Below are positions 1 through 64,000 of a stretch of DNA of 64,000 bases, piece after piece. Source of the stretch: Nitrospirota bacterium. GTDB taxonomy: Bacteria > Nitrospirota > Thermodesulfovibrionia > UBA6902. The notes under the pieces are model-generated. The model was not told the origin of the DNA. It saw only the letters and a program-made list of their open reading frames with translations, and made no database searches. A program made the position numbers and the translations under genes. Every line of letters begins with the position of its first letter. The stretch's first letter is position 1. The stretch lies in the NCBI GenBank assembly GCA_016215115.1, contig JACRLN010000014.1, positions 1-64,000 of the forward strand, given 5' to 3'.

Positions 1-1
1 C

Positions 2-40
2 AAGGACATTACCCTTGATCCTTCCCCCCTCTTGTTCCAT
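2..40 (-). CDS. 5' end of a gene leaving the window (partial, unidentified)
   Basis: On the minus strand a perfect AAGGAGG Shine-Dalgarno (plus positions about 52-58) stands 12 bases ahead of an ATG at 40-38. An open frame (MEQEGGRIKGNVL) runs off the left edge. Only 13 codons are visible, so no function can be given. The support is the ribosome binding site and the open frame. Confidence 0.4.
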   Translation of the reverse strand, partial: MEQEGGRIKGNVL

Positions 41-152
41 AAAGATACCCCACCTCCTTAAAAAGAAGAAACCGCCCTGATTCAAAAAATAACATCTGAG
101 GCGTGTTGCTTCCACCTTTCACTGAAGGGTTACATTTTATGGAATTATTTTA

Positions 153-181
153 TTGACAATAATGAATGATTCTGTTATAAA
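153..181 (+). promoter_or_regulatory. Sigma-70-type promoter for the PilZ-SOR gene
   Basis: TTGACA at 153-158 and TATAAA at 176-181 are separated by 17 bases, a near-consensus housekeeping promoter. The predicted start of transcription near 188 leaves a leader of about 30 bases before the ATG at 220. No operator could be recognised. Confidence 0.6.
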
Positions 182-219
182 TTTAAAACACTTAAAACTG
201 TATTTTTCTAAAATAGCTT

Positions 220-1005
220 ATGGAAAAAAGAGCCTTTGATAGAATTCCATCGAATCTGCATGTAAGATTATGCTTTGAAAATGATATTAATTCCGGCAAG
301 CTGATAAATCTTTCCAAAAACGGCATTTTTATAAACACAAAAGTATTTTTCCCCCTGAAAACACAATTCGAAATTCTTTTGCCCCTGGAAGAAGAGATTT
401 TAAAAATTCCTGTGAAAGTCACCAGATTATCAAAAAAAGATGATATCTATGACGGGATAGGCGCTGAGCTTCTCGAATCTCCTCTAAAATATTTAGAATT
501 TGTGGATAATCAATCCATGAGTCTAAAAATAAATGAGAGAAAAATAAAGACGTTTGCATGTTCTGTTTGTAATCATATTGCTTTCGACACGGCTCCAATA
601 AATTGTCCTTTTTGTTTAGGCTCGATTGATAATTTCGCTGACAATTCCAGCGTTGTAAATATTCTGAAGAATTTTAAAATTATTACCGAATTTGAAAAGA
701 AACATTTTCCTATAATCACGGTTTCAAAAGAATATGGTTCGGACCAGGATTGCAAGCATATAGACGTCCATGTCAAGGTTGGAGAAATACAGCATAGAAT
801 GGACGTTGATGACCATATTTCCTGCATAGCTCTTTATGTAAATCATTTTCACCTAAATAAAAATTGCATCGCAAGAATTAATCTGAATTGCCATATAATA
901 ACCCCCCAGGCTACTCTCCGTCTTAATGACGCGACTCCCGGTATCCTTACAGTTATCAGCAATTGTAACGCACATGGAAGCTGGATGGCTGAAGTAAAGA
1001 TCTGA
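220..1005 (+). CDS. PilZ - rubredoxin-like - superoxide reductase fusion protein
   Basis: 261 residues in three recognisable parts. Residues 1-95 look like a PilZ c-di-GMP-binding domain: RxxxR is R4/R8 and the N-x-S-x-x-G motif is N30, S32, G35. Residues 112-135 hold a rubrerythrin-type rubredoxin/zinc ribbon with C114, C117, C129 and C132. Residues 155-261 resemble class II superoxide reductase (desulfoferrodoxin/neelaredoxin). All five iron ligands have plausible equivalents: H162 (KKHFP), H192 (IQHRM), H199 (DDHI), C249 and H252 (CNAHG). Superoxide reductase reduces superoxide to peroxide in anaerobes without making oxygen; PilZ domains bind c-di-GMP. The combination suggests either nucleotide-controlled superoxide detoxification or use of the iron site as a redox sensor; that is inference. 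No signal peptide, so cytoplasmic. Monocistronic and convergent with bioD. Confidence 0.8.
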   Translation: MEKRAFDRIPSNLHVRLCFENDINSGKLINLSKNGIFINTKVFFPLKTQFEILLPLEEEILKIPVKVTRLSKKDDIYDGIGAELLESPLKYLEFVDNQSMSLKINERKIKTFACSVCNHIAFDTAPINCPFCLGSIDNFADNSSVVNILKNFKIITEFEKKHFPIITVSKEYGSDQDCKHIDVHVKVGEIQHRMDVDDHISCIALYVNHFHLNKNCIARINLNCHIITPQATLRLNDATPGILTVISNCNAHGSWMAEVKI

Positions 1006-1033
1006 ATCTTTACATTCAGGGGACTAATATGAA

Positions 1034-1720
1034 CTATAGAGCGGACATTATTTTCAGAGCAAGATGTTTAAATTCCTCTGAATTAAGTTTTTTCATATAA
1101 GAAACAGTTCCTAAAACCGGTACGCCGGTCAGCTTTTCAATCATCTGAGGATTTGTCTTCACAGAAACGTCCTTTTTTATATTAGCGAAACAATTTATTA
1201 TTACGCCAATTATATCAATTCCCCTGTTTCTCGCAGCTTCTATGGTAAGTAATGTATGATTTATGGTCCCGAGGCCGGGTCTTGATACGATTATAATTGG
1301 CAATGCAATATCTTTTATGAGATCAAGGAAAAGATAATTTTTCCATATTGGAACCATTATCCCCCCGGCCCCTTCGATAATTGTAATATCATATTTATTT
1401 GACAATTTATTGTATGCAGAGATTATTTTTTTCCTGATGATAACCGCTCCTTCAAGTTCTGACGCAATTGCCGGTGCAAGCGGTTGTCTGAAGCGATAAG
1501 GATTAACAAGATCAACCGGCTCACTAATTTGAGCGGCTTTGACAAGTTTTAAAGTGTCTTCAGGGATAAGCTTTCCCCTATGAACTTTGCAACCTGTCTC
1601 CACCGGCTTCATGGGACAGACATTAAGCCCTGTTTCTTTCAAAGCTTTCAGCAAACCAACTGATACGAAAGTCTTCCCAACCCCTGTATCAGTTCCTGTT
1701 ATAAAAAAGCCTTTATGCAT
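1034..1720 (-). CDS. bioD: Dethiobiotin synthetase
   Basis: 228 residues, normal for BioD. It makes dethiobiotin from 7,8-diaminopelargonate, CO2 and ATP, the penultimate step of biotin synthesis. The P-loop GTDTGVGKT is at residues 9-17, KPVETG at 38-43 and the EGAGG motif at 116-120. It is the last of three same-strand genes (bioF, FabG-like SDR, bioD), with about 90 bases of repeat DNA between it and the SDR. No bioA or bioB lies in the window. Confidence 0.93.
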   Translation of the reverse strand: MHKGFFITGTDTGVGKTFVSVGLLKALKETGLNVCPMKPVETGCKVHRGKLIPEDTLKLVKAAQISEPVDLVNPYRFRQPLAPAIASELEGAVIIRKKIISAYNKLSNKYDITIIEGAGGIMVPIWKNYLFLDLIKDIALPIIIVSRPGLGTINHTLLTIEAARNRGIDIIGVIINCFANIKKDVSVKTNPQMIEKLTGVPVLGTVSYMKKLNSEEFKHLALKIMSAL

Positions 1721-1733
1721 AACTTATTTTTTT

Positions 1734-1814
1734 GTCATTCCGACTTGTTCGGAATCTGTAGGGGCAATCCCTTGTGGTTGCCATTTAATGGGCAGGCACA
1801 AGGCCTGCCCCTAC
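1734..1814. repeat. Intergenic palindromes supplying the SDR stop codon
   Basis: A short copy of the CATTCCCG-type palindrome (1734-1757) abuts an inverted repeat GTAGGGGCA (1758-1766)/TGCCCCTAC (1806-1814) with an inner GGGCAGGC/GCCTGCCC arm. The right arm contains the TAG stop codon of the upstream SDR gene, so the repeat reaches into its 3' end. Confidence 0.7.
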
Positions 1815-2518
1815 AAAATCCTGCTGTCCAGATTAAAAACCTGCCCTGTTATCCCTTTTGTTTCTGAAAGGTAGCAGATAAAGTCTGCAACATTATTCGG
1901 ATCAGAAAAACTCTTTACAAGACTGTCATTAAGTGCAAGCTCTTTTGCCTTTTCATTCGATGCTATTCCCATATCAGTCAGCATGTAGCCCGGGAGTACA
2001 GCATTAACCATAATACTATGTTCGCTAAATTCTTTAGCTGCACTCATTGTTAAACCGATAATACCGGCTTTTGATGATGAGTAAGCTGAAAGTCCTGCTT
2101 TTCCCTGCACTCCGGCGATAGAAGAAATGTTTATGATATGTCCGCTTTTTTGTATCACCATAAGTGGAGCTACGGCGCGTATGAAATTAAATGGTCCTTT
2201 TAAATTAGTATTTATCAACTCATCAAAATCCTTCTCTGATGCTTTTAACAACAGCTCCTCTTTTGTAATTCCGGCATTATTCACAAGGATATCGATCCCA
2301 CCCCATCGCTGTACAACTCTATCAACAAGAGATTTTACTTCTTCAATATTCCCGGCATCTGCTTTTATCGCCATTGACTCTTTTATTTGCGAAGCAACGT
2401 CTTCCGCTTCTTCTTTTCTTTCTTTATAATGAACAACAACCTGATGCCCTCTCCTGCCAAATGCAAGAGCAATCTCTTTTCCAAGACCTCTCGATGAACC
2501 GGTGATTAGACAAACCAT
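1811..2518 (-). CDS. Short-chain dehydrogenase, 3-oxoacyl-ACP reductase-like, in biotin cluster
   Basis: 235-residue classical SDR. The NAD(P)-binding TGxxxGxG is at residues 6-13, NNAG at 80-83, catalytic Ser near 132-133, and the YxxxK pair is Y146/K150. Closest in type to FabG, which reduces 3-oxoacyl-ACP with NADPH. Its position between bioF and bioD suggests it may serve the making of the pimeloyl thioester used by BioF rather than bulk fatty acid synthesis, but the sequence alone cannot separate these. The stop codon lies inside a downstream repeat. Confidence 0.85.
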   Translation of the reverse strand: MVCLITGSSRGLGKEIALAFGRRGHQVVVHYKERKEEAEDVASQIKESMAIKADAGNIEEVKSLVDRVVQRWGGIDILVNNAGITKEELLLKASEKDFDELINTNLKGPFNFIRAVAPLMVIQKSGHIINISSIAGVQGKAGLSAYSSSKAGIIGLTMSAAKEFSEHSIMVNAVLPGYMLTDMGIASNEKAKELALNDSLVKSFSDPNNVADFICYLSETKGITGQVFNLDSRIL

Positions 2519-2535
2519 TTTAGTAATAATTTGAC

Positions 2536-2660
2536 AACCACTGAGTCACTGAGAAGAGTGGAAGTGAGGAAGTCAGAAAGCTCGGAAGTAAGAAGCTTCC
2601 TTACTTCTGAACTTCCGCGCTTCCGATCTTCATTCTCCGTGCCTCTGAGTCTCTGTGGTT
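2536..2660. repeat. Composite fold-back repeat (CACAGAG outer arms, GGAAG inner arms)
   Basis: Outer arms AACCACTGAGTCACTGAG (2536-2553) and GCCTCTGAGTCTCTGTGGTT (2641-2660) are inverted relatives. Inside them are tandem GGAAG-type units followed by their complement (CTTCCGCGCTTCCG). The whole 125-bp intergenic unit can fold back on itself. Two other composite copies lie at 7135-7254 and 47946-48069. Confidence 0.75.
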
Positions 2661-2665
2661 ATCTG

Positions 2666-3838
2666 TTATTTGACCTTTCTTAAACTCTCCAACACCCTAT
2701 CAATATCCTCATCTGTATGCGCTGCGGTTACCGAAAATCTTATCCTGCACTTTCCTTCAGGGACTGTCGGAGGTCTTATGGCAGGAGCAAATATTTTTTC
2801 TTTAAAAAGACAGGTTCCCATCTTCAATGCACTCTTTGTATCTCCAACCATGACAGGGATTATCGGTGTCCCGGAATTGAGTGTGTCATAACCAAGACTT
2901 TTAAGGCCTTCATATAATCTTTGCCTGTTTCTCCATAACCTTTTTCTGCGCTGAGCTGATTTAAACTCAACAATATCTATTGACTTTGTGCATGCCTCAA
3001 CCACGGCTGGGGGGAGTGATGTTGAATAAATGAAACTCCTTGCCTTGCTGATCAGGACCTTTATTAATTCCTTTGAACCTGCAACAAAAGCGCCATAACA
3101 TCCAACTGCCTTGCTCAAGGTACCCATCTGTATTATGTAGTCTGCACCAGTAATACTGAAATGTTCAAGCGCTCCTCTTCCCTTTTTCCCAAGTACACCT
3201 GTCCCGTGAGCGTCATCTATCATGAGTATTGTATGATACTTTTTAGCCAGAAATACCAAATCTTCAAGCGGTACAATATCTCCATCCATGCTAAAAACAG
3301 TATCAGTGATTATCAAACGTCTTTTTATGGTTTCTCTTTTCAAACTTTTCCTTAAAAGAGATTCGAGGTGGTTTAAATCCCTGTGCCTGTAAATTTCAGC
3401 TTCTGCCTTTGAAAGCCTTATCCCGTCGACAATACTTGCATGATTCAGTTCATCGCTGAAAATCAAAGTATCAATTCCTGATATGGCAGGAATGATCCCT
3501 GTGTTAACGGCATAACCCGTATTAAATACCAATGCTGCCGGAGTTTTCTTGAAGTTTGCTATTCTTTCTTCGAGTTTTACATGAGGTAAACAGGTCCCGC
3601 TCAAAAGCCTTGAGGCCCCTGACCCAAGACCGTATTCTTTCAACGCCTTCATCACTGTTTTTACAATTACAGGATGGCTGGATAAATTCAGGTAATCATT
3701 TGAGGAAAAATTGATGTAGGTTTGTCCGTCTATTGAAATTGCTGAGCCATTCGACTGTTCTATGCAGGTGAGTCTTCTGAGGAGATTATTTTTCTTGAGT
3801 TCCTTGAGTTCGTTATCAAACCATTTCACGTTTTTCAA
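2666..3838 (-). CDS. bioF: 8-amino-7-oxononanoate synthase
   Basis: 390 residues, full length for BioF, a PLP enzyme that condenses a pimeloyl thioester with L-alanine in the first committed step of biotin ring assembly. The PLP lysine is K243 in GTLSKAVG. The DDAHGTG motif (208-214) and HAS (133-135) match the alpha-oxoamine synthase family. A glycine C-acetyltransferase is the main alternative, but BioD two genes downstream supports BioF. First gene of the visible cluster. Confidence 0.92.
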   Translation of the reverse strand: MKNVKWFDNELKELKKNNLLRRLTCIEQSNGSAISIDGQTYINFSSNDYLNLSSHPVIVKTVMKALKEYGLGSGASRLLSGTCLPHVKLEERIANFKKTPAALVFNTGYAVNTGIIPAISGIDTLIFSDELNHASIVDGIRLSKAEAEIYRHRDLNHLESLLRKSLKRETIKRRLIITDTVFSMDGDIVPLEDLVFLAKKYHTILMIDDAHGTGVLGKKGRGALEHFSITGADYIIQMGTLSKAVGCYGAFVAGSKELIKVLISKARSFIYSTSLPPAVVEACTKSIDIVEFKSAQRRKRLWRNRQRLYEGLKSLGYDTLNSGTPIIPVMVGDTKSALKMGTCLFKEKIFAPAIRPPTVPEGKCRIRFSVTAAHTDEDIDRVLESLRKVK

Positions 3839-3870
3839 GTCTGCGTTATGTGTTTATCATTTGGATTATC

Positions 3871-3930
3871 GTCATTCCCGCTTGTCGGGAATCCCTCTTG
3901 AAGAAAGATTCTGGACAAGCCAGAATGACA
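3871..3930. repeat. CATTCCCG-family palindrome between queE and bioF
   Basis: Begins GTCATTCCCGCTTGTCGGGAAT and ends in CCAGAATGACA. The outer GTCATTC/GAATGAC arms and an internal CCCG..CGGG arm mark it as a copy of the abundant intergenic family also seen at 22355, 27089, 30432, 32620, 60038, 60531 and 60958. Confidence 0.75.
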
Positions 3931-3973
3931 GGAATAAGGTGCCTCACGGCACAAGCTGTACGGAATATCGAAT

Positions 3974-4621
3974 TTAGTAAACCCCTTCCCTTTCGTCAGG
4001 AGCCCATATGTATTTATGTATTTGTAACTGAACCCTGACAGGGAGGTTATCACGCAATACCCACGTAACAAGGTCCTTGGGTGAAAGTATCCCATAGGCA
4101 GGTGAAACGAGGATATTGTCAAATCTTTCAATCAGCTTATTATTTTCAATTACATCCTTTGTCCAGTTATAATCAGATTCATCCATGAGGACAAATTTGA
4201 TCTGATCGGTCTTTTTTAAAAAATCAAAGTTCTTGGGCCTCATCCTTTCGCTCATCCCGCTTTTGGGAGTTTTATAGTCCATGATTATGTTAAGTCTCTT
4301 ATCTAAACATCCAATACATATGGAACCGTTTGTCTCTATAAGAACATCGTAACCTTTATCCATGAGCGTCTTTATCAGTTGGGGGGTCTCTTCCTGCAGC
4401 ATGGGCTCACCGCCGGTAAACTCAACACACTTGACGCCGTATTCTTCGATCTTGGTGGTTATTTCTTCGTCAGAGAGCTCTTTTCCGTTGTAGTATGCAT
4501 AATTGGTATCGCAGTAAGCGCATCTCAGATTACAGCCGGCGAGTCTTACAAATGTGCATGGAATTCCAGCATATGTTGATTCTCCCTGAATGCTTTTAAA
4601 TATCTCGTTGACTTTCAGCAT
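3974..4621 (-). CDS. queE: 7-carboxy-7-deazaguanine synthase (radical SAM)
   Basis: 215 residues. The radical SAM cysteines are C30, C34 and C37 in CNLRCAYC, following the AGCN context typical of QueE. TGGEP (about residues 69-73) is the SAM-binding motif. QueE rearranges 6-carboxytetrahydropterin to the 7-deazaguanine carboxylate on the queuosine route; its partner QueD is encoded at 22447-22815. The gene stands between bioF and nfeD with repeat DNA downstream. Confidence 0.93.
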   Translation of the reverse strand: MLKVNEIFKSIQGESTYAGIPCTFVRLAGCNLRCAYCDTNYAYYNGKELSDEEITTKIEEYGVKCVEFTGGEPMLQEETPQLIKTLMDKGYDVLIETNGSICIGCLDKRLNIIMDYKTPKSGMSERMRPKNFDFLKKTDQIKFVLMDESDYNWTKDVIENNKLIERFDNILVSPAYGILSPKDLVTWVLRDNLPVRVQLQIHKYIWAPDEREGVY

Positions 4622-4691
4622 AAGCTTGTTAATATCATACCATGATAAACATTAACAATTGCAAGACTGCTCTATGTTATAATCTGTTTAA

Positions 4692-5963
4692 ATGTTAAAG
4701 AAAATTATTCTTCTATCACTTGTTCTATTTTTCACACCTTTTATAGTACTGACTTCATATGCTGATATAATCGCTATTAAAACTGAAGGCGTTGTAAATC
4801 CTGTCATGTCAGAATTCATTTTAAAAAGTATTGATGAGGCGGAAAAAGAAAAAGCGTCTGCCGTCGTTATTGAACTTGATACACCTGGCGGACTTGATAC
4901 TTCCATGAGATCAATAGTCAAGAAAATAACATCAAGCGAAGTTCCTGTAATCGTTTATGTATATCCAAGCGGAGCAAGAGCTGCATCTGCAGGTGTGTTT
5001 ATTACACTTTCTGCGCATATTGCCGCCATGGCGCCTGAAACAAATATCGGCGCGGCCCATCCGGTAGGCGTGGGAGATAAAATGGATAAGACCATGTCAG
5101 AAAAAGCAGCAAATGACGCAGCCGCTTATATAAAATCAATAGCTGAAAAAAGGGGACGAAATGCTGAATGGGCGGAGAAGGCTGTGAGAGAAAGCGTATC
5201 AATTACAGAAAATGAAGCCTTGAAATTGAAAGTAATTGATCTGGTTGCCGCGGATTTGAAAACGCTTCTGGAATCGGTAGATCAAAAAGAAGTGGAGACC
5301 TCTTCCGGAAAACATCTTTTAAAAACCAAAGGCGTCAAGGTGGTGCATAAGGAAATGGGTTTAAGGCATAAAATACTGGACCTTATCAGCGATCCGAATG
5401 TGGCCTACCTCCTCATGCTCCTTGGTTTCTACGGAATATTTTTTGAAATGACGAATCCCGGCGCAATATTTCCCGGTGTTTTCGGCGCCATTGCATTAAT
5501 CCTCGCATTTTATTCATTCCAGACCCTTCCTGTGAATTATGCCGGTCTGCTTTTAATAATTCTTGCCATAATCCTTTTCATCCTTGAAATAAAAATTGTT
5601 TCTTACGGAGTTCTTACAATCGGGGGAATAATATCTATGCTCATAGGCTCTCTTATGCTTTTCGAATCTCCGCTCCCTTTCTTTAAACTTTCGCTTAAGG
5701 TGATTCTTCCCGGCGTTATTCTTACCGCCCTGTTTTTCTTTCTGACAATCAGACTTGCCTTAAAGGCTTACAGGCAAAAACCGACAACCGGAGCTGAAGG
5801 ACTTGTCGGACTTGAGGGTAAAGCCAGAACTGATATTCATAACGAAGGTCTGGTTTTTATTCATGGTGAAATCTGGAAAGCCTGGAGTGATGAACCTATC
5901 AAGGCCGGGGAAAAGGTTATTGTTGAAAAGGTGGAGCATCTGAAGCTGAAGGTAAGACGTTAA
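4692..5963 (+). CDS. nfeD: NfeD-family membrane serine protease (ClpP-like)
   Basis: 423 residues: N-terminal signal/anchor (1-24), ClpP-like protease domain (about 25-200), several membrane helices (about 240-365) and a C-terminal OB-fold NfeD domain (about 370-423). The likely nucleophile is S99 (GARAASAG) and K138 is the candidate general base, as in archaeal 1510-N proteases. Such proteases cleave membrane-associated substrates, often stomatin-type proteins. A slipin is encoded at 10415-11185 but is separated by a minus-strand exporter. TATAAT at 4678-4683 sits so near the ATG that the mRNA may have almost no leader. Confidence 0.88.
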   Translation: MLKKIILLSLVLFFTPFIVLTSYADIIAIKTEGVVNPVMSEFILKSIDEAEKEKASAVVIELDTPGGLDTSMRSIVKKITSSEVPVIVYVYPSGARAASAGVFITLSAHIAAMAPETNIGAAHPVGVGDKMDKTMSEKAANDAAAYIKSIAEKRGRNAEWAEKAVRESVSITENEALKLKVIDLVAADLKTLLESVDQKEVETSSGKHLLKTKGVKVVHKEMGLRHKILDLISDPNVAYLLMLLGFYGIFFEMTNPGAIFPGVFGAIALILAFYSFQTLPVNYAGLLLIILAIILFILEIKIVSYGVLTIGGIISMLIGSLMLFESPLPFFKLSLKVILPGVILTALFFFLTIRLALKAYRQKPTTGAEGLVGLEGKARTDIHNEGLVFIHGEIWKAWSDEPIKAGEKVIVEKVEHLKLKVRR

Positions 5964-7123
5964 CCCCGTAAAGCCTCCACGATATTCATACGCGAGGCCC
6001 TGGCTGCAGGCAGCACCCCTCCGATAAATCCCATTATCAGTGAGAACAAAAGAGACTTGTAAGTAATTTCAAATGTGAGTGCAAAGGTAAATGCGAGTTC
6101 TGAAAATGTCTGGAAGTTCATGGTTGAAATAGTCAGGAATTGCATTAATGATGAGAAAAACAATCCTGCACAGCCCCCTGTAAAACTGAGTATTAAAGAT
6201 TCTATTATGAATGCAGTAAGAATATCTCTTCTCCGGAAACCGAGCGCCCGCATCGTCCCTATTTCACCTGTACGGTTTGCTACGGCTGAATACATCGTAA
6301 TCATGGCCCCGATAATGGCCCCAAGTGAAAATATCATTGTGAGAGACATTCCAAGCATCCTGATGAATTTCGCCATCATATCGGACTGCTTTGCATAATA
6401 TTCCGTTTCCCTCATTACTTCAAGGGTAAGACGTGGATCGCTTTCAATGCGGTTCTTTAATTTTTCGAACTCTGAAGAATCCCGCAGCTTAAATATGACG
6501 GATGAGTACACCGGGCGCCGGAACTCCCTCATGAGTTGATCCACATCCCCCCATATCTCCGAGCTGAAACCGGTATTGCCCGCATCAAATATTCCAACTA
6601 CAATCCAGTCCCTCATGCCGAAACGGATGGTTTCACCGAGCCCGCCTCCCTTGAATCTCTTTGCGATACTCTGGCCTGCAAGTATCTCTGATGAACCCTG
6701 TCGCGGCAAACGTCCTGCAACAAGTTTTACCTGCGGCCTCAAAGGCAGAGAGCTTTCAGATATCCCCCTGATTACCACATTGGACGGCTTATCTGTCCCT
6801 CGTTTTGGCAGACTGATAAGAACGACAAGCTCTTTTGCCAAAAGACTTCTGCCGTTGGGCCCGATAGCTACTTCCGGCTGGGTTTCCAATATTGAAGCCT
6901 GTATACGTTCAACACCGCTTTGAACTTCAGAGTCAGAGGCTTTCCGGATTATTACTGCGTTGTCGTATGAACCTGTATCTACAAGCGCCTTTTTCAGGCC
7001 TTCAGACAGCATCAGTATGGACGCAAATACAAACACAACAAGCGCTATGCCTGAAGCAGTGAGTATTGTCGTAAGCCTGCGCGTCCACAAATTACGAAAG
7101 CTGTATGAAAGCGGAATCTTCAT
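5960..7123 (-). CDS. ABC transporter permease, FtsX/MacB type (second of pair)
   Basis: An open frame extends to 7150, but MKIPLSYSFRNLWTRR at 7123 is the usual start for this family and avoids repeat-derived codons. About 387 residues: one helix near the N-terminus, a large periplasmic MacB-like domain, then three C-terminal helices (FtsX domain) ending RASRMNIVEALRG. Last gene of the exporter operon MFP-ATPase-permease-permease. Two non-identical permeases suggest a heterodimer. Substrate unknown. Confidence 0.85.
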   Translation of the reverse strand: MKIPLSYSFRNLWTRRLTTILTASGIALVVFVFASILMLSEGLKKALVDTGSYDNAVIIRKASDSEVQSGVERIQASILETQPEVAIGPNGRSLLAKELVVLISLPKRGTDKPSNVVIRGISESSLPLRPQVKLVAGRLPRQGSSEILAGQSIAKRFKGGGLGETIRFGMRDWIVVGIFDAGNTGFSSEIWGDVDQLMREFRRPVYSSVIFKLRDSSEFEKLKNRIESDPRLTLEVMRETEYYAKQSDMMAKFIRMLGMSLTMIFSLGAIIGAMITMYSAVANRTGEIGTMRALGFRRRDILTAFIIESLILSFTGGCAGLFFSSLMQFLTISTMNFQTFSELAFTFALTFEITYKSLLFSLIMGFIGGVLPAARASRMNIVEALRG

Positions 7124-7134
7124 AAACCAAAACT

Positions 7135-7254
7135 TAACCACAGAGACCACAGAGGTACGGAGGAAAATAAAAACGAAAAGTACAAGATAAAAGACATAAT
7201 ATATTTAACTTCCGATCTTCCATTTCCCACTTTTTCTCTGTGTACTCTGTGGTT
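7135..7254. repeat. Composite fold-back repeat between two permease genes
   Basis: TAACCACAGAGACCACAGAG (7135-7154) is mirrored by CTCTGTGTACTCTGTGGTT (7236-7254). The inside holds only a decayed GGAAG module (ACTTCCGATCTTCC). Same family as 2536-2660 and 47946-48069. Confidence 0.7.
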
Positions 7255-7269
7255 GATTTTATTTATCAT

Positions 7270-8427
7270 TCACCCTATTCTCCTTAACCCATCCGCTATA
7301 CGGAGAGTAACAGCGCGGTATGAAGGTATAATCGCCGCTGTAATGCCAACTATAACAGAAGAACCAATTTCCAGATAAATAGTTTTAACAGACACATTAA
7401 ACACGGGAAAAAACTGGCTCATCGCACTGCCGAACGCATGCGCTGCGGGGAAGGTCAGGACAATTCCAAGGATACATCCGATTGAGGTAATAAAAAGTGA
7501 TTCACCGAATATTAATCCAATTATATACGGACCCCCGAAACCGAGTGTTTTCAATACTGCATATTCACCGAAGCGCTCCCTGGCGGTCATTGCCATTGTG
7601 TTAGCCGCTACCGCCATAATTATGATAATCACTACAAAGGAAACCATCTGGATGGCAATGACTATTGCTTCGCTCATGGAAATAAAACCGAGCTGAAAGG
7701 CTTTCTCTGTTTCAGTAAGCGTTTCCGCGAGAGAGTTTTTGAAAGTCCTGTCTATGGCGGCTGAAACCTCAGCAGCATGGACCGGATTTTTTACGCCTAT
7801 CATGTAAAACCCAACCTGGTCCGCGCGCCGCGGCACAGTCTTTTTGAGAGATTCGTTCAGATAATCCCAGTGAAAGATAAACTGTGTTTCATCTATATTT
7901 TTGTCCCTGCCCTTATAAATAGCGCGCAGTACAAAATCCCAGTCGCCGGGGAAAATGGTGCCTTTGAGAATAACAGTATCGCCGAGTTTCCAGTTATATC
8001 TTTCAGCAAGCTTTCTTCCGGCAAAAAATGCCTTTCTGTCGCGGAGAAAGGCAGCCTTCTGATCAGGCTGCAGGACATACTCCGGATACAGTTCCAGGTA
8101 GCTTTCAGGCTCAACCGCGAAATTGGCAAAGAAATTTTTTTCATCTATATAAATACCGCCGAACCAGTTCCCGTAAGACACAGTCTTTACGCCGTCAATC
8201 TGGCGGACCTTGTCTTTATAAGAAAGCGGAAGCGGGAAAATTATGGATATGGAATTCCTGGTCACAAGACGGTTTGCCGCAGAAGCCTCGACGCCCACAT
8301 ACCAGGCGCTTATTACCGTCCGGAGAAGCCCGAATGAAAGTATGGCAATGCTGATACCGGCAACAGTAAGAAAAGTACGCAGCTTGTGACGAAAGGCATT
8401 TCTAAATATAAGTTTGAGGATTTGCAT
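7270..8427 (-). CDS. ABC transporter permease, FtsX/MacB type (first of pair)
   Basis: 385 residues starting [18 protein letters not shown], a typical MacB/LolC-type permease start: one N-terminal helix, periplasmic domain (about 40-260) and three helices (about 265-375). Its start overlaps the end of the ATPase gene by 26 bases, indicating translational coupling. It probably works with the permease at 5960-7123. Confidence 0.87.
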   Translation of the reverse strand: MQILKLIFRNAFRHKLRTFLTVAGISIAILSFGLLRTVISAWYVGVEASAANRLVTRNSISIIFPLPLSYKDKVRQIDGVKTVSYGNWFGGIYIDEKNFFANFAVEPESYLELYPEYVLQPDQKAAFLRDRKAFFAGRKLAERYNWKLGDTVILKGTIFPGDWDFVLRAIYKGRDKNIDETQFIFHWDYLNESLKKTVPRRADQVGFYMIGVKNPVHAAEVSAAIDRTFKNSLAETLTETEKAFQLGFISMSEAIVIAIQMVSFVVIIIIMAVAANTMAMTARERFGEYAVLKTLGFGGPYIIGLIFGESLFITSIGCILGIVLTFPAAHAFGSAMSQFFPVFNVSVKTIYLEIGSSVIVGITAAIIPSYRAVTLRIADGLRRIG

Positions 8428-9103
8428 TTAATACACCCTTGTCAAGCTGCTTGATAATATGAGCCTTTTTAGCTGCACGGGGATCGTGCGTCACCATAAT
8501 AATGGTCTTGCAAAGTTCATGAACAAGACGTTCCATAAGCTCCAGTATATCTTCAGCCGAGACCCTGTCGAGGTCGCCCGTAGGTTCATCCGCTACAATT
8601 ATGGTCGGATCGGTGACTATTGCGCGGGCAATTGCAACACGCTGCTGCTGGCCGCCTGACAATTGCCCGGGATAATGCTCCATACGGTCGGAGAGGTTCA
8701 CGATCTTCAGGGCGGTTTCCACATGCTCTCTTTTTTCCTTTCTGGAAAGCCCTGTCAATAACAACGGCAGCTCAACATTCTCAAATGCTGTAAGAACAGG
8801 AATGAGGTTGTAAAACTGGAACACAAAACCAACGTTGCCAGAACGCCACCGTGCAAGGTCTGTCTCAGAAAGAGAATTAATATCAACATCCACAACTTTT
8901 ATCATTCCGCTGTCAGCTTTATCTATTCCTGCTATAAGGTTCAGTAACGTGCTTTTCCCTGAGCCGGAAGGCCCCATCAAGGCTAAAAACTCGCCCTCTG
9001 CGATATCAAGATTAATATCCTGCAAAACGGGTATGGTCTGATTGCCGCGCCGGTAGGACTTATACAGGTTTTTTATTTCTACGATAGGAGGTTTGTTTGG
9101 CAT
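8402..9103 (-). CDS. ABC transporter ATP-binding protein, MacB/LolD type
   Basis: 233 residues. Walker A is GPSGSGKST (near residue 44), the signature is [14 protein letters not shown] and Walker B ends [10 protein letters not shown]. It energises the two FtsX-type permeases downstream. Five bases separate it from the membrane fusion protein gene upstream. The set resembles MacAB/tripartite exporters that work from the periplasm outwards; no outer-membrane TolC gene is present here. Confidence 0.93.
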
Positions 9104-9108
9104 CGGAG

Positions 9109-10317
9109 TTATTTCTCCTGGATCTTTACCCTGACACCGTCTTTCAATTTATCCAGCGGTTTCAAAACAACCCTGTCACCAGCCTTTATGCCGCTTAAAA
9201 CCTCTATCATATCGCCCAATTGTTCTCCGGTGCTGATAGAGGTTTCCACTGCACGATCTTCTTTTACAAGGAACACTGTTTTCTTACTTCCATTTTTTAT
9301 TACGGCAGCAGGATTAATAACAGTGCGAGGCTTCTGTTCTTCAGGAGCTACCGGCCGCTGCAAAAATGCGACCTTGGCGCTCATCTCAGGAAGTATCCTG
9401 CTGTCATTATCTAAAAACTTCACCTTTATCATAACTGAAGCCTTACTCCTGTCAGCGGTTGGAACAATCATATGCACTAATCCGCGAAATCTTGAATCAG
9501 GGAATGCATCAAGCTGTATCTCGCACGGCTGACCCAATTTAACATATTGCAGGTTTGCTTCAGAGACATCCGCTTCTACCTGCAATGAACCCATATCAGC
9601 TATAGTGACTACCGCCGCCTTTGCATTAGCTGCTGCGCCGAGCGGGGTAACGATATCGCCTATGTCTGCATTTTTAGTCAGCACTACCGCGTCAAACGGG
9701 GCGCGTATCAGAGTATATTCAAGTGATACTTCAGCGCCGCTCAAAGCAGCTTTATTAGCATTGATAGATGCCTCAGCCTCAGCAACCGCCGCAACTGCTT
9801 TTTTGTACCGCGCCTCAGCAGAATCATAATCGTTTTTTGACACCAGTTCGCTTTTCATCAGTTCTTTATAACGGTTGAAAGTTATATCAGCGTCATGCAG
9901 TTCCGCCTTTGCCTGTTCGAGGCCGGCACGCGCGGCATCGAGGTTTGCCCTGGCCTGTTCATACATTGCGGATACATCCTCATTTTCGAGTCTCGCGATC
10001 AGATCCCCTTTTTTCACATGATTACCTTCTTCTACATTTATAGACACTATACGCCCGGTTATCTTTGACGCAACGGCAGCCTTACGCTGCGCCACAACAT
10101 AACCGCTGGCATTTAACAATGTAAAAGTCTGGGAAGGATAAATCTGGGCAACATTATAAACTTCTACTTCTACTGACGTCCCCGTAAAATAAAAGGCCCC
10201 AATTAATGCAATTACTATTATTGCTATTACCGGGTATAATGCTCTCCTGCGCCTTACCGGAGCAGCAACTGATGCTGATTTGTCTATCTTAAGTTTTGAG
10301 AGATCTTCGTTTGCCAT
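9109..10317 (-). CDS. Membrane fusion (HlyD/MacA-like) periplasmic adaptor
   Basis: About 402 residues from ATG 10317 (MANEDLSKLK), chosen over an upstream TTG because AGGAAG lies seven bases before it. One N-terminal membrane helix, a biotinyl/lipoyl-like domain (GRIVSINVEEGNHVKKGDLIARL), a coiled-coil hairpin, and beta-barrel and membrane-proximal domains. It links the inner-membrane ABC pump to an outer-membrane channel. First gene of the four-gene exporter operon. Confidence 0.9.
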   Translation of the reverse strand: MANEDLSKLKIDKSASVAAPVRRRRALYPVIAIIVIALIGAFYFTGTSVEVEVYNVAQIYPSQTFTLLNASGYVVAQRKAAVASKITGRIVSINVEEGNHVKKGDLIARLENEDVSAMYEQARANLDAARAGLEQAKAELHDADITFNRYKELMKSELVSKNDYDSAEARYKKAVAAVAEAEASINANKAALSGAEVSLEYTLIRAPFDAVVLTKNADIGDIVTPLGAAANAKAAVVTIADMGSLQVEADVSEANLQYVKLGQPCEIQLDAFPDSRFRGLVHMIVPTADRSKASVMIKVKFLDNDSRILPEMSAKVAFLQRPVAPEEQKPRTVINPAAVIKNGSKKTVFLVKEDRAVETSISTGEQLGDMIEVLSGIKAGDRVVLKPLDKLKDGVRVKIQEK

Positions 10318-10414
10318 GGATGACTTCCTGTTCAATTTGATTTAACAGCTAAATTTGATTATTATACCGTGTTATAATTTATTTAACAAAACAATCAAAA
10401 TCAGGGAGGTAAAT

Positions 10415-11185
10415 ATGTTTCAGGTCGGTTTTTCAGGTTTAGTATTAGTTATAGTTCTAATTGTTTATTTCCTTTCAAGCGCAATCAAGGTTCTCCGTGA
10501 GTATGAAAGAGGCGTTGTCTTCAGGCTTGGAAGATTGATACCAGTAAGAGGACCGGGCCTTGTAATCATCTGGCCCGTTATTGATAAGCTGGTAAAAGTA
10601 GGCCTTCGTACCGTCACCATGGATGTGCCTTCACAGGATATAATTACAAAAGACAATGTTACCGTAAAAGTTAACGCGGTAGTCTATTTCAGAGTCGTTG
10701 AACCTACAAAGGCCATTACCGAAGTAGCGGATTATGAGTACGCAACGTCGCAGATATCACAAACAACGCTCAGGAGCGTCCTGGGACAAAGCGCCCTCGA
10801 TGACCTCCTTTCCAAAAGAGATGAATTAAATGCGGAACTGCAGAAGATCATAGACGAACAGACAGAACCATGGGGTATTAAGGTTACCACTGTTGAAGTT
10901 AAAAATGTGGATTTACCGATCGAGATGCAGAGGGCCATTGCCAAGCAGGCTGAGGCTGAACGTGAAAGAAGGGCGAAAGTCATTCATGCTCAAGGCGAAT
11001 TTGAAGCAGCCCAAAAGTTGACAGATGCAGCAGCTATCATCGGGTCACAGCCCGCGGCATTGCAGTTGAGGTTTCTCCAGACATTGACGGAGGTGGCTGC
11101 CGAGAAGAATTCCACAACCATTTTCCCTGTTCCCATTGATCTCATTGAGCCGTTTTTCAGAAAATTGAAAAAGATGGCTGAATAG
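10415..11185 (+). CDS. Slipin/stomatin-like SPFH-domain membrane protein
   Basis: 256 residues from ATG 10415, preceded by GGAGGT at 10405-10410; an in-frame upstream ATG at 10355 lacks such a site. One N-terminal membrane segment is followed by an SPFH domain starting at [12 protein letters not shown], then a helical tail rich in [11 protein letters not shown]. Slipins form membrane rings and are commonly encoded next to NfeD proteases; here the NfeD gene is 4.4 kb away beyond an oppositely oriented exporter. Confidence 0.92.
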
Positions 11186-11189
11186 GCAG

Positions 11190-11298
11190 GAGTCAAGGGT
11201 TCAAAGGGTTAAGGATTCAAGTGAAAGAAAAGGACATAAGAATCAAGATGTATCGTGATTCTTAGACTTGAATTCTGGAATCCTTGAACCCTCGACTC
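11190..11298. repeat. Fold-back repeat of the GAGTCAAGGGTTCAA type
   Basis: GAGTCAAGGGTTCAA (from 11190) and AAGGATTCAAGT are answered by ACTTGAATTC, ATCCTTGAACCCTCGACTC (to 11298). The region between the slipin and the PGPGW gene is thus one long imperfect palindrome built from heptamer-like words. Confidence 0.65.
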
Positions 11299-11306
11299 TT
11301 TGAAAA

Positions 11307-11573
11307 ATGACTGACAAACCAAAACAGAAGCAACATCCCCTGATTGTAACCATACAACAAGCAAAGCGGCTTATTAGAATTGTAATAGGCTTTACTGTGC
11401 TGATTATAGGCATTGCCATGATTGCATTGCCAGGGCCGGCTGTTGTCGTTATCCCGATCGGACTGGGAATCCTTGCAACAGAATTTGTATGGGCGAAACA
11501 TTTATTGAAGCGTTTTAAGGATGGGGCGAATAATTTAAAGAATTCTATTTTGAATAATTCAAAAAAAGTGTAA
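11307..11573 (+). CDS. PGPGW-family small membrane protein
   Basis: 88 residues with two adjacent hydrophobic segments (about 23-42 and 44-58) around the LPGPAVVVIPIGLGILATEF core, then a basic amphipathic tail. This matches the small two-helix PGPGW family (putative transmembrane protein), whose function is unknown. It follows the slipin gene on the same strand after a palindromic repeat. Confidence 0.7.
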   Translation: MTDKPKQKQHPLIVTIQQAKRLIRIVIGFTVLIIGIAMIALPGPAVVVIPIGLGILATEFVWAKHLLKRFKDGANNLKNSILNNSKKV

Positions 11574-11685
11574 CGAGTGATGCATGATGGTATAGAGCAG
11601 AAGAAATTAGTCACCTTTTATTTTAATTATCTGTAATACTTGTCACGTGTCCGGGGTTTCCCCTAAGGATTTCCTAATAAGTTTA

Positions 11686-11694
11686 TGCTATAAT
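11686..11694 (+). promoter_or_regulatory. Extended -10 promoter for hairpin RNA candidate
   Basis: TGCTATAAT is a consensus extended -10 element with a perfect TATAAT at 11689-11694. No convincing -35 hexamer is seen, as is common with TGn elements. The expected start near 11701 coincides with the left foot of the hairpin. Confidence 0.5.
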
Positions 11695-11699
11695 CTTCA

Positions 11700-11800
11700 C
11701 CGAGGATGCTGACTTGAATTAAAAGGTTATTTCCCACCTACGCTAAGAGCCCAATCTTTTTAATTCAACCATGTCCCCTCATGGTCAGCATCCTCATTTT
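11700..11800 (+). ncRNA. Putative small structured RNA (about 100 nt)
   Basis: GAGGATGCTGAC (11702-11713) pairs perfectly with GTCAGCATCCTC (11784-11795), and TTGAATTAAAA (11714-11724) pairs with TTTTAATTCAA (11758-11768). This gives 23 paired bases interrupted only on the 3' side by 15 bases containing CATGTCCCCTCATG. The helix foot is followed by ATTTTATTT. No open frame is contained. A 19-base segment (complement of 11763-11781) recurs with one mismatch at 60674-60692, so it could also be a mobile palindromic element read on the other strand. No known family was recognised. Confidence 0.45.
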
Positions 11801-11805
11801 ATTTA

Positions 11806-12063
11806 TCAGGTAATGTCTGCGGTTGTCTTTTTTCCAGAAAGTTCTTCCAGCACAATAAGTACCTGCTCAAAGGTTATCCAACCTTTTTCAAGAAGAATTT
11901 CTCCGATGAGTTTGTGCGGTATAAGTTTCGTTGAAGGGTAATTCGATATCTGCTCTGAAAATGCTTCTTCCATTTGGGATGCAGTTACAAACCCCTTCAT
12001 AACTGCAACATCACCAAAACGAAAGGTATAAATCCTGTAATCATCCCTGTAATTATTTTCCAT
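11806..12063 (-). CDS. Small protein resembling the PilB/GspE N-terminal domain
   Basis: 85 residues. The pattern FGDVAVMKGFVTASQMEEAFSEQ followed by IGEILLEKGWITFEQVLIVLEEL resembles the helical repeats at the N-terminus of type II/IV secretion ATPases (MshEN/T2SSE_N), here alone without an ATPase. In longer proteins such domains can bind c-di-GMP or assembly partners. A role near the pilus genes is inference only. Confidence 0.55.
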   Translation of the reverse strand: MENNYRDDYRIYTFRFGDVAVMKGFVTASQMEEAFSEQISNYPSTKLIPHKLIGEILLEKGWITFEQVLIVLEELSGKKTTADIT

Positions 12064-12175
12064 TGCTCACTCTATCTTTTTCGAACATTAAAATTATTAT
12101 CGGCAGAATCCACACTACTCTTAAACAGGCATGGTCTATTACGGGCAGGTGATTTTATGATAATGGATTCGCGCC

Positions 12176-13546
12176 TTACGCGCTTATATCCATATCCCCT
12201 ATAAGAAGACTCGGCGAGCCTACATTGCCATAAAACTCCAAGTCACAACCAATCCCTTCAACCTTCTTAAACAACTCAAGAATATTGCCTGATATCACGG
12301 CCTCTTTTATCGGATAAACTGTTTCTCCATTTTCAATCCAGAGTCCTGAAATGCCTACCGAAAAGTCACCTGATATGGGATTAGCGGTATGTAACCCCAT
12401 AGTGTTAAGAATCAAAATTCCTTTGGGCAGTGATTTTATTAATTGGTTGTTTTTCGTTCTCTTGACTTCTGACTTCTGACTTCTGACTTCTGACTTCTGA
12501 CTCTCATCCGGTCTTATATAAAAATTTGTTACCCCAATTCCGGGAAGACTCTTGTGACCGCCTCTTACGGCATTACCTGTGGATTTAACGCCTGCTTTTT
12601 TTGCTGTATATGTATTATAAAAGTAACTGTTCAATACACCTTTAGAAATAACTGTTTTGTTCGTAACAGGAACTCCTTCATCATCAACAGGTTTTGTGCC
12701 TAACCCCCATTTCATGGTTCCGTCATCAATAATGTCAACGAGTGTACTAATGATAGTCTGTCCTGCCTTGCCTGCAAGAAAAGAACGCTGCTTCTGCACA
12801 GCTTCAGCGGATAAGGACGAACTGAGGATATCGAGAAAGCCGACAGCAACAGAAGGACAAAGTATCACAGGCGCTTTGACAGCAGATATTTTTCTTGCGC
12901 CAAGAACTTCAACCGCTCTTTTTGAAGCTGTTTTTCCGACAAATTTTATATCTACATCAATCATTCTCCTGCTGCCTGCAAAATCCCATCCCATTTGATT
13001 ATCGCCGTTTTCATCACTTGCAAGAGTTGTTACATGAACTGAATAATTTGTGCTTTCATAGCCGGCATTAACTCCTTTTGAATTTGCAATCGTTGTGCTT
13101 GTAACCGCGGCCCCAACCTCTGCCTTTCTTACCTTCTTTACTCTCTTGTCAAACGCAAGCGCGCTCTCCTCAAGCATCAATGCATTCTTAATAACAGTGG
13201 CTTCATCTAAATTTTTTATTTGCTCATCAAATATCAAAACCTCTCCGGCAGGCATTTGCCCGGGGATATCAATATACTCATCCATAGCAGTCCATTTTGC
13301 AGAGTCTATCGCTGCATTAATTGTCTTTCCAACCTCATCATGAATCGTTGTAAAAGCAAATCCGAGTCTTTGATTCCTGATAACTTTCAGTGCAATCCCA
13401 ATATCCTGAGAGACTTCCATGGCTTCCACCTTCCCGTCTTTTGCCTCTACAGAAATCCCCCTGGAACTTCTTATAAAAACTTCTGCCGCATCACAGCCTC
13501 TTTTCAGCGCCTTCTTCACGATATCTTCAGCAAAACTGTTATTCAT
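12176..13546 (-). CDS. pmbA: PmbA/TldE-family metalloprotease subunit
   Basis: 456 residues matching the PmbA (TldE) half of the TldD/TldE protease, which matures small peptides and degrades unfolded ones. No HEXXXH zinc motif is present, as expected for PmbA; the TldD partner is not in the window. Residues about 348-362 (SQKSEVRSQKSEVKR) are encoded by heptamer repeats of GACTTCT (plus sense) and look like an in-frame insertion in a surface loop. Confidence 0.88.
   Translation of the reverse strand: MNNSFAEDIVKKALKRGCDAAEVFIRSSRGISVEAKDGKVEAMEVSQDIGIALKVIRNQRLGFAFTTIHDEVGKTINAAIDSAKWTAMDEYIDIPGQMPAGEVLIFDEQIKNLDEATVIKNALMLEESALAFDKRVKKVRKAEVGAAVTSTTIANSKGVNAGYESTNYSVHVTTLASDENGDNQMGWDFAGSRRMIDVDIKFVGKTASKRAVEVLGARKISAVKAPVILCPSVAVGFLDILSSSLSAEAVQKQRSFLAGKAGQTIISTLVDIIDDGTMKWGLGTKPVDDEGVPVTNKTVISKGVLNSYFYNTYTAKKAGVKSTGNAVRGGHKSLPGIGVTNFYIRPDESQKSEVRSQKSEVKRTKNNQLIKSLPKGILILNTMGLHTANPISGDFSVGISGLWIENGETVYPIKEAVISGNILELFKKVEGIGCDLEFYGNVGSPSLLIGDMDISA
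12462..12503. repeat. In-frame heptamer repeat (GACTTCT)n inside pmbA
   Basis: Five full copies of the 7-bp unit GACTTCT plus a partial one. The reading frame of pmbA continues through it, giving a hydrophilic S/E/K/R-rich stretch that interrupts otherwise family-like sequence. Confidence 0.85.
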
Positions 13547-13570
13547 ATTCGTTCCTCTTTAAATTTTTTG

Positions 13571-13600
13571 GCTGTTAGCTGATAGCTGTCAGCTAACAGC
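13571..13600. repeat. Palindrome GCTGTTAGCTG...CAGCTAACAGC
   Basis: A 30-bp near-perfect palindrome made of AGCTGAT/AGCTGTC-type heptamer words just upstream of pmbA. Its vocabulary matches repeats in pilW (19425) and at 42409-42428. Confidence 0.65.
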
Positions 13601-13774
13601 TTAAAGTATACAACAATATTTGCCGATAAATATAACTATGTAATCCGTTACATGATTTTATGAAGGAGATTACACAAATACGAAAGAGAAAATGGCTAAC
13701 ACATTGAAAAATCAGAACCTTCAATTAGCATCATAATTGCTTTAAAAGATTCTAAGAGAAAGTATGGAGGGTTT

Positions 13775-14122
13775 ATGAGAAAGAGAAAAACGATTGCATT
13801 ATTGCTGTCGGCATTTTCGATATTAATAGTATCAGCATTTATAGACCGTTTTGATGCCGTTGCTGACATTTCAACAGTTAAGGCAACCGGGACATTAACC
13901 TCAATAGAAGATGATGGAAGAGTTATTATTGATGAGAAAGGCTATGAGGTTGATCCCTCTGTAATGGTTATAAACCGCAAGGGGAAGATCGTTTCTCTTC
14001 GCAGCCTTTCACTTCCGGCAACAGTCAGGTTTGAATATACATATGCAAAAACAGGATTTATAATCGTGATGATAGAGGAAGTTAAAAGCAAAGAAGTTAA
14101 AAATAAAAGGAGTCCTCGATGA
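13775..14122 (+). CDS. Secreted small protein preceding PilY1 (unknown)
   Basis: 115 residues with an N-terminal signal/anchor segment (about 6-24), then a small beta-rich domain (VKATGTLTSIEDDGRVIIDEKG). GGAGGG stands ahead of the start. Its stop overlaps the pilY1 start (ATGA), so the two are coupled. By position it recalls PilY2-type accessory proteins, but sequence likeness is not clear enough to name it. Confidence 0.65.
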   Translation: MRKRKTIALLLSAFSILIVSAFIDRFDAVADISTVKATGTLTSIEDDGRVIIDEKGYEVDPSVMVINRKGKIVSLRSLSLPATVRFEYTYAKTGFIIVMIEEVKSKEVKNKRSPR

Positions 14123-17100
14123 AAAGCAATAATAAAAATATGCCCAACATATTATTACTCCTGATTTTTTTAATCATGCTGCTGCCTTTAACTCATGTTG
14201 AAGGCGCCATGAACGATTATTGCGTCATCCCGCCGTTTCTATCCCAGAGCATTCCGCCGAATGTCCTTATTGTGATGGACAATTCAGGAAGCATGTGCGA
14301 CCAGGCATATGGAGGTTCTTATGACCCATCCCAGTTTGCCAATGGACTGTACTATGGATATTTTGACGGCTCAAAAAATTATAAATATACCGGCAACAAC
14401 AGATGGGAAGAGACCACAGACGCAATGAACACCGGCACTGTTGCCAACCCCATTGCCAGCGGAAGTTTTCTGAATTGGGCAACGATGCGAAGGGTAGAAG
14501 CGGCAAAGAAACTGCTGATTGGCGGAAAGGCAAACCCCCGCTCCCCCAGTGGATCTGTAACCGTAAAACTCGATGGTGAGACTGCCTGTGCGTCTTCATG
14601 GGATTTTCAGAAAGATTATGACACCAGTGCAGGGAACCTCATATATCCATTTGTGGGAAATTACCGTTTTACGAGGGGAAATGGTGATGATTTGAATATA
14701 AGTCCTATTAGCGGCGGAACTAATACATACTATACGTATCCGAACTCTAATATCAGTGTCCCTTCAGGATGGACTGTAACAGGCGCAGCAAGCGCATATG
14801 CGGCTGTTGATGAGGCATCATCAGACGGAGATACAACTTATATCCAGAACAGCAATACCACAAGCCCGGTTATATTGGGTTTTAGCTACACACAGGCTGA
14901 ACCTGCCGGTACTATTACTGTTTCAGTTCAGGTAAGGGCAAAGAAAACAGCCAGCGGGGGAACAAGAGATATAGCAGGGGTGCTCAGAATAGACGGCGTG
15001 GATTATGAGTCAAACACTTCCAGTATCGGCACTTCATATTCTACCTATTCTTTTACATGGACAAACAACCCTGCAACAGGGGCGCCATGGAACTGGAATG
15101 AGATTAAAGGAATAGCCGGCTCAGGGAATTTACAGGGTCTTGGGGTTAAGGCTGCCGGCAATTATACATCCAGATATCCGCGTATAACACAGGTCTATCT
15201 CGATGTTTCGGTTACCGTTCCTACCGGCGGACCTTATAATACAATAGTGGACCAGGGCATGGTAAAAGCAGAAGGCATACTGGATACGCTCAGCAGCGAT
15301 GTCAGGTTCGGGCTGGCTTATTACACAGGCAGCAGCGGTGACAATGGCGGAAAGATAGATGCTTATGTGGGGTTTGGCATTGTTACGAGCATGATCACCT
15401 CTATCCAAAATATGACTCCAAGCACATGGACACCGCTGGCAGAGACCCTTTATGAGGTGGTCAGGTATTTCAGGCAGGATGACCCATATTATTCCAATTC
15501 TCCTGCTGACTATAGCAAAGGCGGCACTGGAGCTAACATCATTCGCGACCCGTATTGGTATAAGTTCACTGACCTGGACAGCAATCTTACTGACATGTAT
15601 GTGCCCTGCGCAAAGTCATTTGTTCTTTTCCTGACAGACGGAGAATCCACTCGCGACCAGAACATCCCCGGGTCAGGCTCAGGCGCCTGTTCTCTTACAA
15701 ATATAAAAGGGTGTTCCAGCGGCTATAGATTTGCAGGAACCACTGTTGGAACGACTTATCCAAGTAGTGGGACAGATTATATGATTGATGTTGCCTTCTG
15801 GGCAAGGACGAATGACATGCGTCCGGGCTCAGAAACTGATGTGCCGACAACATGGCGACAGAGCCTCCCGGCAACTCAGAATGTGACCCTTTATCCCGTA
15901 TTTATGTTTGGGACAGGTTCGACTCTGCTTAAGGATGCTGCGATCACCGGCGGGTTTATTGATCTGAACAGCAATGGATTACCTGACTGCAACACAATCC
16001 CCGCTGAATGTTACAGGGATACGGACGGCGACGGAGTTATCCGTTCTGACGGCACGGATGACCCTCTCACATATTATGAAGGAGATGACGGCTATTCTCT
16101 TGAGACCAGCATCCGAAACGCAATAACTGCTATCCTGAAAAGAACATCTTCCGGCACAGCGGCATCAGTTCTTTCCTCAGGCGAAGGAAAAGGCGCGAAC
16201 ATCGTGCAGGCAATCTTTTATCCGAAAAGGACATTTGATGATTCAGTAGATATTGACTGGATAGGCACACTGCAGACCTTCTGGTATTACATTGATCCAT
16301 TCTTCAGCAAAAGCAACATAAGAGAGGATACTGACAACAACAGGGAGTTGAGCCTTGTCAATGATCGTATAGTACAATTCTACTTCGATTCTAAAACCAT
16401 GGCAAGGCGCTATGAGGACACTGATGGAGACGGCGATGCTGATAATGAAATAATGCCGCCTGTTGCATTTGAAGAAGTTAAGAGCCTTTGGGAAGCCGGA
16501 CGGACCTTATGGTACACTTCAGCCGCTGACAGGACTATTTATACGCCTGACCCTTCTGACAGCTCACCTCCAATTTCGTTATTGTCTTTTGAGAAAGGCA
16601 GCAAAACAACGCTCAGAGACTATTTGCAGGCAGGGTCCAACGACGAGGCTGAAGCGATCATAAGATATATACGCGGTGAAGATAATCCAACAACAGATTT
16701 AGGTATAACTTATACCTATAGACCGAGAACTGCTGCTATCGACCTGAACAAAGATGGGGACGTAACAGATACAGTAACTATAAACGGCGCCCCAATCAGT
16801 GAAAGCGCTAAGGTCTGGAAACTCGGAGATATCGTAAATTCCACTCCCAAGATACTGTCATGGACCCCTTTGAACACCTATGACCAGGTCTATGGCGACA
16901 CAACCTACAAGGAATTCATAGATACAGCCGGCTATAAGGACAGGGGAATGGTATTCGTCGGGGCCAACGACGGCATGCTCCACGCCTTTACGCTCGGTAA
17001 GCTGGAGATACTCTGCAGAACCTGCGCAACTCAGGCAAAACTGACAGGCACAGATCTCGGCAAAGAGGTGTGGGCTTTTATCCCGAAGCATGTGCTACCC

Positions 17101-18444
17101 TATCTTAAATACAACGCAGACCCGGATTACTGCCATATTTATAATGTGGATCTTAGCCCATACATCTTTGACGCGAGCATAAACGGCAATCCAGATGCTC
17201 AGAAAGATGTCAATAGCTGGAGGACAATACTTATCGGCGGCATGCGTCTTGGCGGTGCGTGCAAGAATGCTGCAAGCACAAATGGAGTGCAGGTTCCTGC
17301 GGCTGGCAAGGGCTATTCCTCATATTTTGCAATTGATGTAACAGACCAGGACAGTCCCACGCTTCTTTGGGAATTCTCTGATCCAACCCTCGGTTTTGCA
17401 ACAACAGGCCCGTCAGTTGTCAGAATCGGCGATACCGATAAGACAAAAAATGGCAGGTGGTTTGTCGTCTTCGGCTCAGGACCAACAGGCCCGATAGACA
17501 CAACAACGCATCAGTTTAAAGGTTACTCAGACCAGAACCTCAAGCTGTTTATTATTGACCTTAAAAACGGTCCTACCGGCGGGAATTTATGGACCATAGA
17601 CACCGGAATCTCCGATGCCTTTGCAGGTTCCATGATCAATACTACCAATGACCCTGACCTGGACTATAATGACGATGCAGTCTATATTCCATTTGTGAAG
17701 CGTAATGGCGCTGTGTGGGAAGATGGCGGCATCGGCAGGATCTTTACAAAAGAAAATCAGGATCCTGCCTATTGGGTATGGAACAAGGTAATTGACGGGG
17801 CCGGACCTGTTACCTCTTCGGTACAAAGGTTGCAGCATAAGAACAAAGGGCAGCTCTGGCTCTATTTTGGTGCGGGAAGATATTATTCAACGCTGGACAT
17901 AGGCGCTGGTGATCTGACAAAACGGTGGAAAATCTTCGGATTTAAGGATCCCTGCTTCTCCTCTTCAGGATATGACACTGACTGTATTACCGAACGATCA
18001 CTAAGTGATCTGGATCCTGTCACGGATGTATTGCTTGTTAAGACTAACCCTGATGATGTGGTCAACGGGTGGTACATAGAACTTGATACTGCAGGAACAG
18101 GCTACGGGGCCGAGCGCGTCATTACAGACCCTCTGGCAACCACATTAGGAGTTGTATTTTACACAACATATAAACCGTACTCTGATATTTGCGCATACGG
18201 CGGCAAGACTGTGCTCTGGGCCGTAAAATATGCAACAGGAGGCGCCCCCTCCGATCTGAAAGGAATTGCGCTGATACAGGTCTCTACAGGCGCTATTGAA
18301 CAGGTAAATCTTTCATCAGCTCTGACAGAGCATGACGGCAGAAGCTCTGCGGAAATAGAAGGAGTTCCCCCAACTGCGCAGGGCTTGTCAATTATGACAC
18401 CCCCTCCGCCCGTCAAGAGGACGATACATATAAAGGAGAGATGA
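14119..18444 (+). CDS. pilY1: Type IV pilus tip adhesin PilY1
   Basis: 1441 residues with a signal peptide (1-30). A von Willebrand A domain has its MIDAS DxSxS at D54, S56 and S58, and LFLTDGES further on. Residues about 215-375 form a separate beta-rich (jelly-roll-like) domain inserted into the VWA region. The C-terminal half is the PilY1 beta-propeller (GMVFVGANDGMLHAF). Acidic DxDxD-type calcium-binding loops occur (RDTDGDGVIRSDGTDD, EDTDGDGDADNE, DLNKDGDVTDT). PilY1 sits at the pilus tip with the minor pilins encoded directly downstream and acts in adhesion, surface sensing and pilus biogenesis. Confidence 0.92.
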   Translation: MKSNNKNMPNILLLLIFLIMLLPLTHVEGAMNDYCVIPPFLSQSIPPNVLIVMDNSGSMCDQAYGGSYDPSQFANGLYYGYFDGSKNYKYTGNNRWEETTDAMNTGTVANPIASGSFLNWATMRRVEAAKKLLIGGKANPRSPSGSVTVKLDGETACASSWDFQKDYDTSAGNLIYPFVGNYRFTRGNGDDLNISPISGGTNTYYTYPNSNISVPSGWTVTGAASAYAAVDEASSDGDTTYIQNSNTTSPVILGFSYTQAEPAGTITVSVQVRAKKTASGGTRDIAGVLRIDGVDYESNTSSIGTSYSTYSFTWTNNPATGAPWNWNEIKGIAGSGNLQGLGVKAAGNYTSRYPRITQVYLDVSVTVPTGGPYNTIVDQGMVKAEGILDTLSSDVRFGLAYYTGSSGDNGGKIDAYVGFGIVTSMITSIQNMTPSTWTPLAETLYEVVRYFRQDDPYYSNSPADYSKGGTGANIIRDPYWYKFTDLDSNLTDMYVPCAKSFVLFLTDGESTRDQNIPGSGSGACSLTNIKGCSSGYRFAGTTVGTTYPSSGTDYMIDVAFWARTNDMRPGSETDVPTTWRQSLPATQNVTLYPVFMFGTGSTLLKDAAITGGFIDLNSNGLPDCNTIPAECYRDTDGDGVIRSDGTDDPLTYYEGDDGYSLETSIRNAITAILKRTSSGTAASVLSSGEGKGANIVQAIFYPKRTFDDSVDIDWIGTLQTFWYYIDPFFSKSNIREDTDNNRELSLVNDRIVQFYFDSKTMARRYEDTDGDGDADNEIMPPVAFEEVKSLWEAGRTLWYTSAADRTIYTPDPSDSSPPISLLSFEKGSKTTLRDYLQAGSNDEAEAIIRYIRGEDNPTTDLGITYTYRPRTAAIDLNKDGDVTDTVTINGAPISESAKVWKLGDIVNSTPKILSWTPLNTYDQVYGDTTYKEFIDTAGYKDRGMVFVGANDGMLHAFTLGKLEILCRTCATQAKLTGTDLGKEVWAFIPKHVLPYLKYNADPDYCHIYNVDLSPYIFDASINGNPDAQKDVNSWRTILIGGMRLGGACKNAASTNGVQVPAAGKGYSSYFAIDVTDQDSPTLLWEFSDPTLGFATTGPSVVRIGDTDKTKNGRWFVVFGSGPTGPIDTTTHQFKGYSDQNLKLFIIDLKNGPTGGNLWTIDTGISDAFAGSMINTTNDPDLDYNDDAVYIPFVKRNGAVWEDGGIGRIFTKENQDPAYWVWNKVIDGAGPVTSSVQRLQHKNKGQLWLYFGAGRYYSTLDIGAGDLTKRWKIFGFKDPCFSSSGYDTDCITERSLSDLDPVTDVLLVKTNPDDVVNGWYIELDTAGTGYGAERVITDPLATTLGVVFYTTYKPYSDICAYGGKTVLWAVKYATGGAPSDLKGIALIQVSTGAIEQVNLSSALTEHDGRSSAEIEGVPPTAQGLSIMTPPPPVKRTIHIKER

Positions 18445-18486
18445 GTAATTAGGTAATAGGTGATGGGTTAAGGATTAAGACGAGTT

Positions 18487-19023
18487 ATGAAGGGTATGAT
18501 GAATAATAAAGGAATGACTTTAATAGAGTTGGTAATTGTTGTTACTATTATCGGCATACTTGCTACTTCCCTTGGATTTTCATTTCAGGGATGGATCAGC
18601 GGCTATAATGTTGAAAACCAGATAAAAGAAATGCATATTGATTTGATGAATGCACGGGCCTTGACAATGAGGAATAATAGAATGCAATTTGTAAATTTAA
18701 CTGCAACTCAATATACCATATATGAAGATACCGATACGCCGCCTGACGGCAATGGAATACCTGACACTGCTAATGACACACAGTTATCTCAGAAAAATCT
18801 GAATATACGCTATCCGATTACATGGAGTGACGCTGCAGACACCACTGTTGAGTTTAATACAAAAGGGATCTCAATTAACGATAAGACTATATGCAGCAAT
18901 ACATCTGTTGACGCGGATTATAACTGCATTATAATATCAGCGACAAGAATAAATATGGGCCAACTGGCAGCCAAGATTACGGACGGAGGAGCATGTGATG
19001 CTGCAAACTGTATTGCAAAATAA
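18487..19023 (+). CDS. GspH/FimT-family minor pseudopilin
   Basis: 178 residues. The prepilin motif NNKG/MTLIELVIVVTIIGILA, with cleavage after glycine, is followed by one hydrophobic helix and a soluble C-terminal domain with paired cysteines. It belongs to the minor pilin set that primes type IV pilus assembly with PilY1. It overlaps the next gene by 29 bases; the spacer from pilY1 is repeat-like (GGTAATAGGTGATGGG). Confidence 0.87.
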   Translation: MKGMMNNKGMTLIELVIVVTIIGILATSLGFSFQGWISGYNVENQIKEMHIDLMNARALTMRNNRMQFVNLTATQYTIYEDTDTPPDGNGIPDTANDTQLSQKNLNIRYPITWSDAADTTVEFNTKGISINDKTICSNTSVDADYNCIIISATRINMGQLAAKITDGGACDAANCIAK

Positions 19024-19414
19024 AAAAGGGTTAACGCTTGTTGAAGTCATGATCGCCCTTGTAGTGCTGCTTCTGGTTTTTCTTGCGCTAATGCAGACGG
19101 CCCTTGTGAGCATTGACTCAAACATGATAAATGTCCTGAGAGATGAAGCGGTAAACATCGCAGAGGAGAGTATGAATGATGCAAGGAATACCCCTTTTAA
19201 TAACCTGGCGGCAGGCACTACGGATGTTTCCCCGCCCCCAAAAAGCTTAAGGAATATAGCAGCTTTCACTTACACAGCTTCGAGAACAGTTAGTGATATA
19301 AATACAGACAGCAAACAAGTTGTTATAACTGTAACATGGGACTGGAAGGAAAGAACAACTGCTAACGGGAATCCTTATATTCATACAATTTCGACTGTAT
19401 TGAGGAGACAATGA
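18995..19414 (+). CDS. PilV-like minor pilin
   Basis: 139 residues with a short leader ending NKKG, then LTLVEVMIALVVLLLVFLAL, the canonical type IV prepilin helix with E at +5. The small C-terminal domain ends ISTVLRRQ. It overlaps both neighbours, as usual for fimT-pilV-pilW-pilX operons. Confidence 0.85.
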   Translation: MMLQTVLQNKKGLTLVEVMIALVVLLLVFLALMQTALVSIDSNMINVLRDEAVNIAEESMNDARNTPFNNLAAGTTDVSPPPKSLRNIAAFTYTASRTVSDINTDSKQVVITVTWDWKERTTANGNPYIHTISTVLRRQ

Positions 19415-20679
19415 GTAACAAGCAATCAGCTATCAGCTATCAGCTATCAGCTATCAGCAGACAGAGTGAAAAAACTCCGAACTTCTTTAAACAACTGTTC
19501 ACTGTTCACTGTTCACTGTTCACTGACAAAAAGGGGTTTACTCTGGTAGAGCTTATGATAACGATGATTATCTTTGTGGTTGCCATTTCAGCCGCTTCCC
19601 AGATATTCACCGGACTTTTAACCCAGTTCAAACAACAGTCCAAGATAGCTGAAACAAACATTGAAGGTGTTGTCGGGCTTGAAATATTACGGAAGGATAT
19701 CGCTCATGCGGGCTTAGGACTGCCGTGGAATGTAACAGGTATACTCGACACTAACGGTGACGGTGTCATTAACTTCTCGGACACGGTTCCCGGCTATACT
19801 GAAGCAACAGACATAACCTATAACGATGCGCCTAACAACCCGCCAAGGGCATTCAGGAGCGGCGACGGCGCTGGACCAAACGTAGCCGGATCTGATTATC
19901 TGGTTATTAAATCAGCAAGCGCTGCCACAAATAACGCAGCAGGAAAAAATACACGCCTGTCTCCCGCCGCACCTTTTGTAAGAAACTGGGCGCTATATAC
20001 AGAAGACCCTGAAAATACAGACAGGGTAATCGTATTGTCACCCGGGTCCACCGATGCGAACTCACGTTCTTTGGTAGTCAACGGCGGATCATATCACACG
20101 CAGTATGATACAGTCTCTTCATATGCCCCTGCTGATAATACGGACGTCCGCCTGGTATATGGCATATCTCCCGCTAATGGCGCAAACTCTCTTCTGGCGC
20201 CTTTCAACAGGGCGGATTACTATATATCGGCGACTAATGTGCCGAGATGCGCAGCCGGCGCAGGGGTCCTCGTTAAGGCAACCCTTAACCATGTCACAGG
20301 AGGACTGGATGAGATGCCGCTTCTTGATTGCGCTGCCGACATGCAGGTTATATTTATTGACAATAACGGAGTCCCCCACAATGATTTATCAACACTCACT
20401 GATACTAATGGTAATGGAGCTATTGACGCCGACGAGATAAGAAATCAGTTAAGGGAAGTTGAAGTTTATATTCTGGCCCATGAAGGCCAGCGGGATCCTA
20501 ATTTTACCTTCAATAATTTTACTGCCGGAGGAGCCTGCGCTAGCGGTAAGTGTGTTCGGGTCGGCAGGTCAGCAGCGCTCGGACGCATCAACGATTTTGA
20601 TCTTACAGCTATAGCTGATTATCTTAATTACAGGTGGAAGGTATATACGATATCCGTACAAACTGACAACTTGAGGTGA
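19411..20679 (+). CDS. PilW-like minor pilin with repeat-encoded long leader
   Basis: 422 residues. The prepilin cleavage motif KKG/FTLVELMITMIIFVVAISA is at about residues 40-60, so the leader is about 42 residues instead of the usual 6-20. The extra length comes from two heptamer arrays (ATCAGCT and ACTGTTC) read in frame as SAISYQLSAISRQ and LFTVHCSLFTD. The mature part is a large pilin domain with several acidic D-rich loops. The leader should be removed by prepilin peptidase, so the insertion may be harmless. Confidence 0.85.
   Translation: MSNKQSAISYQLSAISRQSEKTPNFFKQLFTVHCSLFTDKKGFTLVELMITMIIFVVAISAASQIFTGLLTQFKQQSKIAETNIEGVVGLEILRKDIAHAGLGLPWNVTGILDTNGDGVINFSDTVPGYTEATDITYNDAPNNPPRAFRSGDGAGPNVAGSDYLVIKSASAATNNAAGKNTRLSPAAPFVRNWALYTEDPENTDRVIVLSPGSTDANSRSLVVNGGSYHTQYDTVSSYAPADNTDVRLVYGISPANGANSLLAPFNRADYYISATNVPRCAAGAGVLVKATLNHVTGGLDEMPLLDCAADMQVIFIDNNGVPHNDLSTLTDTNGNGAIDADEIRNQLREVEVYILAHEGQRDPNFTFNNFTAGGACASGKCVRVGRSAALGRINDFDLTAIADYLNYRWKVYTISVQTDNLR
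19425..19524. repeat. Two in-frame heptamer arrays in the pilW leader
   Basis: (ATCAGCT)n at 19425-19458, five units, and (ACTGTTC)n at 19494-19524, four units plus four bases. They are separated by 35 bases and encode most of the pre-cleavage leader of the PilW-like pilin. Confidence 0.9.
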
Positions 20680-21335
20680 TAATGAAACTATTTGAAATAC
20701 AGAAACCTGAAACAGATATGTTTGAATTTTACACACATAGTATACTACGCAATAATAAGGGAATTGCTCTGGTCATGGTTTTAATAATATCGTTGATCTC
20801 CCTTGTTATTATGTCCGGTCTTATTTATATGGTGACCACTGGGACACAGGTATCAGGCCTCGAAAAAAGGTATAAGACTGCACTTGAAGCCGGCAAAAGC
20901 AGCGTAGATATTGCTTATCAGGTCTTTTCCACCAGAGGAGTAAACACTTTTACTGCTGCCGAGGCTGGAACGATAAGTTTCAACATTACAGCTTCACCAA
21001 CATGCTTAGCCGACAAACTCAATAAGGCGACAGTTGACTGGGACGCCGCCTGTGACACCTCCCTGACCATCACGCCCGCCACATTAAGCACTTACGATAT
21101 GACTTTTCAGGTTGTCGGGACCAACCTTGATTATTCAGTTTATGCAAAGATCGTGGATACAGTAGAGGGCAACTCCAGTGGAGATGAAGGCCTGATTAAA
21201 ACAGGTGTAGTTATCTCAAATTCCGGCGAGGTGACTGTTATGCATATCCCTTATCTCTATACTGTTGAAATAGCATCTGAAAACACTAACAATCGAACAG
21301 AACGAACGAGGCTTTCGGCCTTATGTCAATACTGA
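20676..21335 (+). CDS. PilX-like minor pilin/assembly protein
   Basis: 219 residues. After a leader of about 28 residues, NNKGIALVMVLIISLISLVIMSGLIYMV is the PilX N-terminal signature: a prepilin-like helix with A-L-V in place of the T-L-V-E motif. Overlaps pilW by four bases. PilX cooperates with PilV, PilW and PilY1 at the pilus tip. Confidence 0.82.
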   Translation: MIMKLFEIQKPETDMFEFYTHSILRNNKGIALVMVLIISLISLVIMSGLIYMVTTGTQVSGLEKRYKTALEAGKSSVDIAYQVFSTRGVNTFTAAEAGTISFNITASPTCLADKLNKATVDWDAACDTSLTITPATLSTYDMTFQVVGTNLDYSVYAKIVDTVEGNSSGDEGLIKTGVVISNSGEVTVMHIPYLYTVEIASENTNNRTERTRLSALCQY

Positions 21336-21343
21336 GGTAAATT

Positions 21344-22300
21344 GTGAAAAGGTTATTGATGATACTGTTTTCTCTCTGCTGCGTAATCGCCTGTTCGACA
21401 GATAAAACTTCTGACACTGATAAACTTACAGCTTCCAGGGAAAGTGAAGAGCGCGCTTCCGGGACATCAACAACTTCAGTTGCTCCTGATGGTTCCCCTT
21501 CGATAGAAATTAATCCTTCAGAGGCCACACGCAATTCAACATTAGCCCTTACTGTAAAGGGTTTTAAACTCGAGGAAGCAAAAATAGAATGGCTTGTGAA
21601 CGGCGGTCGGGTTGCCCCGCAGGCAATACCCAAACAATTCAAAACAACAGAAGCGAATAAAGGCGATACGGTTCAGGCAAAAGCTGTAATAGATGATAAA
21701 GAGATATTGTCCAATACTGTAATTATTGGTAACGCCCCGCCTGAACTGAGCAGCCTCAAGATAATGCCTGAAGTCTTCAGGCCTGACGACAGACTGTATG
21801 TCGATGCTGCAGCAAACGACGTTGACGGAGATAATGTATCTATAACTTTTGAATGGACTCTAAACGGCGAACCTGCAGGCAGCACCAAAGAAATAACTTC
21901 TGAGGTTAAAAGAGGAGACAAGATATCTGTTAAAGTAACTCCTTATGACGGTGAAACATATGGCAGTTCTATTACTCTAAACAGAGAGATACGCAATTTA
22001 CCCCCCATGCTCGCAAAAGAGAATAAACCGGTTTTTGACGGCAATACCTATACCTATCAGATAAACGCCGTGGACCCTGACGGAGACGATCTCACTTACA
22101 CTCTGAAAGAAGCTCCTCAGGGAATGACCATTGGTTCTGCAAGCGGCATCATTACATGGGAAGTTCCTCCTGGAGATACAGGGAATCATAATATCAAGGT
22201 TTTGATAAGCGACAACCAGGGCGGGGAATTGTTTGCGCCGTTTACAATAAAAATAAAATTTATTGAAGAGCCTGATAAGGTTCAGAAAAAGACAAAGTAA
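21344..22300 (+). CDS. Lipoprotein with Ig/cadherin-like domains, end of pilus operon
   Basis: 318 residues from GTG 21344, with GAGGTAA just upstream. The lipobox CVIAC places the lipidated cysteine at residue 17. Two tandem beta-sandwich domains follow. The last (about 215-305), with DPDGDDLTYTL and GIITWEVPPGDTGNHNIKV, is a He_PIG/cadherin-like fold. Nine bases from pilX, so likely co-transcribed. Probably an envelope-anchored binding protein working with the pilus adhesin; not a known named component. Confidence 0.7.
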   Translation: MKRLLMILFSLCCVIACSTDKTSDTDKLTASRESEERASGTSTTSVAPDGSPSIEINPSEATRNSTLALTVKGFKLEEAKIEWLVNGGRVAPQAIPKQFKTTEANKGDTVQAKAVIDDKEILSNTVIIGNAPPELSSLKIMPEVFRPDDRLYVDAAANDVDGDNVSITFEWTLNGEPAGSTKEITSEVKRGDKISVKVTPYDGETYGSSITLNREIRNLPPMLAKENKPVFDGNTYTYQINAVDPDGDDLTYTLKEAPQGMTIGSASGIITWEVPPGDTGNHNIKVLISDNQGGELFAPFTIKIKFIEEPDKVQKKTK

Positions 22301-22354
22301 AACAAAATACCTTTAATTCTAAAAAAGGAAATCATAAATAAAGCTGCATCTCTT

Positions 22355-22429
22355 GTCATTCCCGCAGTCAGTAAGCGGGAATCCAGACAGTTTAAAACTG
22401 GATGCCCGATTAAAAACTTCGGGCATGAC
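22355..22429. repeat. CATTCCCG-family palindrome
   Basis: GTCATTCCCGCAGTC...GCGGGAATCCAG then CTGGATGCCCGAT...CGGGCATGAC. A full-length copy with both outer and inner arms, located between the convergent pilus lipoprotein gene and queD; it may double as a transcription terminator. Confidence 0.75.
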
Positions 22430-22446
22430 GACTAATTTACATAATT

Positions 22447-22815
22447 TCATTCATAATACGTAGCTGAAGACGTATCGTTCTCCCATATTGTAACAGAGGA
22501 AACCGCGCAATTCTTTTGTTTGATCTTCTTATACATTGAATCATATATCCACTTTGCAATATTCTCCGAAGAGGGATTTATTTCCGTAAAAGGGAAAACG
22601 TCATTTAAAAATGAATGATCAAGCTGTGAAATAACTTCCCTGGATATTTCTTTTATTTCATGAAAGTCTATTACGATACCGATATCATTCAGCTTGTCTG
22701 AAGAAACGATAATCTGCACTCTCCAGTTATGTCCGTGTAAGTTTTCGCACTTTCCTTTATATCCCCTAAGCTGATGCGCTGCGGAAAAATCTGTCTCAAC
22801 CATTAATTCGTACAT
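22447..22815 (-). CDS. queD: 6-carboxy-5,6,7,8-tetrahydropterin synthase
   Basis: 122 residues. The zinc histidines are H14 (FSAAHQL) and the pair in ENLHGHNW, and H86-type DHSFLND follows; this is the PTPS/QueD family. It makes carboxytetrahydropterin from dihydroneopterin triphosphate for queuosine synthesis, feeding QueE (3974-4621). Confidence 0.9.
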   Translation of the reverse strand: MYELMVETDFSAAHQLRGYKGKCENLHGHNWRVQIIVSSDKLNDIGIVIDFHEIKEISREVISQLDHSFLNDVFPFTEINPSSENIAKWIYDSMYKKIKQKNCAVSSVTIWENDTSSATYYE

Positions 22816-22882
22816 TGCCTCTCCTCATTTGATCCTTAACTTGAAGCGGAATTTTTTAAATTCTGCCTTCATCCTTCAGCCT

Positions 22883-23203
22883 TTATTTTTTGTCTTCAAA
22901 TTTAAAAATCAATTCACCGTCTTTTGTAAGTCCATATTCTCTGGCAAATTCTTCCATAAGTTCAGGAGACTTTTTTAGCGTATTGATCTCTCCCTGAATA
23001 TCTTCATTCTGCTTTTTAATGACCCTGGTTTCATCAAGGAATTTGTCCCTGTTGGAGCGGAGTTCCATATATTTTAAAAAGCCGCTTTCTCCGACTAACA
23101 GGGTAAAAGAAAAATAAACAAAAAGCAGTATTCCAACAGTTAAAAGAACCAACCGTCTTCTTTTTCTATTGTGCTCAACCTGTTTGCGTCTTATGTTTCG
23201 CAT
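22883..23203 (-). CDS. FtsB/DivIC-family septum formation protein
   Basis: 106 residues: basic N-terminus, one membrane helix (about 17-35), then a coiled coil (about 45-80) ending in a conserved-looking EFAREYGLTKDGELIFKF. This is the FtsB/DivIC layout, a bitopic divisome protein that links with FtsL and FtsQ. Downstream of eno across a 28-bp palindrome. Confidence 0.82.
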   Translation of the reverse strand: MRNIRRKQVEHNRKRRRLVLLTVGILLFVYFSFTLLVGESGFLKYMELRSNRDKFLDETRVIKKQNEDIQGEINTLKKSPELMEEFAREYGLTKDGELIFKFEDKK

Positions 23204-23217
23204 GATTTAATGTTTAT

Positions 23218-23245
23218 GTAGGGGCGAACGGCCGTTCGCCCCTAC
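23218..23245. repeat. 28-bp perfect palindrome between eno and ftsB-like gene
   Basis: GTAGGGGCGAACGG is followed directly by its exact reverse complement. The GTAGGGGC foot is shared with the inverted repeat at 1758-1814, suggesting one family. Confidence 0.75.
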
Positions 23246-23250
23246 CCATA

Positions 23251-26973
<3,723 letters not shown>

Positions 26974-27088
26974 AGAATACTTTACAATAGTTAATTCTTA
27001 AGTTCAAGAGAGAAATTTGAAAAATTTGAAACTTCAAACCAACTCGTTGTAAACTATTTGACACTAAAATTGTCATGGACCCGAAAAT

Positions 27089-27148
27089 GTCATTCCGGCT
27101 TGTCCGGAATCTTTCCTAATAAAGGATTCCCGACTGGGCGGGAATGAC
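27089..27148. repeat. CATTCCCG-family palindrome
   Basis: GTCATTCCGGCTTGTCCGGAAT then GATTCCCGACTGGGCGGGAATGAC; a short copy in the divergent region between kdsB and the thiolase gene. Confidence 0.72.
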
Positions 27149-27187
27149 AGAAAGACAATTTGTACAATAATTTTATGGAGACATATT

Positions 27188-28234
27188 ATGCTAAAAGCAG
27201 TTGCATTATATTCAGGCGGTCTTGACAGCACGCTTGCGATACTCGTGATGCAGAGACAGGGTCTTGATGTCACTGCCATAACTTTCTTAAATCATTTCGG
27301 CTGTGATATCAGTGACAAATCATCCTGTTCCAAGGATCCGTTTGCCGCATCTGTGAAATTCGGTTTTCAGGTAAAACTTGCGCATCTATCGGACAAGTTT
27401 CTTGAAATAGTCAAGAATCCCAAATATGGTCATGGCAAAAACATGAACCCCTGCATTGACTGCAGGATACTTATGCTGAAAGAGGCAAAAGAATTCATGA
27501 ACCTTACCGGTGCGGATTTCATTATTACCGGAGAAGTCCTCGGGCAGAGACCGATGAGCCAGAGAAAAAATTGTTTTCCGATGATTGACAAAGCGGCTGA
27601 TGTGAAAGGATTAGTATTGAGACCGTTAAGTGCAAAATATCTTCCTGTTACAATCCCTGAAGAGAAAGGTCTGGTCAACCGCGATATGCTTTATGGTTTT
27701 AACGGCCGTTCAAGAAAACCTCAGATGACGCTTGCGAATGCATTCGACTTGACAGAATACCCTGCACCGGCTGGCGGTTGTTTACTTACCGAACCAATTT
27801 ACTCTTTTAAGTTAAAGGACCTCTTACATTACAATAACCATCCTGAGTACAAAGATATAAATCTCCTGCGTATTGGAAGGCACTTCAGATTTTCTCATGA
27901 ATGTAAAATTGTTGTGGGACGACATAATGAGGAGAATGAATTAATCAATGCGATGGCAGATTCGGAAGATTATTTATTCAGGGTCGAAGGGGTTGGAAGC
28001 CCGCTTGCCATTATCCGTGGGAAAATAACAGATACTGCATTGGAAGTTGCAGCATCTCTGTGCGCAAGATATTCTGACGCAAAAAAACTTCCCGAAGTAA
28101 CCGTAATGCTTTTGCAGGGAGATAAAAAATACTATCTGAAAGTGCAGCCTGCAAGTAATGAGATGATTGAATTGTACAGGATTGAGAAGAAGACAGAAAA
28201 GTCCGTGAATCGTGTCCGGTTAACGTGTCCGTAA
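27188..28234 (+). CDS. MnmA/ThiI-like PP-loop thiolation enzyme (exact substrate unknown)
   Basis: 348 residues. The ATP pyrophosphatase loop SGGLDST is at residues 9-15. NPCIDCRILMLKEA (about 92-105) resembles the catalytic-cysteine region of MnmA, and PAPAGGCLLT (near 196-205) holds a second conserved cysteine. The C-terminal domain differs from MnmA. Relatives are annotated as tRNA 2-thiouridine methyltransferase/thiolase-like. Most likely a sulfur insertion enzyme acting on tRNA; the substrate cannot be set from sequence. Monocistronic. Confidence 0.7.
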   Translation: MLKAVALYSGGLDSTLAILVMQRQGLDVTAITFLNHFGCDISDKSSCSKDPFAASVKFGFQVKLAHLSDKFLEIVKNPKYGHGKNMNPCIDCRILMLKEAKEFMNLTGADFIITGEVLGQRPMSQRKNCFPMIDKAADVKGLVLRPLSAKYLPVTIPEEKGLVNRDMLYGFNGRSRKPQMTLANAFDLTEYPAPAGGCLLTEPIYSFKLKDLLHYNNHPEYKDINLLRIGRHFRFSHECKIVVGRHNEENELINAMADSEDYLFRVEGVGSPLAIIRGKITDTALEVAASLCARYSDAKKLPEVTVMLLQGDKKYYLKVQPASNEMIELYRIEKKTEKSVNRVRLTCP

Positions 28235-28272
28235 ATAAATCGAGACACGGATAACGGACACGGGAGACGATA

Positions 28273-29136
28273 TTACAGCCTTACCGGCACGCCTTTAGTC
28301 CTGAGATACTCCTTGGCCTCTTTTATGGTATATTCCCTATAATGAAAAATTGAGGCTGCAAGTGCGGCGTCTGCTTTCCCTTCAACAAGCCCCTCCCGCA
28401 AATGTTCAAGCGTCCCTACTCCGCCTGAAGCTACGACCGGAATTGAAACAGTCTCTGCAATAGTTTTTGTCAGTTCTATATCATAACCGTCTTTTGTCCC
28501 ATCCCTGTCCATACTCGTGAGCAATATCTCCCCTGCGCCGAGTTCTTCCATCTTCCTGGCCCATTTCACAGCATCAATCTGCCGCATCTTCCTTCCGCCG
28601 TGGGTTGAGATGGCCCATTTTAATGAGGTGATAGGTAATGGGTGATGGGTAATGGGTGATAAATCAAGCCTCACCTCTTTCAAAAACCCATCAGCAAACC
28701 AGGGTTCTTCAGGTTCGTAAATCATCCCTTCTTTAACCCTCTTTGCATCAACAGCAACAACAATACATTGGCTTCCGAATCTCTCGGCTGCTTCTTTTAT
28801 AAAATATGGGTTATGCACTGCGGTGGTGTTAACGGATACCTTATCACATCCTGAATTCAGGAGGTCGCGTATATCATCAAGCGTCTTTATTCCACCGCCG
28901 ACGGTCAGAGGCATGAAAACGTCATCTGCTGTCCTTGCAACAACGTCGAGGATGATCTTTCTTTTTTCATGAGATGCCGTGATGTCGAGGAATACAAGCT
29001 CATCAGCTCCCTGCTCGTCATAGAACTTTGCATTCTCAACAGGGTCACCTGCATCAATCAGATTTTTAAAGTGAACTCCCTTTACAACCCTTCCGTCCCT
29101 GACATCAAGACATGGGATGATTCGTTTAGCTAACAT
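28273..29136 (-). CDS. hisF: Imidazole glycerol phosphate synthase subunit HisF
   Basis: 287 residues, against about 253 usual. The TIM-barrel cyclase motifs [12 protein letters not shown] and [15 protein letters not shown] are present; HisF closes the imidazole ring with HisH. The extra length is in the loop before THGGRK: residues about 159-170 come from a GTGATGG/GTAATGG heptamer array ([12 protein letters not shown]). The catalytic core looks intact. HisA is next upstream but a four-helix-bundle gene has come between. Confidence 0.94.
28628..28662. repeat. In-frame heptamer repeat (GTAATGG/GTGATGG) inside hisF
   Basis: Five 7-bp units alternating GTGATAG, GTAATGG, GTGATGG, GTAATGG and GTGATAA. 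The same words appear at 18450-18475 between pilY1 and the fimT-like gene. Confidence 0.88.
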
Positions 29137-29144
29137 AAAAAATT

Positions 29145-29194
29145 AGTGACAAGTGACAAGTTACATGTAACGAGTAACAAGTGATTGGCAACGA
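29145..29194. repeat. Left heptamer repeat flanking the four-helix-bundle gene
   Basis: AGTGACAAGTGACAAGTTAC then GTAACGAGTAACAAG; GTGACAA/GTAACGA-type 7-bp words starting 9 bases before the hisF start codon. Its inverted partner is at 29611-29638. Confidence 0.8.
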
Positions 29195-29211
29195 GAAGAA
29201 TTTTATTGTCA

Positions 29212-29592
29212 CTAAGTCATCTTCCTCCTTTTTAGATGATGAATAAGTCCTACAGTCATTTTTCTTACAGAATCTATGTCTTCAAGCTGATTACTATCAT
29301 TTAAGAAATTCAATCTTTGAGCAAGTAAAAGCTGAGTTTCAAGTTCCGACAAAGAACCTAATGATATATAAAGATACTGAATGAATTCTTTATTGGAATT
29401 TCTTGCAGCGCCTTCGGCGATATTACTTGGAATTGAAACTGCGGCACGCCTAATTTGAGAAATAAGTCCATACTGTTCTTCTTTGGGAAAATGTGAAGTA
29501 ATTTTATATAAACTCTCTGTTAATTTCATAGCCTTTTTCCAGACTTCTAAATCCTTGTGTGTTCTTATCTTGTCCAAACTTGTCCCCTCCAT
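29212..29592 (-). CDS. Four-helix-bundle protein (23S rRNA intervening-sequence/S23 family)
   Basis: 126 residues: THKDLEVWKKAMKLTESLYKIT, then FPKEEQYGLISQIRRAAVSIPSNIAEGAAR, the signature of the S23/IVP four-helix-bundle family (also the fold of Avd in diversity-generating retroelements). Members occur as orphan genes or inside 23S rRNA intervening sequences; their function is unclear and may be nucleic-acid binding. Here it interrupts hisA-hisF and is bracketed by inverted heptamer repeats (29145-29194 and 29611-29638), suggesting arrival as a unit. Confidence 0.85.
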   Translation of the reverse strand: MEGTSLDKIRTHKDLEVWKKAMKLTESLYKITSHFPKEEQYGLISQIRRAAVSIPSNIAEGAARNSNKEFIQYLYISLGSLSELETQLLLAQRLNFLNDSNQLEDIDSVRKMTVGLIHHLKRRKMT

Positions 29593-29610
29593 TTATTCTA
29601 TTCTCCTACC

Positions 29611-29638
29611 CGTTACTTGTTACTCGTTACTTGTTACC
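29611..29638. repeat. Right heptamer repeat flanking the four-helix-bundle gene, overlapping hisA end
   Basis: CGTTACTTGTTACTCGTTAC then TTGTTACC: units of 7 bp that are the inverse of the left repeat. The last codons and stop of hisA (KLVTSNE) fall inside it. Confidence 0.85.
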
Positions 29639-30345
29639 AATTTAATCGCTTTCTTCAGATCCAGTGTCCCCTCATACAATGCCTTCCCCGTTATTACTCC
29701 CCAGAGGTTTTTTATCTGTTTAAGATTTTTTATGTCTTCAATTTTTGATACGCCCCCGGATGCAATGACGGGAATATTAACTGCGGCTACCATATTTGCC
29801 ATTGCATCAATGTTAGGGCCTGTAAGCATTCCGTCTCTTGAAATATCGGTATAAATAATCCCTGCAGTTCCGGCTTCCTGCATCTTCTTTGCAAATTCTA
29901 TTGCGTTGAATTCTGTAACCTCTACCCATCCTTTTACAGCAACCTTCCCGTCTTTCGCATCAATGCCCACGAGCACCTTCCCGCGGAATTTATCGCAGGC
30001 CTTCCTTACCATATCAGGATTTTTTGCAGCAGAAGTTCCGATGATTACCCTGTCCACTCCAAGAGAAACAAGTTTCTCTATTCTTTCAATATCCCTGATT
30101 CCCCCGCCGACTTCAACGGGAATATTAATCGCTTCTCTTATTGCCCTGATTTTTTCAAAATTCTTCTGTTCGCCGGTAAACGCCCCGTCAAGATCAACTA
30201 CATGGAGCAGTTCCGCTCCAAGAGAAGCCCAGTGTTTTGCCATCGCAGCAGGATCATCGGAATAAACCGTAACTTCTTCTTTTTTCCCTTGCAAAAGACG
30301 CACGCATTTACCATCTTTTAAATCTATCGCCGGAATAATAATCAT
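29620..30345 (-). CDS. hisA: Phosphoribosylformimino-AICAR phosphate isomerase HisA
   Basis: 241 residues. The half-barrel signatures IPAIDLKDGKCVRLLQG and IYTDISRDGMLTGPN carry the catalytic aspartates. It isomerises ProFAR to PRFAR, the substrate of HisF-HisH. Its C-terminus (VTSNE) is encoded by heptamer repeat DNA, so the native end may have been replaced. Confidence 0.94.
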   Translation of the reverse strand: MIIIPAIDLKDGKCVRLLQGKKEEVTVYSDDPAAMAKHWASLGAELLHVVDLDGAFTGEQKNFEKIRAIREAINIPVEVGGGIRDIERIEKLVSLGVDRVIIGTSAAKNPDMVRKACDKFRGKVLVGIDAKDGKVAVKGWVEVTEFNAIEFAKKMQEAGTAGIIYTDISRDGMLTGPNIDAMANMVAAVNIPVIASGGVSKIEDIKNLKQIKNLWGVITGKALYEGTLDLKKAIKLVTSNE

Positions 30346-30400
30346 CGGTTGAGTATATCAGATGGGTTTTTTATCAATCAACCTTTAGTATCATTTATAC

Positions 30401-30569
30401 GGTTCTTCCGGGAATTGTGTGGATAAGCGCTGTCATTCCCGAGGTCTTTATCGGGAATCCAGTTCCCTTGAATTCTAGATTCCCGCTCAACAGACTGCGG
30501 GAATGACGGCTTAAGGTTGAATTTATAAACAGACTTTAACTATATACCTACAGGAATGTCGGAAGAACC
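30401..30569. repeat. MITE-like element with GGTTCTTCCGG ends and nested CATTCCCG palindrome
   Basis: Left end GGTTCTTCCGGGAATTGTG (30401-30419), right end GAATGTCGGAAGAACC (30554-30569), with the CATTCCCG palindrome at 30432-30507 inside. A second copy at 60928-61076 shares both ends, the GTGTGGATAAGCGC segment and the AAACAGACT..AACTATA segment. Confidence 0.8.
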
Positions 30570-30587
30570 TTTATAATAAAGAACATT

Positions 30588-31325
30588 ATGGCACGCAAGA
30601 AATTTGTTAGAAACTATCTTAAGGCTATTATTGTTTTCATCATCCCTGCAATACTTACGGGTGTCGGCTTCTACTTTATTTTCCCGGATATTACTAAACT
30701 CAAAAAAGAAAATCCTGAAAAAACATCATTTATGGAATATCGTGAAGAAGAATGGAGAAGGCAGGACAAGAAAATAAGTATAAAGCAAATTTGGACTCCG
30801 CTTTCACGCATATCGCCGTATCTTGTAAAGGCGGTCCTCATTGCAGAAGACGATAAATTTTATCAGCATGAAGGTTTTGACTTCGAGGCTATTCAAATAG
30901 CGATAGAGAAAGACATCAAACAGAAAAAGATCAAATTCGGCGGAAGCACCATAAGCCAGCAGCTTTCAAAAAATCTTTATTTGTCACCGTCTAAAAATCC
31001 TCTGCGAAAATTGGCGGAGGCCGTTCTCACGTGGCGGATTGAAAGGACCCTGTCAAAAAAGAGGATACTTGAGCTGTATCTTAATGTAGCCGAATGGGGT
31101 GAAGGCATCTTCGGCATAGAGGCGGCTTCTTTCCATTATTATGGAAAGTCTGCGTCAGAATTGAATCCTGAAGAGGCTGCAAGACTCTCATCCGTGCTCC
31201 CCAATCCGAGAAAGTACAGTCCCACCGGAACATCAAGATATGTCGAAAAACGCTCAAGGTTAATTTATAACATAATGGTAAAACGGGGAATAGTGACAGA
31301 GGAATACGATTTACAGGATCAATAG
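30588..31325 (+). CDS. mtgA: Monofunctional peptidoglycan glycosyltransferase
   Basis: 245 residues. One N-terminal membrane anchor (about 11-32) and a GT51 domain with catalytic Glu in LIAEDDKFYQHEGFD, then GGSTISQQLSKNLYL and the RILELYLNVAEWG motif. No transpeptidase domain follows. It polymerises lipid II at the outer face of the inner membrane. Monocistronic and convergent with the MFS gene. Confidence 0.93.
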   Translation: MARKKFVRNYLKAIIVFIIPAILTGVGFYFIFPDITKLKKENPEKTSFMEYREEEWRRQDKKISIKQIWTPLSRISPYLVKAVLIAEDDKFYQHEGFDFEAIQIAIEKDIKQKKIKFGGSTISQQLSKNLYLSPSKNPLRKLAEAVLTWRIERTLSKKRILELYLNVAEWGEGIFGIEAASFHYYGKSASELNPEEAARLSSVLPNPRKYSPTGTSRYVEKRSRLIYNIMVKRGIVTEEYDLQDQ

Positions 31326-31326
31326 A

Positions 31327-32553
31327 TTACTTTTCTGATTTTTTTATTGCAAATATGAATATCCCGAACAACACTGCCGATATGCCCGCTGTTACTGCAC
31401 CGAAATAGAAGGTTGCGGATGGTGAGACATGGTCCCAGAGCCATCCTCCTATGAGACTGGCGGGAAACATTGCGAGACCTATTGCCGTGTTATAGACGCC
31501 GAATGCTGTCGCCTTGAAATCAGACGGTATTATAGTGGTGAGAAAAGCCTTCTGTATACCTTCGGTAAGTCCCATGAAGAGCCCATACAGACCGAACAAC
31601 ATCCAAATGGTTGTTGCACTGCCTGCAAGTGCAAATCCGTAGTAAAGTATGGCAAACAGAACAAAACCTGAAAGGATAACCCTCTTCTTACCGAATCTGT
31701 CTGCCGCAATACCGGCAGGAATTGACGAGAGTGAATAGATTAAGTTGAACAGCAGATATACGACAGGAATCATTGTTGTCTGAATCCCTATCTGCTGCGC
31801 CCTCAGTATCAGGAATACATCGCTTGAATTGCCGAGAGCAAATAGTCCCGCAATAGCGACAAAGGACTTGAACCGCCAGTCAAGATTAGAGCGGAAGTTC
31901 GGAAGTTCTGAAGCCCGGAAATTTTTTCCTTCCGCACTTCCGTGCTTCCGCGCTTCTGCGCTCTTGCTCTTTTGCTCTTTTATAAAGAAAATAATCAGGA
32001 GCACTGCGATTACACCCGGTATCATGGATAACCAGAAGACCTTGCGATAATCATTTGAGAATATGCCGAGAAAGAAAAAAGCAATTGCCGGTCCTGCGAC
32101 TGCGCCCATCGTATCTAATGAACGGTGAAAACTGAAAGCCCTTCCAAGAAATGCCTTATCAGCCGATTCAGCGATAATGGCATCGCGCGGCGCAGTGCGG
32201 ACTCCTTTGCCGAATCTGTCTACAAAACGAGAACCCATGACCTGCTGCCAGCCTGCGGCAAGCGCAATTATCGGCCTGCTAAATGTGGAAATTCCGTATC
32301 CGACTGCCATAAGCCATTTCCGATTCCCTATCCTGTCAGAAAACCACCCGGAAAAAACCTTCAATAAACTTGCGGTACTTTCTGCGATACCTTCTATCAA
32401 TCCTATTACAGATTTATTCACGCCAAGAACATTTGATAGAAAGAGCGGGACAAGAGGATATATCATCTCCGAGCTTACATCCATAAAAAAACTCACAAGC
32501 CCGGCAACAAATACATTCCTTCCAAAACCAAAAAACTTTATATTTTCTTTCAT
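31327..32553 (-). CDS. Major facilitator superfamily transporter
   Basis: 408 residues, about 12 membrane helices, with the loop 2-3 motif GWFSDRIGNRKW and a repeat of it later (AADRFGKKR). Family resemblance is to the bacterial MFS clade containing uncharacterised permeases with ISSEMIYPLVPLF near the N-terminus. The central cytoplasmic loop (about 191-222) is encoded by a GGAAG fold-back repeat (SAEARKHGSAEGKNFRASE). Substrate unknown. Confidence 0.85.
   Translation of the reverse strand: MKENIKFFGFGRNVFVAGLVSFFMDVSSEMIYPLVPLFLSNVLGVNKSVIGLIEGIAESTASLLKVFSGWFSDRIGNRKWLMAVGYGISTFSRPIIALAAGWQQVMGSRFVDRFGKGVRTAPRDAIIAESADKAFLGRAFSFHRSLDTMGAVAGPAIAFFFLGIFSNDYRKVFWLSMIPGVIAVLLIIFFIKEQKSKSAEARKHGSAEGKNFRASELPNFRSNLDWRFKSFVAIAGLFALGNSSDVFLILRAQQIGIQTTMIPVVYLLFNLIYSLSSIPAGIAADRFGKKRVILSGFVLFAILYYGFALAGSATTIWMLFGLYGLFMGLTEGIQKAFLTTIIPSDFKATAFGVYNTAIGLAMFPASLIGGWLWDHVSPSATFYFGAVTAGISAVLFGIFIFAIKKSEK
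31890..31981. repeat. In-frame GGAAG fold-back repeat inside the MFS gene
   Basis: GCGGAAGTTCGGAAG units are followed by CTTCCGCACTTCCGTGCTTC; the two arms are inverted. Encodes the loop between helices 6 and 7. Confidence 0.85.
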
Positions 32554-32619
32554 GAAAACCTCAGTTTTGTGGGTATAGATAGTGTAAATTTATAAAGATA
32601 CTTGCAAAGATGTCAGCTT

Positions 32620-32745
32620 GTCATTCCCGAAGTTTTTTATCCCCGATAAAGACCTTCGGGGACGAATCCAGTATTCTTTATATTATGGTTCCCCGTTTTC
32701 ACGGGGACGACGTCTGGATTCCCGCTTAAAGCCTGCGGGAATGAC
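32620..32745. repeat. Expanded CATTCCCG-family palindrome
   Basis: Outer GTCATTCCCGAAG/CGGGAATGAC arms enclose two further hairpins, CCCCGATAAAGACCTTCGGGG and CCCCGTTTTCACGGGG. GCTTATCCAC and AAGAACCC downstream (about 32754-32782) are inverted matches to one end of the 30401 element. Confidence 0.7.
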
Positions 32746-32809
32746 GGTGTTTAGCTTATCCACATTATTACCATAAGAACCCACTTTTTATTATCAGGTT
32801 CATTGCAAT

Positions 32810-33991
32810 TCATCCCTTTTCCAGAAACTTTTCTCCAGTGATGCCCATTGCGATTGCGCCGACAGGGGCGGTAAAGAGTATTGACAGGACGGCAACGGCA
32901 AGGATTATTTCTCCTGATTTAACCCCGAGGGAAAGCGGCACTGCGCCGATTGCCGCCTGAACCGTCGCCTTTGGAATATAAGCGACCATGCAGAAAAGTT
33001 TCTCCTTAAAGTTCAGGTCGGCTTTTATCAGCGATATATATGTTCCGACAGACCTTGCCAATAAACCGAAAAATATAACCGCTGCGCCTGCAAGACCCGC
33101 ATTCCATGCGACATGGATATTGACCTGTGTCCCCACCAGTACGAAAAGGAGTATCTCCGCAAAGACCCATATCTTGCCGAGCTTCTGAGATATCTTATGG
33201 GCAATGGGTTCCGATTTTTCAAGTATTATAAAACCGATGGCTATGATACCGGAGAGCGCGGAAATGGAAACAAAAGGTTTGAGCATCTTTTCAAGCCATG
33301 TCAGGAGTATCGCGGTCCCGATAACAATCATCCCTTTCTTGGTAGCCCTCGGCTGGTATCTTTCAAAAACTTTGTATAAAGCAAATCCTGTTACAATACC
33401 GGCGGCGATACCAAGGCTTATGGAAACCGGTATCTCTAAAAGTTTCACCATGATGTTTGTACTTTTCCCCTCATATATTCCAATCAGCGCTGAAAAGATT
33501 ACAATTACAAACACATTATCAAGCGAAGAAGAGGCGAGCAATAAGGTGGGTATCCCCTTTTTGGTCCCTCTATCGTCTTCAATGAATTTTATCATCGAGG
33601 GCACTACAACCGCAGGTGAAACTGCCGCAACTGCGGAACCCAAGATAGCTGATTCAATAAGACTTACATGAAAAAAGCAGGGAGCAATCAATGCTACGAA
33701 TGTGCCTTCAAAAACCGCGGGAATAAAACCCGTTAACAGTGCCCTCTTCCCTACCCTGTTAAGGGTCTCTCTTTTTGTGGCAAACCCCACCCGCAAAAGA
33801 ATGACTACCAGCGCTATCATCCTGAAATCAGATGACACCTTTATTAAGGTGGAATCAATCAGATTTAAAACATACGGGCCTGCGAGAATTCCGGCAAAGA
33901 GCATGCCGATGATCCCCGGAAGACGTATCTTCCTGAACAGGTAGTCGGACAACAAACCCAGTATGATAATAAGTGCCAGACCTATTGCCAA
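32810..33991 (-). CDS. CPA-family cation:proton antiporter under fluoride riboswitch
   Basis: 393 residues, about 12 membrane helices, with N-terminal LSDYLFRKIRLPGIIGMLFAGILAGP typical of NhaP/KefB-type monovalent cation:proton antiporters. The start is TTG 33991, supported by GGAGGT seven bases upstream. A fluoride riboswitch and terminator lie directly upstream (34014-34095). Fluoride riboswitches are known to control CrcB/Fluc, CLC-F and also sodium/proton antiporter-like genes, so this one likely helps during fluoride stress; ion specificity is not readable from sequence. Confidence 0.88.
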   Translation of the reverse strand: MAIGLALIIILGLLSDYLFRKIRLPGIIGMLFAGILAGPYVLNLIDSTLIKVSSDFRMIALVVILLRVGFATKRETLNRVGKRALLTGFIPAVFEGTFVALIAPCFFHVSLIESAILGSAVAAVSPAVVVPSMIKFIEDDRGTKKGIPTLLLASSSLDNVFVIVIFSALIGIYEGKSTNIMVKLLEIPVSISLGIAAGIVTGFALYKVFERYQPRATKKGMIVIGTAILLTWLEKMLKPFVSISALSGIIAIGFIILEKSEPIAHKISQKLGKIWVFAEILLFVLVGTQVNIHVAWNAGLAGAAVIFFGLLARSVGTYISLIKADLNFKEKLFCMVAYIPKATVQAAIGAVPLSLGVKSGEIILAVAVLSILFTAPVGAIAMGITGEKFLEKG

Positions 33992-34013
33992 GTAATCAAC
34001 CTCCGGGCATTAA

Positions 34014-34048
34014 AAAACTCCTGCTCTCTTAAACCTGAGAGTAGGAGT
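34014..34048 (-). terminator. Riboswitch expression-platform terminator
   Basis: On the minus strand CTCCTACTCTC pairs with GAGAGCAGGAG and runs into TTTTTT. Its 5' arm shares the ACTCCTAC segment with the 3' end of the fluoride aptamer, so folding of the aptamer and of the terminator should exclude each other. Confidence 0.85.
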
Positions 34049-34095
34049 CATCAGTCGCGATTAATCGGGACGGTTAACGGCGAACTCCATCGCCA
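34043..34095 (-). promoter_or_regulatory. Fluoride riboswitch (crcB motif)
   Basis: Minus-strand sequence GGCGATGGAGTTCGCC, then TTAACCG and CTGATGACTCCT match the conserved core of the fluoride aptamer in order and spacing. It precedes the cation:proton antiporter. Fluoride binding stabilises the aptamer and should prevent the overlapping terminator from forming. An upstream promoter fits TTGACA (complement of 34125-34130) and TAGATT (complement of 34101-34106), 18 bases apart. Confidence 0.93.
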
Positions 34096-34174
34096 TTAAA
34101 AATCTACCAGTTATATCTTCTGTCTGTCAACCTTTATTTCATGTTTCCGTGATTTCTTTTGACTTTTTTTCACA

Positions 34175-35680
34175 TTAGACTTTAAAAAGTCCTATTTTCT
34201 TCAAAAGCTCTACCGACATTTTTTCAAGTTCATTTGAGGCTGCCTTGATCTGACTTGTGGCAGCGGAGGACTCGTAAGCAACAACTAAAATACTTTCCAT
34301 ATTTTTTGAAACCGTTCCCGCGCTCTGTGACTGCTCCTCAGCGGCTCTCATTATCATCTGAACAGTTTCAACCGCCTTCTCGGAAGTATCTACTATCTTG
34401 TCCAGAGCAGACTTGGCTTCTTCTGCAAGTTTTACTCCATTTTCCACTTCTTTCTTGCCTAAATTCATTGAACTTACCGACTTATCAGTATCTTCCTGTA
34501 TTTTTATTATCATTTCAGCTATTTCTTTTGTCGCATTGCCGGTGCTCTCGGCCAGCTTTTTAACCTCGTTAGCCACTACTGCAAATCCCCTTCCCTGCTC
34601 TCCGGCTCTTGCCGCCTCAATGGCGGCATTAAGTGCAAGCAAGTTCGTCTGCCCCGCAATATCATTGATAACCTTTAAGATATTGCCAATCTCATGTGAA
34701 CTTTGGCCGAGTTTAGCAATAATTTCAGAAGTATTTTTTACTGTTTCGGCTATTTTCTCCATACCCTTGACCGTCCTGTCAACAACATCTTTGCCTTTGC
34801 TGGCAATATCCGATGCATTTTTTGACGCTTTCGTAGATGTGCCTGCATTATTGACTACGTCCGATATGCTTTGGGATATCTGGACTACTGCAGAAGCAAC
34901 ACCCTCTGTCTGGATCTTCTGTTCTTTTGAGCCTTTATTGAGATCTTCCGCCGTTGCTGAAAGTTGGGTACTTGCTGATGATACCCCTTCTGCATTTAAC
35001 TGGACCGTTCTGATTACCTCCTGAATATTATCAGCGAAGGCATTAAACCATTTAGCCAATTCCCCGATTTCATCATTATAGTCTACAGTAAGACGCTTTG
35101 TCAGATCACCATCTCCCTGGGCAATATCTTTAAGCCTCTGCACTGTAGCATATACTCTTTTAGTTATAACCTTACGGACAAGAATTGTGATTCCAACTGC
35201 AAGAAAACTCAACGAAATAATTGTAATTGCGGTTATTGTAATGATGCTATTGTTTATCGTCCTGTTAAGATGAGTTTTATTGTAACCAATCTTCAGATAA
35301 CCGAGGTCATTTCCCTGCTCATCCTTTATCTCACGTTCATATACTATCAATGATGAAGTATCTTTCGGTATTTTGTCAGTAGAGGTCATGGGTTCCTTTT
35401 TATTATTGTAAAAAACGGCAAAAGATACCTCAGGATCACTTTGCAGCGCCTTGACAAATTTCTCGAAATCATTGAAATCAAATATAGCAAAATATTCCGC
35501 ACTTAACTTAGTAACAAATCCTGAGACCGATTCACCTCTGGAGTCCATCATCGAAATGATTGATGTTTTGTTTTTTTGGATCATAAATATTCCAAGACCT
35601 AAAAACAGCAAAATGGAGAGTGTCAAAGTCGGCACAAGAAATTTTTTACTTATGGTGTTCAATACAAATAAGTTTCTCAT
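34175..35680 (-). CDS. Methyl-accepting chemotaxis protein with single periplasmic sensor domain
   Basis: 501 residues. TM1 (about 13-31), a periplasmic Cache-like region (about 32-150), TM2 (about 151-172), HAMP (about 173-227) and a cytoplasmic coiled coil with the signalling tip [28 protein letters not shown]. No C-terminal CheR-binding pentapeptide. It lies 40 bases downstream of the 13-heme cytochrome on the same strand, so it may be part of that transcription unit and sense redox- or substrate-related cues; that is inference. Confidence 0.92.
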
Positions 35681-35720
35681 AGCTATATTCCTCGAAATTT
35701 ATATATAATTAAAGTTTTCA

Positions 35721-38063
35721 TTATCGTGTACCATTAAGATAGTTATATGCATCACCGGCCCCGATGGTTGCAAGCACGGAATTATTTAAAAGTCCGTCAT
35801 CGAGGAAATCGATGCTGTCATAAATGAGTTTCCTTGTATATTCACGATTATGGACATACGCTGCCGGTGCATTCTTCAACAGATTATAATTAAATGCCGC
35901 ACCCAGAGTGTCTTTATTCGGCCAGGCTGTATAAAAACTTCCGCCACACGCTGCCGCAGTTTTAAAGTATGGATAACTGGCGCAGTAATATATTCCCTTG
36001 CCTTGAAGCTGAGTAGAAAGGGCGGTAAGGGCGGCGTTAAAACCGGTATCCCGGGTATTGATTGTTGTAATCAGTGTTGCTTCATTACCGTGGCACCTTG
36101 AACATACATTTGTGTATGCTTTAATATCCGTTACAGCTCCAAGGTCGCCCTCCACAGCCTCATATAAATGACTTTCATCAGTCTTCATATGACATCCGAC
36201 ACAGGGGCCATTATCTCCTTCAGTGCCGCCTGTAGTTCCGATATTCGGATGCACATAACTGACGGGATCACTGTAATCCAGCCCTGTAAATTCATAACCA
36301 ATGGTCCTGTACATTATCCCGCCCAGTGCAAGATAGTGCGAGTTGAAACTTCCAAAATTCTTACCGGCTATAGCTACCGGGTAGTTTTTTATGAATTCTC
36401 CCGTCTGCCTCCCGGAATGACACGAAGCACATATCGATGACCCTGTATTTCCTGTATCAACTGAACGCCCGCTAGGCACAATATACGGAGTTATGTAGTA
36501 GTTAACACTTGATGCTGTTGTTCCTGTATAGGCAGACGACAATGTAATCTGCGTTGCAGAAGGTATGGCCTGCACAATATAGGTTGCGGAATCACCATTG
36601 ACCTGGAAAAGACTGCCGATAGGTGTGTTGCCTGAGGACCAGGAGGTGCCTGTACCGGTAACAGTAGCAGAGCCATTAGTTACGTTCGCAGTTCCGGCCA
36701 AATACCTCGGTGATACGTATGAAGACGGCTTTCTTAGATCTCCCACGTTTGATGTATGACAGGCCCAGCAGTACAGCATCTCTCTTTGGGATCCGGTAGC
36801 AAAATATACATTGTTTACCGGATCATATGTTACTGAATTAGTCGCATAGTTCTTAAAGCCCGTAGCCGTGTGGCACCTCTGGCAGGCCTGCCTGCTGGCC
36901 GCTTTCCAATCGTAATCTACCCATGGCATTGCAGTAACTTTTGCCCTGCCGGCGACTATGTTGTCAAGAATATAACCGCTGTGAGCGGATCTTGCCCACT
37001 CATCGTTTATTGTGGTATCAGCATTATGCTGGTTATGACAGCCGGTACAGGCCCTGTCACTTGATTTATCAATAATATAACCTTCTATTATCTTGTTAGC
37101 AGTGTCATTATCATCTACAGGAGTGGCTGGGTCGTCAAAATGCGTATCATAAATAGTCCTTGTTGGATTTGCAGCATCAAATTCAGGATTGTTTTTTCCA
37201 TGATAACTGTCTTCTATCGTCTGATGACAGTTTGTACATGTCTCGTATTCAGCAGATGTGCCGGTACCAGCAGGCTTTAAAAGCTTGCTTGTGTCATGAG
37301 CATCGTGGCATGTACGGCACTGAACAACATTAGCGTCAGCAACAGGAGATTCTGAAGAGAACCGGGCATCCTGTGCCGTGTATTCCGCTGTGTAATCTTT
37401 GTATTTTTTTGCACCCTCGTCAGTATGACATTTTGAACAAAGGGGTTTCACATCCGTAGCACTACCGTCGGCATAAGTTTCAGCGCTTATCGAATTTGCG
37501 TGGGGAGATGCCTGGTAATGGGAATATATACTTCCGCTCTCGGGGAAACTTGAATCTGCTACATGGGTATCATCATTATGACATTTACCGCATCTGCCTG
37601 CATCCGGTGTCGGATATTGTATCGGACCTACCCCGAAGTGGTTATCTCCTGAACCGTGACAGCTTTCACACCCGACAAGGGGCCTGTTTAGCGTACCTAA
37701 AAAGCTTATGCCTGTTGCAAGATAATAGTTGCTGAGGAGTGTTCCGTCGCCGATTTCATCATGGCATGTATTGCAACTGGAACTTGTTAAATCATTATAA
37801 CCTGGGTTTCCTGCGTAATCGCTCCCCTCATAGTTGCCATGCGAGCTCCCCCGCCATGCGGAAAAGATATTTTCGCTTGCATATTTCACTATTAAGCCGT
37901 CTGCATGACAATTATAACATTTGGTTATGCTGTACTGGTCACTGTTTACTGAATCAGAGCTGACAGCGCCTCCACCGCCTCCGCACCCGAGATAAAGTAT
38001 ACTCAATGCTCCTATGCCGAGAGAAACTACCCCTGAGTGAAATATAATATTTAACACCCTCAT
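35721..38063 (-). CDS. 13-heme outer-surface c-type cytochrome lipoprotein
   Basis: About 780 residues from ATG 38063 (MRVLNII); an upstream in-frame ATG at 38108 would give 795 but puts 15 extra residues before the signal sequence. Lipobox ILYLGC then a glycine run marks a lipoprotein. Thirteen CXXCH heme sites can be counted (CYNCH, CNTCH, CESCH, CGKCH, CSKCH, CRTCH, CTNCH, CTGCH, CQRCH, CWACH, CASCH, CVGCH, CSRCH). Between hemes 10 and 11 a beta-rich segment of about 70 residues without hemes is inserted. Its position behind porin and decaheme genes fits a terminal cell-surface reductase of a porin-cytochrome conduit. Confidence 0.87.
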   Translation of the reverse strand: MRVLNIIFHSGVVSLGIGALSILYLGCGGGGGAVSSDSVNSDQYSITKCYNCHADGLIVKYASENIFSAWRGSSHGNYEGSDYAGNPGYNDLTSSSCNTCHDEIGDGTLLSNYYLATGISFLGTLNRPLVGCESCHGSGDNHFGVGPIQYPTPDAGRCGKCHNDDTHVADSSFPESGSIYSHYQASPHANSISAETYADGSATDVKPLCSKCHTDEGAKKYKDYTAEYTAQDARFSSESPVADANVVQCRTCHDAHDTSKLLKPAGTGTSAEYETCTNCHQTIEDSYHGKNNPEFDAANPTRTIYDTHFDDPATPVDDNDTANKIIEGYIIDKSSDRACTGCHNQHNADTTINDEWARSAHSGYILDNIVAGRAKVTAMPWVDYDWKAASRQACQRCHTATGFKNYATNSVTYDPVNNVYFATGSQREMLYCWACHTSNVGDLRKPSSYVSPRYLAGTANVTNGSATVTGTGTSWSSGNTPIGSLFQVNGDSATYIVQAIPSATQITLSSAYTGTTASSVNYYITPYIVPSGRSVDTGNTGSSICASCHSGRQTGEFIKNYPVAIAGKNFGSFNSHYLALGGIMYRTIGYEFTGLDYSDPVSYVHPNIGTTGGTEGDNGPCVGCHMKTDESHLYEAVEGDLGAVTDIKAYTNVCSRCHGNEATLITTINTRDTGFNAALTALSTQLQGKGIYYCASYPYFKTAAACGGSFYTAWPNKDTLGAAFNYNLLKNAPAAYVHNREYTRKLIYDSIDFLDDGLLNNSVLATIGAGDAYNYLNGTR

Positions 38064-38159
38064 AAATTTACCCGTTCTTTTTATTATTCTGTTATCCGTA
38101 TCTTTCATTTATATTTACGGTAATTCTAACTAAAACTTTAATAAGGATATTTATCGTCC

Positions 38160-39074
38160 TTATTCTATAACCTTAGTTGCCGAATTCAATATATTTGCCG
38201 GAATAGTTAGTCCCAATGTTTTTGCCTCTTTATTGTTTATGAGCATTTCCACTTTTTTGGGCTGCTTCAATGATATTTCTGATGGTTTATCCCCTCCAAG
38301 TATCTTTTTCACTATCTCGGATAACTCCGTACCCTGCTCTTTTGGATCTGCTATAACAGTCAGCACGACACCGGCATTTTCTCCACCTCCTATTAATGCG
38401 GCTGTGGGAATTTTTTCTTTGCGCGCTACTTCTATAATGTCCTTGATATTGCTCATGCCGACACCGCATGTCGTCAATATAAGAGCATTTACCCCCTTTA
38501 TTTCTTCTTTATTCACCTTATCTGTTACGCTGAATAAGACAGATTCAAAACCGATCGATCCTTCACATTTTTTTATATCGCGTACCTGTATTATTGTGTC
38601 TTTCTCTGATTTACTGAATACAATCCCGAGCTTTGACAATTTCGATATTTCACTCAGCGCTCTGACAACCTTTTCAACAGGCACTGTTGAACTTATTCCA
38701 GTGGCGTTTTTTCCGGTCATACTCATAGACTCGGGATCATAAACACCTGCGAATATGATCGGGATTTCAGATGTCTCCTTCATTAAGGTCAGTGTTGCAG
38801 GCGCGCCATATGACACAATTACACTTGCCCCGATTCCCGAAAGCTTTCTTGCAGCATTGGTCCAGGACATTGGATCGGGCACAGGTTTCTGAAGTATAAT
38901 CTCAACATCCTTGCCCAGACCATCGATAAATGCTTTGTGAATATCCCGATAATATTGAATGTCCGCTGTCATTATCACTCCTACAGTCTTTGCAAACGCT
39001 GTATGACCGGGAATGATCAAAAGCATTATAAACAGAACGATACACCTAACATGTAAATTGATTTTTATAACCAT
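38160..39074 (-). CDS. Orphan ABC-type substrate-binding protein (ABC_sub_bind family)
   Basis: 304 residues with a signal peptide cleaving near AFA/KTVGV. KTVGVIMTADIQYYRDIHKAFIDGL and later VIVSYGAPATLTLMKETSEIPIIFAGVYDPE resemble the COG2984/ABC_sub_bind (TrpX-like) family. There is no permease or ATPase gene nearby. It overlaps the porin gene by 10 bases, so it is translated with the cytochrome conduit. It may sense or carry a small ligand for electron transfer or for the neighbouring chemoreceptor; unproven. Confidence 0.78.
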   Translation of the reverse strand: MVIKINLHVRCIVLFIMLLIIPGHTAFAKTVGVIMTADIQYYRDIHKAFIDGLGKDVEIILQKPVPDPMSWTNAARKLSGIGASVIVSYGAPATLTLMKETSEIPIIFAGVYDPESMSMTGKNATGISSTVPVEKVVRALSEISKLSKLGIVFSKSEKDTIIQVRDIKKCEGSIGFESVLFSVTDKVNKEEIKGVNALILTTCGVGMSNIKDIIEVARKEKIPTAALIGGGENAGVVLTVIADPKEQGTELSEIVKKILGGDKPSEISLKQPKKVEMLINNKEAKTLGLTIPANILNSATKVIE

Positions 39075-41032
39075 TTCTTTTTGAGGCTCAGCATAATGAT
39101 ATATGCATGTCCGTCCTGATTATCGTCGTGTATATTATCAAGAACATCATTGACATTATTGTCTTGAAATTCAAGACTGCATGAAAAGCTGTTCATACAT
39201 TCATAGTCAGCGGATAGACGATATGTAGTCTCTGTAACTTTTTGTTTACTGAATGATGCTATCGATACAGGGTTAAGGAGGTCCTGACTGCCTGGTATAA
39301 ATTCAACGGTACTCTTTGTCTGGGATATAAGGGCAAAAATATTTAATTTATCAATTGGGATGTAATTAAGAGATGCTGAATACACATGGGCCATTTCATT
39401 ATATGGAACATCATTATCAGTTGAGGCAACATCCCCATACACGATATCCTGCCTGATTTTGTAACGTATAAAGGCATAGCTTGTTGTCAGTGATAGGTTG
39501 TTCCTGAGCTGGAAGGTGCCGCTTCCCATTAAATTCTCTGTTTTTGTATTCCTGTCCTTTGCATTCCGGGTTTCTGAAAAATAGAGATCATCACGTTCCT
39601 CTTTTGCAATGCTGTAATTCAGCAATAAGTTTATACCTGCAGCGGGTATCCATGAAATTGATGCGATACCCTTATCTGAATAATCAGGCTCGTTATTATA
39701 GGAAGGTTGAACTATTGCCTTATGAATATATTCTGTTTTTAAGTCAAATCCCTTTATTACCCGCAGACCTGCAGATAGTGAAAAGGTATTCTTTCTCGTT
39801 GTATCCTGAAGGCCCCAATCAGCAGCTTTATCCCTGTCGATATTTTCATACCGATACTTTGCCCTTAAAGTCACCCCCGTCTCGGGATTGTATCTCCCTG
39901 TTAAGGAAAACGTATCGGTCGTTTTTGAGATAGAAGGTATGACTGACCCCGGATATGTTGTTACAGAGCCATTAATATCAGTTATGGACGCAGTCGCCGG
40001 ATTGTCAGCATCAACATCAATATGCGAATAATTCATAAAAAAAGACAGCCTTGTTAAAGGCGTCCATTGCAGGGATCCGGCTCCCTGGTATATATCAGCC
40101 TTTGCACCGCTTGCCTCATTTTCCCTCTCCTTGATGGAAAATGTTGCAGAGGCCACCAAACTCTCGTTATAGTTGCTATGGATATTGATCAGGTTTGAAG
40201 AGCCCTTAAGCTCCGAAACTTGATTATGGGGGAAGGTCCCTGCTGAACGGAACGCATTAGCGGTATAGTTATCAAATAAAGCTTCATCCATCCCGACATC
40301 GAATCTTTTATCAATATGAGCGAGTTCAACCTCAGCATGTCCAAGATGACTGTTTGCTCCTATTTCATATATTGCTGTCGTCCAATCGATATCCCTCTCC
40401 TGTGTAGTGCGTTGAATATTATCAAAATAACCCGACCCTGACAGACTGCGCTGCTGGAATTTCCCGTCTTTCATCACATACAATATTTTAAGGTAAAGAT
40501 GGGCAGGGAAATTAGGGGTTTTAAGTCTCAGCATTGCGTTGTGTATGTCGGTTATTACACCGTACCTGACATCGCTGTCTTTGATGTCGACCTCATAATT
40601 TAATGATGACGGGTCGAGATCTATCAGTTCAATATTATCCAGGTTATGATAAAATGTGGTATCAAACCACCTGGTAAGCAATAAATCTCCATAAGCGTAA
40701 TTGACATCGCTCTGGTAATCCTTATTGTTGTTAAAATCTAAGTCCAAGCGCAGTCTGTGCGGATATTTAAAGAAATCCAGGTGACCATCGAATACCGGAT
40801 AATCCTTCAGATATTCATATTCAAATGCCTTTTTCGAACCACTGACACCCACGAACCTGTAACCTAACATCAGTTCTGCTTCAGGTTTTATATCAGGGAA
40901 TTTATATGCAGCCTGCGCTTCTTGTCCAATGCCTAATTCTTCAAGCATTTTCTGATCGTCTTCTTCCTGCGATGCATAAACCTTATTTACTATGAATAAT
41001 AATGAAATCAGTATAAATATTATTTTTCTCAT
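39065..41032 (-). CDS. MtrB/PioB-like outer-membrane beta-barrel porin of cytochrome conduit
   Basis: 655 residues: signal peptide (1-20), a short N-terminal region, then alternating beta-strand sequence to a final strand ending SLKKKWL. The stretch AELMLGYRFVGVSGSKKAFEYEYLKDYPVFDG resembles decaheme-associated outer membrane proteins. It directly follows a decaheme cytochrome gene (15-base gap). In known systems such a barrel sheathes the decaheme protein and passes electrons through the outer membrane. There is no CxxC at the N-terminus as in Shewanella MtrB. Confidence 0.8.
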   Translation of the reverse strand: MRKIIFILISLLFIVNKVYASQEEDDQKMLEELGIGQEAQAAYKFPDIKPEAELMLGYRFVGVSGSKKAFEYEYLKDYPVFDGHLDFFKYPHRLRLDLDFNNNKDYQSDVNYAYGDLLLTRWFDTTFYHNLDNIELIDLDPSSLNYEVDIKDSDVRYGVITDIHNAMLRLKTPNFPAHLYLKILYVMKDGKFQQRSLSGSGYFDNIQRTTQERDIDWTTAIYEIGANSHLGHAEVELAHIDKRFDVGMDEALFDNYTANAFRSAGTFPHNQVSELKGSSNLINIHSNYNESLVASATFSIKERENEASGAKADIYQGAGSLQWTPLTRLSFFMNYSHIDVDADNPATASITDINGSVTTYPGSVIPSISKTTDTFSLTGRYNPETGVTLRAKYRYENIDRDKAADWGLQDTTRKNTFSLSAGLRVIKGFDLKTEYIHKAIVQPSYNNEPDYSDKGIASISWIPAAGINLLLNYSIAKEERDDLYFSETRNAKDRNTKTENLMGSGTFQLRNNLSLTTSYAFIRYKIRQDIVYGDVASTDNDVPYNEMAHVYSASLNYIPIDKLNIFALISQTKSTVEFIPGSQDLLNPVSIASFSKQKVTETTYRLSADYECMNSFSCSLEFQDNNVNDVLDNIHDDNQDGHAYIIMLSLKKKWL

Positions 41033-41047
41033 ATCACTTTTCCATTC

Positions 41048-42049
41048 CTAATTTATAAACCTTCCCTTCCCGCTTGCTGAAGGGATATCCGTGCCATGTA
41101 TCTGAGAATGGCAATCAGTGCAACGGGTGTAATAGGCCCCTTTTGATTTCTTCGTTACTGCATCACTCGTTGTAGTATGACCATGATGACACTGAAGGCA
41201 GAGAAACGGTTCACTGACTTTAAGCAGATTGTTATTGACCGAGCCGTGAGGGCTGTGGCAAGCCATGCATTCATCGTTCACATCCGCATGTTCAAAGGCA
41301 TACGGACCTTCCTTTTCTCCGTGACAGCGTGTACATGTCTCTTTAACGGTATCTTCAATCAATAACCCTTCTTTCGAAGTGCCGTGGGGATTATGACAAT
41401 CTGTGCAGGTAAGCTTTTTCTCCATTACCGGATGATGACTTGGAAGTGAAAATTCAGCTGCCTGTGTTTGATGGCATTTAAGGCACATATCTCTTACATC
41501 TTTTCGTTTTGTTATTAAAGATACGCCTGCATGGATGTTGTGGCAGTTATAACACGACACATCATTTACTGCATGTATCCCTGTATTCCAGTTATGAAGG
41601 TTGAATGACGCGTTCTCGGCATGACACTTTAGACACATGAGTGATTGTGCCTGAGGCGGAAGGGCCTTAAGATTAATAAAGGTCTCATTTTTACATGCAG
41701 TCTGCTTTCCAGCAGCGGCATCCTTTTCCACCTTCTCAGGAGTTATCTCCTCAATGGCAAGACTACCCGGCCCATGGCAGGATTCGCAGTTAACCAGAGG
41801 CAAATGCGTTTTCTCAGACATTTGAGCTCCCATAGTGCTTGCCTCAAAATCACGCCTGATCTTGTCATGGTAATGACAGGAGGAGAGACAGTTGTTGGTT
41901 CCAATATAGTTTGCGTCAAGACGTCCCAGAAGCAGTTGTTCATATTCTTTGATGGGCATGATCTGTTTTACGGACTTAATCGTTTCACAGCCGTATACAG
42001 CCATTATTAAAATGAATAAAAAAAGGAATATCTTTCTCAAAGTATTCAC
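41048..42049 (-). CDS. Decaheme c-type cytochrome, MtrA/DmsE-like lipoprotein
   Basis: 333 residues from GTG 42049, with AGGGAG six bases upstream. Lipobox AVYGC (Cys21). Nine CXXCH sites (CESCH, CLKCH, CYNCH, CLKCH, CTDCH, CTRCH, CMACH, CLQCH, CTDCH) plus an N-terminal CLSSCH, which is CX3CH. This makes ten probable hemes, as in the DmsE/MtrA family. Presumed periplasmic electron conduit inserted into the downstream-encoded MtrB-like barrel. First gene of the locus. Confidence 0.9.
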   Translation of the reverse strand: MNTLRKIFLFLFILIMAVYGCETIKSVKQIMPIKEYEQLLLGRLDANYIGTNNCLSSCHYHDKIRRDFEASTMGAQMSEKTHLPLVNCESCHGPGSLAIEEITPEKVEKDAAAGKQTACKNETFINLKALPPQAQSLMCLKCHAENASFNLHNWNTGIHAVNDVSCYNCHNIHAGVSLITKRKDVRDMCLKCHQTQAAEFSLPSHHPVMEKKLTCTDCHNPHGTSKEGLLIEDTVKETCTRCHGEKEGPYAFEHADVNDECMACHSPHGSVNNNLLKVSEPFLCLQCHHGHTTTSDAVTKKSKGAYYTRCTDCHSQIHGTDIPSASGKGRFIN

Positions 42050-42509
42050 GTTATTCTCCCTGATAATTCTTCTGTCAATGCGATAAATAAGTTGAAATCT
42101 TTTTCATGTTTTTTCTTAACGACACTTGTTTGTATAAACCTTAATGATTTCCATTAATGATTCTACTTAACGGGCATTTGACTACAAAACTTTAATGCAA
42201 CAGGTAGAAATAATTTATAAATTTTTCTTATGATATTATTACTGCAAATAAAATAAGATTAATTTATCGGGCTCTGCAGTCTTTCATGTGAAACAGGGGA
42301 AACAGCAAATTTTCATCACTTAAATTGCTCCGGCTTTCAGAAGATTAGCCTGTCATGATCAAAATGGTAGTGAGGGGTGTAACGACGAAGCAGTATCATT
42401 AAATGCTGAAAGCTGACAGCTGTCAGCTAAAGAGAAGATTACCACGTTCCATATGGCCGTTCGCAGTGACAGCGTAACAAAACATTACGCGTTTGTCTCA
42501 GCTTCTTAA
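42050..42509. other. Intergenic region upstream of the electron transfer locus
   Basis: 460 AT-rich bases without a supportable gene. It must hold the promoter of the cytochrome locus, but no clear promoter pair was recognised. The only structure seen is the palindrome GCTGACAGCTGTCAGC around 42409-42428, of the heptamer-word type found in pilW and near pmbA. Confidence 0.5.
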
Positions 42510-43367
42510 TTACTCAAATATTGATTTCTCCATATTATAAGTATCCTCAATATTTCCAACTAAAGCATTCAACCTGTCTTGAGTCAAATTCAGAAAAACT
42601 GCTGAAGGGAGTTTGTGCAGTTCTGTTTTATCGTCAGGATTTCTGTAACCTATGCCCAATACCTTGCAAACATAATCAGCAAGGTTTGTAATGGCAATGG
42701 TTTTTGCGACTACAGAGTCTTTAATATCTGCAAGTTTTATATTATTTAAATGGTGGTCTTTCAGAATGTTAACAAGAAGAGGGGAAAATCCCCATTTCCC
42801 CACAACTCCAGCGCCAATCTCTGCATGGTTATATCCATATATATCTGTTTCGGCTGTTATAGAATCAACACCTTCATTGTAAATTTTCATCATAACTTCA
42901 GCAAATTCATCCGGTGTTTCATTGTTCATCACAACCTTACCGAAATCATGCATGAGTCCGCCGAGAAAAGAAACCTCTCCTATTTCAGCCCCAAACCCGG
43001 CAGAAATCATTTTAGCGGCAATGCCGGCTCCCACAGAATGGTCCCAAAGTATTTTCTCTTTCATCCCGAAGTTTTTGTAAAGTGATCTTGTCGACACAGA
43101 AAGCACCATGCTTCTTATAGTTTTAAAGCCGAGAATAAGTATGGCCTGGTGAAGACTTGTAACCTCATGCCTTAACCCGTACATAGCGCTATTGGATATC
43201 TTTAAAACCCTTGCCGCAATCGTCTGATCCTTTTCTATAATGCTGCTTAAATCATCAATGGAGCAGCTCTCATCATTTAATGTCTCCAGAAGCTTTCTTG
43301 CAACAAAAGGAAGGACTTTGAGGTCTCCGACTTTGTTTATCAGTGCATCTTTTGTAATTGTACCCAC
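42510..43367 (-). CDS. HDOD-domain signalling protein
   Basis: 285 residues, single HDOD domain: LPFVARKLLETLNDESCSIDDLSSIIEKDQTIAARVLKISNSAMYG, then LGGLMHDFGKVV. HDOD proteins are HD-related but usually without phosphodiesterase activity and act as regulators in c-di-GMP, chemotaxis or stress circuits. Divergent from pyrR. No output domain is attached. Confidence 0.88.
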   Translation of the reverse strand: MGTITKDALINKVGDLKVLPFVARKLLETLNDESCSIDDLSSIIEKDQTIAARVLKISNSAMYGLRHEVTSLHQAILILGFKTIRSMVLSVSTRSLYKNFGMKEKILWDHSVGAGIAAKMISAGFGAEIGEVSFLGGLMHDFGKVVMNNETPDEFAEVMMKIYNEGVDSITAETDIYGYNHAEIGAGVVGKWGFSPLLVNILKDHHLNNIKLADIKDSVVAKTIAITNLADYVCKVLGIGYRNPDDKTELHKLPSAVFLNLTQDRLNALVGNIEDTYNMEKSIFE

Positions 43368-43515
43368 TTAATCCTCCATAGAATGAGTAGTCTTCAAACT
43401 TATTTTATTGTATTATTATATATAAACATTAATTGCTTTAAAATGAAAAATCAACAGGATTTTTAACTTAATTAAAAAATTACAAAAAGGGGTTACCAAA
43501 AAATCCTTCTTTATA

Positions 43516-43545
43516 TTGACAACACCTTTAATTTTATATTATGAT
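43516..43545 (+). promoter_or_regulatory. Promoter of the pyr operon
   Basis: TTGACA at 43516-43521 and TATGAT at 43540-43545 with 18 bases between. The transcript would start near 43552, just before the PyrR-binding segment. Confidence 0.6.
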
Positions 43546-43554
43546 GTTTAAAGT

Positions 43555-43680
43555 TTCACCTTTAAACTGGTCCTGAGAGGCTGGAAAGGAAATATTAATT
43601 GATTCATACATTTTTCAAGACGCTACAAAACAGCACCCTCCTTAACGCCTTTTCTCTCTCAGCAGAAGAAGGTTTTTTTT
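43555..43680 (+). promoter_or_regulatory. PyrR-type attenuator leader
   Basis: TTTAAACTGGTCCTGAGAGG then CTGGAAAGG (43561-43588) matches the PyrR anti-antiterminator loop (consensus around UCCNGNGAGGCU). A terminator-like hairpin follows: CCTTTTCT pairs with AGAAGAAGG, then TTTTTTTT (about 43648-43680), ending at the pyrR ATG. In known systems PyrR with UMP stabilises the first hairpin and favours termination. AGAAGAAGG doubles as the pyrR ribosome binding site, so translation may be gated too. Confidence 0.8.
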
Positions 43681-44214
43681 ATGTCTAAACAACTACTTGA
43701 TTATAACGACATTAAAAGGGTCCTCAGAAGAATGGCCCATGAGATTATTGAAAAAAACAAGGGAACAGAAAACCTCTGTCTTGTCGGCATACAAAAGGGC
43801 GGCGTTATTCTCGCCAGAAGACTTGCCTCACAAATAGAATTAATTGAAAGCGGTCGTATCGCAGTCGGAATACTGGATATCACTTTTTACAGAGACGACC
43901 TTAACACCAAAGAGGAGCAGCCGGTGGTAAAGAGGACAGAAATTCCCTGCACAATAAACAATAAAACCGTAGTTCTTGTTGATGACGTACTCTTTACAGG
44001 CAGAAGCATACGGGCTGCCATGGATGCCCTTATAGATTTCGGCAGGCCTGCTTATATACAGCTTGCGGTATTGATAGACAGAGGGCACAGGGAACTCCCA
44101 ATCAGAGCCGACTATGTTGGTAAAAATATTCCCACTTCTTTCAATGACCGCGTAGAAGTATTTCTTGAAGAAGACGGCAAGAAAGATAAAGTAATTTTGG
44201 TACCCGGACTGTGA
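43681..44214 (+). CDS. pyrR: Bifunctional pyrimidine operon regulator/uracil phosphoribosyltransferase PyrR
   Basis: 177 residues, family length. The PRPP-binding motif [20 protein letters not shown] and [12 protein letters not shown] are PyrR features. It binds the leader RNA upstream when UMP is high and also has uracil phosphoribosyltransferase activity. First gene of the pyr operon. Confidence 0.95.
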
Positions 44215-44217
44215 AAA

Positions 44218-44249
44218 AAATTTCAAATTTCAAATTTCAAATTTCAAAT
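44218..44249. repeat. Heptamer repeat (AAATTTC)n replacing the pyrB ribosome-binding region
   Basis: Four AAATTTC units plus AAAT fill the gap between pyrR stop and pyrB ATG (44251). No Shine-Dalgarno sequence remains, so pyrB translation may depend on coupling or on an unstructured A/U-rich site. Confidence 0.85.
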
Positions 44250-44250
44250 C

Positions 44251-45171
44251 ATGTTCAAAGCAAAAGATCTTCTCGGTATTAAAGAACTTACAACTGACGA
44301 GATATACTATATTCTTGAAACTGCATCCGGATTTAAAGATGTACTGCAGCGAGACATAAAGAAGGTTCCCCCGTTAAGAGGAAAGACAGTAGTTAATCTC
44401 TTCTTCGAACCATCAACAAGGACCAGGATTTCTTTTGAACTTGCAGCAAAAAGGTTAAGCGCCGACGTTATAAATTTATCAACTACGACAAGCAGTGTTG
44501 TAAAAGGTGAAACATTAAAAGATACCGCGCTTACTATCAAAGCATTAGGAGCGGATTTTGTCGTTATACGTCATTCCTCTGCAGGCGTCCCGCATTTTCT
44601 GAGCAGACTCCTCAATATTTCTGTAATCAATGCAGGAGATGGCGCAAATGAACATCCAACACAGGCCCTGCTCGATTTGTTTACAGTTTTGTCATACAAG
44701 AAAAAAATAAAGGACCTTACTATCGCGATAATAGGAGATATAACTCACAGCAGGGTGGCGCGTTCAAATATTTATGCCTTTACAAAACTTGGCGCACAGG
44801 TACGGGTAATCTGCCCCCCTACCCTCATGCCTGCTGAAGTTAAAAGTCTTGGTATAGAGATTTATTCTAATATGGAAGAAGGCTTGAAAAAAGCCGACGT
44901 TATTATGACTCTGAGACTTCAATTAGAACGTCAGAGTAAAGCTTTCTTCCCTTCGCTTGAGGAATATTTTTATCTTTACGGCCTCACAACCGAACGGGTA
45001 AAACTCGCAAAGGATAATGCAATTGTCATGCATCCGGGGCCCATGAACAGGGGTGTTGAAATTGAATCGGAGGTCGCAGACGGGCCTCAATCAGTAATTC
45101 TTGAACAGGTAACCAACGGTCTTGCCGTTAGAATGGCAGTGTTGTACCTGCTCGCAGGAGTAAAAAAATGA
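44251..45171 (+). CDS. pyrB: Aspartate carbamoyltransferase catalytic subunit
   Basis: 306 residues. The carbamoyl-phosphate motif [13 protein letters not shown] is complete, with HPTQALLDL later and [11 protein letters not shown] near the C-terminus. It forms carbamoyl aspartate, the first committed step of pyrimidine synthesis. No regulatory pyrI is nearby, as expected for a PyrR-controlled operon. Overlaps pyrC by four bases. Confidence 0.96.
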
Positions 45172-46493
45172 AAATTTTAATAAAGAATGGGCGTATCATT
45201 GACCCTTTGCAGGATATTGACAGAAAAGGTGATATTTTAATTGAGGACGGAAAAATAAGAGAGATCACTTTAGTGCGGAAGCGCGGAAGCGCGGAAGCGC
45301 GGAAGAAAAAAGTTCCAGACTTTCGTGCTTCCGAGCTTTCGAACTTCCGAACTATTGACGCCTCCGGCTGTATCGTCATACCGGGGCTTGTAGACATGCA
45401 CACTCATCTGCGCGAACCTGGTTTTGAGTATAAGGAAACAATAAAGACCGGCACTAAAGCTGCTGTAAGAGGCGGCTTTACATCGGTATGCTGCATGCCC
45501 AACACAAATCCTGTAAACGATACAATCGCTGTAACAGAGTTCATTATTAAAAAGACCTTGAAAGAAGGTTCATGTACTGTCTACCCCATCGGCGCAATAA
45601 CAAAAGGGCAAAACGATGAAGAGCTTGCAGAGCTCGAGGCCTTGAAACGGTCCGGCTGTATTGCATTTTCTGATGACGGCAGGCCTGTAGCTAACAGCCT
45701 TATTATGAGGCACGCTCTTGAATATTCAAAAATTTTTGATGTCCCGATAATTTCTCACTGCGAAGATTTGCATTTATCGGAAGGCGGCGTAATGAATGAA
45801 GGATTCGTATCAACCATTCTCGGTTTAAGAGGAATACCAAAGGCTGCTGAGGAAATAATGGTTGCAAGAGATTTAACTCTCTGCCGGCTTACCGGCGGAA
45901 GGCTGCATATTGCTCACGTTTCATCCGAAGGCTCTGTAAGATTAATCCGGGATGCCAAAGCACGCGGAATAAATGTCACTGCAGAGACATGCCCGCATTA
46001 TTTCAGTCTGACAGACGAATCACTTATCAGTTATGACACAAATCTTAAGGTTAACCCTCCCATTAGGACAGAAAAAGATGTTGAAGCCATTAAACAGGGA
46101 TTAAAAGACGGCACTATTGACGTAATTGCCACTGATCATGCTCCGCACCATATTGATGATAAAACAAAAGAGTTCGATGCTGCTTCTTTTGGTATTTCAG
46201 GTCTTGAGACAGCCTTCTCACTTGGGCTTCAGCTTGTTGGACAGGAAGTTTTAGACTTAAAGCAGCTCATTATGAAAATGTCAGTAACTCCCTCTAACAT
46301 TATGAGAATTCCAAAAGGGACTTTGTCGTCAGGCGCTGACGCTGACCTTGCAATAATAAATCTTGAACATTCTTTTGTAGTTGATTCGTCAAGATTTTTA
46401 TCGAAAGGGAAAAATTCACCTTTTAATGGATGGACATTAAAAGGTACTGTTGAAAAAACCATTGCTATGGGAAAAGTCTACGACTGGACATAG
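45168..46493 (+). CDS. pyrC: Dihydroorotase
   Basis: 441 residues, class I dihydroorotase. Metal ligands [22 protein letters not shown] and ATDHAPH are present. It closes carbamoyl aspartate to dihydroorotate. Residues about 36-61 ([24 protein letters not shown]) are encoded by a GGAAG fold-back repeat between early beta strands, adding about 25 residues ahead of the conserved [16 protein letters not shown]. Confidence 0.95.
45273..45351. repeat. In-frame GGAAG fold-back repeat inside pyrC
   Basis: GCGGAAGC repeated three times in 8-bp steps, then the inverse arm CGTGCTTCCGAGC..GAACTTCCGAAC. Arms are about 30 bases apart. Confidence 0.88.
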
Positions 46494-46502
46494 AAGCAAA
46501 GC

Positions 46503-46658
46503 TGTAACCATTCAGTTATGGGTGGATTGGATAATTCCCCTCTTTGGAAAAGAGGGGTTAGGGGAGATTTTATTGAATAATTTTTGAGTCATATAAAAAT
46601 CCCCCTCGCCCCCCTTTGCTAAAGGGGGGATATATAGCACCCGTAACTGAATGGTTAC
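46503..46658. mobile_element. MITE-like element with 20-bp terminal inverted repeats between pyrC and carA
   Basis: Left end GTAACCATTCAGTTATGGGT and right end ACCCGTAACTGAATGGTTAC are near-perfect inverted repeats. Inside are further inverted arms CCCCTCTTT..AAAGAGGGG and AATCCCCCTCGCC..GGGG. No open frame. A partial copy lacking the right end is at 53687-53791. Confidence 0.82.
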
Positions 46659-46755
46659 GCAAAGCTTCAAAGATTTCTTTTAATTAATATGTAAAAAAGT
46701 GTAATATATTAAGTTTGTAATTTCTTCTCTTGATTAACGGAGGCTTCCACTTATA

Positions 46756-47934
46756 ATGACCAATCAAAAAATTATAAAAGCGTTTCTTGTACTTGCTGAC
46801 GGCACTCTCTTTGAGGGACGGAGTTTTGGCGCTGAAGGAGAGACCATCGGCGAGGTAGTCTTCAACACTTCAATGACCGGCTATCAGGAAATACTTACAG
46901 ACCCCTCATATAAAGGTCAGATAGTTGCCATGACATACTCGCAGATAGGAAATTATGGAATCAATGATGAGGATATAGAATCCAGCATTCCAAATGTAGA
47001 AGGGTTCATTGCCAAGGAATTTTTTGATTTCCCCAGCAACTGGCGCTCACAAAAAAATCTTGCTCAATATCTTAGAGAACACAATAAAGTCGGTATTCAC
47101 AGTATAGACACAAGGGCGCTTACAAAACATTTAAGGGATAATGGCGTACAGATGGGAATTATTTCAACAACAGACCTGAATCCTCATAGCTTGCAGGAGA
47201 AAGTAAAAAAGCACCCCGGCATCTCCGCCTTTGATCTCGTAAAAGAAGTGACAACAAGGAAGCCATATAAATGGACACAAGGGTTGTGGAAACTAAAAAG
47301 CAGCGTGGAAGTGGGGAAGTGCGGAAGTGCGGAAGAAAATAACTTCATCGCTTCCGAACCTTACGGCTTCCGCGCTAAATCAGTCGTCGTTTACGACTTC
47401 GGAGTAAAGATGAACATCCTCCGTCATCTTTTTAAAGCAGGGTTTGATGTTACTGTGGTTCCTGCGCAAACACCTGCGGAAGAAGTGCTAAATATAAATC
47501 CTGATGGAATAGTACTGAGCAACGGACCAGGAGACCCGCAGACAGTTACATACGCAATAGCAAGCATCCAAAAACTTCTCGGTAAAAAGCCGATACTCGG
47601 CATTTGTCTCGGTCATCAGATACTCGGACTTGCAATGGGAGGAAGTACCTATAAACTAAAATTCGGACATCACGGAGGAAATCATCCTGTAATGGATCTG
47701 TCAACAAAAAAAGTTGAAATCACTTCGCAGAACCACAATTACTGTGTTGATGTTAAAAGTCTCGGAGGACAGGTAGAGTTAACTCATAAAAATCTGTATG
47801 ATGGCACTGAAGAAGGGATGAGACATATTGAATTGCCGGTAATCTCATTCCAGCATCATCCGGAGGCAGGGCCGGGACCCAATGATTCAGGGTACATATT
47901 TAAGAGATTTAAGGAAATGATAGATGAAATTTAA
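46756..47934 (+). CDS. carA: Carbamoyl-phosphate synthase small (glutaminase) subunit
   Basis: 392 residues. The class I glutaminase triad is visible: Cys in LGICLGHQILG, and His/Glu in FQHHPEAGPGP. It supplies ammonia to CarB. Residues about 183-206 (VGKCGSAEENNFIASEPYGF) come from a GGAAG fold-back repeat and lie at the boundary between the N-terminal domain and the glutaminase domain. A MITE-like element separates it from pyrC. Confidence 0.95.
   Translation: MTNQKIIKAFLVLADGTLFEGRSFGAEGETIGEVVFNTSMTGYQEILTDPSYKGQIVAMTYSQIGNYGINDEDIESSIPNVEGFIAKEFFDFPSNWRSQKNLAQYLREHNKVGIHSIDTRALTKHLRDNGVQMGIISTTDLNPHSLQEKVKKHPGISAFDLVKEVTTRKPYKWTQGLWKLKSSVEVGKCGSAEENNFIASEPYGFRAKSVVVYDFGVKMNILRHLFKAGFDVTVVPAQTPAEEVLNINPDGIVLSNGPGDPQTVTYAIASIQKLLGKKPILGICLGHQILGLAMGGSTYKLKFGHHGGNHPVMDLSTKKVEITSQNHNYCVDVKSLGGQVELTHKNLYDGTEEGMRHIELPVISFQHHPEAGPGPNDSGYIFKRFKEMIDEI
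47303..47375. repeat. In-frame GGAAG fold-back repeat inside carA
   Basis: GTGGAAGTGGGGAAGTGCGG..GGAAG is followed by CGCTTCCGAACC..CGGCTTCCGCGC. Inserted at the domain boundary of CarA. Confidence 0.87.
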
Positions 47935-47945
47935 ATACATATTAA

Positions 47946-48069
47946 TTAACACAGAGGCATAGAGCATGAAGATCGGAAGCGCGGAAGTTAAGAAGTGGGA
48001 AAGCCTTTCACTTCCGGGCTTTCAGACTTCCGCACTTCTGCACTTTTCAATCTCAGTGACTCTGTGGTT
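47946..48069. repeat. Composite fold-back repeat between carA and carB
   Basis: Outer arms TTAACACAGAGGCATAGAG (from 47946) and CTCAGTGACTCTGTGGTT (to 48069). The inner module GATCGGAAGCGCGGAAG is answered by ACTTCCGCACTTC. Third copy of the CACAGAG-type composite. Confidence 0.78.
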
Positions 48070-48092
48070 CTAAAACAAGTGAAAAAGGTAAC

Positions 48093-51000
48093 ATGCCCAA
48101 AAGAACAGACATTAAAAGCATCCTGCTCATCGGCTCCGGCCCGATAATTATCGGGCAGGCATGCGAGTTTGATTATTCCGGGACGCAGGCGTGCAAGGCC
48201 CTGCGTGAAGAGGGTTACAAGGTGATACTTGTAAACTCAAACCCCGCAACGATTATGACTGACCCTGAAACCGCTGACATAACATACATTGAACCGCTCA
48301 CCGCTGACATAATCGAAAAGATAATCGAAAAGGAGCGTCCTGACGCCCTGCTTCCCACAATGGGCGGACAGACCGCATTAAATCTTGCAGTGGAACTTTC
48401 AGAAAAAGGCATACTCGATAAATTCACTGTGGAACTAATCGGTGCAAAACTCCCTGCAATAAAAAAGGCTGAAGACAGGGAGTTATTCAAAGAAGCGATG
48501 TTTAAAATCGGTTTGGAAACTCCCAAAAGCAGGCATGTGAATTCTGTCGAAGAAGGCATGAAAGCAGCCGAACATCTCAGCTTCCCTTTAATCCTTAGAC
48601 CTTCTTTTACCCTGGGAGGCACAGGCGGAGGCATCGCCTACAATATGGATGAATACAAAGTTAATCTTGATAAGGCCCTGGACCTTAGTCCAGTCCATCA
48701 GGTACTTGTCGAGGAGTCCGTTCTCGGGTGGAAAGAATACGAGCTTGAGGTTATGCGTGACAATAAAGACAATGTTGTGATTATCTGCTCGATAGAGAAC
48801 TTTGACCCGATGGGCATTCATACAGGTGACTCAATCACGGTGGCGCCTGCACAAACCTTGACTGACAAGGAATATCAAATTATGCGCGACGCCTCGATTG
48901 ATATAATCCGCGAGATAGGAGTTGACACCGGAGGTTCAAACATCCAGTTTGCAGTAAATCCTGTTGACGGACGCATGATAGTCATTGAAATGAATCCAAG
49001 GGTTTCGAGAAGCTCTGCCCTTGCATCAAAGGCGACAGGGTTTCCCATCGCTAAAATTGCGGCAAAACTGGCAGTAGGATTAACACTCGACGAAGTGCCG
49101 AATGACATTACAAAGGAAACTCCCGCATCTTTCGAACCCACTCTTGATTACGTTGTTGTAAAATTCCCGCGGTTTGCCTTTGAAAAATTTCCTGAAGCAG
49201 ATGCTACCCTTACAACGCAGATGAAATCAGTCGGCGAAGCCATGTCAATAGGAAGGACTTTTAAAGAATCTCTGCACAAAGCAATACGCAGTCTTGAAAT
49301 AGACAGTTATGGTTTCGAACCTGTAGAGGCAGACCTTGATGAGATAAAGAAAAAACTGAAAACTCCCGGATGGGACCGCATCTGGTACATTGCGCATGCC
49401 TTAAAGACGGGAATGAAAATTGAAGAAATACATGAATTAACGCAGATCGATCCATGGTTTCTTTACAATGTAAAGCAGATAATAAAGATGGAAGAAGATA
49501 TCAGCGCGGAAGTGCGGAAGTGCGGAAGTGCGGAAGTAAAAAACAACTTCCGAGCTTACGAGCTTTCAGACTTCCAGACTCTTTTGCGTGAGGCAAAAGA
49601 ATACGGCTTTTCAGACCGGAGACTTTCAAAACTCCTGAACACAGATGAGATGTCATTGAGGCAATACAGGAAGAAAAACGGCATATTACCTGTATATAAA
49701 ATGGTAGACACCTGTGCTGCTGAATTCAAGGCATACACGCCGTATCTTTATTCAACATATGAAAAACCCTTCTATTCAGTAACAAGTAACGAGTTAATAG
49801 TAACGAGTGAAAGCCAAAAAATAAAGAAAGATAACTCGTCACTCGTCACTTGTCACTCGTCACTTAGAACAGATTGCGAAGCCAACCCTACCGACCGGAA
49901 AAAAGTTATTATCCTCGGCAGCGGGCCCAACAGGATTGGACAGGGAATCGAGTTTGATTACTGCTGCGTTCATGCAGTCTTTGCATTGAAGGAACTCGGA
50001 TATGAAACTATAATGGTTAACTGCAATCCTGAAACTGTAAGCACCGACTATGATACTGCAGACAGGTTGTACTTTGAACCGCTCACTTTCGAGGACGTTT
50101 TAAATATTATTGAGAAGGAAAAGCCCATAGGAATAATCGTTCAGTTTGGCGGACAAACTCCATTAAAACTTGCTGTTCCTCTTGAAAAGGCAGGAGTAAA
50201 AATCCTCGGTACATCCCCTGATTCGATAGACATGGCCGAAGACAGAAAGAGATTCAAGGAAATTTTACACAAACTCAATCTCCGGCAACCTGAAAGCGGA
50301 ACCGCCATGTCTGTTGATGAGGCTGTTGAAGCCGCCAAAGGTATAGCTTATCCCGTGATGGTCCGACCTTCTTATGTGCTTGGCGGCAGGGCCATGGAGA
50401 TTGTTTATGATGAAGAAAGCCTTAAAGGCTATATGAAAAGGGCCTTCACCGCTTCTCCTGAACATCCCATATTAATAGACAAATATCTTGAAGACGCTAT
50501 CGAGATCGATGTTGATGCAATCTCTGACGGAACGAGTGTAATCATCGGCGGCATCATGGAACATATTGAGGAAGCCGGCATTCATTCAGGAGATTCAGCA
50601 TGTTCCATGCCACCCTACTCTCTTCGTTCGGACATTCTGGACAGCATCAAAACATACACCAGGGCGCTCTCAAAGGAACTTAATGTTATCGGCCTCATGA
50701 ATATACAGTTTGCCGTAAAGGATAAAGAAATTTATATCCTTGAAGTAAATCCAAGGGCTTCACGCACAATTCCTTATGTCAGCAAATCCATAGGCGTCCC
50801 TCTTGCCAAAATGGCTGCAAAGGTCCTGGTGGGAAAAACCCTTGCTGAACTGGGAGTTACATCAGAAATAGAAATATCTCATTTTACAGTTAAAGAAGCC
50901 GTATTCCCTTTTGACAGGTTTAAAGGTGTTGATACTTTATTAGGCCCTGAGATGAAATCCACCGGAGAAGTTATGGGAATTGATCAGGATTTCGGAAGGG

Positions 51001-51449
51001 CGTATGCAAAGGCACAGGCCTCGGCAAATAATACAATGCCTCTGAGCGGAAAAGTGTTCATCAGTGTAAAAGACAAAGACAAACAGTACCTTCCGCCAAT
51101 GGCGCGCAAACTTACATCACTTGGTTTCTCACTAATAGCTACAAGAGGCACAGCCGATTATCTGAATAAATACGGTATTAATGTGGAAACGGTCAATAAA
51201 GTCGGTGAAGGAAGGCCGGACATTGTTGATTACATAAAAAACAAAGAAATAAATTTTATGATCAATACTGTTTTTGGCACAAAGGCACAAAAGGATTCTT
51301 TTATTTTAAGGGAAAGCGCCCTTCAATATAAAGTTCCCTACACAACCACAATCACAGGTGCAAGAGCGACTCTAAACGCAATCGAGGTGCTGCTAAAAGA
51401 AAAAATCAATATAAAATCTCTGCAGCAGTATCACCACATCAAATTATAA
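48093..51449 (+). CDS. carB: Carbamoyl-phosphate synthase large subunit
   Basis: 1118 residues against about 1070-1080 usual. Two homologous ATP-grasp halves, each opening with [18 protein letters not shown] or [16 protein letters not shown], and a C-terminal MGS-like allosteric domain. It makes carbamoyl phosphate for pyrimidines and arginine. Two repeat-encoded insertions are present: about residues 471-495 (GGAAG type) and about 562-591 (GTAACGA/CACTCGT heptamers), the second in the linker just before the second synthetase half. Confidence 0.96.
49504..49579. repeat. In-frame GGAAG fold-back repeat inside carB
   Basis: GCGGAAGT repeated four times in 8-bp steps, then ACTTCCGAGC..AGACTTCCAGAC. 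Encodes [24 protein letters not shown]. Confidence 0.88.
49778..49865. repeat. In-frame inverted heptamer repeat in the carB inter-domain linker
   Basis: Left arm AGTAACAAGTAACGAG..GTAACGAGTGA (49778-49810); right arm TAACTCGTCACTCGTCACTT..CACTCGTCACTT (49832-49865). Uses the same vocabulary as the repeats flanking the four-helix-bundle gene at 29 kb. Confidence 0.87.
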
Positions 51450-51520
51450 TTACCAAGATTTTCTGTTTGATATAAATATTATTAATTTATGCTATATTAG
51501 TAATGACTTTTAAAGTTGAA

Positions 51521-51556
51521 AAAGCCTCACCGCTTTAAAGTCGGTGAGGTTTTTAA
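51521..51556 (+). terminator. Hairpin with T-run ahead of the RRM gene
   Basis: CCTCACCG (51525-51532) pairs with CGGTGAGG (51542-51549), followed by TTTTTAATTTT. It can terminate the carB transcript. As it lies just upstream of the RRM gene ribosome binding site (AAGGAGAAG), it could also act as an attenuator of that gene. Confidence 0.75.
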
Positions 51557-51584
51557 TTTTCTTTTTATAAGGAGAAGTTAACAA

Positions 51585-51938
51585 ATGGGTAAGAAACTGT
51601 ATGTAGGTAGCATTCCATTTCAGGCATCAGAAGAGGCACTTCGTGAGCTCTTTGCAGCAATTGGTGAGGTTGAATCTGTCAAAATAATAACTGATGCACA
51701 AACCGGCCAGTCAAAGGGTTTTGGTTTTGTTGAAATGGCAACAGAAGAAGATGCAGGCAAAGCTATTTCAGACCTTAACGGAACATCATTTATGGAAAGA
51801 ACTATCGTTGTCAACGAGGCACGGCCCCAGCAGCCGAGAGAACGGGGAGGTTATGGCGGAGGCAGAGGCAATAACGATAGAAGCAGAGGGGGGTTTGGCG
51901 GAGGCAGAGGAACAGGGCAAAGCAGAGGGAGAAGATAA
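51585..51938 (+). CDS. RRM-type RNA-binding protein with glycine-arginine tail
   Basis: 117 residues. A single RNA recognition motif with RNP2 KLYVGSI (3-9) and RNP1 KGFGFVEM (44-51), then a G/R-rich tail from about residue 80 (RGGYGGGRGNN, RGGFGGGRG). Bacterial RRM proteins of this type are often cold- or stress-linked RNA chaperones. The rpsU gene follows after 6 bases, suggesting a joint role in translation. Confidence 0.93.
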   Translation: MGKKLYVGSIPFQASEEALRELFAAIGEVESVKIITDAQTGQSKGFGFVEMATEEDAGKAISDLNGTSFMERTIVVNEARPQQPRERGGYGGGRGNNDRSRGGFGGGRGTGQSRGRR

Positions 51939-51944
51939 ATCATT

Positions 51945-52145
51945 TTGGAAATAAAAGTATATGGGAATAATATAGAAAAAGCCATAAGAGACCTGAAAAT
52001 CTCTCTTCAGAAAGAAGGTCTTTTTAAGGAACTGAAAAGACGAAGGTCTTATGAAAAGCCTTCTGAAAAAGAAAAGCGTAAACGAATAGAAGCACGAAAG
52101 AAAAAGATTAAAGCTATGAGATTCAACAGACCTTACCGGGACTGA
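51945..52145 (+). CDS. rpsU: 30S ribosomal protein S21
   Basis: 66 residues from a TTG start (51945). MEIKVYGNNIEKAIRDLKIS and RRRSYEKPSEKEKRKRIEARKKK match bS21, a basic 30S protein near the anti-Shine-Dalgarno region. Directly downstream of the RRM gene. Confidence 0.9.
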   Translation: MEIKVYGNNIEKAIRDLKISLQKEGLFKELKRRRSYEKPSEKEKRKRIEARKKKIKAMRFNRPYRD

Positions 52146-52166
52146 TAATTAATGAAAATTAATTAT

Positions 52167-52556
52167 CTATATTGAGGATTGTTTATTATATTTTATATTT
52201 ATTTCGTATGAGATATTTGCATGGGTAGACGAATGATTTTCGAGTTTACCCTTGCACTTCATACTCCCTTTTGCCAGCTTTTTATTTTGTTTAATCAGGG
52301 TTGAAATTAAGGGATTTAAATTAAAACCGCCGTTATCACAGCCCCTTATCATACATTCCATATTAAAATCGGCCGTACTTGTTGGAAAAATATTAACTGT
52401 GCGCTCCATGAGAACCGAATTTTCCGCATCATGAAAGTATGTCATGTGAATAATCATGTTTGATATCCTTGGAAAACGTTCAGAAACAACGCCTGCATCA
52501 ATCTTGCGCTGCTTTCTTAATTCCATCTTTTTTATATAATCCTGTTTAGGCGCCAT
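52167..52556 (-). CDS. Conserved hypothetical protein of unknown function
   Basis: 129 residues. N-terminus MAPKQDYIKKMELRKQRKIDAG then ERFPRISNMIIHMTYF, several scattered cysteines/histidines and a beta-rich end (ANISYEINIKYNKQSSI). No signal peptide or membrane helix. The look is that of a compact soluble domain; no function can be assigned. Confidence 0.6.
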   Translation of the reverse strand: MAPKQDYIKKMELRKQRKIDAGVVSERFPRISNMIIHMTYFHDAENSVLMERTVNIFPTSTADFNMECMIRGCDNGGFNLNPLISTLIKQNKKLAKGSMKCKGKLENHSSTHANISYEINIKYNKQSSI

Positions 52557-52786
52557 ATCTTATTTAACTCCTGTCTTATAAGACAACTTATCAGAAGGAT
52601 TATATACAATAAATAAAAAAGAGGCCGAAAAGTTAAATGTATTTGTGGTCATCTTAGATTGCAAAAACCTCTGAAACTTTACTTAAATAATAACAGGTTG
52701 AGCTTATTAAGTCAATAGAGACGGGGTGATATATTCTTTGTTTTACTGTTTTCTGTTCTGTTGTTTTGCATTGTTGCAATTTTTAA

Positions 52787-53032
52787 TTATTCCCTGTTTT
52801 CTTCAAGTTTTTTCAAAAAGTCCTGCTTTTTGATGCGCCCGTAAAGAGCTGAACCGTCCTTAAACTCAAACACAGGAATATCAAACCTGTATAGTTCATA
52901 GAGTTCATCATCAGAATCAATTGCTATCTTATTAATTTCTATTGCGTACCTTTCCTTGAGTCCGTTCAGCATTTCTTCTGCTGAATCGCACAGCCAGCAA
53001 CCGTCTTTGTAGTAAAAATTCACTCGGACCAT
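52787..53032 (-). CDS. Glutaredoxin-like thiol-disulfide protein (DUF836 type)
   Basis: About 81 residues from the ATG at 53032 (MVRVNFYYKDGCWLC); the frame is open to 53065. CWLC active site, then IDSDDELYELYRFDIPVFEF, with cis-Pro before VFEF, as in glutaredoxin-like family proteins. Likely a small cytoplasmic disulfide reductant. Confidence 0.75.
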   Translation of the reverse strand: MVRVNFYYKDGCWLCDSAEEMLNGLKERYAIEINKIAIDSDDELYELYRFDIPVFEFKDGSALYGRIKKQDFLKKLEENRE

Positions 53033-53074
53033 GTTTATCCTATTATAAATTATATCCAGCGCCATTTTACCTTT

Positions 53075-53587
53075 TCACTTCCCTTGTTTCCCCCTGTCAG
53101 AAGGGAACTCAACGATAAACCGCATATTGCGAATTAAGGCTTCATCTATATTTTTACTATGGTGAGTAGCTAAAATTACTATACCATCATACTCCTCTAT
53201 CTTATTCAATAAGTATTTTATTTCCATATTAGCATAACGGTCGTGTCCATCATTTACTTCCAGACGTTTTCCAAATAGTGCATCTGCCTCCTCAAAATAA
53301 AGGACGGCGTTCATGGAAGATGCATCCCTGAAGATATTATCCAGGTTTTTCTCTGTTTCGCCAATCTGTCTGCTTACAACAACAGAAAGATCCGCCCTCT
53401 GTATATTGAGGTTGAGTTCAGCTGCTATGATATCTGCTGCGGTAGTTTTTCCTGTCCCTGAAGGATCAAAAAATAAAACAGGAAAGCTCTTGCCTGTATA
53501 AGTTCTGAACCGCTGGATCAGTTCGTCAAAACCGTTACTGCCATATATGATTATTTTAGGAATTTTCTTAGTCTCTTCAGGTGTCAT
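53075..53587 (-). pseudogene. Truncated AAA+ ATPase of the contractile-tail (eCIS) associated type
   Basis: The open frame reaches 53668; an internal ATG at 53587 gives about 170 residues. DPSGTGKTTAAD replaces the usual G of Walker A, LYFEEADALFGKR stands for Walker B, and ILATHHSKNIDEALIRNMRF for the sensor/arginine region. The family normally has a long N-terminal domain and continues past the VEFP motif, but here both are missing. Changes at key positions and truncation at both ends suggest a decaying remnant. Full-length relatives (AAA+ proteins with YGFD..GPSGTGKTMAAE) accompany contractile injection systems. Confidence 0.6.
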
Positions 53588-53686
53588 TTGGGGCCTGTTT
53601 GCCTGATTTTTGAAAAAGCTTGATCTGGTTATACAATTATCATAAGCAAGGCAAGTTGTAATTTGCAAGGGGAAAAGACGACTATC

Positions 53687-53791
53687 GTAACCCCTCAGTT
53701 AAGGGTGCCCCCTCTTTGAAAAAGAGGGGTTAGGGGAAATTTTATATAATGAATTTACATAATCCTCCCTGCCCCCCTTTTCTAAAGGGGG
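53687..53791. mobile_element. Partial MITE-like element, right end missing
   Basis: Left end GTAACCCCTCAGTTAAGGGT and internal CCCCTCTTTGAAAAAGAGGG with GCCCCCCTTTTCTAAAGGGG match the 46503-46658 element, but the right terminal repeat is absent. It borders the decayed AAA gene. Confidence 0.7.
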
Positions 53792-53949
53792 TACAACATT
53801 AAGTATATCCTGATTCTTAGATTTTACCCACACTTTCCCACGATGAGCCTGATTGGAATAGTTAACGATGTGATTTCTATCACTTAAATCCAACTCGCCT
53901 GTAAGTAAAATATATATAATGGTCATACAGCAGATTGGTCTTGCTGCTG

Positions 53950-54141
53950 TTGTATTAGAGAGCAAAAAATGACCTTGAAGGGAGAGTTAATGGTAACTGA
54001 ATTAAAAAATATTTACTGGAAGCTCGCAACCTCTTTCAGAGAAAAGAAGTTAAAAAAACAAAAAGTATTGTTTCAGATGAAAATGATGTCGTGCTGCATA
54101 AGAAGGGTCAAGTAAAAAAACCGGAGGTTTGTCGATCATGA
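53950..54141 (+). pseudogene. Decayed gene fragment ahead of the 54138 gene
   Basis: One frame reads IKKYLLEARNLFQRKE and SIVSDENDVVLHKKGQ, looks protein-like, and ends in TGA overlapping the next ATG (ATGA at 54138), as in a coupled operon. But upstream in that frame stops occur (53956 and 53998) and no start fits. An ATG at 53990 with a good GGAGAG site opens a different frame that stops at 54115. This pattern suggests loss by stop and frameshift; the original product is unknown. Confidence 0.4.
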
Positions 54142-54374
54142 CGGAAAGACCAGGCATTGCTGAAGAAATCCTGTCTTATCTCACAAGTCGTCCAGAAGAA
54201 GAGGACACTTTTGAGGGAATAAAAGACTGGTGGTTGAGGTACAATAAGGGTAAGCACGGGGTTGATGAAGTCAAAAATACCCTGAATTTTCTGGCTGAAA
54301 CAGGCGAAATAGAAGAAGTTCAGGATGTAATGGAAATTTCTACTTATAAAATCAAAAAAAGAATAGGGGTTTAA
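54138..54374 (+). CDS. Small conserved-looking protein, possible winged-helix
   Basis: 78 residues from ATG 54138, with GGAGGT nine bases upstream. GIAEEILSYLTSRPEEEDTFEGI then VDEVKNTLNFLAETGEIEEV resembles a helix-turn-helix/winged-helix core. The start overlaps the stop of a decayed upstream frame. Near an eCIS-type AAA remnant; may be an accessory of the same lost locus. Function unknown. Confidence 0.55.
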   Translation: MTERPGIAEEILSYLTSRPEEEDTFEGIKDWWLRYNKGKHGVDEVKNTLNFLAETGEIEEVQDVMEISTYKIKKRIGV

Positions 54375-54573
54375 GAGGGGACAAAAGTAAAGCTATCCTT
54401 GTTCTAATACTCTACTTACCCGCTTGAAATGAGAAAGAACCATTTTTTTACCTTCATGGAAAGTGTTCGCTTTATTTTCTGAATACTTTCAGTTTAAGTT
54501 TTCTTTACAACTTACCGATAATATTATCAAATTGTGAAAAATGTATCAGACAAACAGATAACTTCATTTAGCC

Positions 54574-55782
54574 ATGATTAAAAAAATAAAAGTTGACCAG
54601 TTAAAGCCGGGAATTTTCATTCACGATATAAATTGCGACTGGTTGGACCATCCTTTCATTAGTAATAAAATAAAAATTAAAAATGAGCGCGACATTGATA
54701 AGATTGTTACCCATGGAATTAATGAGGTTTATATCGACACCGACAAAGGCATGGATGTTGTTGATGCCCCAACAAAAAAGGATGTAGAAATTCAGGGAGA
54801 ACTTGATAAACTTACCGATACAAAGTTGAAGACCGGCAGTCGTGCCTTGCTAAAAGAAGAGCTTGTCAGAGCACGAGAGATAATAAAAGAGTCAAAAAAA
54901 GCAATTTACAACATAATGGAAGATGTAAAACTTGGTAAACAGATTGAGATTAAACAGGTCGAAAATATTGTAGAAAAAATAGCCGATTCGATTTTTCAAA
55001 ATAAAGACGCGCTCATGAGTCTTGGAAGGATCAAACAGAAAGATGAGTATACATACATGCATTCATTGTCAGTATGTGCACTATTAATTTCTTTTGCTGA
55101 ACAACTTGATCTTGATTACAAGACAATAAAGGCAGTTGGCATTGGAGGTTTACTGCACGACATTGGAAAAGTCAAAGTGCCTATTGAAATTCTTAATAAA
55201 AAAGGGCCCTTGTCAGAAAAAGAATTTACTATTATGAAAGAACATGTAAAACTCGGTTGTAATATTATTGAGCAGTGCACAAGTATTGATGAAATTTCTT
55301 TCTATGTGACTGCCCATCATCATGAAAGATTAAGCGGGACCGGCTATCCTTACAGTTTAAAGGGAGACGAGATCAGCATCTTCGGCCAGATGTCGGCTGT
55401 TGCAGATGTATATGATGCGTTATCATCTGACAGATGCTATAAAGATAAAATAATACCTACCGAAGCCTTAAGAAAGCTTTATGAGTGGAGTAATAGTTAT
55501 TATAACAAAAACCTTGTAGAGCAATTTATCTGCTGCGTAGGTATCTATCCTGTCGGTACACTGGTGCGTCTGGAAAGCGGTTTGCTTGGGATAGTTGTCG
55601 ATCATGGTGTAAAAGGTCTGCTGTATCCACTCATTCGCATTATTTATGATACAATAAAAGGGGTTTTCGTTGTGCCTTATGACAAGGACATTTCAGAACT
55701 ATCAGATAAAGGTATTAAAGATACGGTTATAAATTATGAATCTCCTGAAAGATGGAATATTAAGCCGGAGATGTATTTATAG
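54574..55782 (+). CDS. HD-GYP c-di-GMP phosphodiesterase with N-terminal DUF3391-like domain
   Basis: 402 residues. The N-terminus (about 1-130, KKIKVDQLKPGIFIHDI) matches the DUF3391 domain common on HD-GYP proteins. The HD-GYP domain has GGLLHDIGKVK (HD pair) and HHHERLSGTGYPYSLKGDEIS with an intact GYP, so it is probably an active c-di-GMP (or cGAMP) phosphodiesterase. Cytoplasmic. Monocistronic. Confidence 0.93.
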   Translation: MIKKIKVDQLKPGIFIHDINCDWLDHPFISNKIKIKNERDIDKIVTHGINEVYIDTDKGMDVVDAPTKKDVEIQGELDKLTDTKLKTGSRALLKEELVRAREIIKESKKAIYNIMEDVKLGKQIEIKQVENIVEKIADSIFQNKDALMSLGRIKQKDEYTYMHSLSVCALLISFAEQLDLDYKTIKAVGIGGLLHDIGKVKVPIEILNKKGPLSEKEFTIMKEHVKLGCNIIEQCTSIDEISFYVTAHHHERLSGTGYPYSLKGDEISIFGQMSAVADVYDALSSDRCYKDKIIPTEALRKLYEWSNSYYNKNLVEQFICCVGIYPVGTLVRLESGLLGIVVDHGVKGLLYPLIRIIYDTIKGVFVVPYDKDISELSDKGIKDTVINYESPERWNIKPEMYL

Positions 55783-55978
55783 TAGTCAAAAGAGACGAAG
55801 ATAGTGTAAAAAAATCCCTGTCCTGATGATAAACTTTCACCTTTCCCCCGTTTAGAAATAATGCACATCTGATACGCTGCAGGGTTACGTTTTAAAATAA
55901 TTTCAGCGGACTTTAATGCAGTGCTGGTATTTTTAGCGGGGTTTACTTTATCAAATACATATTGTTAAAATTTCCAAA

Positions 55979-56452
55979 ATGAAAAAATTCCCGATGACTC
56001 CTGCCGGATATCAGAAACTCAAGGATGAGCTTGAAAGGCTTCTCAAAACAGACCGGCCTAATAACATAAAAGCAATTTCTGAAGCGCGGGCGCACGGTGA
56101 TCTATCCGAAAATGCGGAGTATCATGCTGCAAAAGAAAAACAGTCTTTCCTTGAAGGAAGGATTCAGGAGCTTCAATCAAAGATTGCGCTTGCAGAAGTA
56201 ATAGATCCTTCCAGGATATCACAGGATAAAGTTGCATTTGGCGCAAAGGTAAAGGTACTGGACGTTGAGGCGGATGTGGAGTATGAATTCATCCTGGTAG
56301 GGCCTGATGAAGCAAATATCAAAGAGCGCAAAATATCCATAAGTTCACCTGTTGCAAAGGCATTAATAAGTAAAGAAGTGGGTGAAATTGCAATAGTAAA
56401 AGCGCCTGCAAGAACCATTGAGTACGAAATCTTAGAGATAATCTTTGAATAG
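55979..56452 (+). CDS. greA: Transcription elongation factor GreA
   Basis: 157 residues: N-terminal coiled coil (1-75) with tip acidic residues and SEARAHGDLSENAEYHAAKEKQ, and a C-terminal FKBP-like domain. GreA rescues backtracked RNA polymerase by stimulating transcript cleavage. Its stop overlaps the pyrK start. Confidence 0.95.
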   Translation: MKKFPMTPAGYQKLKDELERLLKTDRPNNIKAISEARAHGDLSENAEYHAAKEKQSFLEGRIQELQSKIALAEVIDPSRISQDKVAFGAKVKVLDVEADVEYEFILVGPDEANIKERKISISSPVAKALISKEVGEIAIVKAPARTIEYEILEIIFE

Positions 56453-57221
56453 ACTATTTAAAGCAACTGTAACAGATAACAAACAAATCAAAAAAGACCA
56501 TTACCTTTTAACACTTCATCCCTTTAAAAAAATAAATCGGCCTGAACCCGGCAATTTTTTCATGTTATCCGTAGACAGCAGTCTCGATCCCCTCCTGAAA
56601 CGCCCCTTCAGCATGCATCGATGGCTTGGATTCGATTTTCAGATTCTTTACAGGGTTGCTGGCAAGGGAACCGGTATTTTAAGCAAAAGAAGACCTGGAG
56701 ATTTATTAGATGTTGTCGGTCCTCTTGGTAATAAATTCCCTGTTGCAAAGACACATGATAAAATAATTCTTATAGCAGGAGGACTCGGAATAGCTCCGAT
56801 TTTTTCCCTTGCAGAAAAATTGAAAAAGAATAAACATCTTCTCTTTTACGGTGCAATGACAAAAGAAGAATTACTCTGTATTGATGAATTGAAATCACTT
56901 GGGATTGAACCTGTAATTGCTACTGATGACGGTACGCTTGGATATAAAGGGGTTATAACAGACATATTGAAAAAGTTCTTAACTCAAAACTCAAAACTCA
57001 AAACTCAAAACTATTTATACGCATGCGGCCCCAAACCCATGCTGATGGCTTTATCACTGCTTGCACGAAAATATGATCTTAAAGGATATATGGCGCTTGA
57101 ACAGAACATGGCATGCGGTCTCGGCACATGTCTTGGCTGCGTTGTGAATACTGTCGACGGTTACAAAAGAGTTTGCAAAGAGGGACCTGTGTTTAGGATA
57201 GAGGAAATTGTATGGGAATGA
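56445..57221 (+). CDS. pyrK: Dihydroorotate dehydrogenase electron transfer subunit PyrK
   Basis: 258 residues from TTG 56445, overlapping greA by 8 bases. An FAD-binding ferredoxin-reductase fold with RPFSMHR, an NAD-binding GGLGIAP motif, and a C-terminal [2Fe-2S] site in MACGLGTCLGCV..VCKEGPVF. It passes electrons from PyrD to NAD. Residues about 179-189 (LTQNSKLKTQN) are encoded by an AACTCAA heptamer array before YLYACGPKPM. Confidence 0.93.
   Translation: MNRLFKATVTDNKQIKKDHYLLTLHPFKKINRPEPGNFFMLSVDSSLDPLLKRPFSMHRWLGFDFQILYRVAGKGTGILSKRRPGDLLDVVGPLGNKFPVAKTHDKIILIAGGLGIAPIFSLAEKLKKNKHLLFYGAMTKEELLCIDELKSLGIEPVIATDDGTLGYKGVITDILKKFLTQNSKLKTQNYLYACGPKPMLMALSLLARKYDLKGYMALEQNMACGLGTCLGCVVNTVDGYKRVCKEGPVFRIEEIVWE
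56981..57012. repeat. In-frame heptamer repeat (AACTCAA)n inside pyrK
   Basis: Four AACTCAA units plus AACT, read in frame as T-Q-N-S-K-L-K. Confidence 0.87.
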
Positions 57222-58126
57222 ATTTATCAGTTGATTTAGGAAAATTAAAGCTTCAAAACCCTGTCATGACTGCCTCGGGCACCTTCGGTTATGGCAAGGA
57301 GTATTCAGAATTTGTTGATTTAAACAAGCTTGGCGCAATCGTTGTAAAAGGACTTTCGCTAAAACCCAGGCAAGGCAATCCTCCTCCCCGTATTGTTGAG
57401 ACACCTGCAGGTATGCTCAATGCAATCGGGCTTCAGAATATAGGGATTGACAATTTCATAAAAAAGAAACTCCCGTTTTTAAAACAATTCCATATACCTG
57501 TTATAGTTAATTTCTTTGGTGATTCCATATCAGAGTATATAAAAGCTGCCGGGAAATTAAATGAGACAAAGGGAATCCACGCACTTGAGATGAATATATC
57601 ATGTCCTAACAAGCAGGAGGGCTGGAGCATCTTCGGCACAGATCCAAAAGTAACTTTCAAGGTCGTCAGCGAAGTTCGAAAAGTAACAGATCTTACACTC
57701 ATTGTCAAACTCTCCCCAAATGTTACTGATATAAGTCTTATGGCAAAAACAGCAGAAGATGCAGGCGCAGACGCAATTTCCGTTATCAATACACTAACAG
57801 GTATGGCAATTGATATAAAAACAGGAAAACCGAAGCTTGCAAATATCACTGGAGGCTTATCTGGCCCGGCAATCAAGCCTGTTGCTGTAAGAATGGTCTG
57901 GGAATGTTATAAAACTGTACGTATTCCAATTATCGGCATGGGTGGTATAATATCCGCCGAAGATGCTATTGAATTTTTCCTTGCAGGAGCGAGCGCCATA
58001 GCTGTGGGGACTGGAAACTTTATTAATCCGGAGGCTACAATGGACATACTTGAAGGGATTAAATCATACATGTCAGCAAAAGGCGTCAAATCATTAAAAA
58101 AATTAACAGGGGCTGTTCGATGTTAG
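57212..58126 (+). CDS. pyrD: Dihydroorotate dehydrogenase, class 1B catalytic subunit
   Basis: 304 residues. FMN TIM barrel with the active-site region NISCPNKQEGW (Cys base of class 1 enzymes) and GMGGIISAEDA. It oxidises dihydroorotate to orotate with PyrK. Overlaps pyrK by 10 bases and the next gene by 7, indicating one operon (greA-pyrK-pyrD-SAM hydrolase-GT). Confidence 0.96.
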   Translation: MGMNLSVDLGKLKLQNPVMTASGTFGYGKEYSEFVDLNKLGAIVVKGLSLKPRQGNPPPRIVETPAGMLNAIGLQNIGIDNFIKKKLPFLKQFHIPVIVNFFGDSISEYIKAAGKLNETKGIHALEMNISCPNKQEGWSIFGTDPKVTFKVVSEVRKVTDLTLIVKLSPNVTDISLMAKTAEDAGADAISVINTLTGMAIDIKTGKPKLANITGGLSGPAIKPVAVRMVWECYKTVRIPIIGMGGIISAEDAIEFFLAGASAIAVGTGNFINPEATMDILEGIKSYMSAKGVKSLKKLTGAVRC

Positions 58127-58932
58127 AAAGACCTTTTATCACTTTAACGACAGATTATGGACTGAAAGATTCTTTTAACGGAATTATGAAGGGTGTAATA
58201 CTGGGAATAAACTCGAATGCAAAGATAATAGACATCACTCATAATATAGAGCGTCACAATATTTACGAAGCATCACAGATAATAGGGATGAGCTATAAAT
58301 ATTTCCCGTCTGCCACAATTCATATTGCCGTTGTGGACCCCGGGGTTGGAGGGGAAAGAAGACCCATCCTTGTTATTACAGAAGATCATTATTTTATAGG
58401 TCCTGACAACGGGATATTTTCTCCGATTTATGAAAAAGAGTTTAACAATTTTTTCAAAGTCCTTCACATAACTTCATCACACTATTTTCTCCCTATGACA
58501 GGTGCCACATTCCATGGGCGCGACATATTTGCACCGGTTGCCGCATGGCTGTCAAAGGGCGTGGATTCGCTTAAATTTGGAGAGCAGATTTTTGACTATA
58601 TTAAAATAACTTTACCAAAACCCTCACTTTCAGGTGATAATATAATACATGGTGAAGTGGTTTCACTTGATCATTACGGCAATGCCATCACAAACATAAC
58701 AACAGATACCCTGTCTCAGTTAGCGCCAATCGATTCAAAACATAAATTTAAAATAATGTGCCGGGACCAGCATCTGTCCTTTGTTAATTATTACGCTGCG
58801 GTTAAAGACCAGGCTTTATCTGCAACCATAAACGGTTTCGGCCATCTTGAACTCTTTGTTAATCAAGATAATGCTGCGCAGATATTCAACATCAAGATAG
58901 GCGACCTCATAAGCGTTATGCTTGAGAATTAA
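58120..58932 (+). CDS. S-adenosyl-L-methionine hydrolase (adenosine-forming), DUF62 family
   Basis: 270 residues. LTTDYGLKDSFNGIMKGVI, DITHNIERHNIYEAS, VDPGVGGERRPI and GPDNGIFSPI are DUF62/SAM hydroxide adenosyltransferase signatures. The enzyme splits SAM to adenosine and methionine. Its coupling to pyrD here has no known reason. Confidence 0.92.
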   Translation: MLERPFITLTTDYGLKDSFNGIMKGVILGINSNAKIIDITHNIERHNIYEASQIIGMSYKYFPSATIHIAVVDPGVGGERRPILVITEDHYFIGPDNGIFSPIYEKEFNNFFKVLHITSSHYFLPMTGATFHGRDIFAPVAAWLSKGVDSLKFGEQIFDYIKITLPKPSLSGDNIIHGEVVSLDHYGNAITNITTDTLSQLAPIDSKHKFKIMCRDQHLSFVNYYAAVKDQALSATINGFGHLELFVNQDNAAQIFNIKIGDLISVMLEN

Positions 58933-58933
58933 G

Positions 58934-59971
58934 ATGAAGATATTATTAATAGGAAATTTTACCCCTCCATACGAAGAAGAAAATCTTTCTAACCTGTCGT
59001 TATTAAAAAAGCTTGAGGAGGAAGGTCATGAATGCAGCGTTATCAATGCATCTTCAAATCCTTCGAAAGACAAGAGGTTTGTTGACACGAAAAGTTACAT
59101 CGGCTTTGTATTTACATTGCTCCGCATGTGCTGGGGAAAGGATGTAATTCATTTTTTAACAAAAGGCTATCTGCGCCTGGGATTATTGAAACTCATGACC
59201 TCGATACTTGTCGGCAAGTTCTTCCGTGCAAAATCATTTATCACCATTCACTCGGAACTGTTTTCAATACAGGGGCAAATGAGAAGCCCCGTTGGCGGAA
59301 GACAGACGCTCTTTACTGCCTTTACCTTTGCTGACAAGATTATATGCTCTGACAAAGACACCTATAATGTGGCTTGCATGTATATGCGCAAGTCCAACTT
59401 TGAATTGATCCCTTCTTTCATTTATACCCCCCGTGACATCGTGACACGTGAAATTCCTGCTTTGAAGAAACTCAAGGGTAAAGAGAAAATCATTATCTTT
59501 ACGAACGTAAAATATCCTTCTTTCCTTTTTGAAATCCTGAAGGAGATGGTTTCTACCTATCCACTGCCCTCGTATGTGGGACTGGTAATTTCCCTGTCTG
59601 AAAAGCCTTCTGCAAAATTGCTGCATGTACTTCAAGAAGCGGGAAAGGAACACATAGACAACTTTATCTTCATAGAACCTGATGATCTGCAGGCAACACT
59701 GTCTGCCTATGCCAGGGCAGACATTATCATGAGACCTTTAAGCTGTGACGGCACAACTTTTTTTCAGGATTTCAGCATATCCGTCAAGAAAACATTACAT
59801 ACAGACAATTACGTTTATTTCCCAAGCGGTCTGTTATTTGTCAAAGAAGGAGAGACCGCAGAAATGTGTGTATGCATCATAAACACAATATTATGTGTTG
59901 AGTCAGGGCAGATACCTGAAATCAGGATAGAGGATTCCTACACGAGAATTAAAAGCCTTTACGAAAAATAA
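58934..59971 (+). CDS. GT-B-type glycosyltransferase-like protein
   Basis: About 345 residues from ATG 58934 (MKILLIGNFTPPYEEENLSN). The N-terminal GNFTPPYEEE, ITIHSELF and ADKIICSD, and a C-terminal region with ADIIMRPLSCDGTTFFQDF, resemble family 4-like glycosyltransferases. It lacks an obvious complete EX7E motif, so activity is not certain. Overlaps or abuts the SAM hydrolase gene. May act in cell-surface glycan assembly. Confidence 0.65.
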   Translation: MKILLIGNFTPPYEEENLSNLSLLKKLEEEGHECSVINASSNPSKDKRFVDTKSYIGFVFTLLRMCWGKDVIHFLTKGYLRLGLLKLMTSILVGKFFRAKSFITIHSELFSIQGQMRSPVGGRQTLFTAFTFADKIICSDKDTYNVACMYMRKSNFELIPSFIYTPRDIVTREIPALKKLKGKEKIIIFTNVKYPSFLFEILKEMVSTYPLPSYVGLVISLSEKPSAKLLHVLQEAGKEHIDNFIFIEPDDLQATLSAYARADIIMRPLSCDGTTFFQDFSISVKKTLHTDNYVYFPSGLLFVKEGETAEMCVCIINTILCVESGQIPEIRIEDSYTRIKSLYEK

Positions 59972-60037
59972 CCCTGCCTTAACTTATATCTGATTTTTTA
60001 ATATTTTCTCTTTAGACTTTTGCAAAAGTCTTGTTTT

Positions 60038-60143
60038 GTCATTCCCGAGGTAGTAATCGGGAATCCAGTTTCTTTGAAAAACAAAGGCGTCTGGATACCC
60101 TTTCCCCGATTGAGACCTTCGAGGACAAGTTTCACGGGTATGA
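60038..60143. repeat. CATTCCCG-family palindrome with AGACTTTTGCAAAAGTCT border
   Basis: Starts GTCATTCCCGAGG and ends CACGGGTATGAC. It is flanked by AGACTTTTGCAAAAGTCT (a perfect 18-bp palindrome, about 60014-60031) and TTTTGCAGGGACTTCTGCAA downstream. Confidence 0.7.
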
Positions 60144-60254
60144 CGGCCCAAGTCATTTTGCAGGGACTTCTGCAAGAGCCTCTCTTTATTTTTTCCATCT
60201 ATTTTGGTAAAAACCGGACATTTTAAATTTGGCTTGACAAAAGCAAAAAAGTCC

Positions 60255-60307
60255 TTGACATATGTTTATTCATGTCGTAATATTATTTGCAATAAATTTT
60301 ACGACAT
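60255..60307 (+). promoter_or_regulatory. Promoter overlapped by an inverted-repeat operator, no gene attached
   Basis: TTGACA (60255-60260), 17 bases, TAATAT (60278-60283). ATGTCGTAA (60272-60280) and TTACGACAT (60299-60307) are perfect inverted repeats overlapping the -10 and the start site, a typical repressor site. No open frame follows, so the regulated gene appears lost. Confidence 0.5.
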
Positions 60308-60530
60308 TAATTTTACGGGGACATGATGAAGAGAAAGACAATTTCAGGACATTCTATTAATGTATCTTCCTGACAATTTCAAAAAAGCATCTTGTGTCTG
60401 AATAATTTTATTTAAACGATTTAAAGTGTTTATAAATTATTAACAAGTCTTTTATGAGGTAAACAAGAAATGAAAAAAAGTAGTCCGTTTGTTAATTATG
60501 CATAGCGTCATAAATAATTGCGCATAAATG

Positions 60531-60616
60531 GTCATTCCCGCAGTCCTTAAGCGGGAATCCAGAAGCAGTTGATTTAAAAGAATACTGGATTCCCGATAAA
60601 AAACTTCGGGAATGAC
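60531..60616. repeat. CATTCCCG-family palindrome
   Basis: GTCATTCCCGCAGTC..GCGGGAATCCAG and CTGGATTCCCGAT..CGGGAATGAC; a full-length copy. Confidence 0.78.
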
Positions 60617-60673
60617 AACTCAGATATAAGAGACTCTATTCGCAATAAAATATCTGTATAGAACAATAATTCT

Positions 60674-60835
60674 TGAGGGGACATGGCTGAATCTACTGAA
60701 AGCCTCAAAGTATTTTTTGAGGTTTTCAGGATTCATCCCTCTTGATGAGGCAGCGCTTCGGCGTGGGCTCGCCTAACCCACACTTCACCCCGTTAGATGA
60801 TATCTTCTCTCTAACGGGGTGAAGACCCTCATCAA
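60674..60835 (+). ncRNA. Putative multibranched structured RNA
   Basis: Hairpin 1: TGAATC (60688-60693), CTGAAA and CCTCAAA pair with TTTGAGG (60716-60722), TTTCAG and GATTCA (60730-60735), about 19 pairs. Then TTGATGAGG (60742-60750) pairs with CCTCATCAA (60827-60835). Inside this stem are a C(UUCG)G hairpin (60754-60763), GTGGG/CCCAC (60763-60781) and a perfect 15-bp hairpin CTTCACCCCGTTAGA (60783-60797)/TCTAACGGGGTGAAG (60810-60824). It begins TGAGGGGACATGGCTGAAT, shared with the complement of 11763-11781. No known RNA family recognised; a DNA palindromic element is the alternative. Confidence 0.5.
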
Positions 60836-60927
60836 AATAATCTTTATAACCGTTATTCGCAATTTTTATTCGAACGTTACCGGGACCTTTCTTTTAATCT
60901 GTTAATTCCCTCTGTGGCTTTTTTATG

Positions 60928-61076
60928 GGTCTTCCGGAAATTGTGTGGATAAGCGCCGTCATTCCCGCAGTCCGTTGAGCGGGAATCCAGAATTCAGAGG
61001 AACTGGATTCCCGATAAAGACCTCGGGAATGACGTCTTAATAAACAGACTCTAACTATAGGAATGCCGGAAGAACC
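60928..61076. repeat. Second copy of MITE-like element with GGTCTTCCGG ends
   Basis: Left GGTCTTCCGGAAATTGTGTG (from 60928), CATTCCCG palindrome 60958-61033, right GAATGCCGGAAGAACC (61061-61076). Same architecture as 30401-30569. Confidence 0.8.
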
Positions 61077-61130
61077 TTTTTTCTAATACTCTGAAAATGG
61101 GGCAAGAAGAGACGTTGAGCAGAGCAGTTA

Positions 61131-62588
61131 TTACCTGGAAGCGTGTTTACTGTGAAAAACAACATCTACCCACTTAAATAACTGTACCAGAAATCTTCTG
61201 CTGAAAATAAAACCCGCCGGAAAGGTTTTAAGAATCCTGAAAATCCTTACAGGTCTGAGATAAAATTTCAGGAAGGTATATGTTAAGAGTCTTCTTACCT
61301 CTTTGGGCTGAAGTTGGGATATGGAACTGGAATAAACATAATAACCTTCTCCGAAAGATTGAGGGGTTTTCTCCCCGACGTATTTTGAGAAAAGCTCCGT
61401 CCCTTTCTGAGGTGTAGCCATTGAAAACGCTGCTGAGTGCAGAGGGGATTTTGCGGCAAAGTCTATTGTATCCAGCATCTCTTTTTTCGTTTCAGTCGGA
61501 TGTCCGAGCATAAAAAATCCTTCAGCGTGTATCCCGTTTCTTACTGCAATTTCTATCATGTTGTTTATGTTGTCAAATTTCAGATTTCTCCGGAGGAGCT
61601 TCTGTAATCTCTCAGATACAGTTTCAATAGCAAAACATATGACTTTTGTCCCGGCTTTTGCCATTTTCTCAATTATATCTTTCTCCAATCTGTCAGACCT
61701 GAGACCGTTTGGAAAGTACATGTTTATCTTTAACTGCTTTTCCACTATAAGGTCGCATATCTTTCTTGCCCTGTCCTTGTCAAAGTTAAAAGTATCGTCA
61801 TAAAATTCGAAGTCCCTGATCCCGAACCTATCGCTCAAAAATTCTAATTCCGAAACGACTCTCTCGGCAGAATGCGCCCTGAACCGCTTTGCAAAAATAT
61901 CATGGCAATATATACATGTGTAAGGACACCCGCGGGATGTGAAAAGCCCCATGTATTTATTTTCATTTCTGAAAAATGCAAAACTTTTTCTCTTCCAGTA
62001 TTCTTTGGAGAGCGGACCCTCCAGGATGAGGTCCCAGGCTGGAAACGGCACTTCATCGTCAAGATTTTCTATAGGTTCTCTCCTGCCGGTGAAATTACTG
62101 CTCCCATTTTTATACAAGATACCTTTTATGCCTTCAAAAGGAATACTGCCGCCGTCAAACTTTTCTACAACTTCAAGAAATGTCTGCTCTCCTTCATAAG
62201 CAACTGCACAATCAATATCAAAATGGTCAAACAGTTCGTTTAATGAACTTGAAACGATCGGCCCTCCTACAACAATCGAGCCCCTTTTGTTTATTTTTCG
62301 CACATTATCTATAATTTTTTTCAGATACAAGCCGTCTCTGTTTGTAGACGACAGGCCTACAATATCAGCATCCTTCAGCTTTTCAAAAACGTAATCCTCT
62401 CTCTGCACTGAAAGGTCCAATATCTTTATGTTATCCTTGCCGGGCCTGTATTTCCTTAAATAACCGGCAAGATACATAAGACCCAAAGGCGGTGTCACTT
62501 CAGGAATATCTACGGAGGGTTCCCTGACTTTTATTAAAGATATATTCACGTTGAGGGTATTATAAGTTATCCAGGATTTACGGGTCAA
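61131..62588 (-). CDS. B12-binding-domain radical SAM protein
   Basis: Up to 485 residues from TTG 62588; GTG 62549 (NISLIKVREPSVD) is an equally possible start. An N-terminal cobalamin-binding-like domain (about 15-150; PPLGLMYLAGYLR, VVGGPIVSS) is followed by the radical SAM site CPYTCIYC (about 222-229). Related enzymes methylate or rearrange unreactive carbons, for example in lipid or tetrapyrrole modification. Substrate unknown. Alone on its strand, divergent from the pentaheme cytochrome. Confidence 0.88.
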   Translation of the reverse strand: MTRKSWITYNTLNVNISLIKVREPSVDIPEVTPPLGLMYLAGYLRKYRPGKDNIKILDLSVQREDYVFEKLKDADIVGLSSTNRDGLYLKKIIDNVRKINKRGSIVVGGPIVSSSLNELFDHFDIDCAVAYEGEQTFLEVVEKFDGGSIPFEGIKGILYKNGSSNFTGRREPIENLDDEVPFPAWDLILEGPLSKEYWKRKSFAFFRNENKYMGLFTSRGCPYTCIYCHDIFAKRFRAHSAERVVSELEFLSDRFGIRDFEFYDDTFNFDKDRARKICDLIVEKQLKINMYFPNGLRSDRLEKDIIEKMAKAGTKVICFAIETVSERLQKLLRRNLKFDNINNMIEIAVRNGIHAEGFFMLGHPTETKKEMLDTIDFAAKSPLHSAAFSMATPQKGTELFSKYVGEKTPQSFGEGYYVYSSSISQLQPKEVRRLLTYTFLKFYLRPVRIFRILKTFPAGFIFSRRFLVQLFKWVDVVFHSKHASR

Positions 62589-62735
62589 TGACGGTAATGC
62601 GTAATAGAAGATTTTACCTTGACATACAAGGCGTCCTTGGGTTTATAATAATTACCCTGTTGCTAATAATCCCTAAAATCTTTTCTTAGGGGAAAAATAG
62701 GTAACCAATAAATCAAATAAAAAGAAGGAGGTAAC

Positions 62736-63959
62736 ATGAAGTTATTGCTTGTATTTATTCTAATTGTTTCTGCTGCTCTTGTCCCTCAACTGGCATTCTC
62801 AGGGCAGGCCAAGACAATTGATGAACTTGTATCACCAGTAGATTCCACGCAGTGTGAAGGATGCCACACTGATATTCACGAAAACTGGTCCAAGTCATGG
62901 CACTCTAAATCAATAACCGATCCACGCACTATAAGATCATTCAGAACATTTTTATTAAGCGGGGTTGATAAATTGCCCGGGGTAAAGAGAACCATGTTGA
63001 GAGATATGTGTCTCATGTGCCACGCGCCGATCGCTGCTTCGAACGCTTCTGATGAGCTTGCAGAGCAGATTGCAGGATTAATAGTGACCGCTGTTGATGA
63101 TAAAGATGCATCTAAAAAAGAGGCGGCAATAAAAGAACTTTCAAAGGTTAATATTAACTGTCTTACATGTCATGGCAATAAAACACCCGGAGGCCTGGGG
63201 GCCGGCCCGATGGAAGCGAATACAATTTACGGGCCCGGAGATGCAAAGAATCCTCCTCATAAAGACGCAATCGGTTTTAATACCATACAGTCGGCATACA
63301 TGAAAAAAGCCGAATTCTGCGCACCGTGTCACCACGGATGTCCGCCGGGTATGTCTTCAAAAGAATGCCCGACCCAATGGTCAGTTTATCAGGAACACTA
63401 TCTGGCACACGGCGGCAAGCAAACCTGCCAGGAATGCCATATGAAGGGTGAAGGCGGTGCAAGCCACAGGTTCCCCGGGATCTATGAGAAGGACTTTGCA
63501 CAGACTGCGATAGATATTCAATTAAGCGCAACACCGACCCGTAATTTTGATCATTTGAATAATACGTCATCACCTGCAGTTGTAATAAATGTACAGTTGA
63601 GAAACAACGCTGCGCATGACCTGCCGCATGGCTGAGTATTCATCCCAAAGGCGGCACTGGAAGTGACCGTGAAAGATCAGGACGGCAAGGTAGTATTTTC
63701 AAAAAGCAAAGAATATGAGGTCTATGACCTTCATCTGCCTTCAAACAAAAAAGGCTATGAAGGCTTTGACGATTGGGATCTGACTGCCATGACGCACATT
63801 AATTTAGGGCTTGAGCCTCTTGAAACAGATTCTCATACATTTGTAGTGCCCCTCAAGGCAGGCACCAAGTCTGTGGAGATTGAAGCCGCATACAAATTCA
63901 GCTATGAAGAAAGCGATACAGCAACCTGGAAAAAGGTGAGCAAAAAGATAGAATTTTAA
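62736..63959 (+). CDS. Pentaheme c-type cytochrome with in-frame UGA, possible selenoprotein
   Basis: An AAGGAGGT site precedes ATG 62736. Signal peptide 1-22. Five CXXCH hemes: CEGCH, CLMCH, CLTCH, CAPCH, CQECH. The frame is broken at codon 300 by TGA (63633-63635) and goes on unshifted for 107 codons to TAA (63957-63959), total 407 residues. Around it the sequence reads AAHDLPHG-x-VFIPKAALEVTV and continues as a beta-sandwich domain typical of the end of such cytochromes. A hairpin follows the TGA: GCGGCACT/AGTGACCGT with loop GGA and one bulged A, the loop starting 23 bases after the TGA, as in bacterial SECIS elements. Reading as Sec300 is the favoured view; a nonsense mutation or sequencing error is the alternative. 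Confidence 0.7.
63651..63670 (+). promoter_or_regulatory. SECIS-like hairpin after the in-frame TGA
   Basis: Pairs: G51-U70, C52-G69, G53-C68, G54-C67, C55-G65, A56-U64, C57-G63, U58-A62 (last two digits of 636xx), bulged A66 and apical loop GGA (63659-63661). The distance from TGA and a G first in the loop fit bacterial SECIS rules. Compatible with the coding sequence. Confidence 0.5.
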
Positions 63960-63961
63960 CC

Positions 63962-63977
63962 TTCAGACCGGTCTGAA
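63962..63977. other. 16-bp perfect palindrome after the cytochrome stop
   Basis: TTCAGACCGGTCTGAA, two bases after the TAA. It could be part of a terminator, but no T-run follows and there is no loop, or a protein binding site. The window ends 63 bases later without another gene. Confidence 0.45.
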
Positions 63978-64000
63978 AATCCAGGGGCTTTGTTCAGGTC

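Follow-up and report, generated by a model that had tools for sequence, protein, structure and literature searches.

Domain architecture of the gene

The gene described here lies on the forward strand at the beginning of the window, i.e. the whole stretch of 64,000 nucleotides that was analysed. It runs from an ATG start codon to a TGA stop codon (220..1005, +) and encodes a protein of 261 amino acids, in which a PilZ domain, a Cys4 knuckle and a superoxide reductase (SOR)-like domain follow each other; this is supported by the open reading frame, by Pfam matches and by full-length orthologues. The three-domain architecture proposed by the sequence-only reading of this DNA was thus recovered: the two end domains pass the Pfam cut-offs, and the knuckle, which scores below its cut-off, has four cysteines that are present in 19 of 19 fusion sequences, one from each of 18 genomes and a further copy from the window's own genome.

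The PilZ domain occupies residues 2-85 (223..474, +), inside the region 1-95 where it had been expected. The PF07238 match of the window protein has 33.5 bits (E 5.6e-8) and is above the gathering cut-off of 22.5; three orthologues score 34.8-41.8 bits. Both c-di-GMP-binding motifs, RxxxR (R4 and R8; 229..243, +) and [D/N]xSxxG (N30, S32 and G35; 307..324, +), are kept in every orthologue in which the region is present. R4 and R8 are found in 17/17 sequences, S32 and G35 in 18/18, and position 30 is either D or N, so the residues named earlier are indeed there. The proposed link to c-di-GMP via PilZ is thus upheld, c-di-GMP binding itself being predicted.

The second part is a knuckle of the rubredoxin/rubrerythrin type at residues 113-138 (556..633, +) with the pattern CxxC-x11-CxxC. 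Its cysteines (114, 117, 129 and 132) are the four that had been pointed out as rubredoxin-like. PF21349 gives 20 bits in the window protein, i.e. below the cut-off of 26.5, and 29.6 bits, above the same cut-off, in an unfused paralogue that consists of a knuckle and an SOR domain (termed knuckle-SOR below).

The C-terminal part, residues 156-257 (685..990, +), matches the desulfoferrodoxin/superoxide reductase family PF01880 (Desulfoferrodox) with 56.9 bits (E 3.2e-15, cut-off 22.2), which agrees with the desulfoferrodoxin domain suggested for residues 155-261. The scores with this profile are about 48-64 bits in the fusions vs. 93-120 bits in canonical paralogues. The narrower NCBIfam models score the window protein below their cut-offs, TIGR00320 (desulfoferrodoxin equivalog) with 14.7 bits vs. 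146.9 and TIGR00332 (neelaredoxin-type SOR domain) with 40.6 bits vs. 61.9; the latter model gives 83-108 bits for the family's canonical SORs. Among the PDB sequences matching the C-terminal part the best ones are superoxide reductases, with 6gq8 on top (E 6e-5). An AlphaFold model of this domain only was of moderate confidence (pLDDT 61), and all 16 of its Foldseek matches with E<=0.001 were SORs, with TM values of about 0.65-0.72. By this model, the C-terminal domain is of the SOR fold. The full-length model, built from four close sequences only, was unusable (pLDDT 37).

A promoter-like element, TTGACA-N17-TATAAA (153..181, +; read from the sequence, 11/12 match), precedes the gene, its first hexamer starting 67 bases upstream of the start codon. 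A stricter promoter scan did not list the 153..181 element. Within the window's genus, the window gene and five other orthologues have TTGACA-N17/18-TATAAA 42-67 bases upstream, although the bases just before the start codon differ among them, which suggests that the fusion gene has a promoter of its own.

Distribution and descent of the fusion

The fusion was found in 18 of the 37 genomes of the same GTDB family, i.e. a search for homologues of the same architecture, as the sequence-only reading had advised, gave full-length orthologues in 17 other genomes. These are 44-75% identical to the window protein; one of them (G015) aligns only from PilZ residue 18 onward. A scan of 84,980 species genomes gave three named records with 61-75% identity, all metagenome-assembled genomes, labelled as Nitrospira japonica, Thermodesulfovibrionia bacterium and Nitrospirae bacterium; the last one is of groundwater origin, judging by its name. 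No full-length match was found outside the family among 396 genomes drawn from the phylum, and the searches of viral contigs and plasmid records gave no further relatives.

In the tree of the SOR domains the 19 fusions form one clade (support 99/96), which sits in a well-supported group together with the unfused knuckle-SORs of 150 amino acids; judged from the sequences, the fusion has a single origin. For each of the three parts (PilZ, knuckle, SOR), the window copy has dN/dS values of about 0.11-0.21 vs. G005 and G006, a range that refers to the estimable pairs, as the more distant pairs were often saturated. By these estimates purifying selection acts on all three parts.

The start of the gene is 220 bases away from a contig end, which might raise the suspicion of an assembly chimera or a misread gene. 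Such an origin has a negligible probability and was rejected, since the same architecture recurs full-length in 17 other genomes, the sequences fall into one clade and dN/dS is well below 1; the full-length orthologues also make chance untenable. We conclude that the fusion is real and is inherited across one family of Nitrospirota.

A second fusion-type gene is present in the window's own genome (contig C13, locus L026, 8908-9660, -). Its PilZ part is frame-broken, with the N-terminal half in one frame and the remainder in another, and a piece inside it seems to be lost, whereas the frame of the knuckle and SOR parts is open over 217 amino acids and has retained the Asp in the altered ligand column described below. 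This gene is either a decaying copy or an assembly error.

The metal site of the SOR-like domain

The ligands are named here according to the SOR of P. furiosus, where we take them to be His16, His41, His47, His114 and Cys111. Five residues separate the second His from the third in the solved SORs (H-x5-H; P. furiosus His41 and His47). Four of the five positions are conserved in 19/19 fusion sequences each: H162 (703..705, +), the equivalent of His16; H192 (793..795, +), the equivalent of His41; and C249 and H252 (964..975, +), the equivalents of the axial Cys111 and of His114. The remaining column, that of His47, is conspicuously different. It has D in 17 and N in 2 of the 19 fusions (D198 in the window protein; 811..813, +), whereas H is found in 43 of 44 unfused relatives, which are SORs of the same family and order (25 canonical, 14 knuckle-SORs and 5 Tat-type). 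In other words, three His and the axial Cys of centre II are kept, and the place of the fourth His is taken by D or N in 19/19 fusions.

The sequence-only reading had counted all five SOR ligands as present, with H199 among them, and had expected the homologues to keep all five. This view holds for H162, H192, C249 and H252, in the window protein as well as in the homologues, but not for H199 (814..816, +). The window protein reads H192-RMDVD-D198-H199, i.e. H-x5-D-H, and because of the H-x5-H spacing of SORs D198 falls into the ligand column and H199 into the next one, that of the non-ligand position His48. This next column is H in 17 fusions, R in one (G003) and Y in one (G009), and in the unfused SORs it is H, F, Y, L or W. 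HMM-HMM comparisons of the fusion family with three SOR sets gave the same register as MAFFT, with no gap from H192 to the next strand; the register is one set by alignment rather than by a metal-bound structure. A ligand role of H199 through an alignment shift was rejected on the basis of the MAFFT and the three HMM-HMM alignments.

The catalytic Lys (K161, just before H162) is present in its column in 18/19 fusions, whereas the unfused knuckle-SORs conserve it less well. Two cysteines, C216 (865..867, +) and C224 (889..891, +), are invariant in the fusions (19/19 each); in the unfused knuckle-SORs the first position is Y or F and the second is never Cys. Taken together, the positions that are conserved specifically in the fusions, as compared with the unfused knuckle-SORs, are D198, H199, C216 and C224, and more weakly F158. 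The way the strands pair would allow C224 a position close to the altered site.

Proposed function and related proteins

The window's own genome has 23 PilZ and 20 GGDEF matches, rubrerythrins, pilM and one Fe/Mn-SOD. Its two Desulfoferrodox matches are both of the fusion type, and fusion-type proteins are the only PF01880 proteins in genomes of the window's genus such as G000. Of the 18 fusion-bearing genomes, 16 encode an Fe/Mn-SOD, a four-His SOR of the canonical or the knuckle type, or both enzymes. It is therefore unlikely that superoxide is scavenged mainly by the fusion, and bulk removal is probably not the job of this protein. In the other two, G001 and G031 (89% and 85% complete), no four-His SOR and no Fe/Mn-SOD was found.

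No conserved operon partner of the fusion was found across genera. The bioD gene, identified by reading the sequence, adjoins the fusion in six genomes of the window's genus including the window itself, and in seven other genomes (L034, L035 and L039-L043) the gene downstream encodes an S30AE (ribosome hibernation) protein that carries a cold-shock domain at its C-terminus. In the window, bioD is followed by a stretch (1735-1825) with an imperfect inverted repeat (taggggca ... tgcccct), which resembles a dispersed repeat.

Our tentative reading, to which we give somewhat less than an even chance, is that the protein is a cytoplasmic c-di-GMP effector, with a re-tuned non-haem iron/redox SOR domain as its output or sensing half, and so closer to redox-linked signalling than to the routine removal of superoxide. 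The PilZ domain would bind c-di-GMP, the knuckle would hold Fe or Zn by its four Cys and could transfer an electron, and centre II would still bind a metal via H162, H192, H252 and C249. Asp198 (possibly Cys224) would replace the fourth His and thereby alter the redox chemistry. The oxidation state of the site may then be coupled, via the linker, to c-di-GMP binding or to the contact of PilZ with a partner, so that oxygen or superoxide would tune a c-di-GMP-dependent output, e.g. type IV pili, adhesion or stress physiology. This reading is favoured by the Pfam matches of both end domains, by the occurrence of the fusion in 18 genomes as one clade with motifs and knuckle Cys kept, by the purifying selection on all three domains, by a ligand change that is specific to the fusions and independent of any one alignment method, by the separate SOR or SOD of most fusion genomes and by the wealth of c-di-GMP machinery, along with pilM, in the window's own genome. 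On the other hand, the Lys column is kept as in a working SOR, two genomes show neither a four-His SOR nor an Fe/Mn-SOD, the neighbours vary between genera, and the domain model is of moderate confidence. Somewhat less probable still is the more specific version, in which the c-di-GMP receptor carries its own redox sensor of the non-haem iron type, and the loss of His and the gain of Asp and two Cys on the fusion branch directly tied the oxygen or superoxide state to c-di-GMP signalling in one protein.

A different function would be that of a working superoxide reductase, with c-di-GMP controlling via PilZ how active it is or where it is located; the knuckle would donate electrons, centre II would reduce superoxide, and Asp198 or a shifted H199 would act as the fifth ligand. 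The SOR fold, the four invariant ligands, the nearly invariant Lys and the invariant knuckle Cys are in accordance with this, as is the fact that genomes of the window's genus such as G000 have no PF01880 proteins other than the fusions. Nevertheless we consider it rather unlikely, as one equatorial His column is always D or N, H199 falls outside the ligand register and gives way to R or Y in two orthologues, and a four-His SOR or an SOD is already encoded in most of the genomes. The last point also weakens the idea of the sequence-only reading that c-di-GMP gates superoxide detoxification; its other suggestion, that the iron site would signal oxidative stress to an output governed by c-di-GMP, is in better agreement with the data. 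The loss of the equatorial His and profile scores lower than those of canonical paralogues could alternatively mean that the SOR-like domain has no redox function at all and serves on the PilZ receptor as a structural or zinc-binding scaffold or as a protein-interaction module. However, a scaffold would not need H162, H192, C249, H252, the Lys and the knuckle Cys all to be preserved across a deep divergence, though a zinc site might, and we regard this explanation as unlikely. Finally, PilZ might be an oligomerisation or docking module that does not sense c-di-GMP in this protein. Some PilZ domains are indeed described to bind c-di-GMP barely (PMC3131395), but both binding motifs are preserved in the orthologues here, which makes this very improbable.

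If the protein does act as the proposed effector, a single molecule would connect oxygen stress directly with the behaviour that c-di-GMP controls, in a lineage of Nitrospirota that has received little study. For the active site of SORs, the fusion also amounts to a natural experiment: unfused and fused SORs share a scaffold, the former with four His and the latter with three His and Asp, and the change of ligand falls on a single branch of the tree. A protein of 261 residues is enough to test either claim.

The domains themselves are known, and it is their combination, together with the altered active site, that is apparently undescribed. SORGOdb groups SORs by architecture into seven classes, Class II, III, IV, TAT, Dx, HTH-Dx and Atypical (PMC3116461), and its main text has no mention of PilZ. 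Searches of the open-access literature for SOR together with PilZ or c-di-GMP gave only papers in which, judging by counts and titles, the terms seem incidental. Within these sources the earlier statement that no such protein has been described stands.

According to the same account (PMC3116461), Dx-SOR or desulfoferrodoxin (2Fe-SOR, class I) likewise has an N-terminal Cys4 knuckle followed by SOR centre II. Its knuckle (centre I), however, is CxxC-x15-CC, whereas the fusion has CxxC-x11-CxxC, an additional N-terminal PilZ domain, Asp or Asn in one His column and two extra invariant Cys. The joining of an SOR module to a regulatory or unusual domain is shared with the HTH-Dx-SOR and Atypical-SOR classes of SORGOdb, but the regulatory domain of the fusion is PilZ and not HTH. 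A PilZ domain combined with a stress-related protein is also seen in the PilZ-DnaK of Myxococcus xanthus (PMC10313047), in which the partner is a chaperone rather than a metal/redox domain.

The closest group in the tree, the unfused knuckle-SORs of the same family (about 150 amino acids, e.g. L047), have the same knuckle and SOR parts, but no PilZ, His in the ligand column in 13/14 cases and neither C216 nor C224. Conversely, the same genomes encode PilZ proteins of a single domain (e.g. on G000:C23, 104 amino acids), which are about 47% identical to the PilZ part and have the same motifs, but no SOR part.

Unlike the fusions, many unfused knuckle-SORs adjoin trkA/trkH-like and pilMNOPQ-like genes, the names of the neighbours having been read from the sequences and not from a domain search. 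The pilMNOPQ-like genes are nearby at eight loci (L045, L046, L048, L049, L051, L052, L055 and L056); at most of these the trkA- and trkH-like genes lie in between, and often there is a SpeD/SpeE-like gene upstream. An SOR gene is thus found repeatedly with a type IV pilus gene cluster, which may point to a connection with type IV pili. One unfused knuckle-SOR (L044, G042) shows another natural ligand change, with Asn instead of the last ligand His (CSVNGSW). The SORs of L106-L109 form a long-branched clade of their own, with a Tat-signal-like N-terminus (RRDFIK) and W one column beyond the fourth His ligand. The canonical SOR genes of L067, L069, L070, L071, L075 and L112 adjoin another open reading frame of ~150-180 amino acids, the product of which ends in a rubredoxin-like knuckle (rubrerythrin-like).
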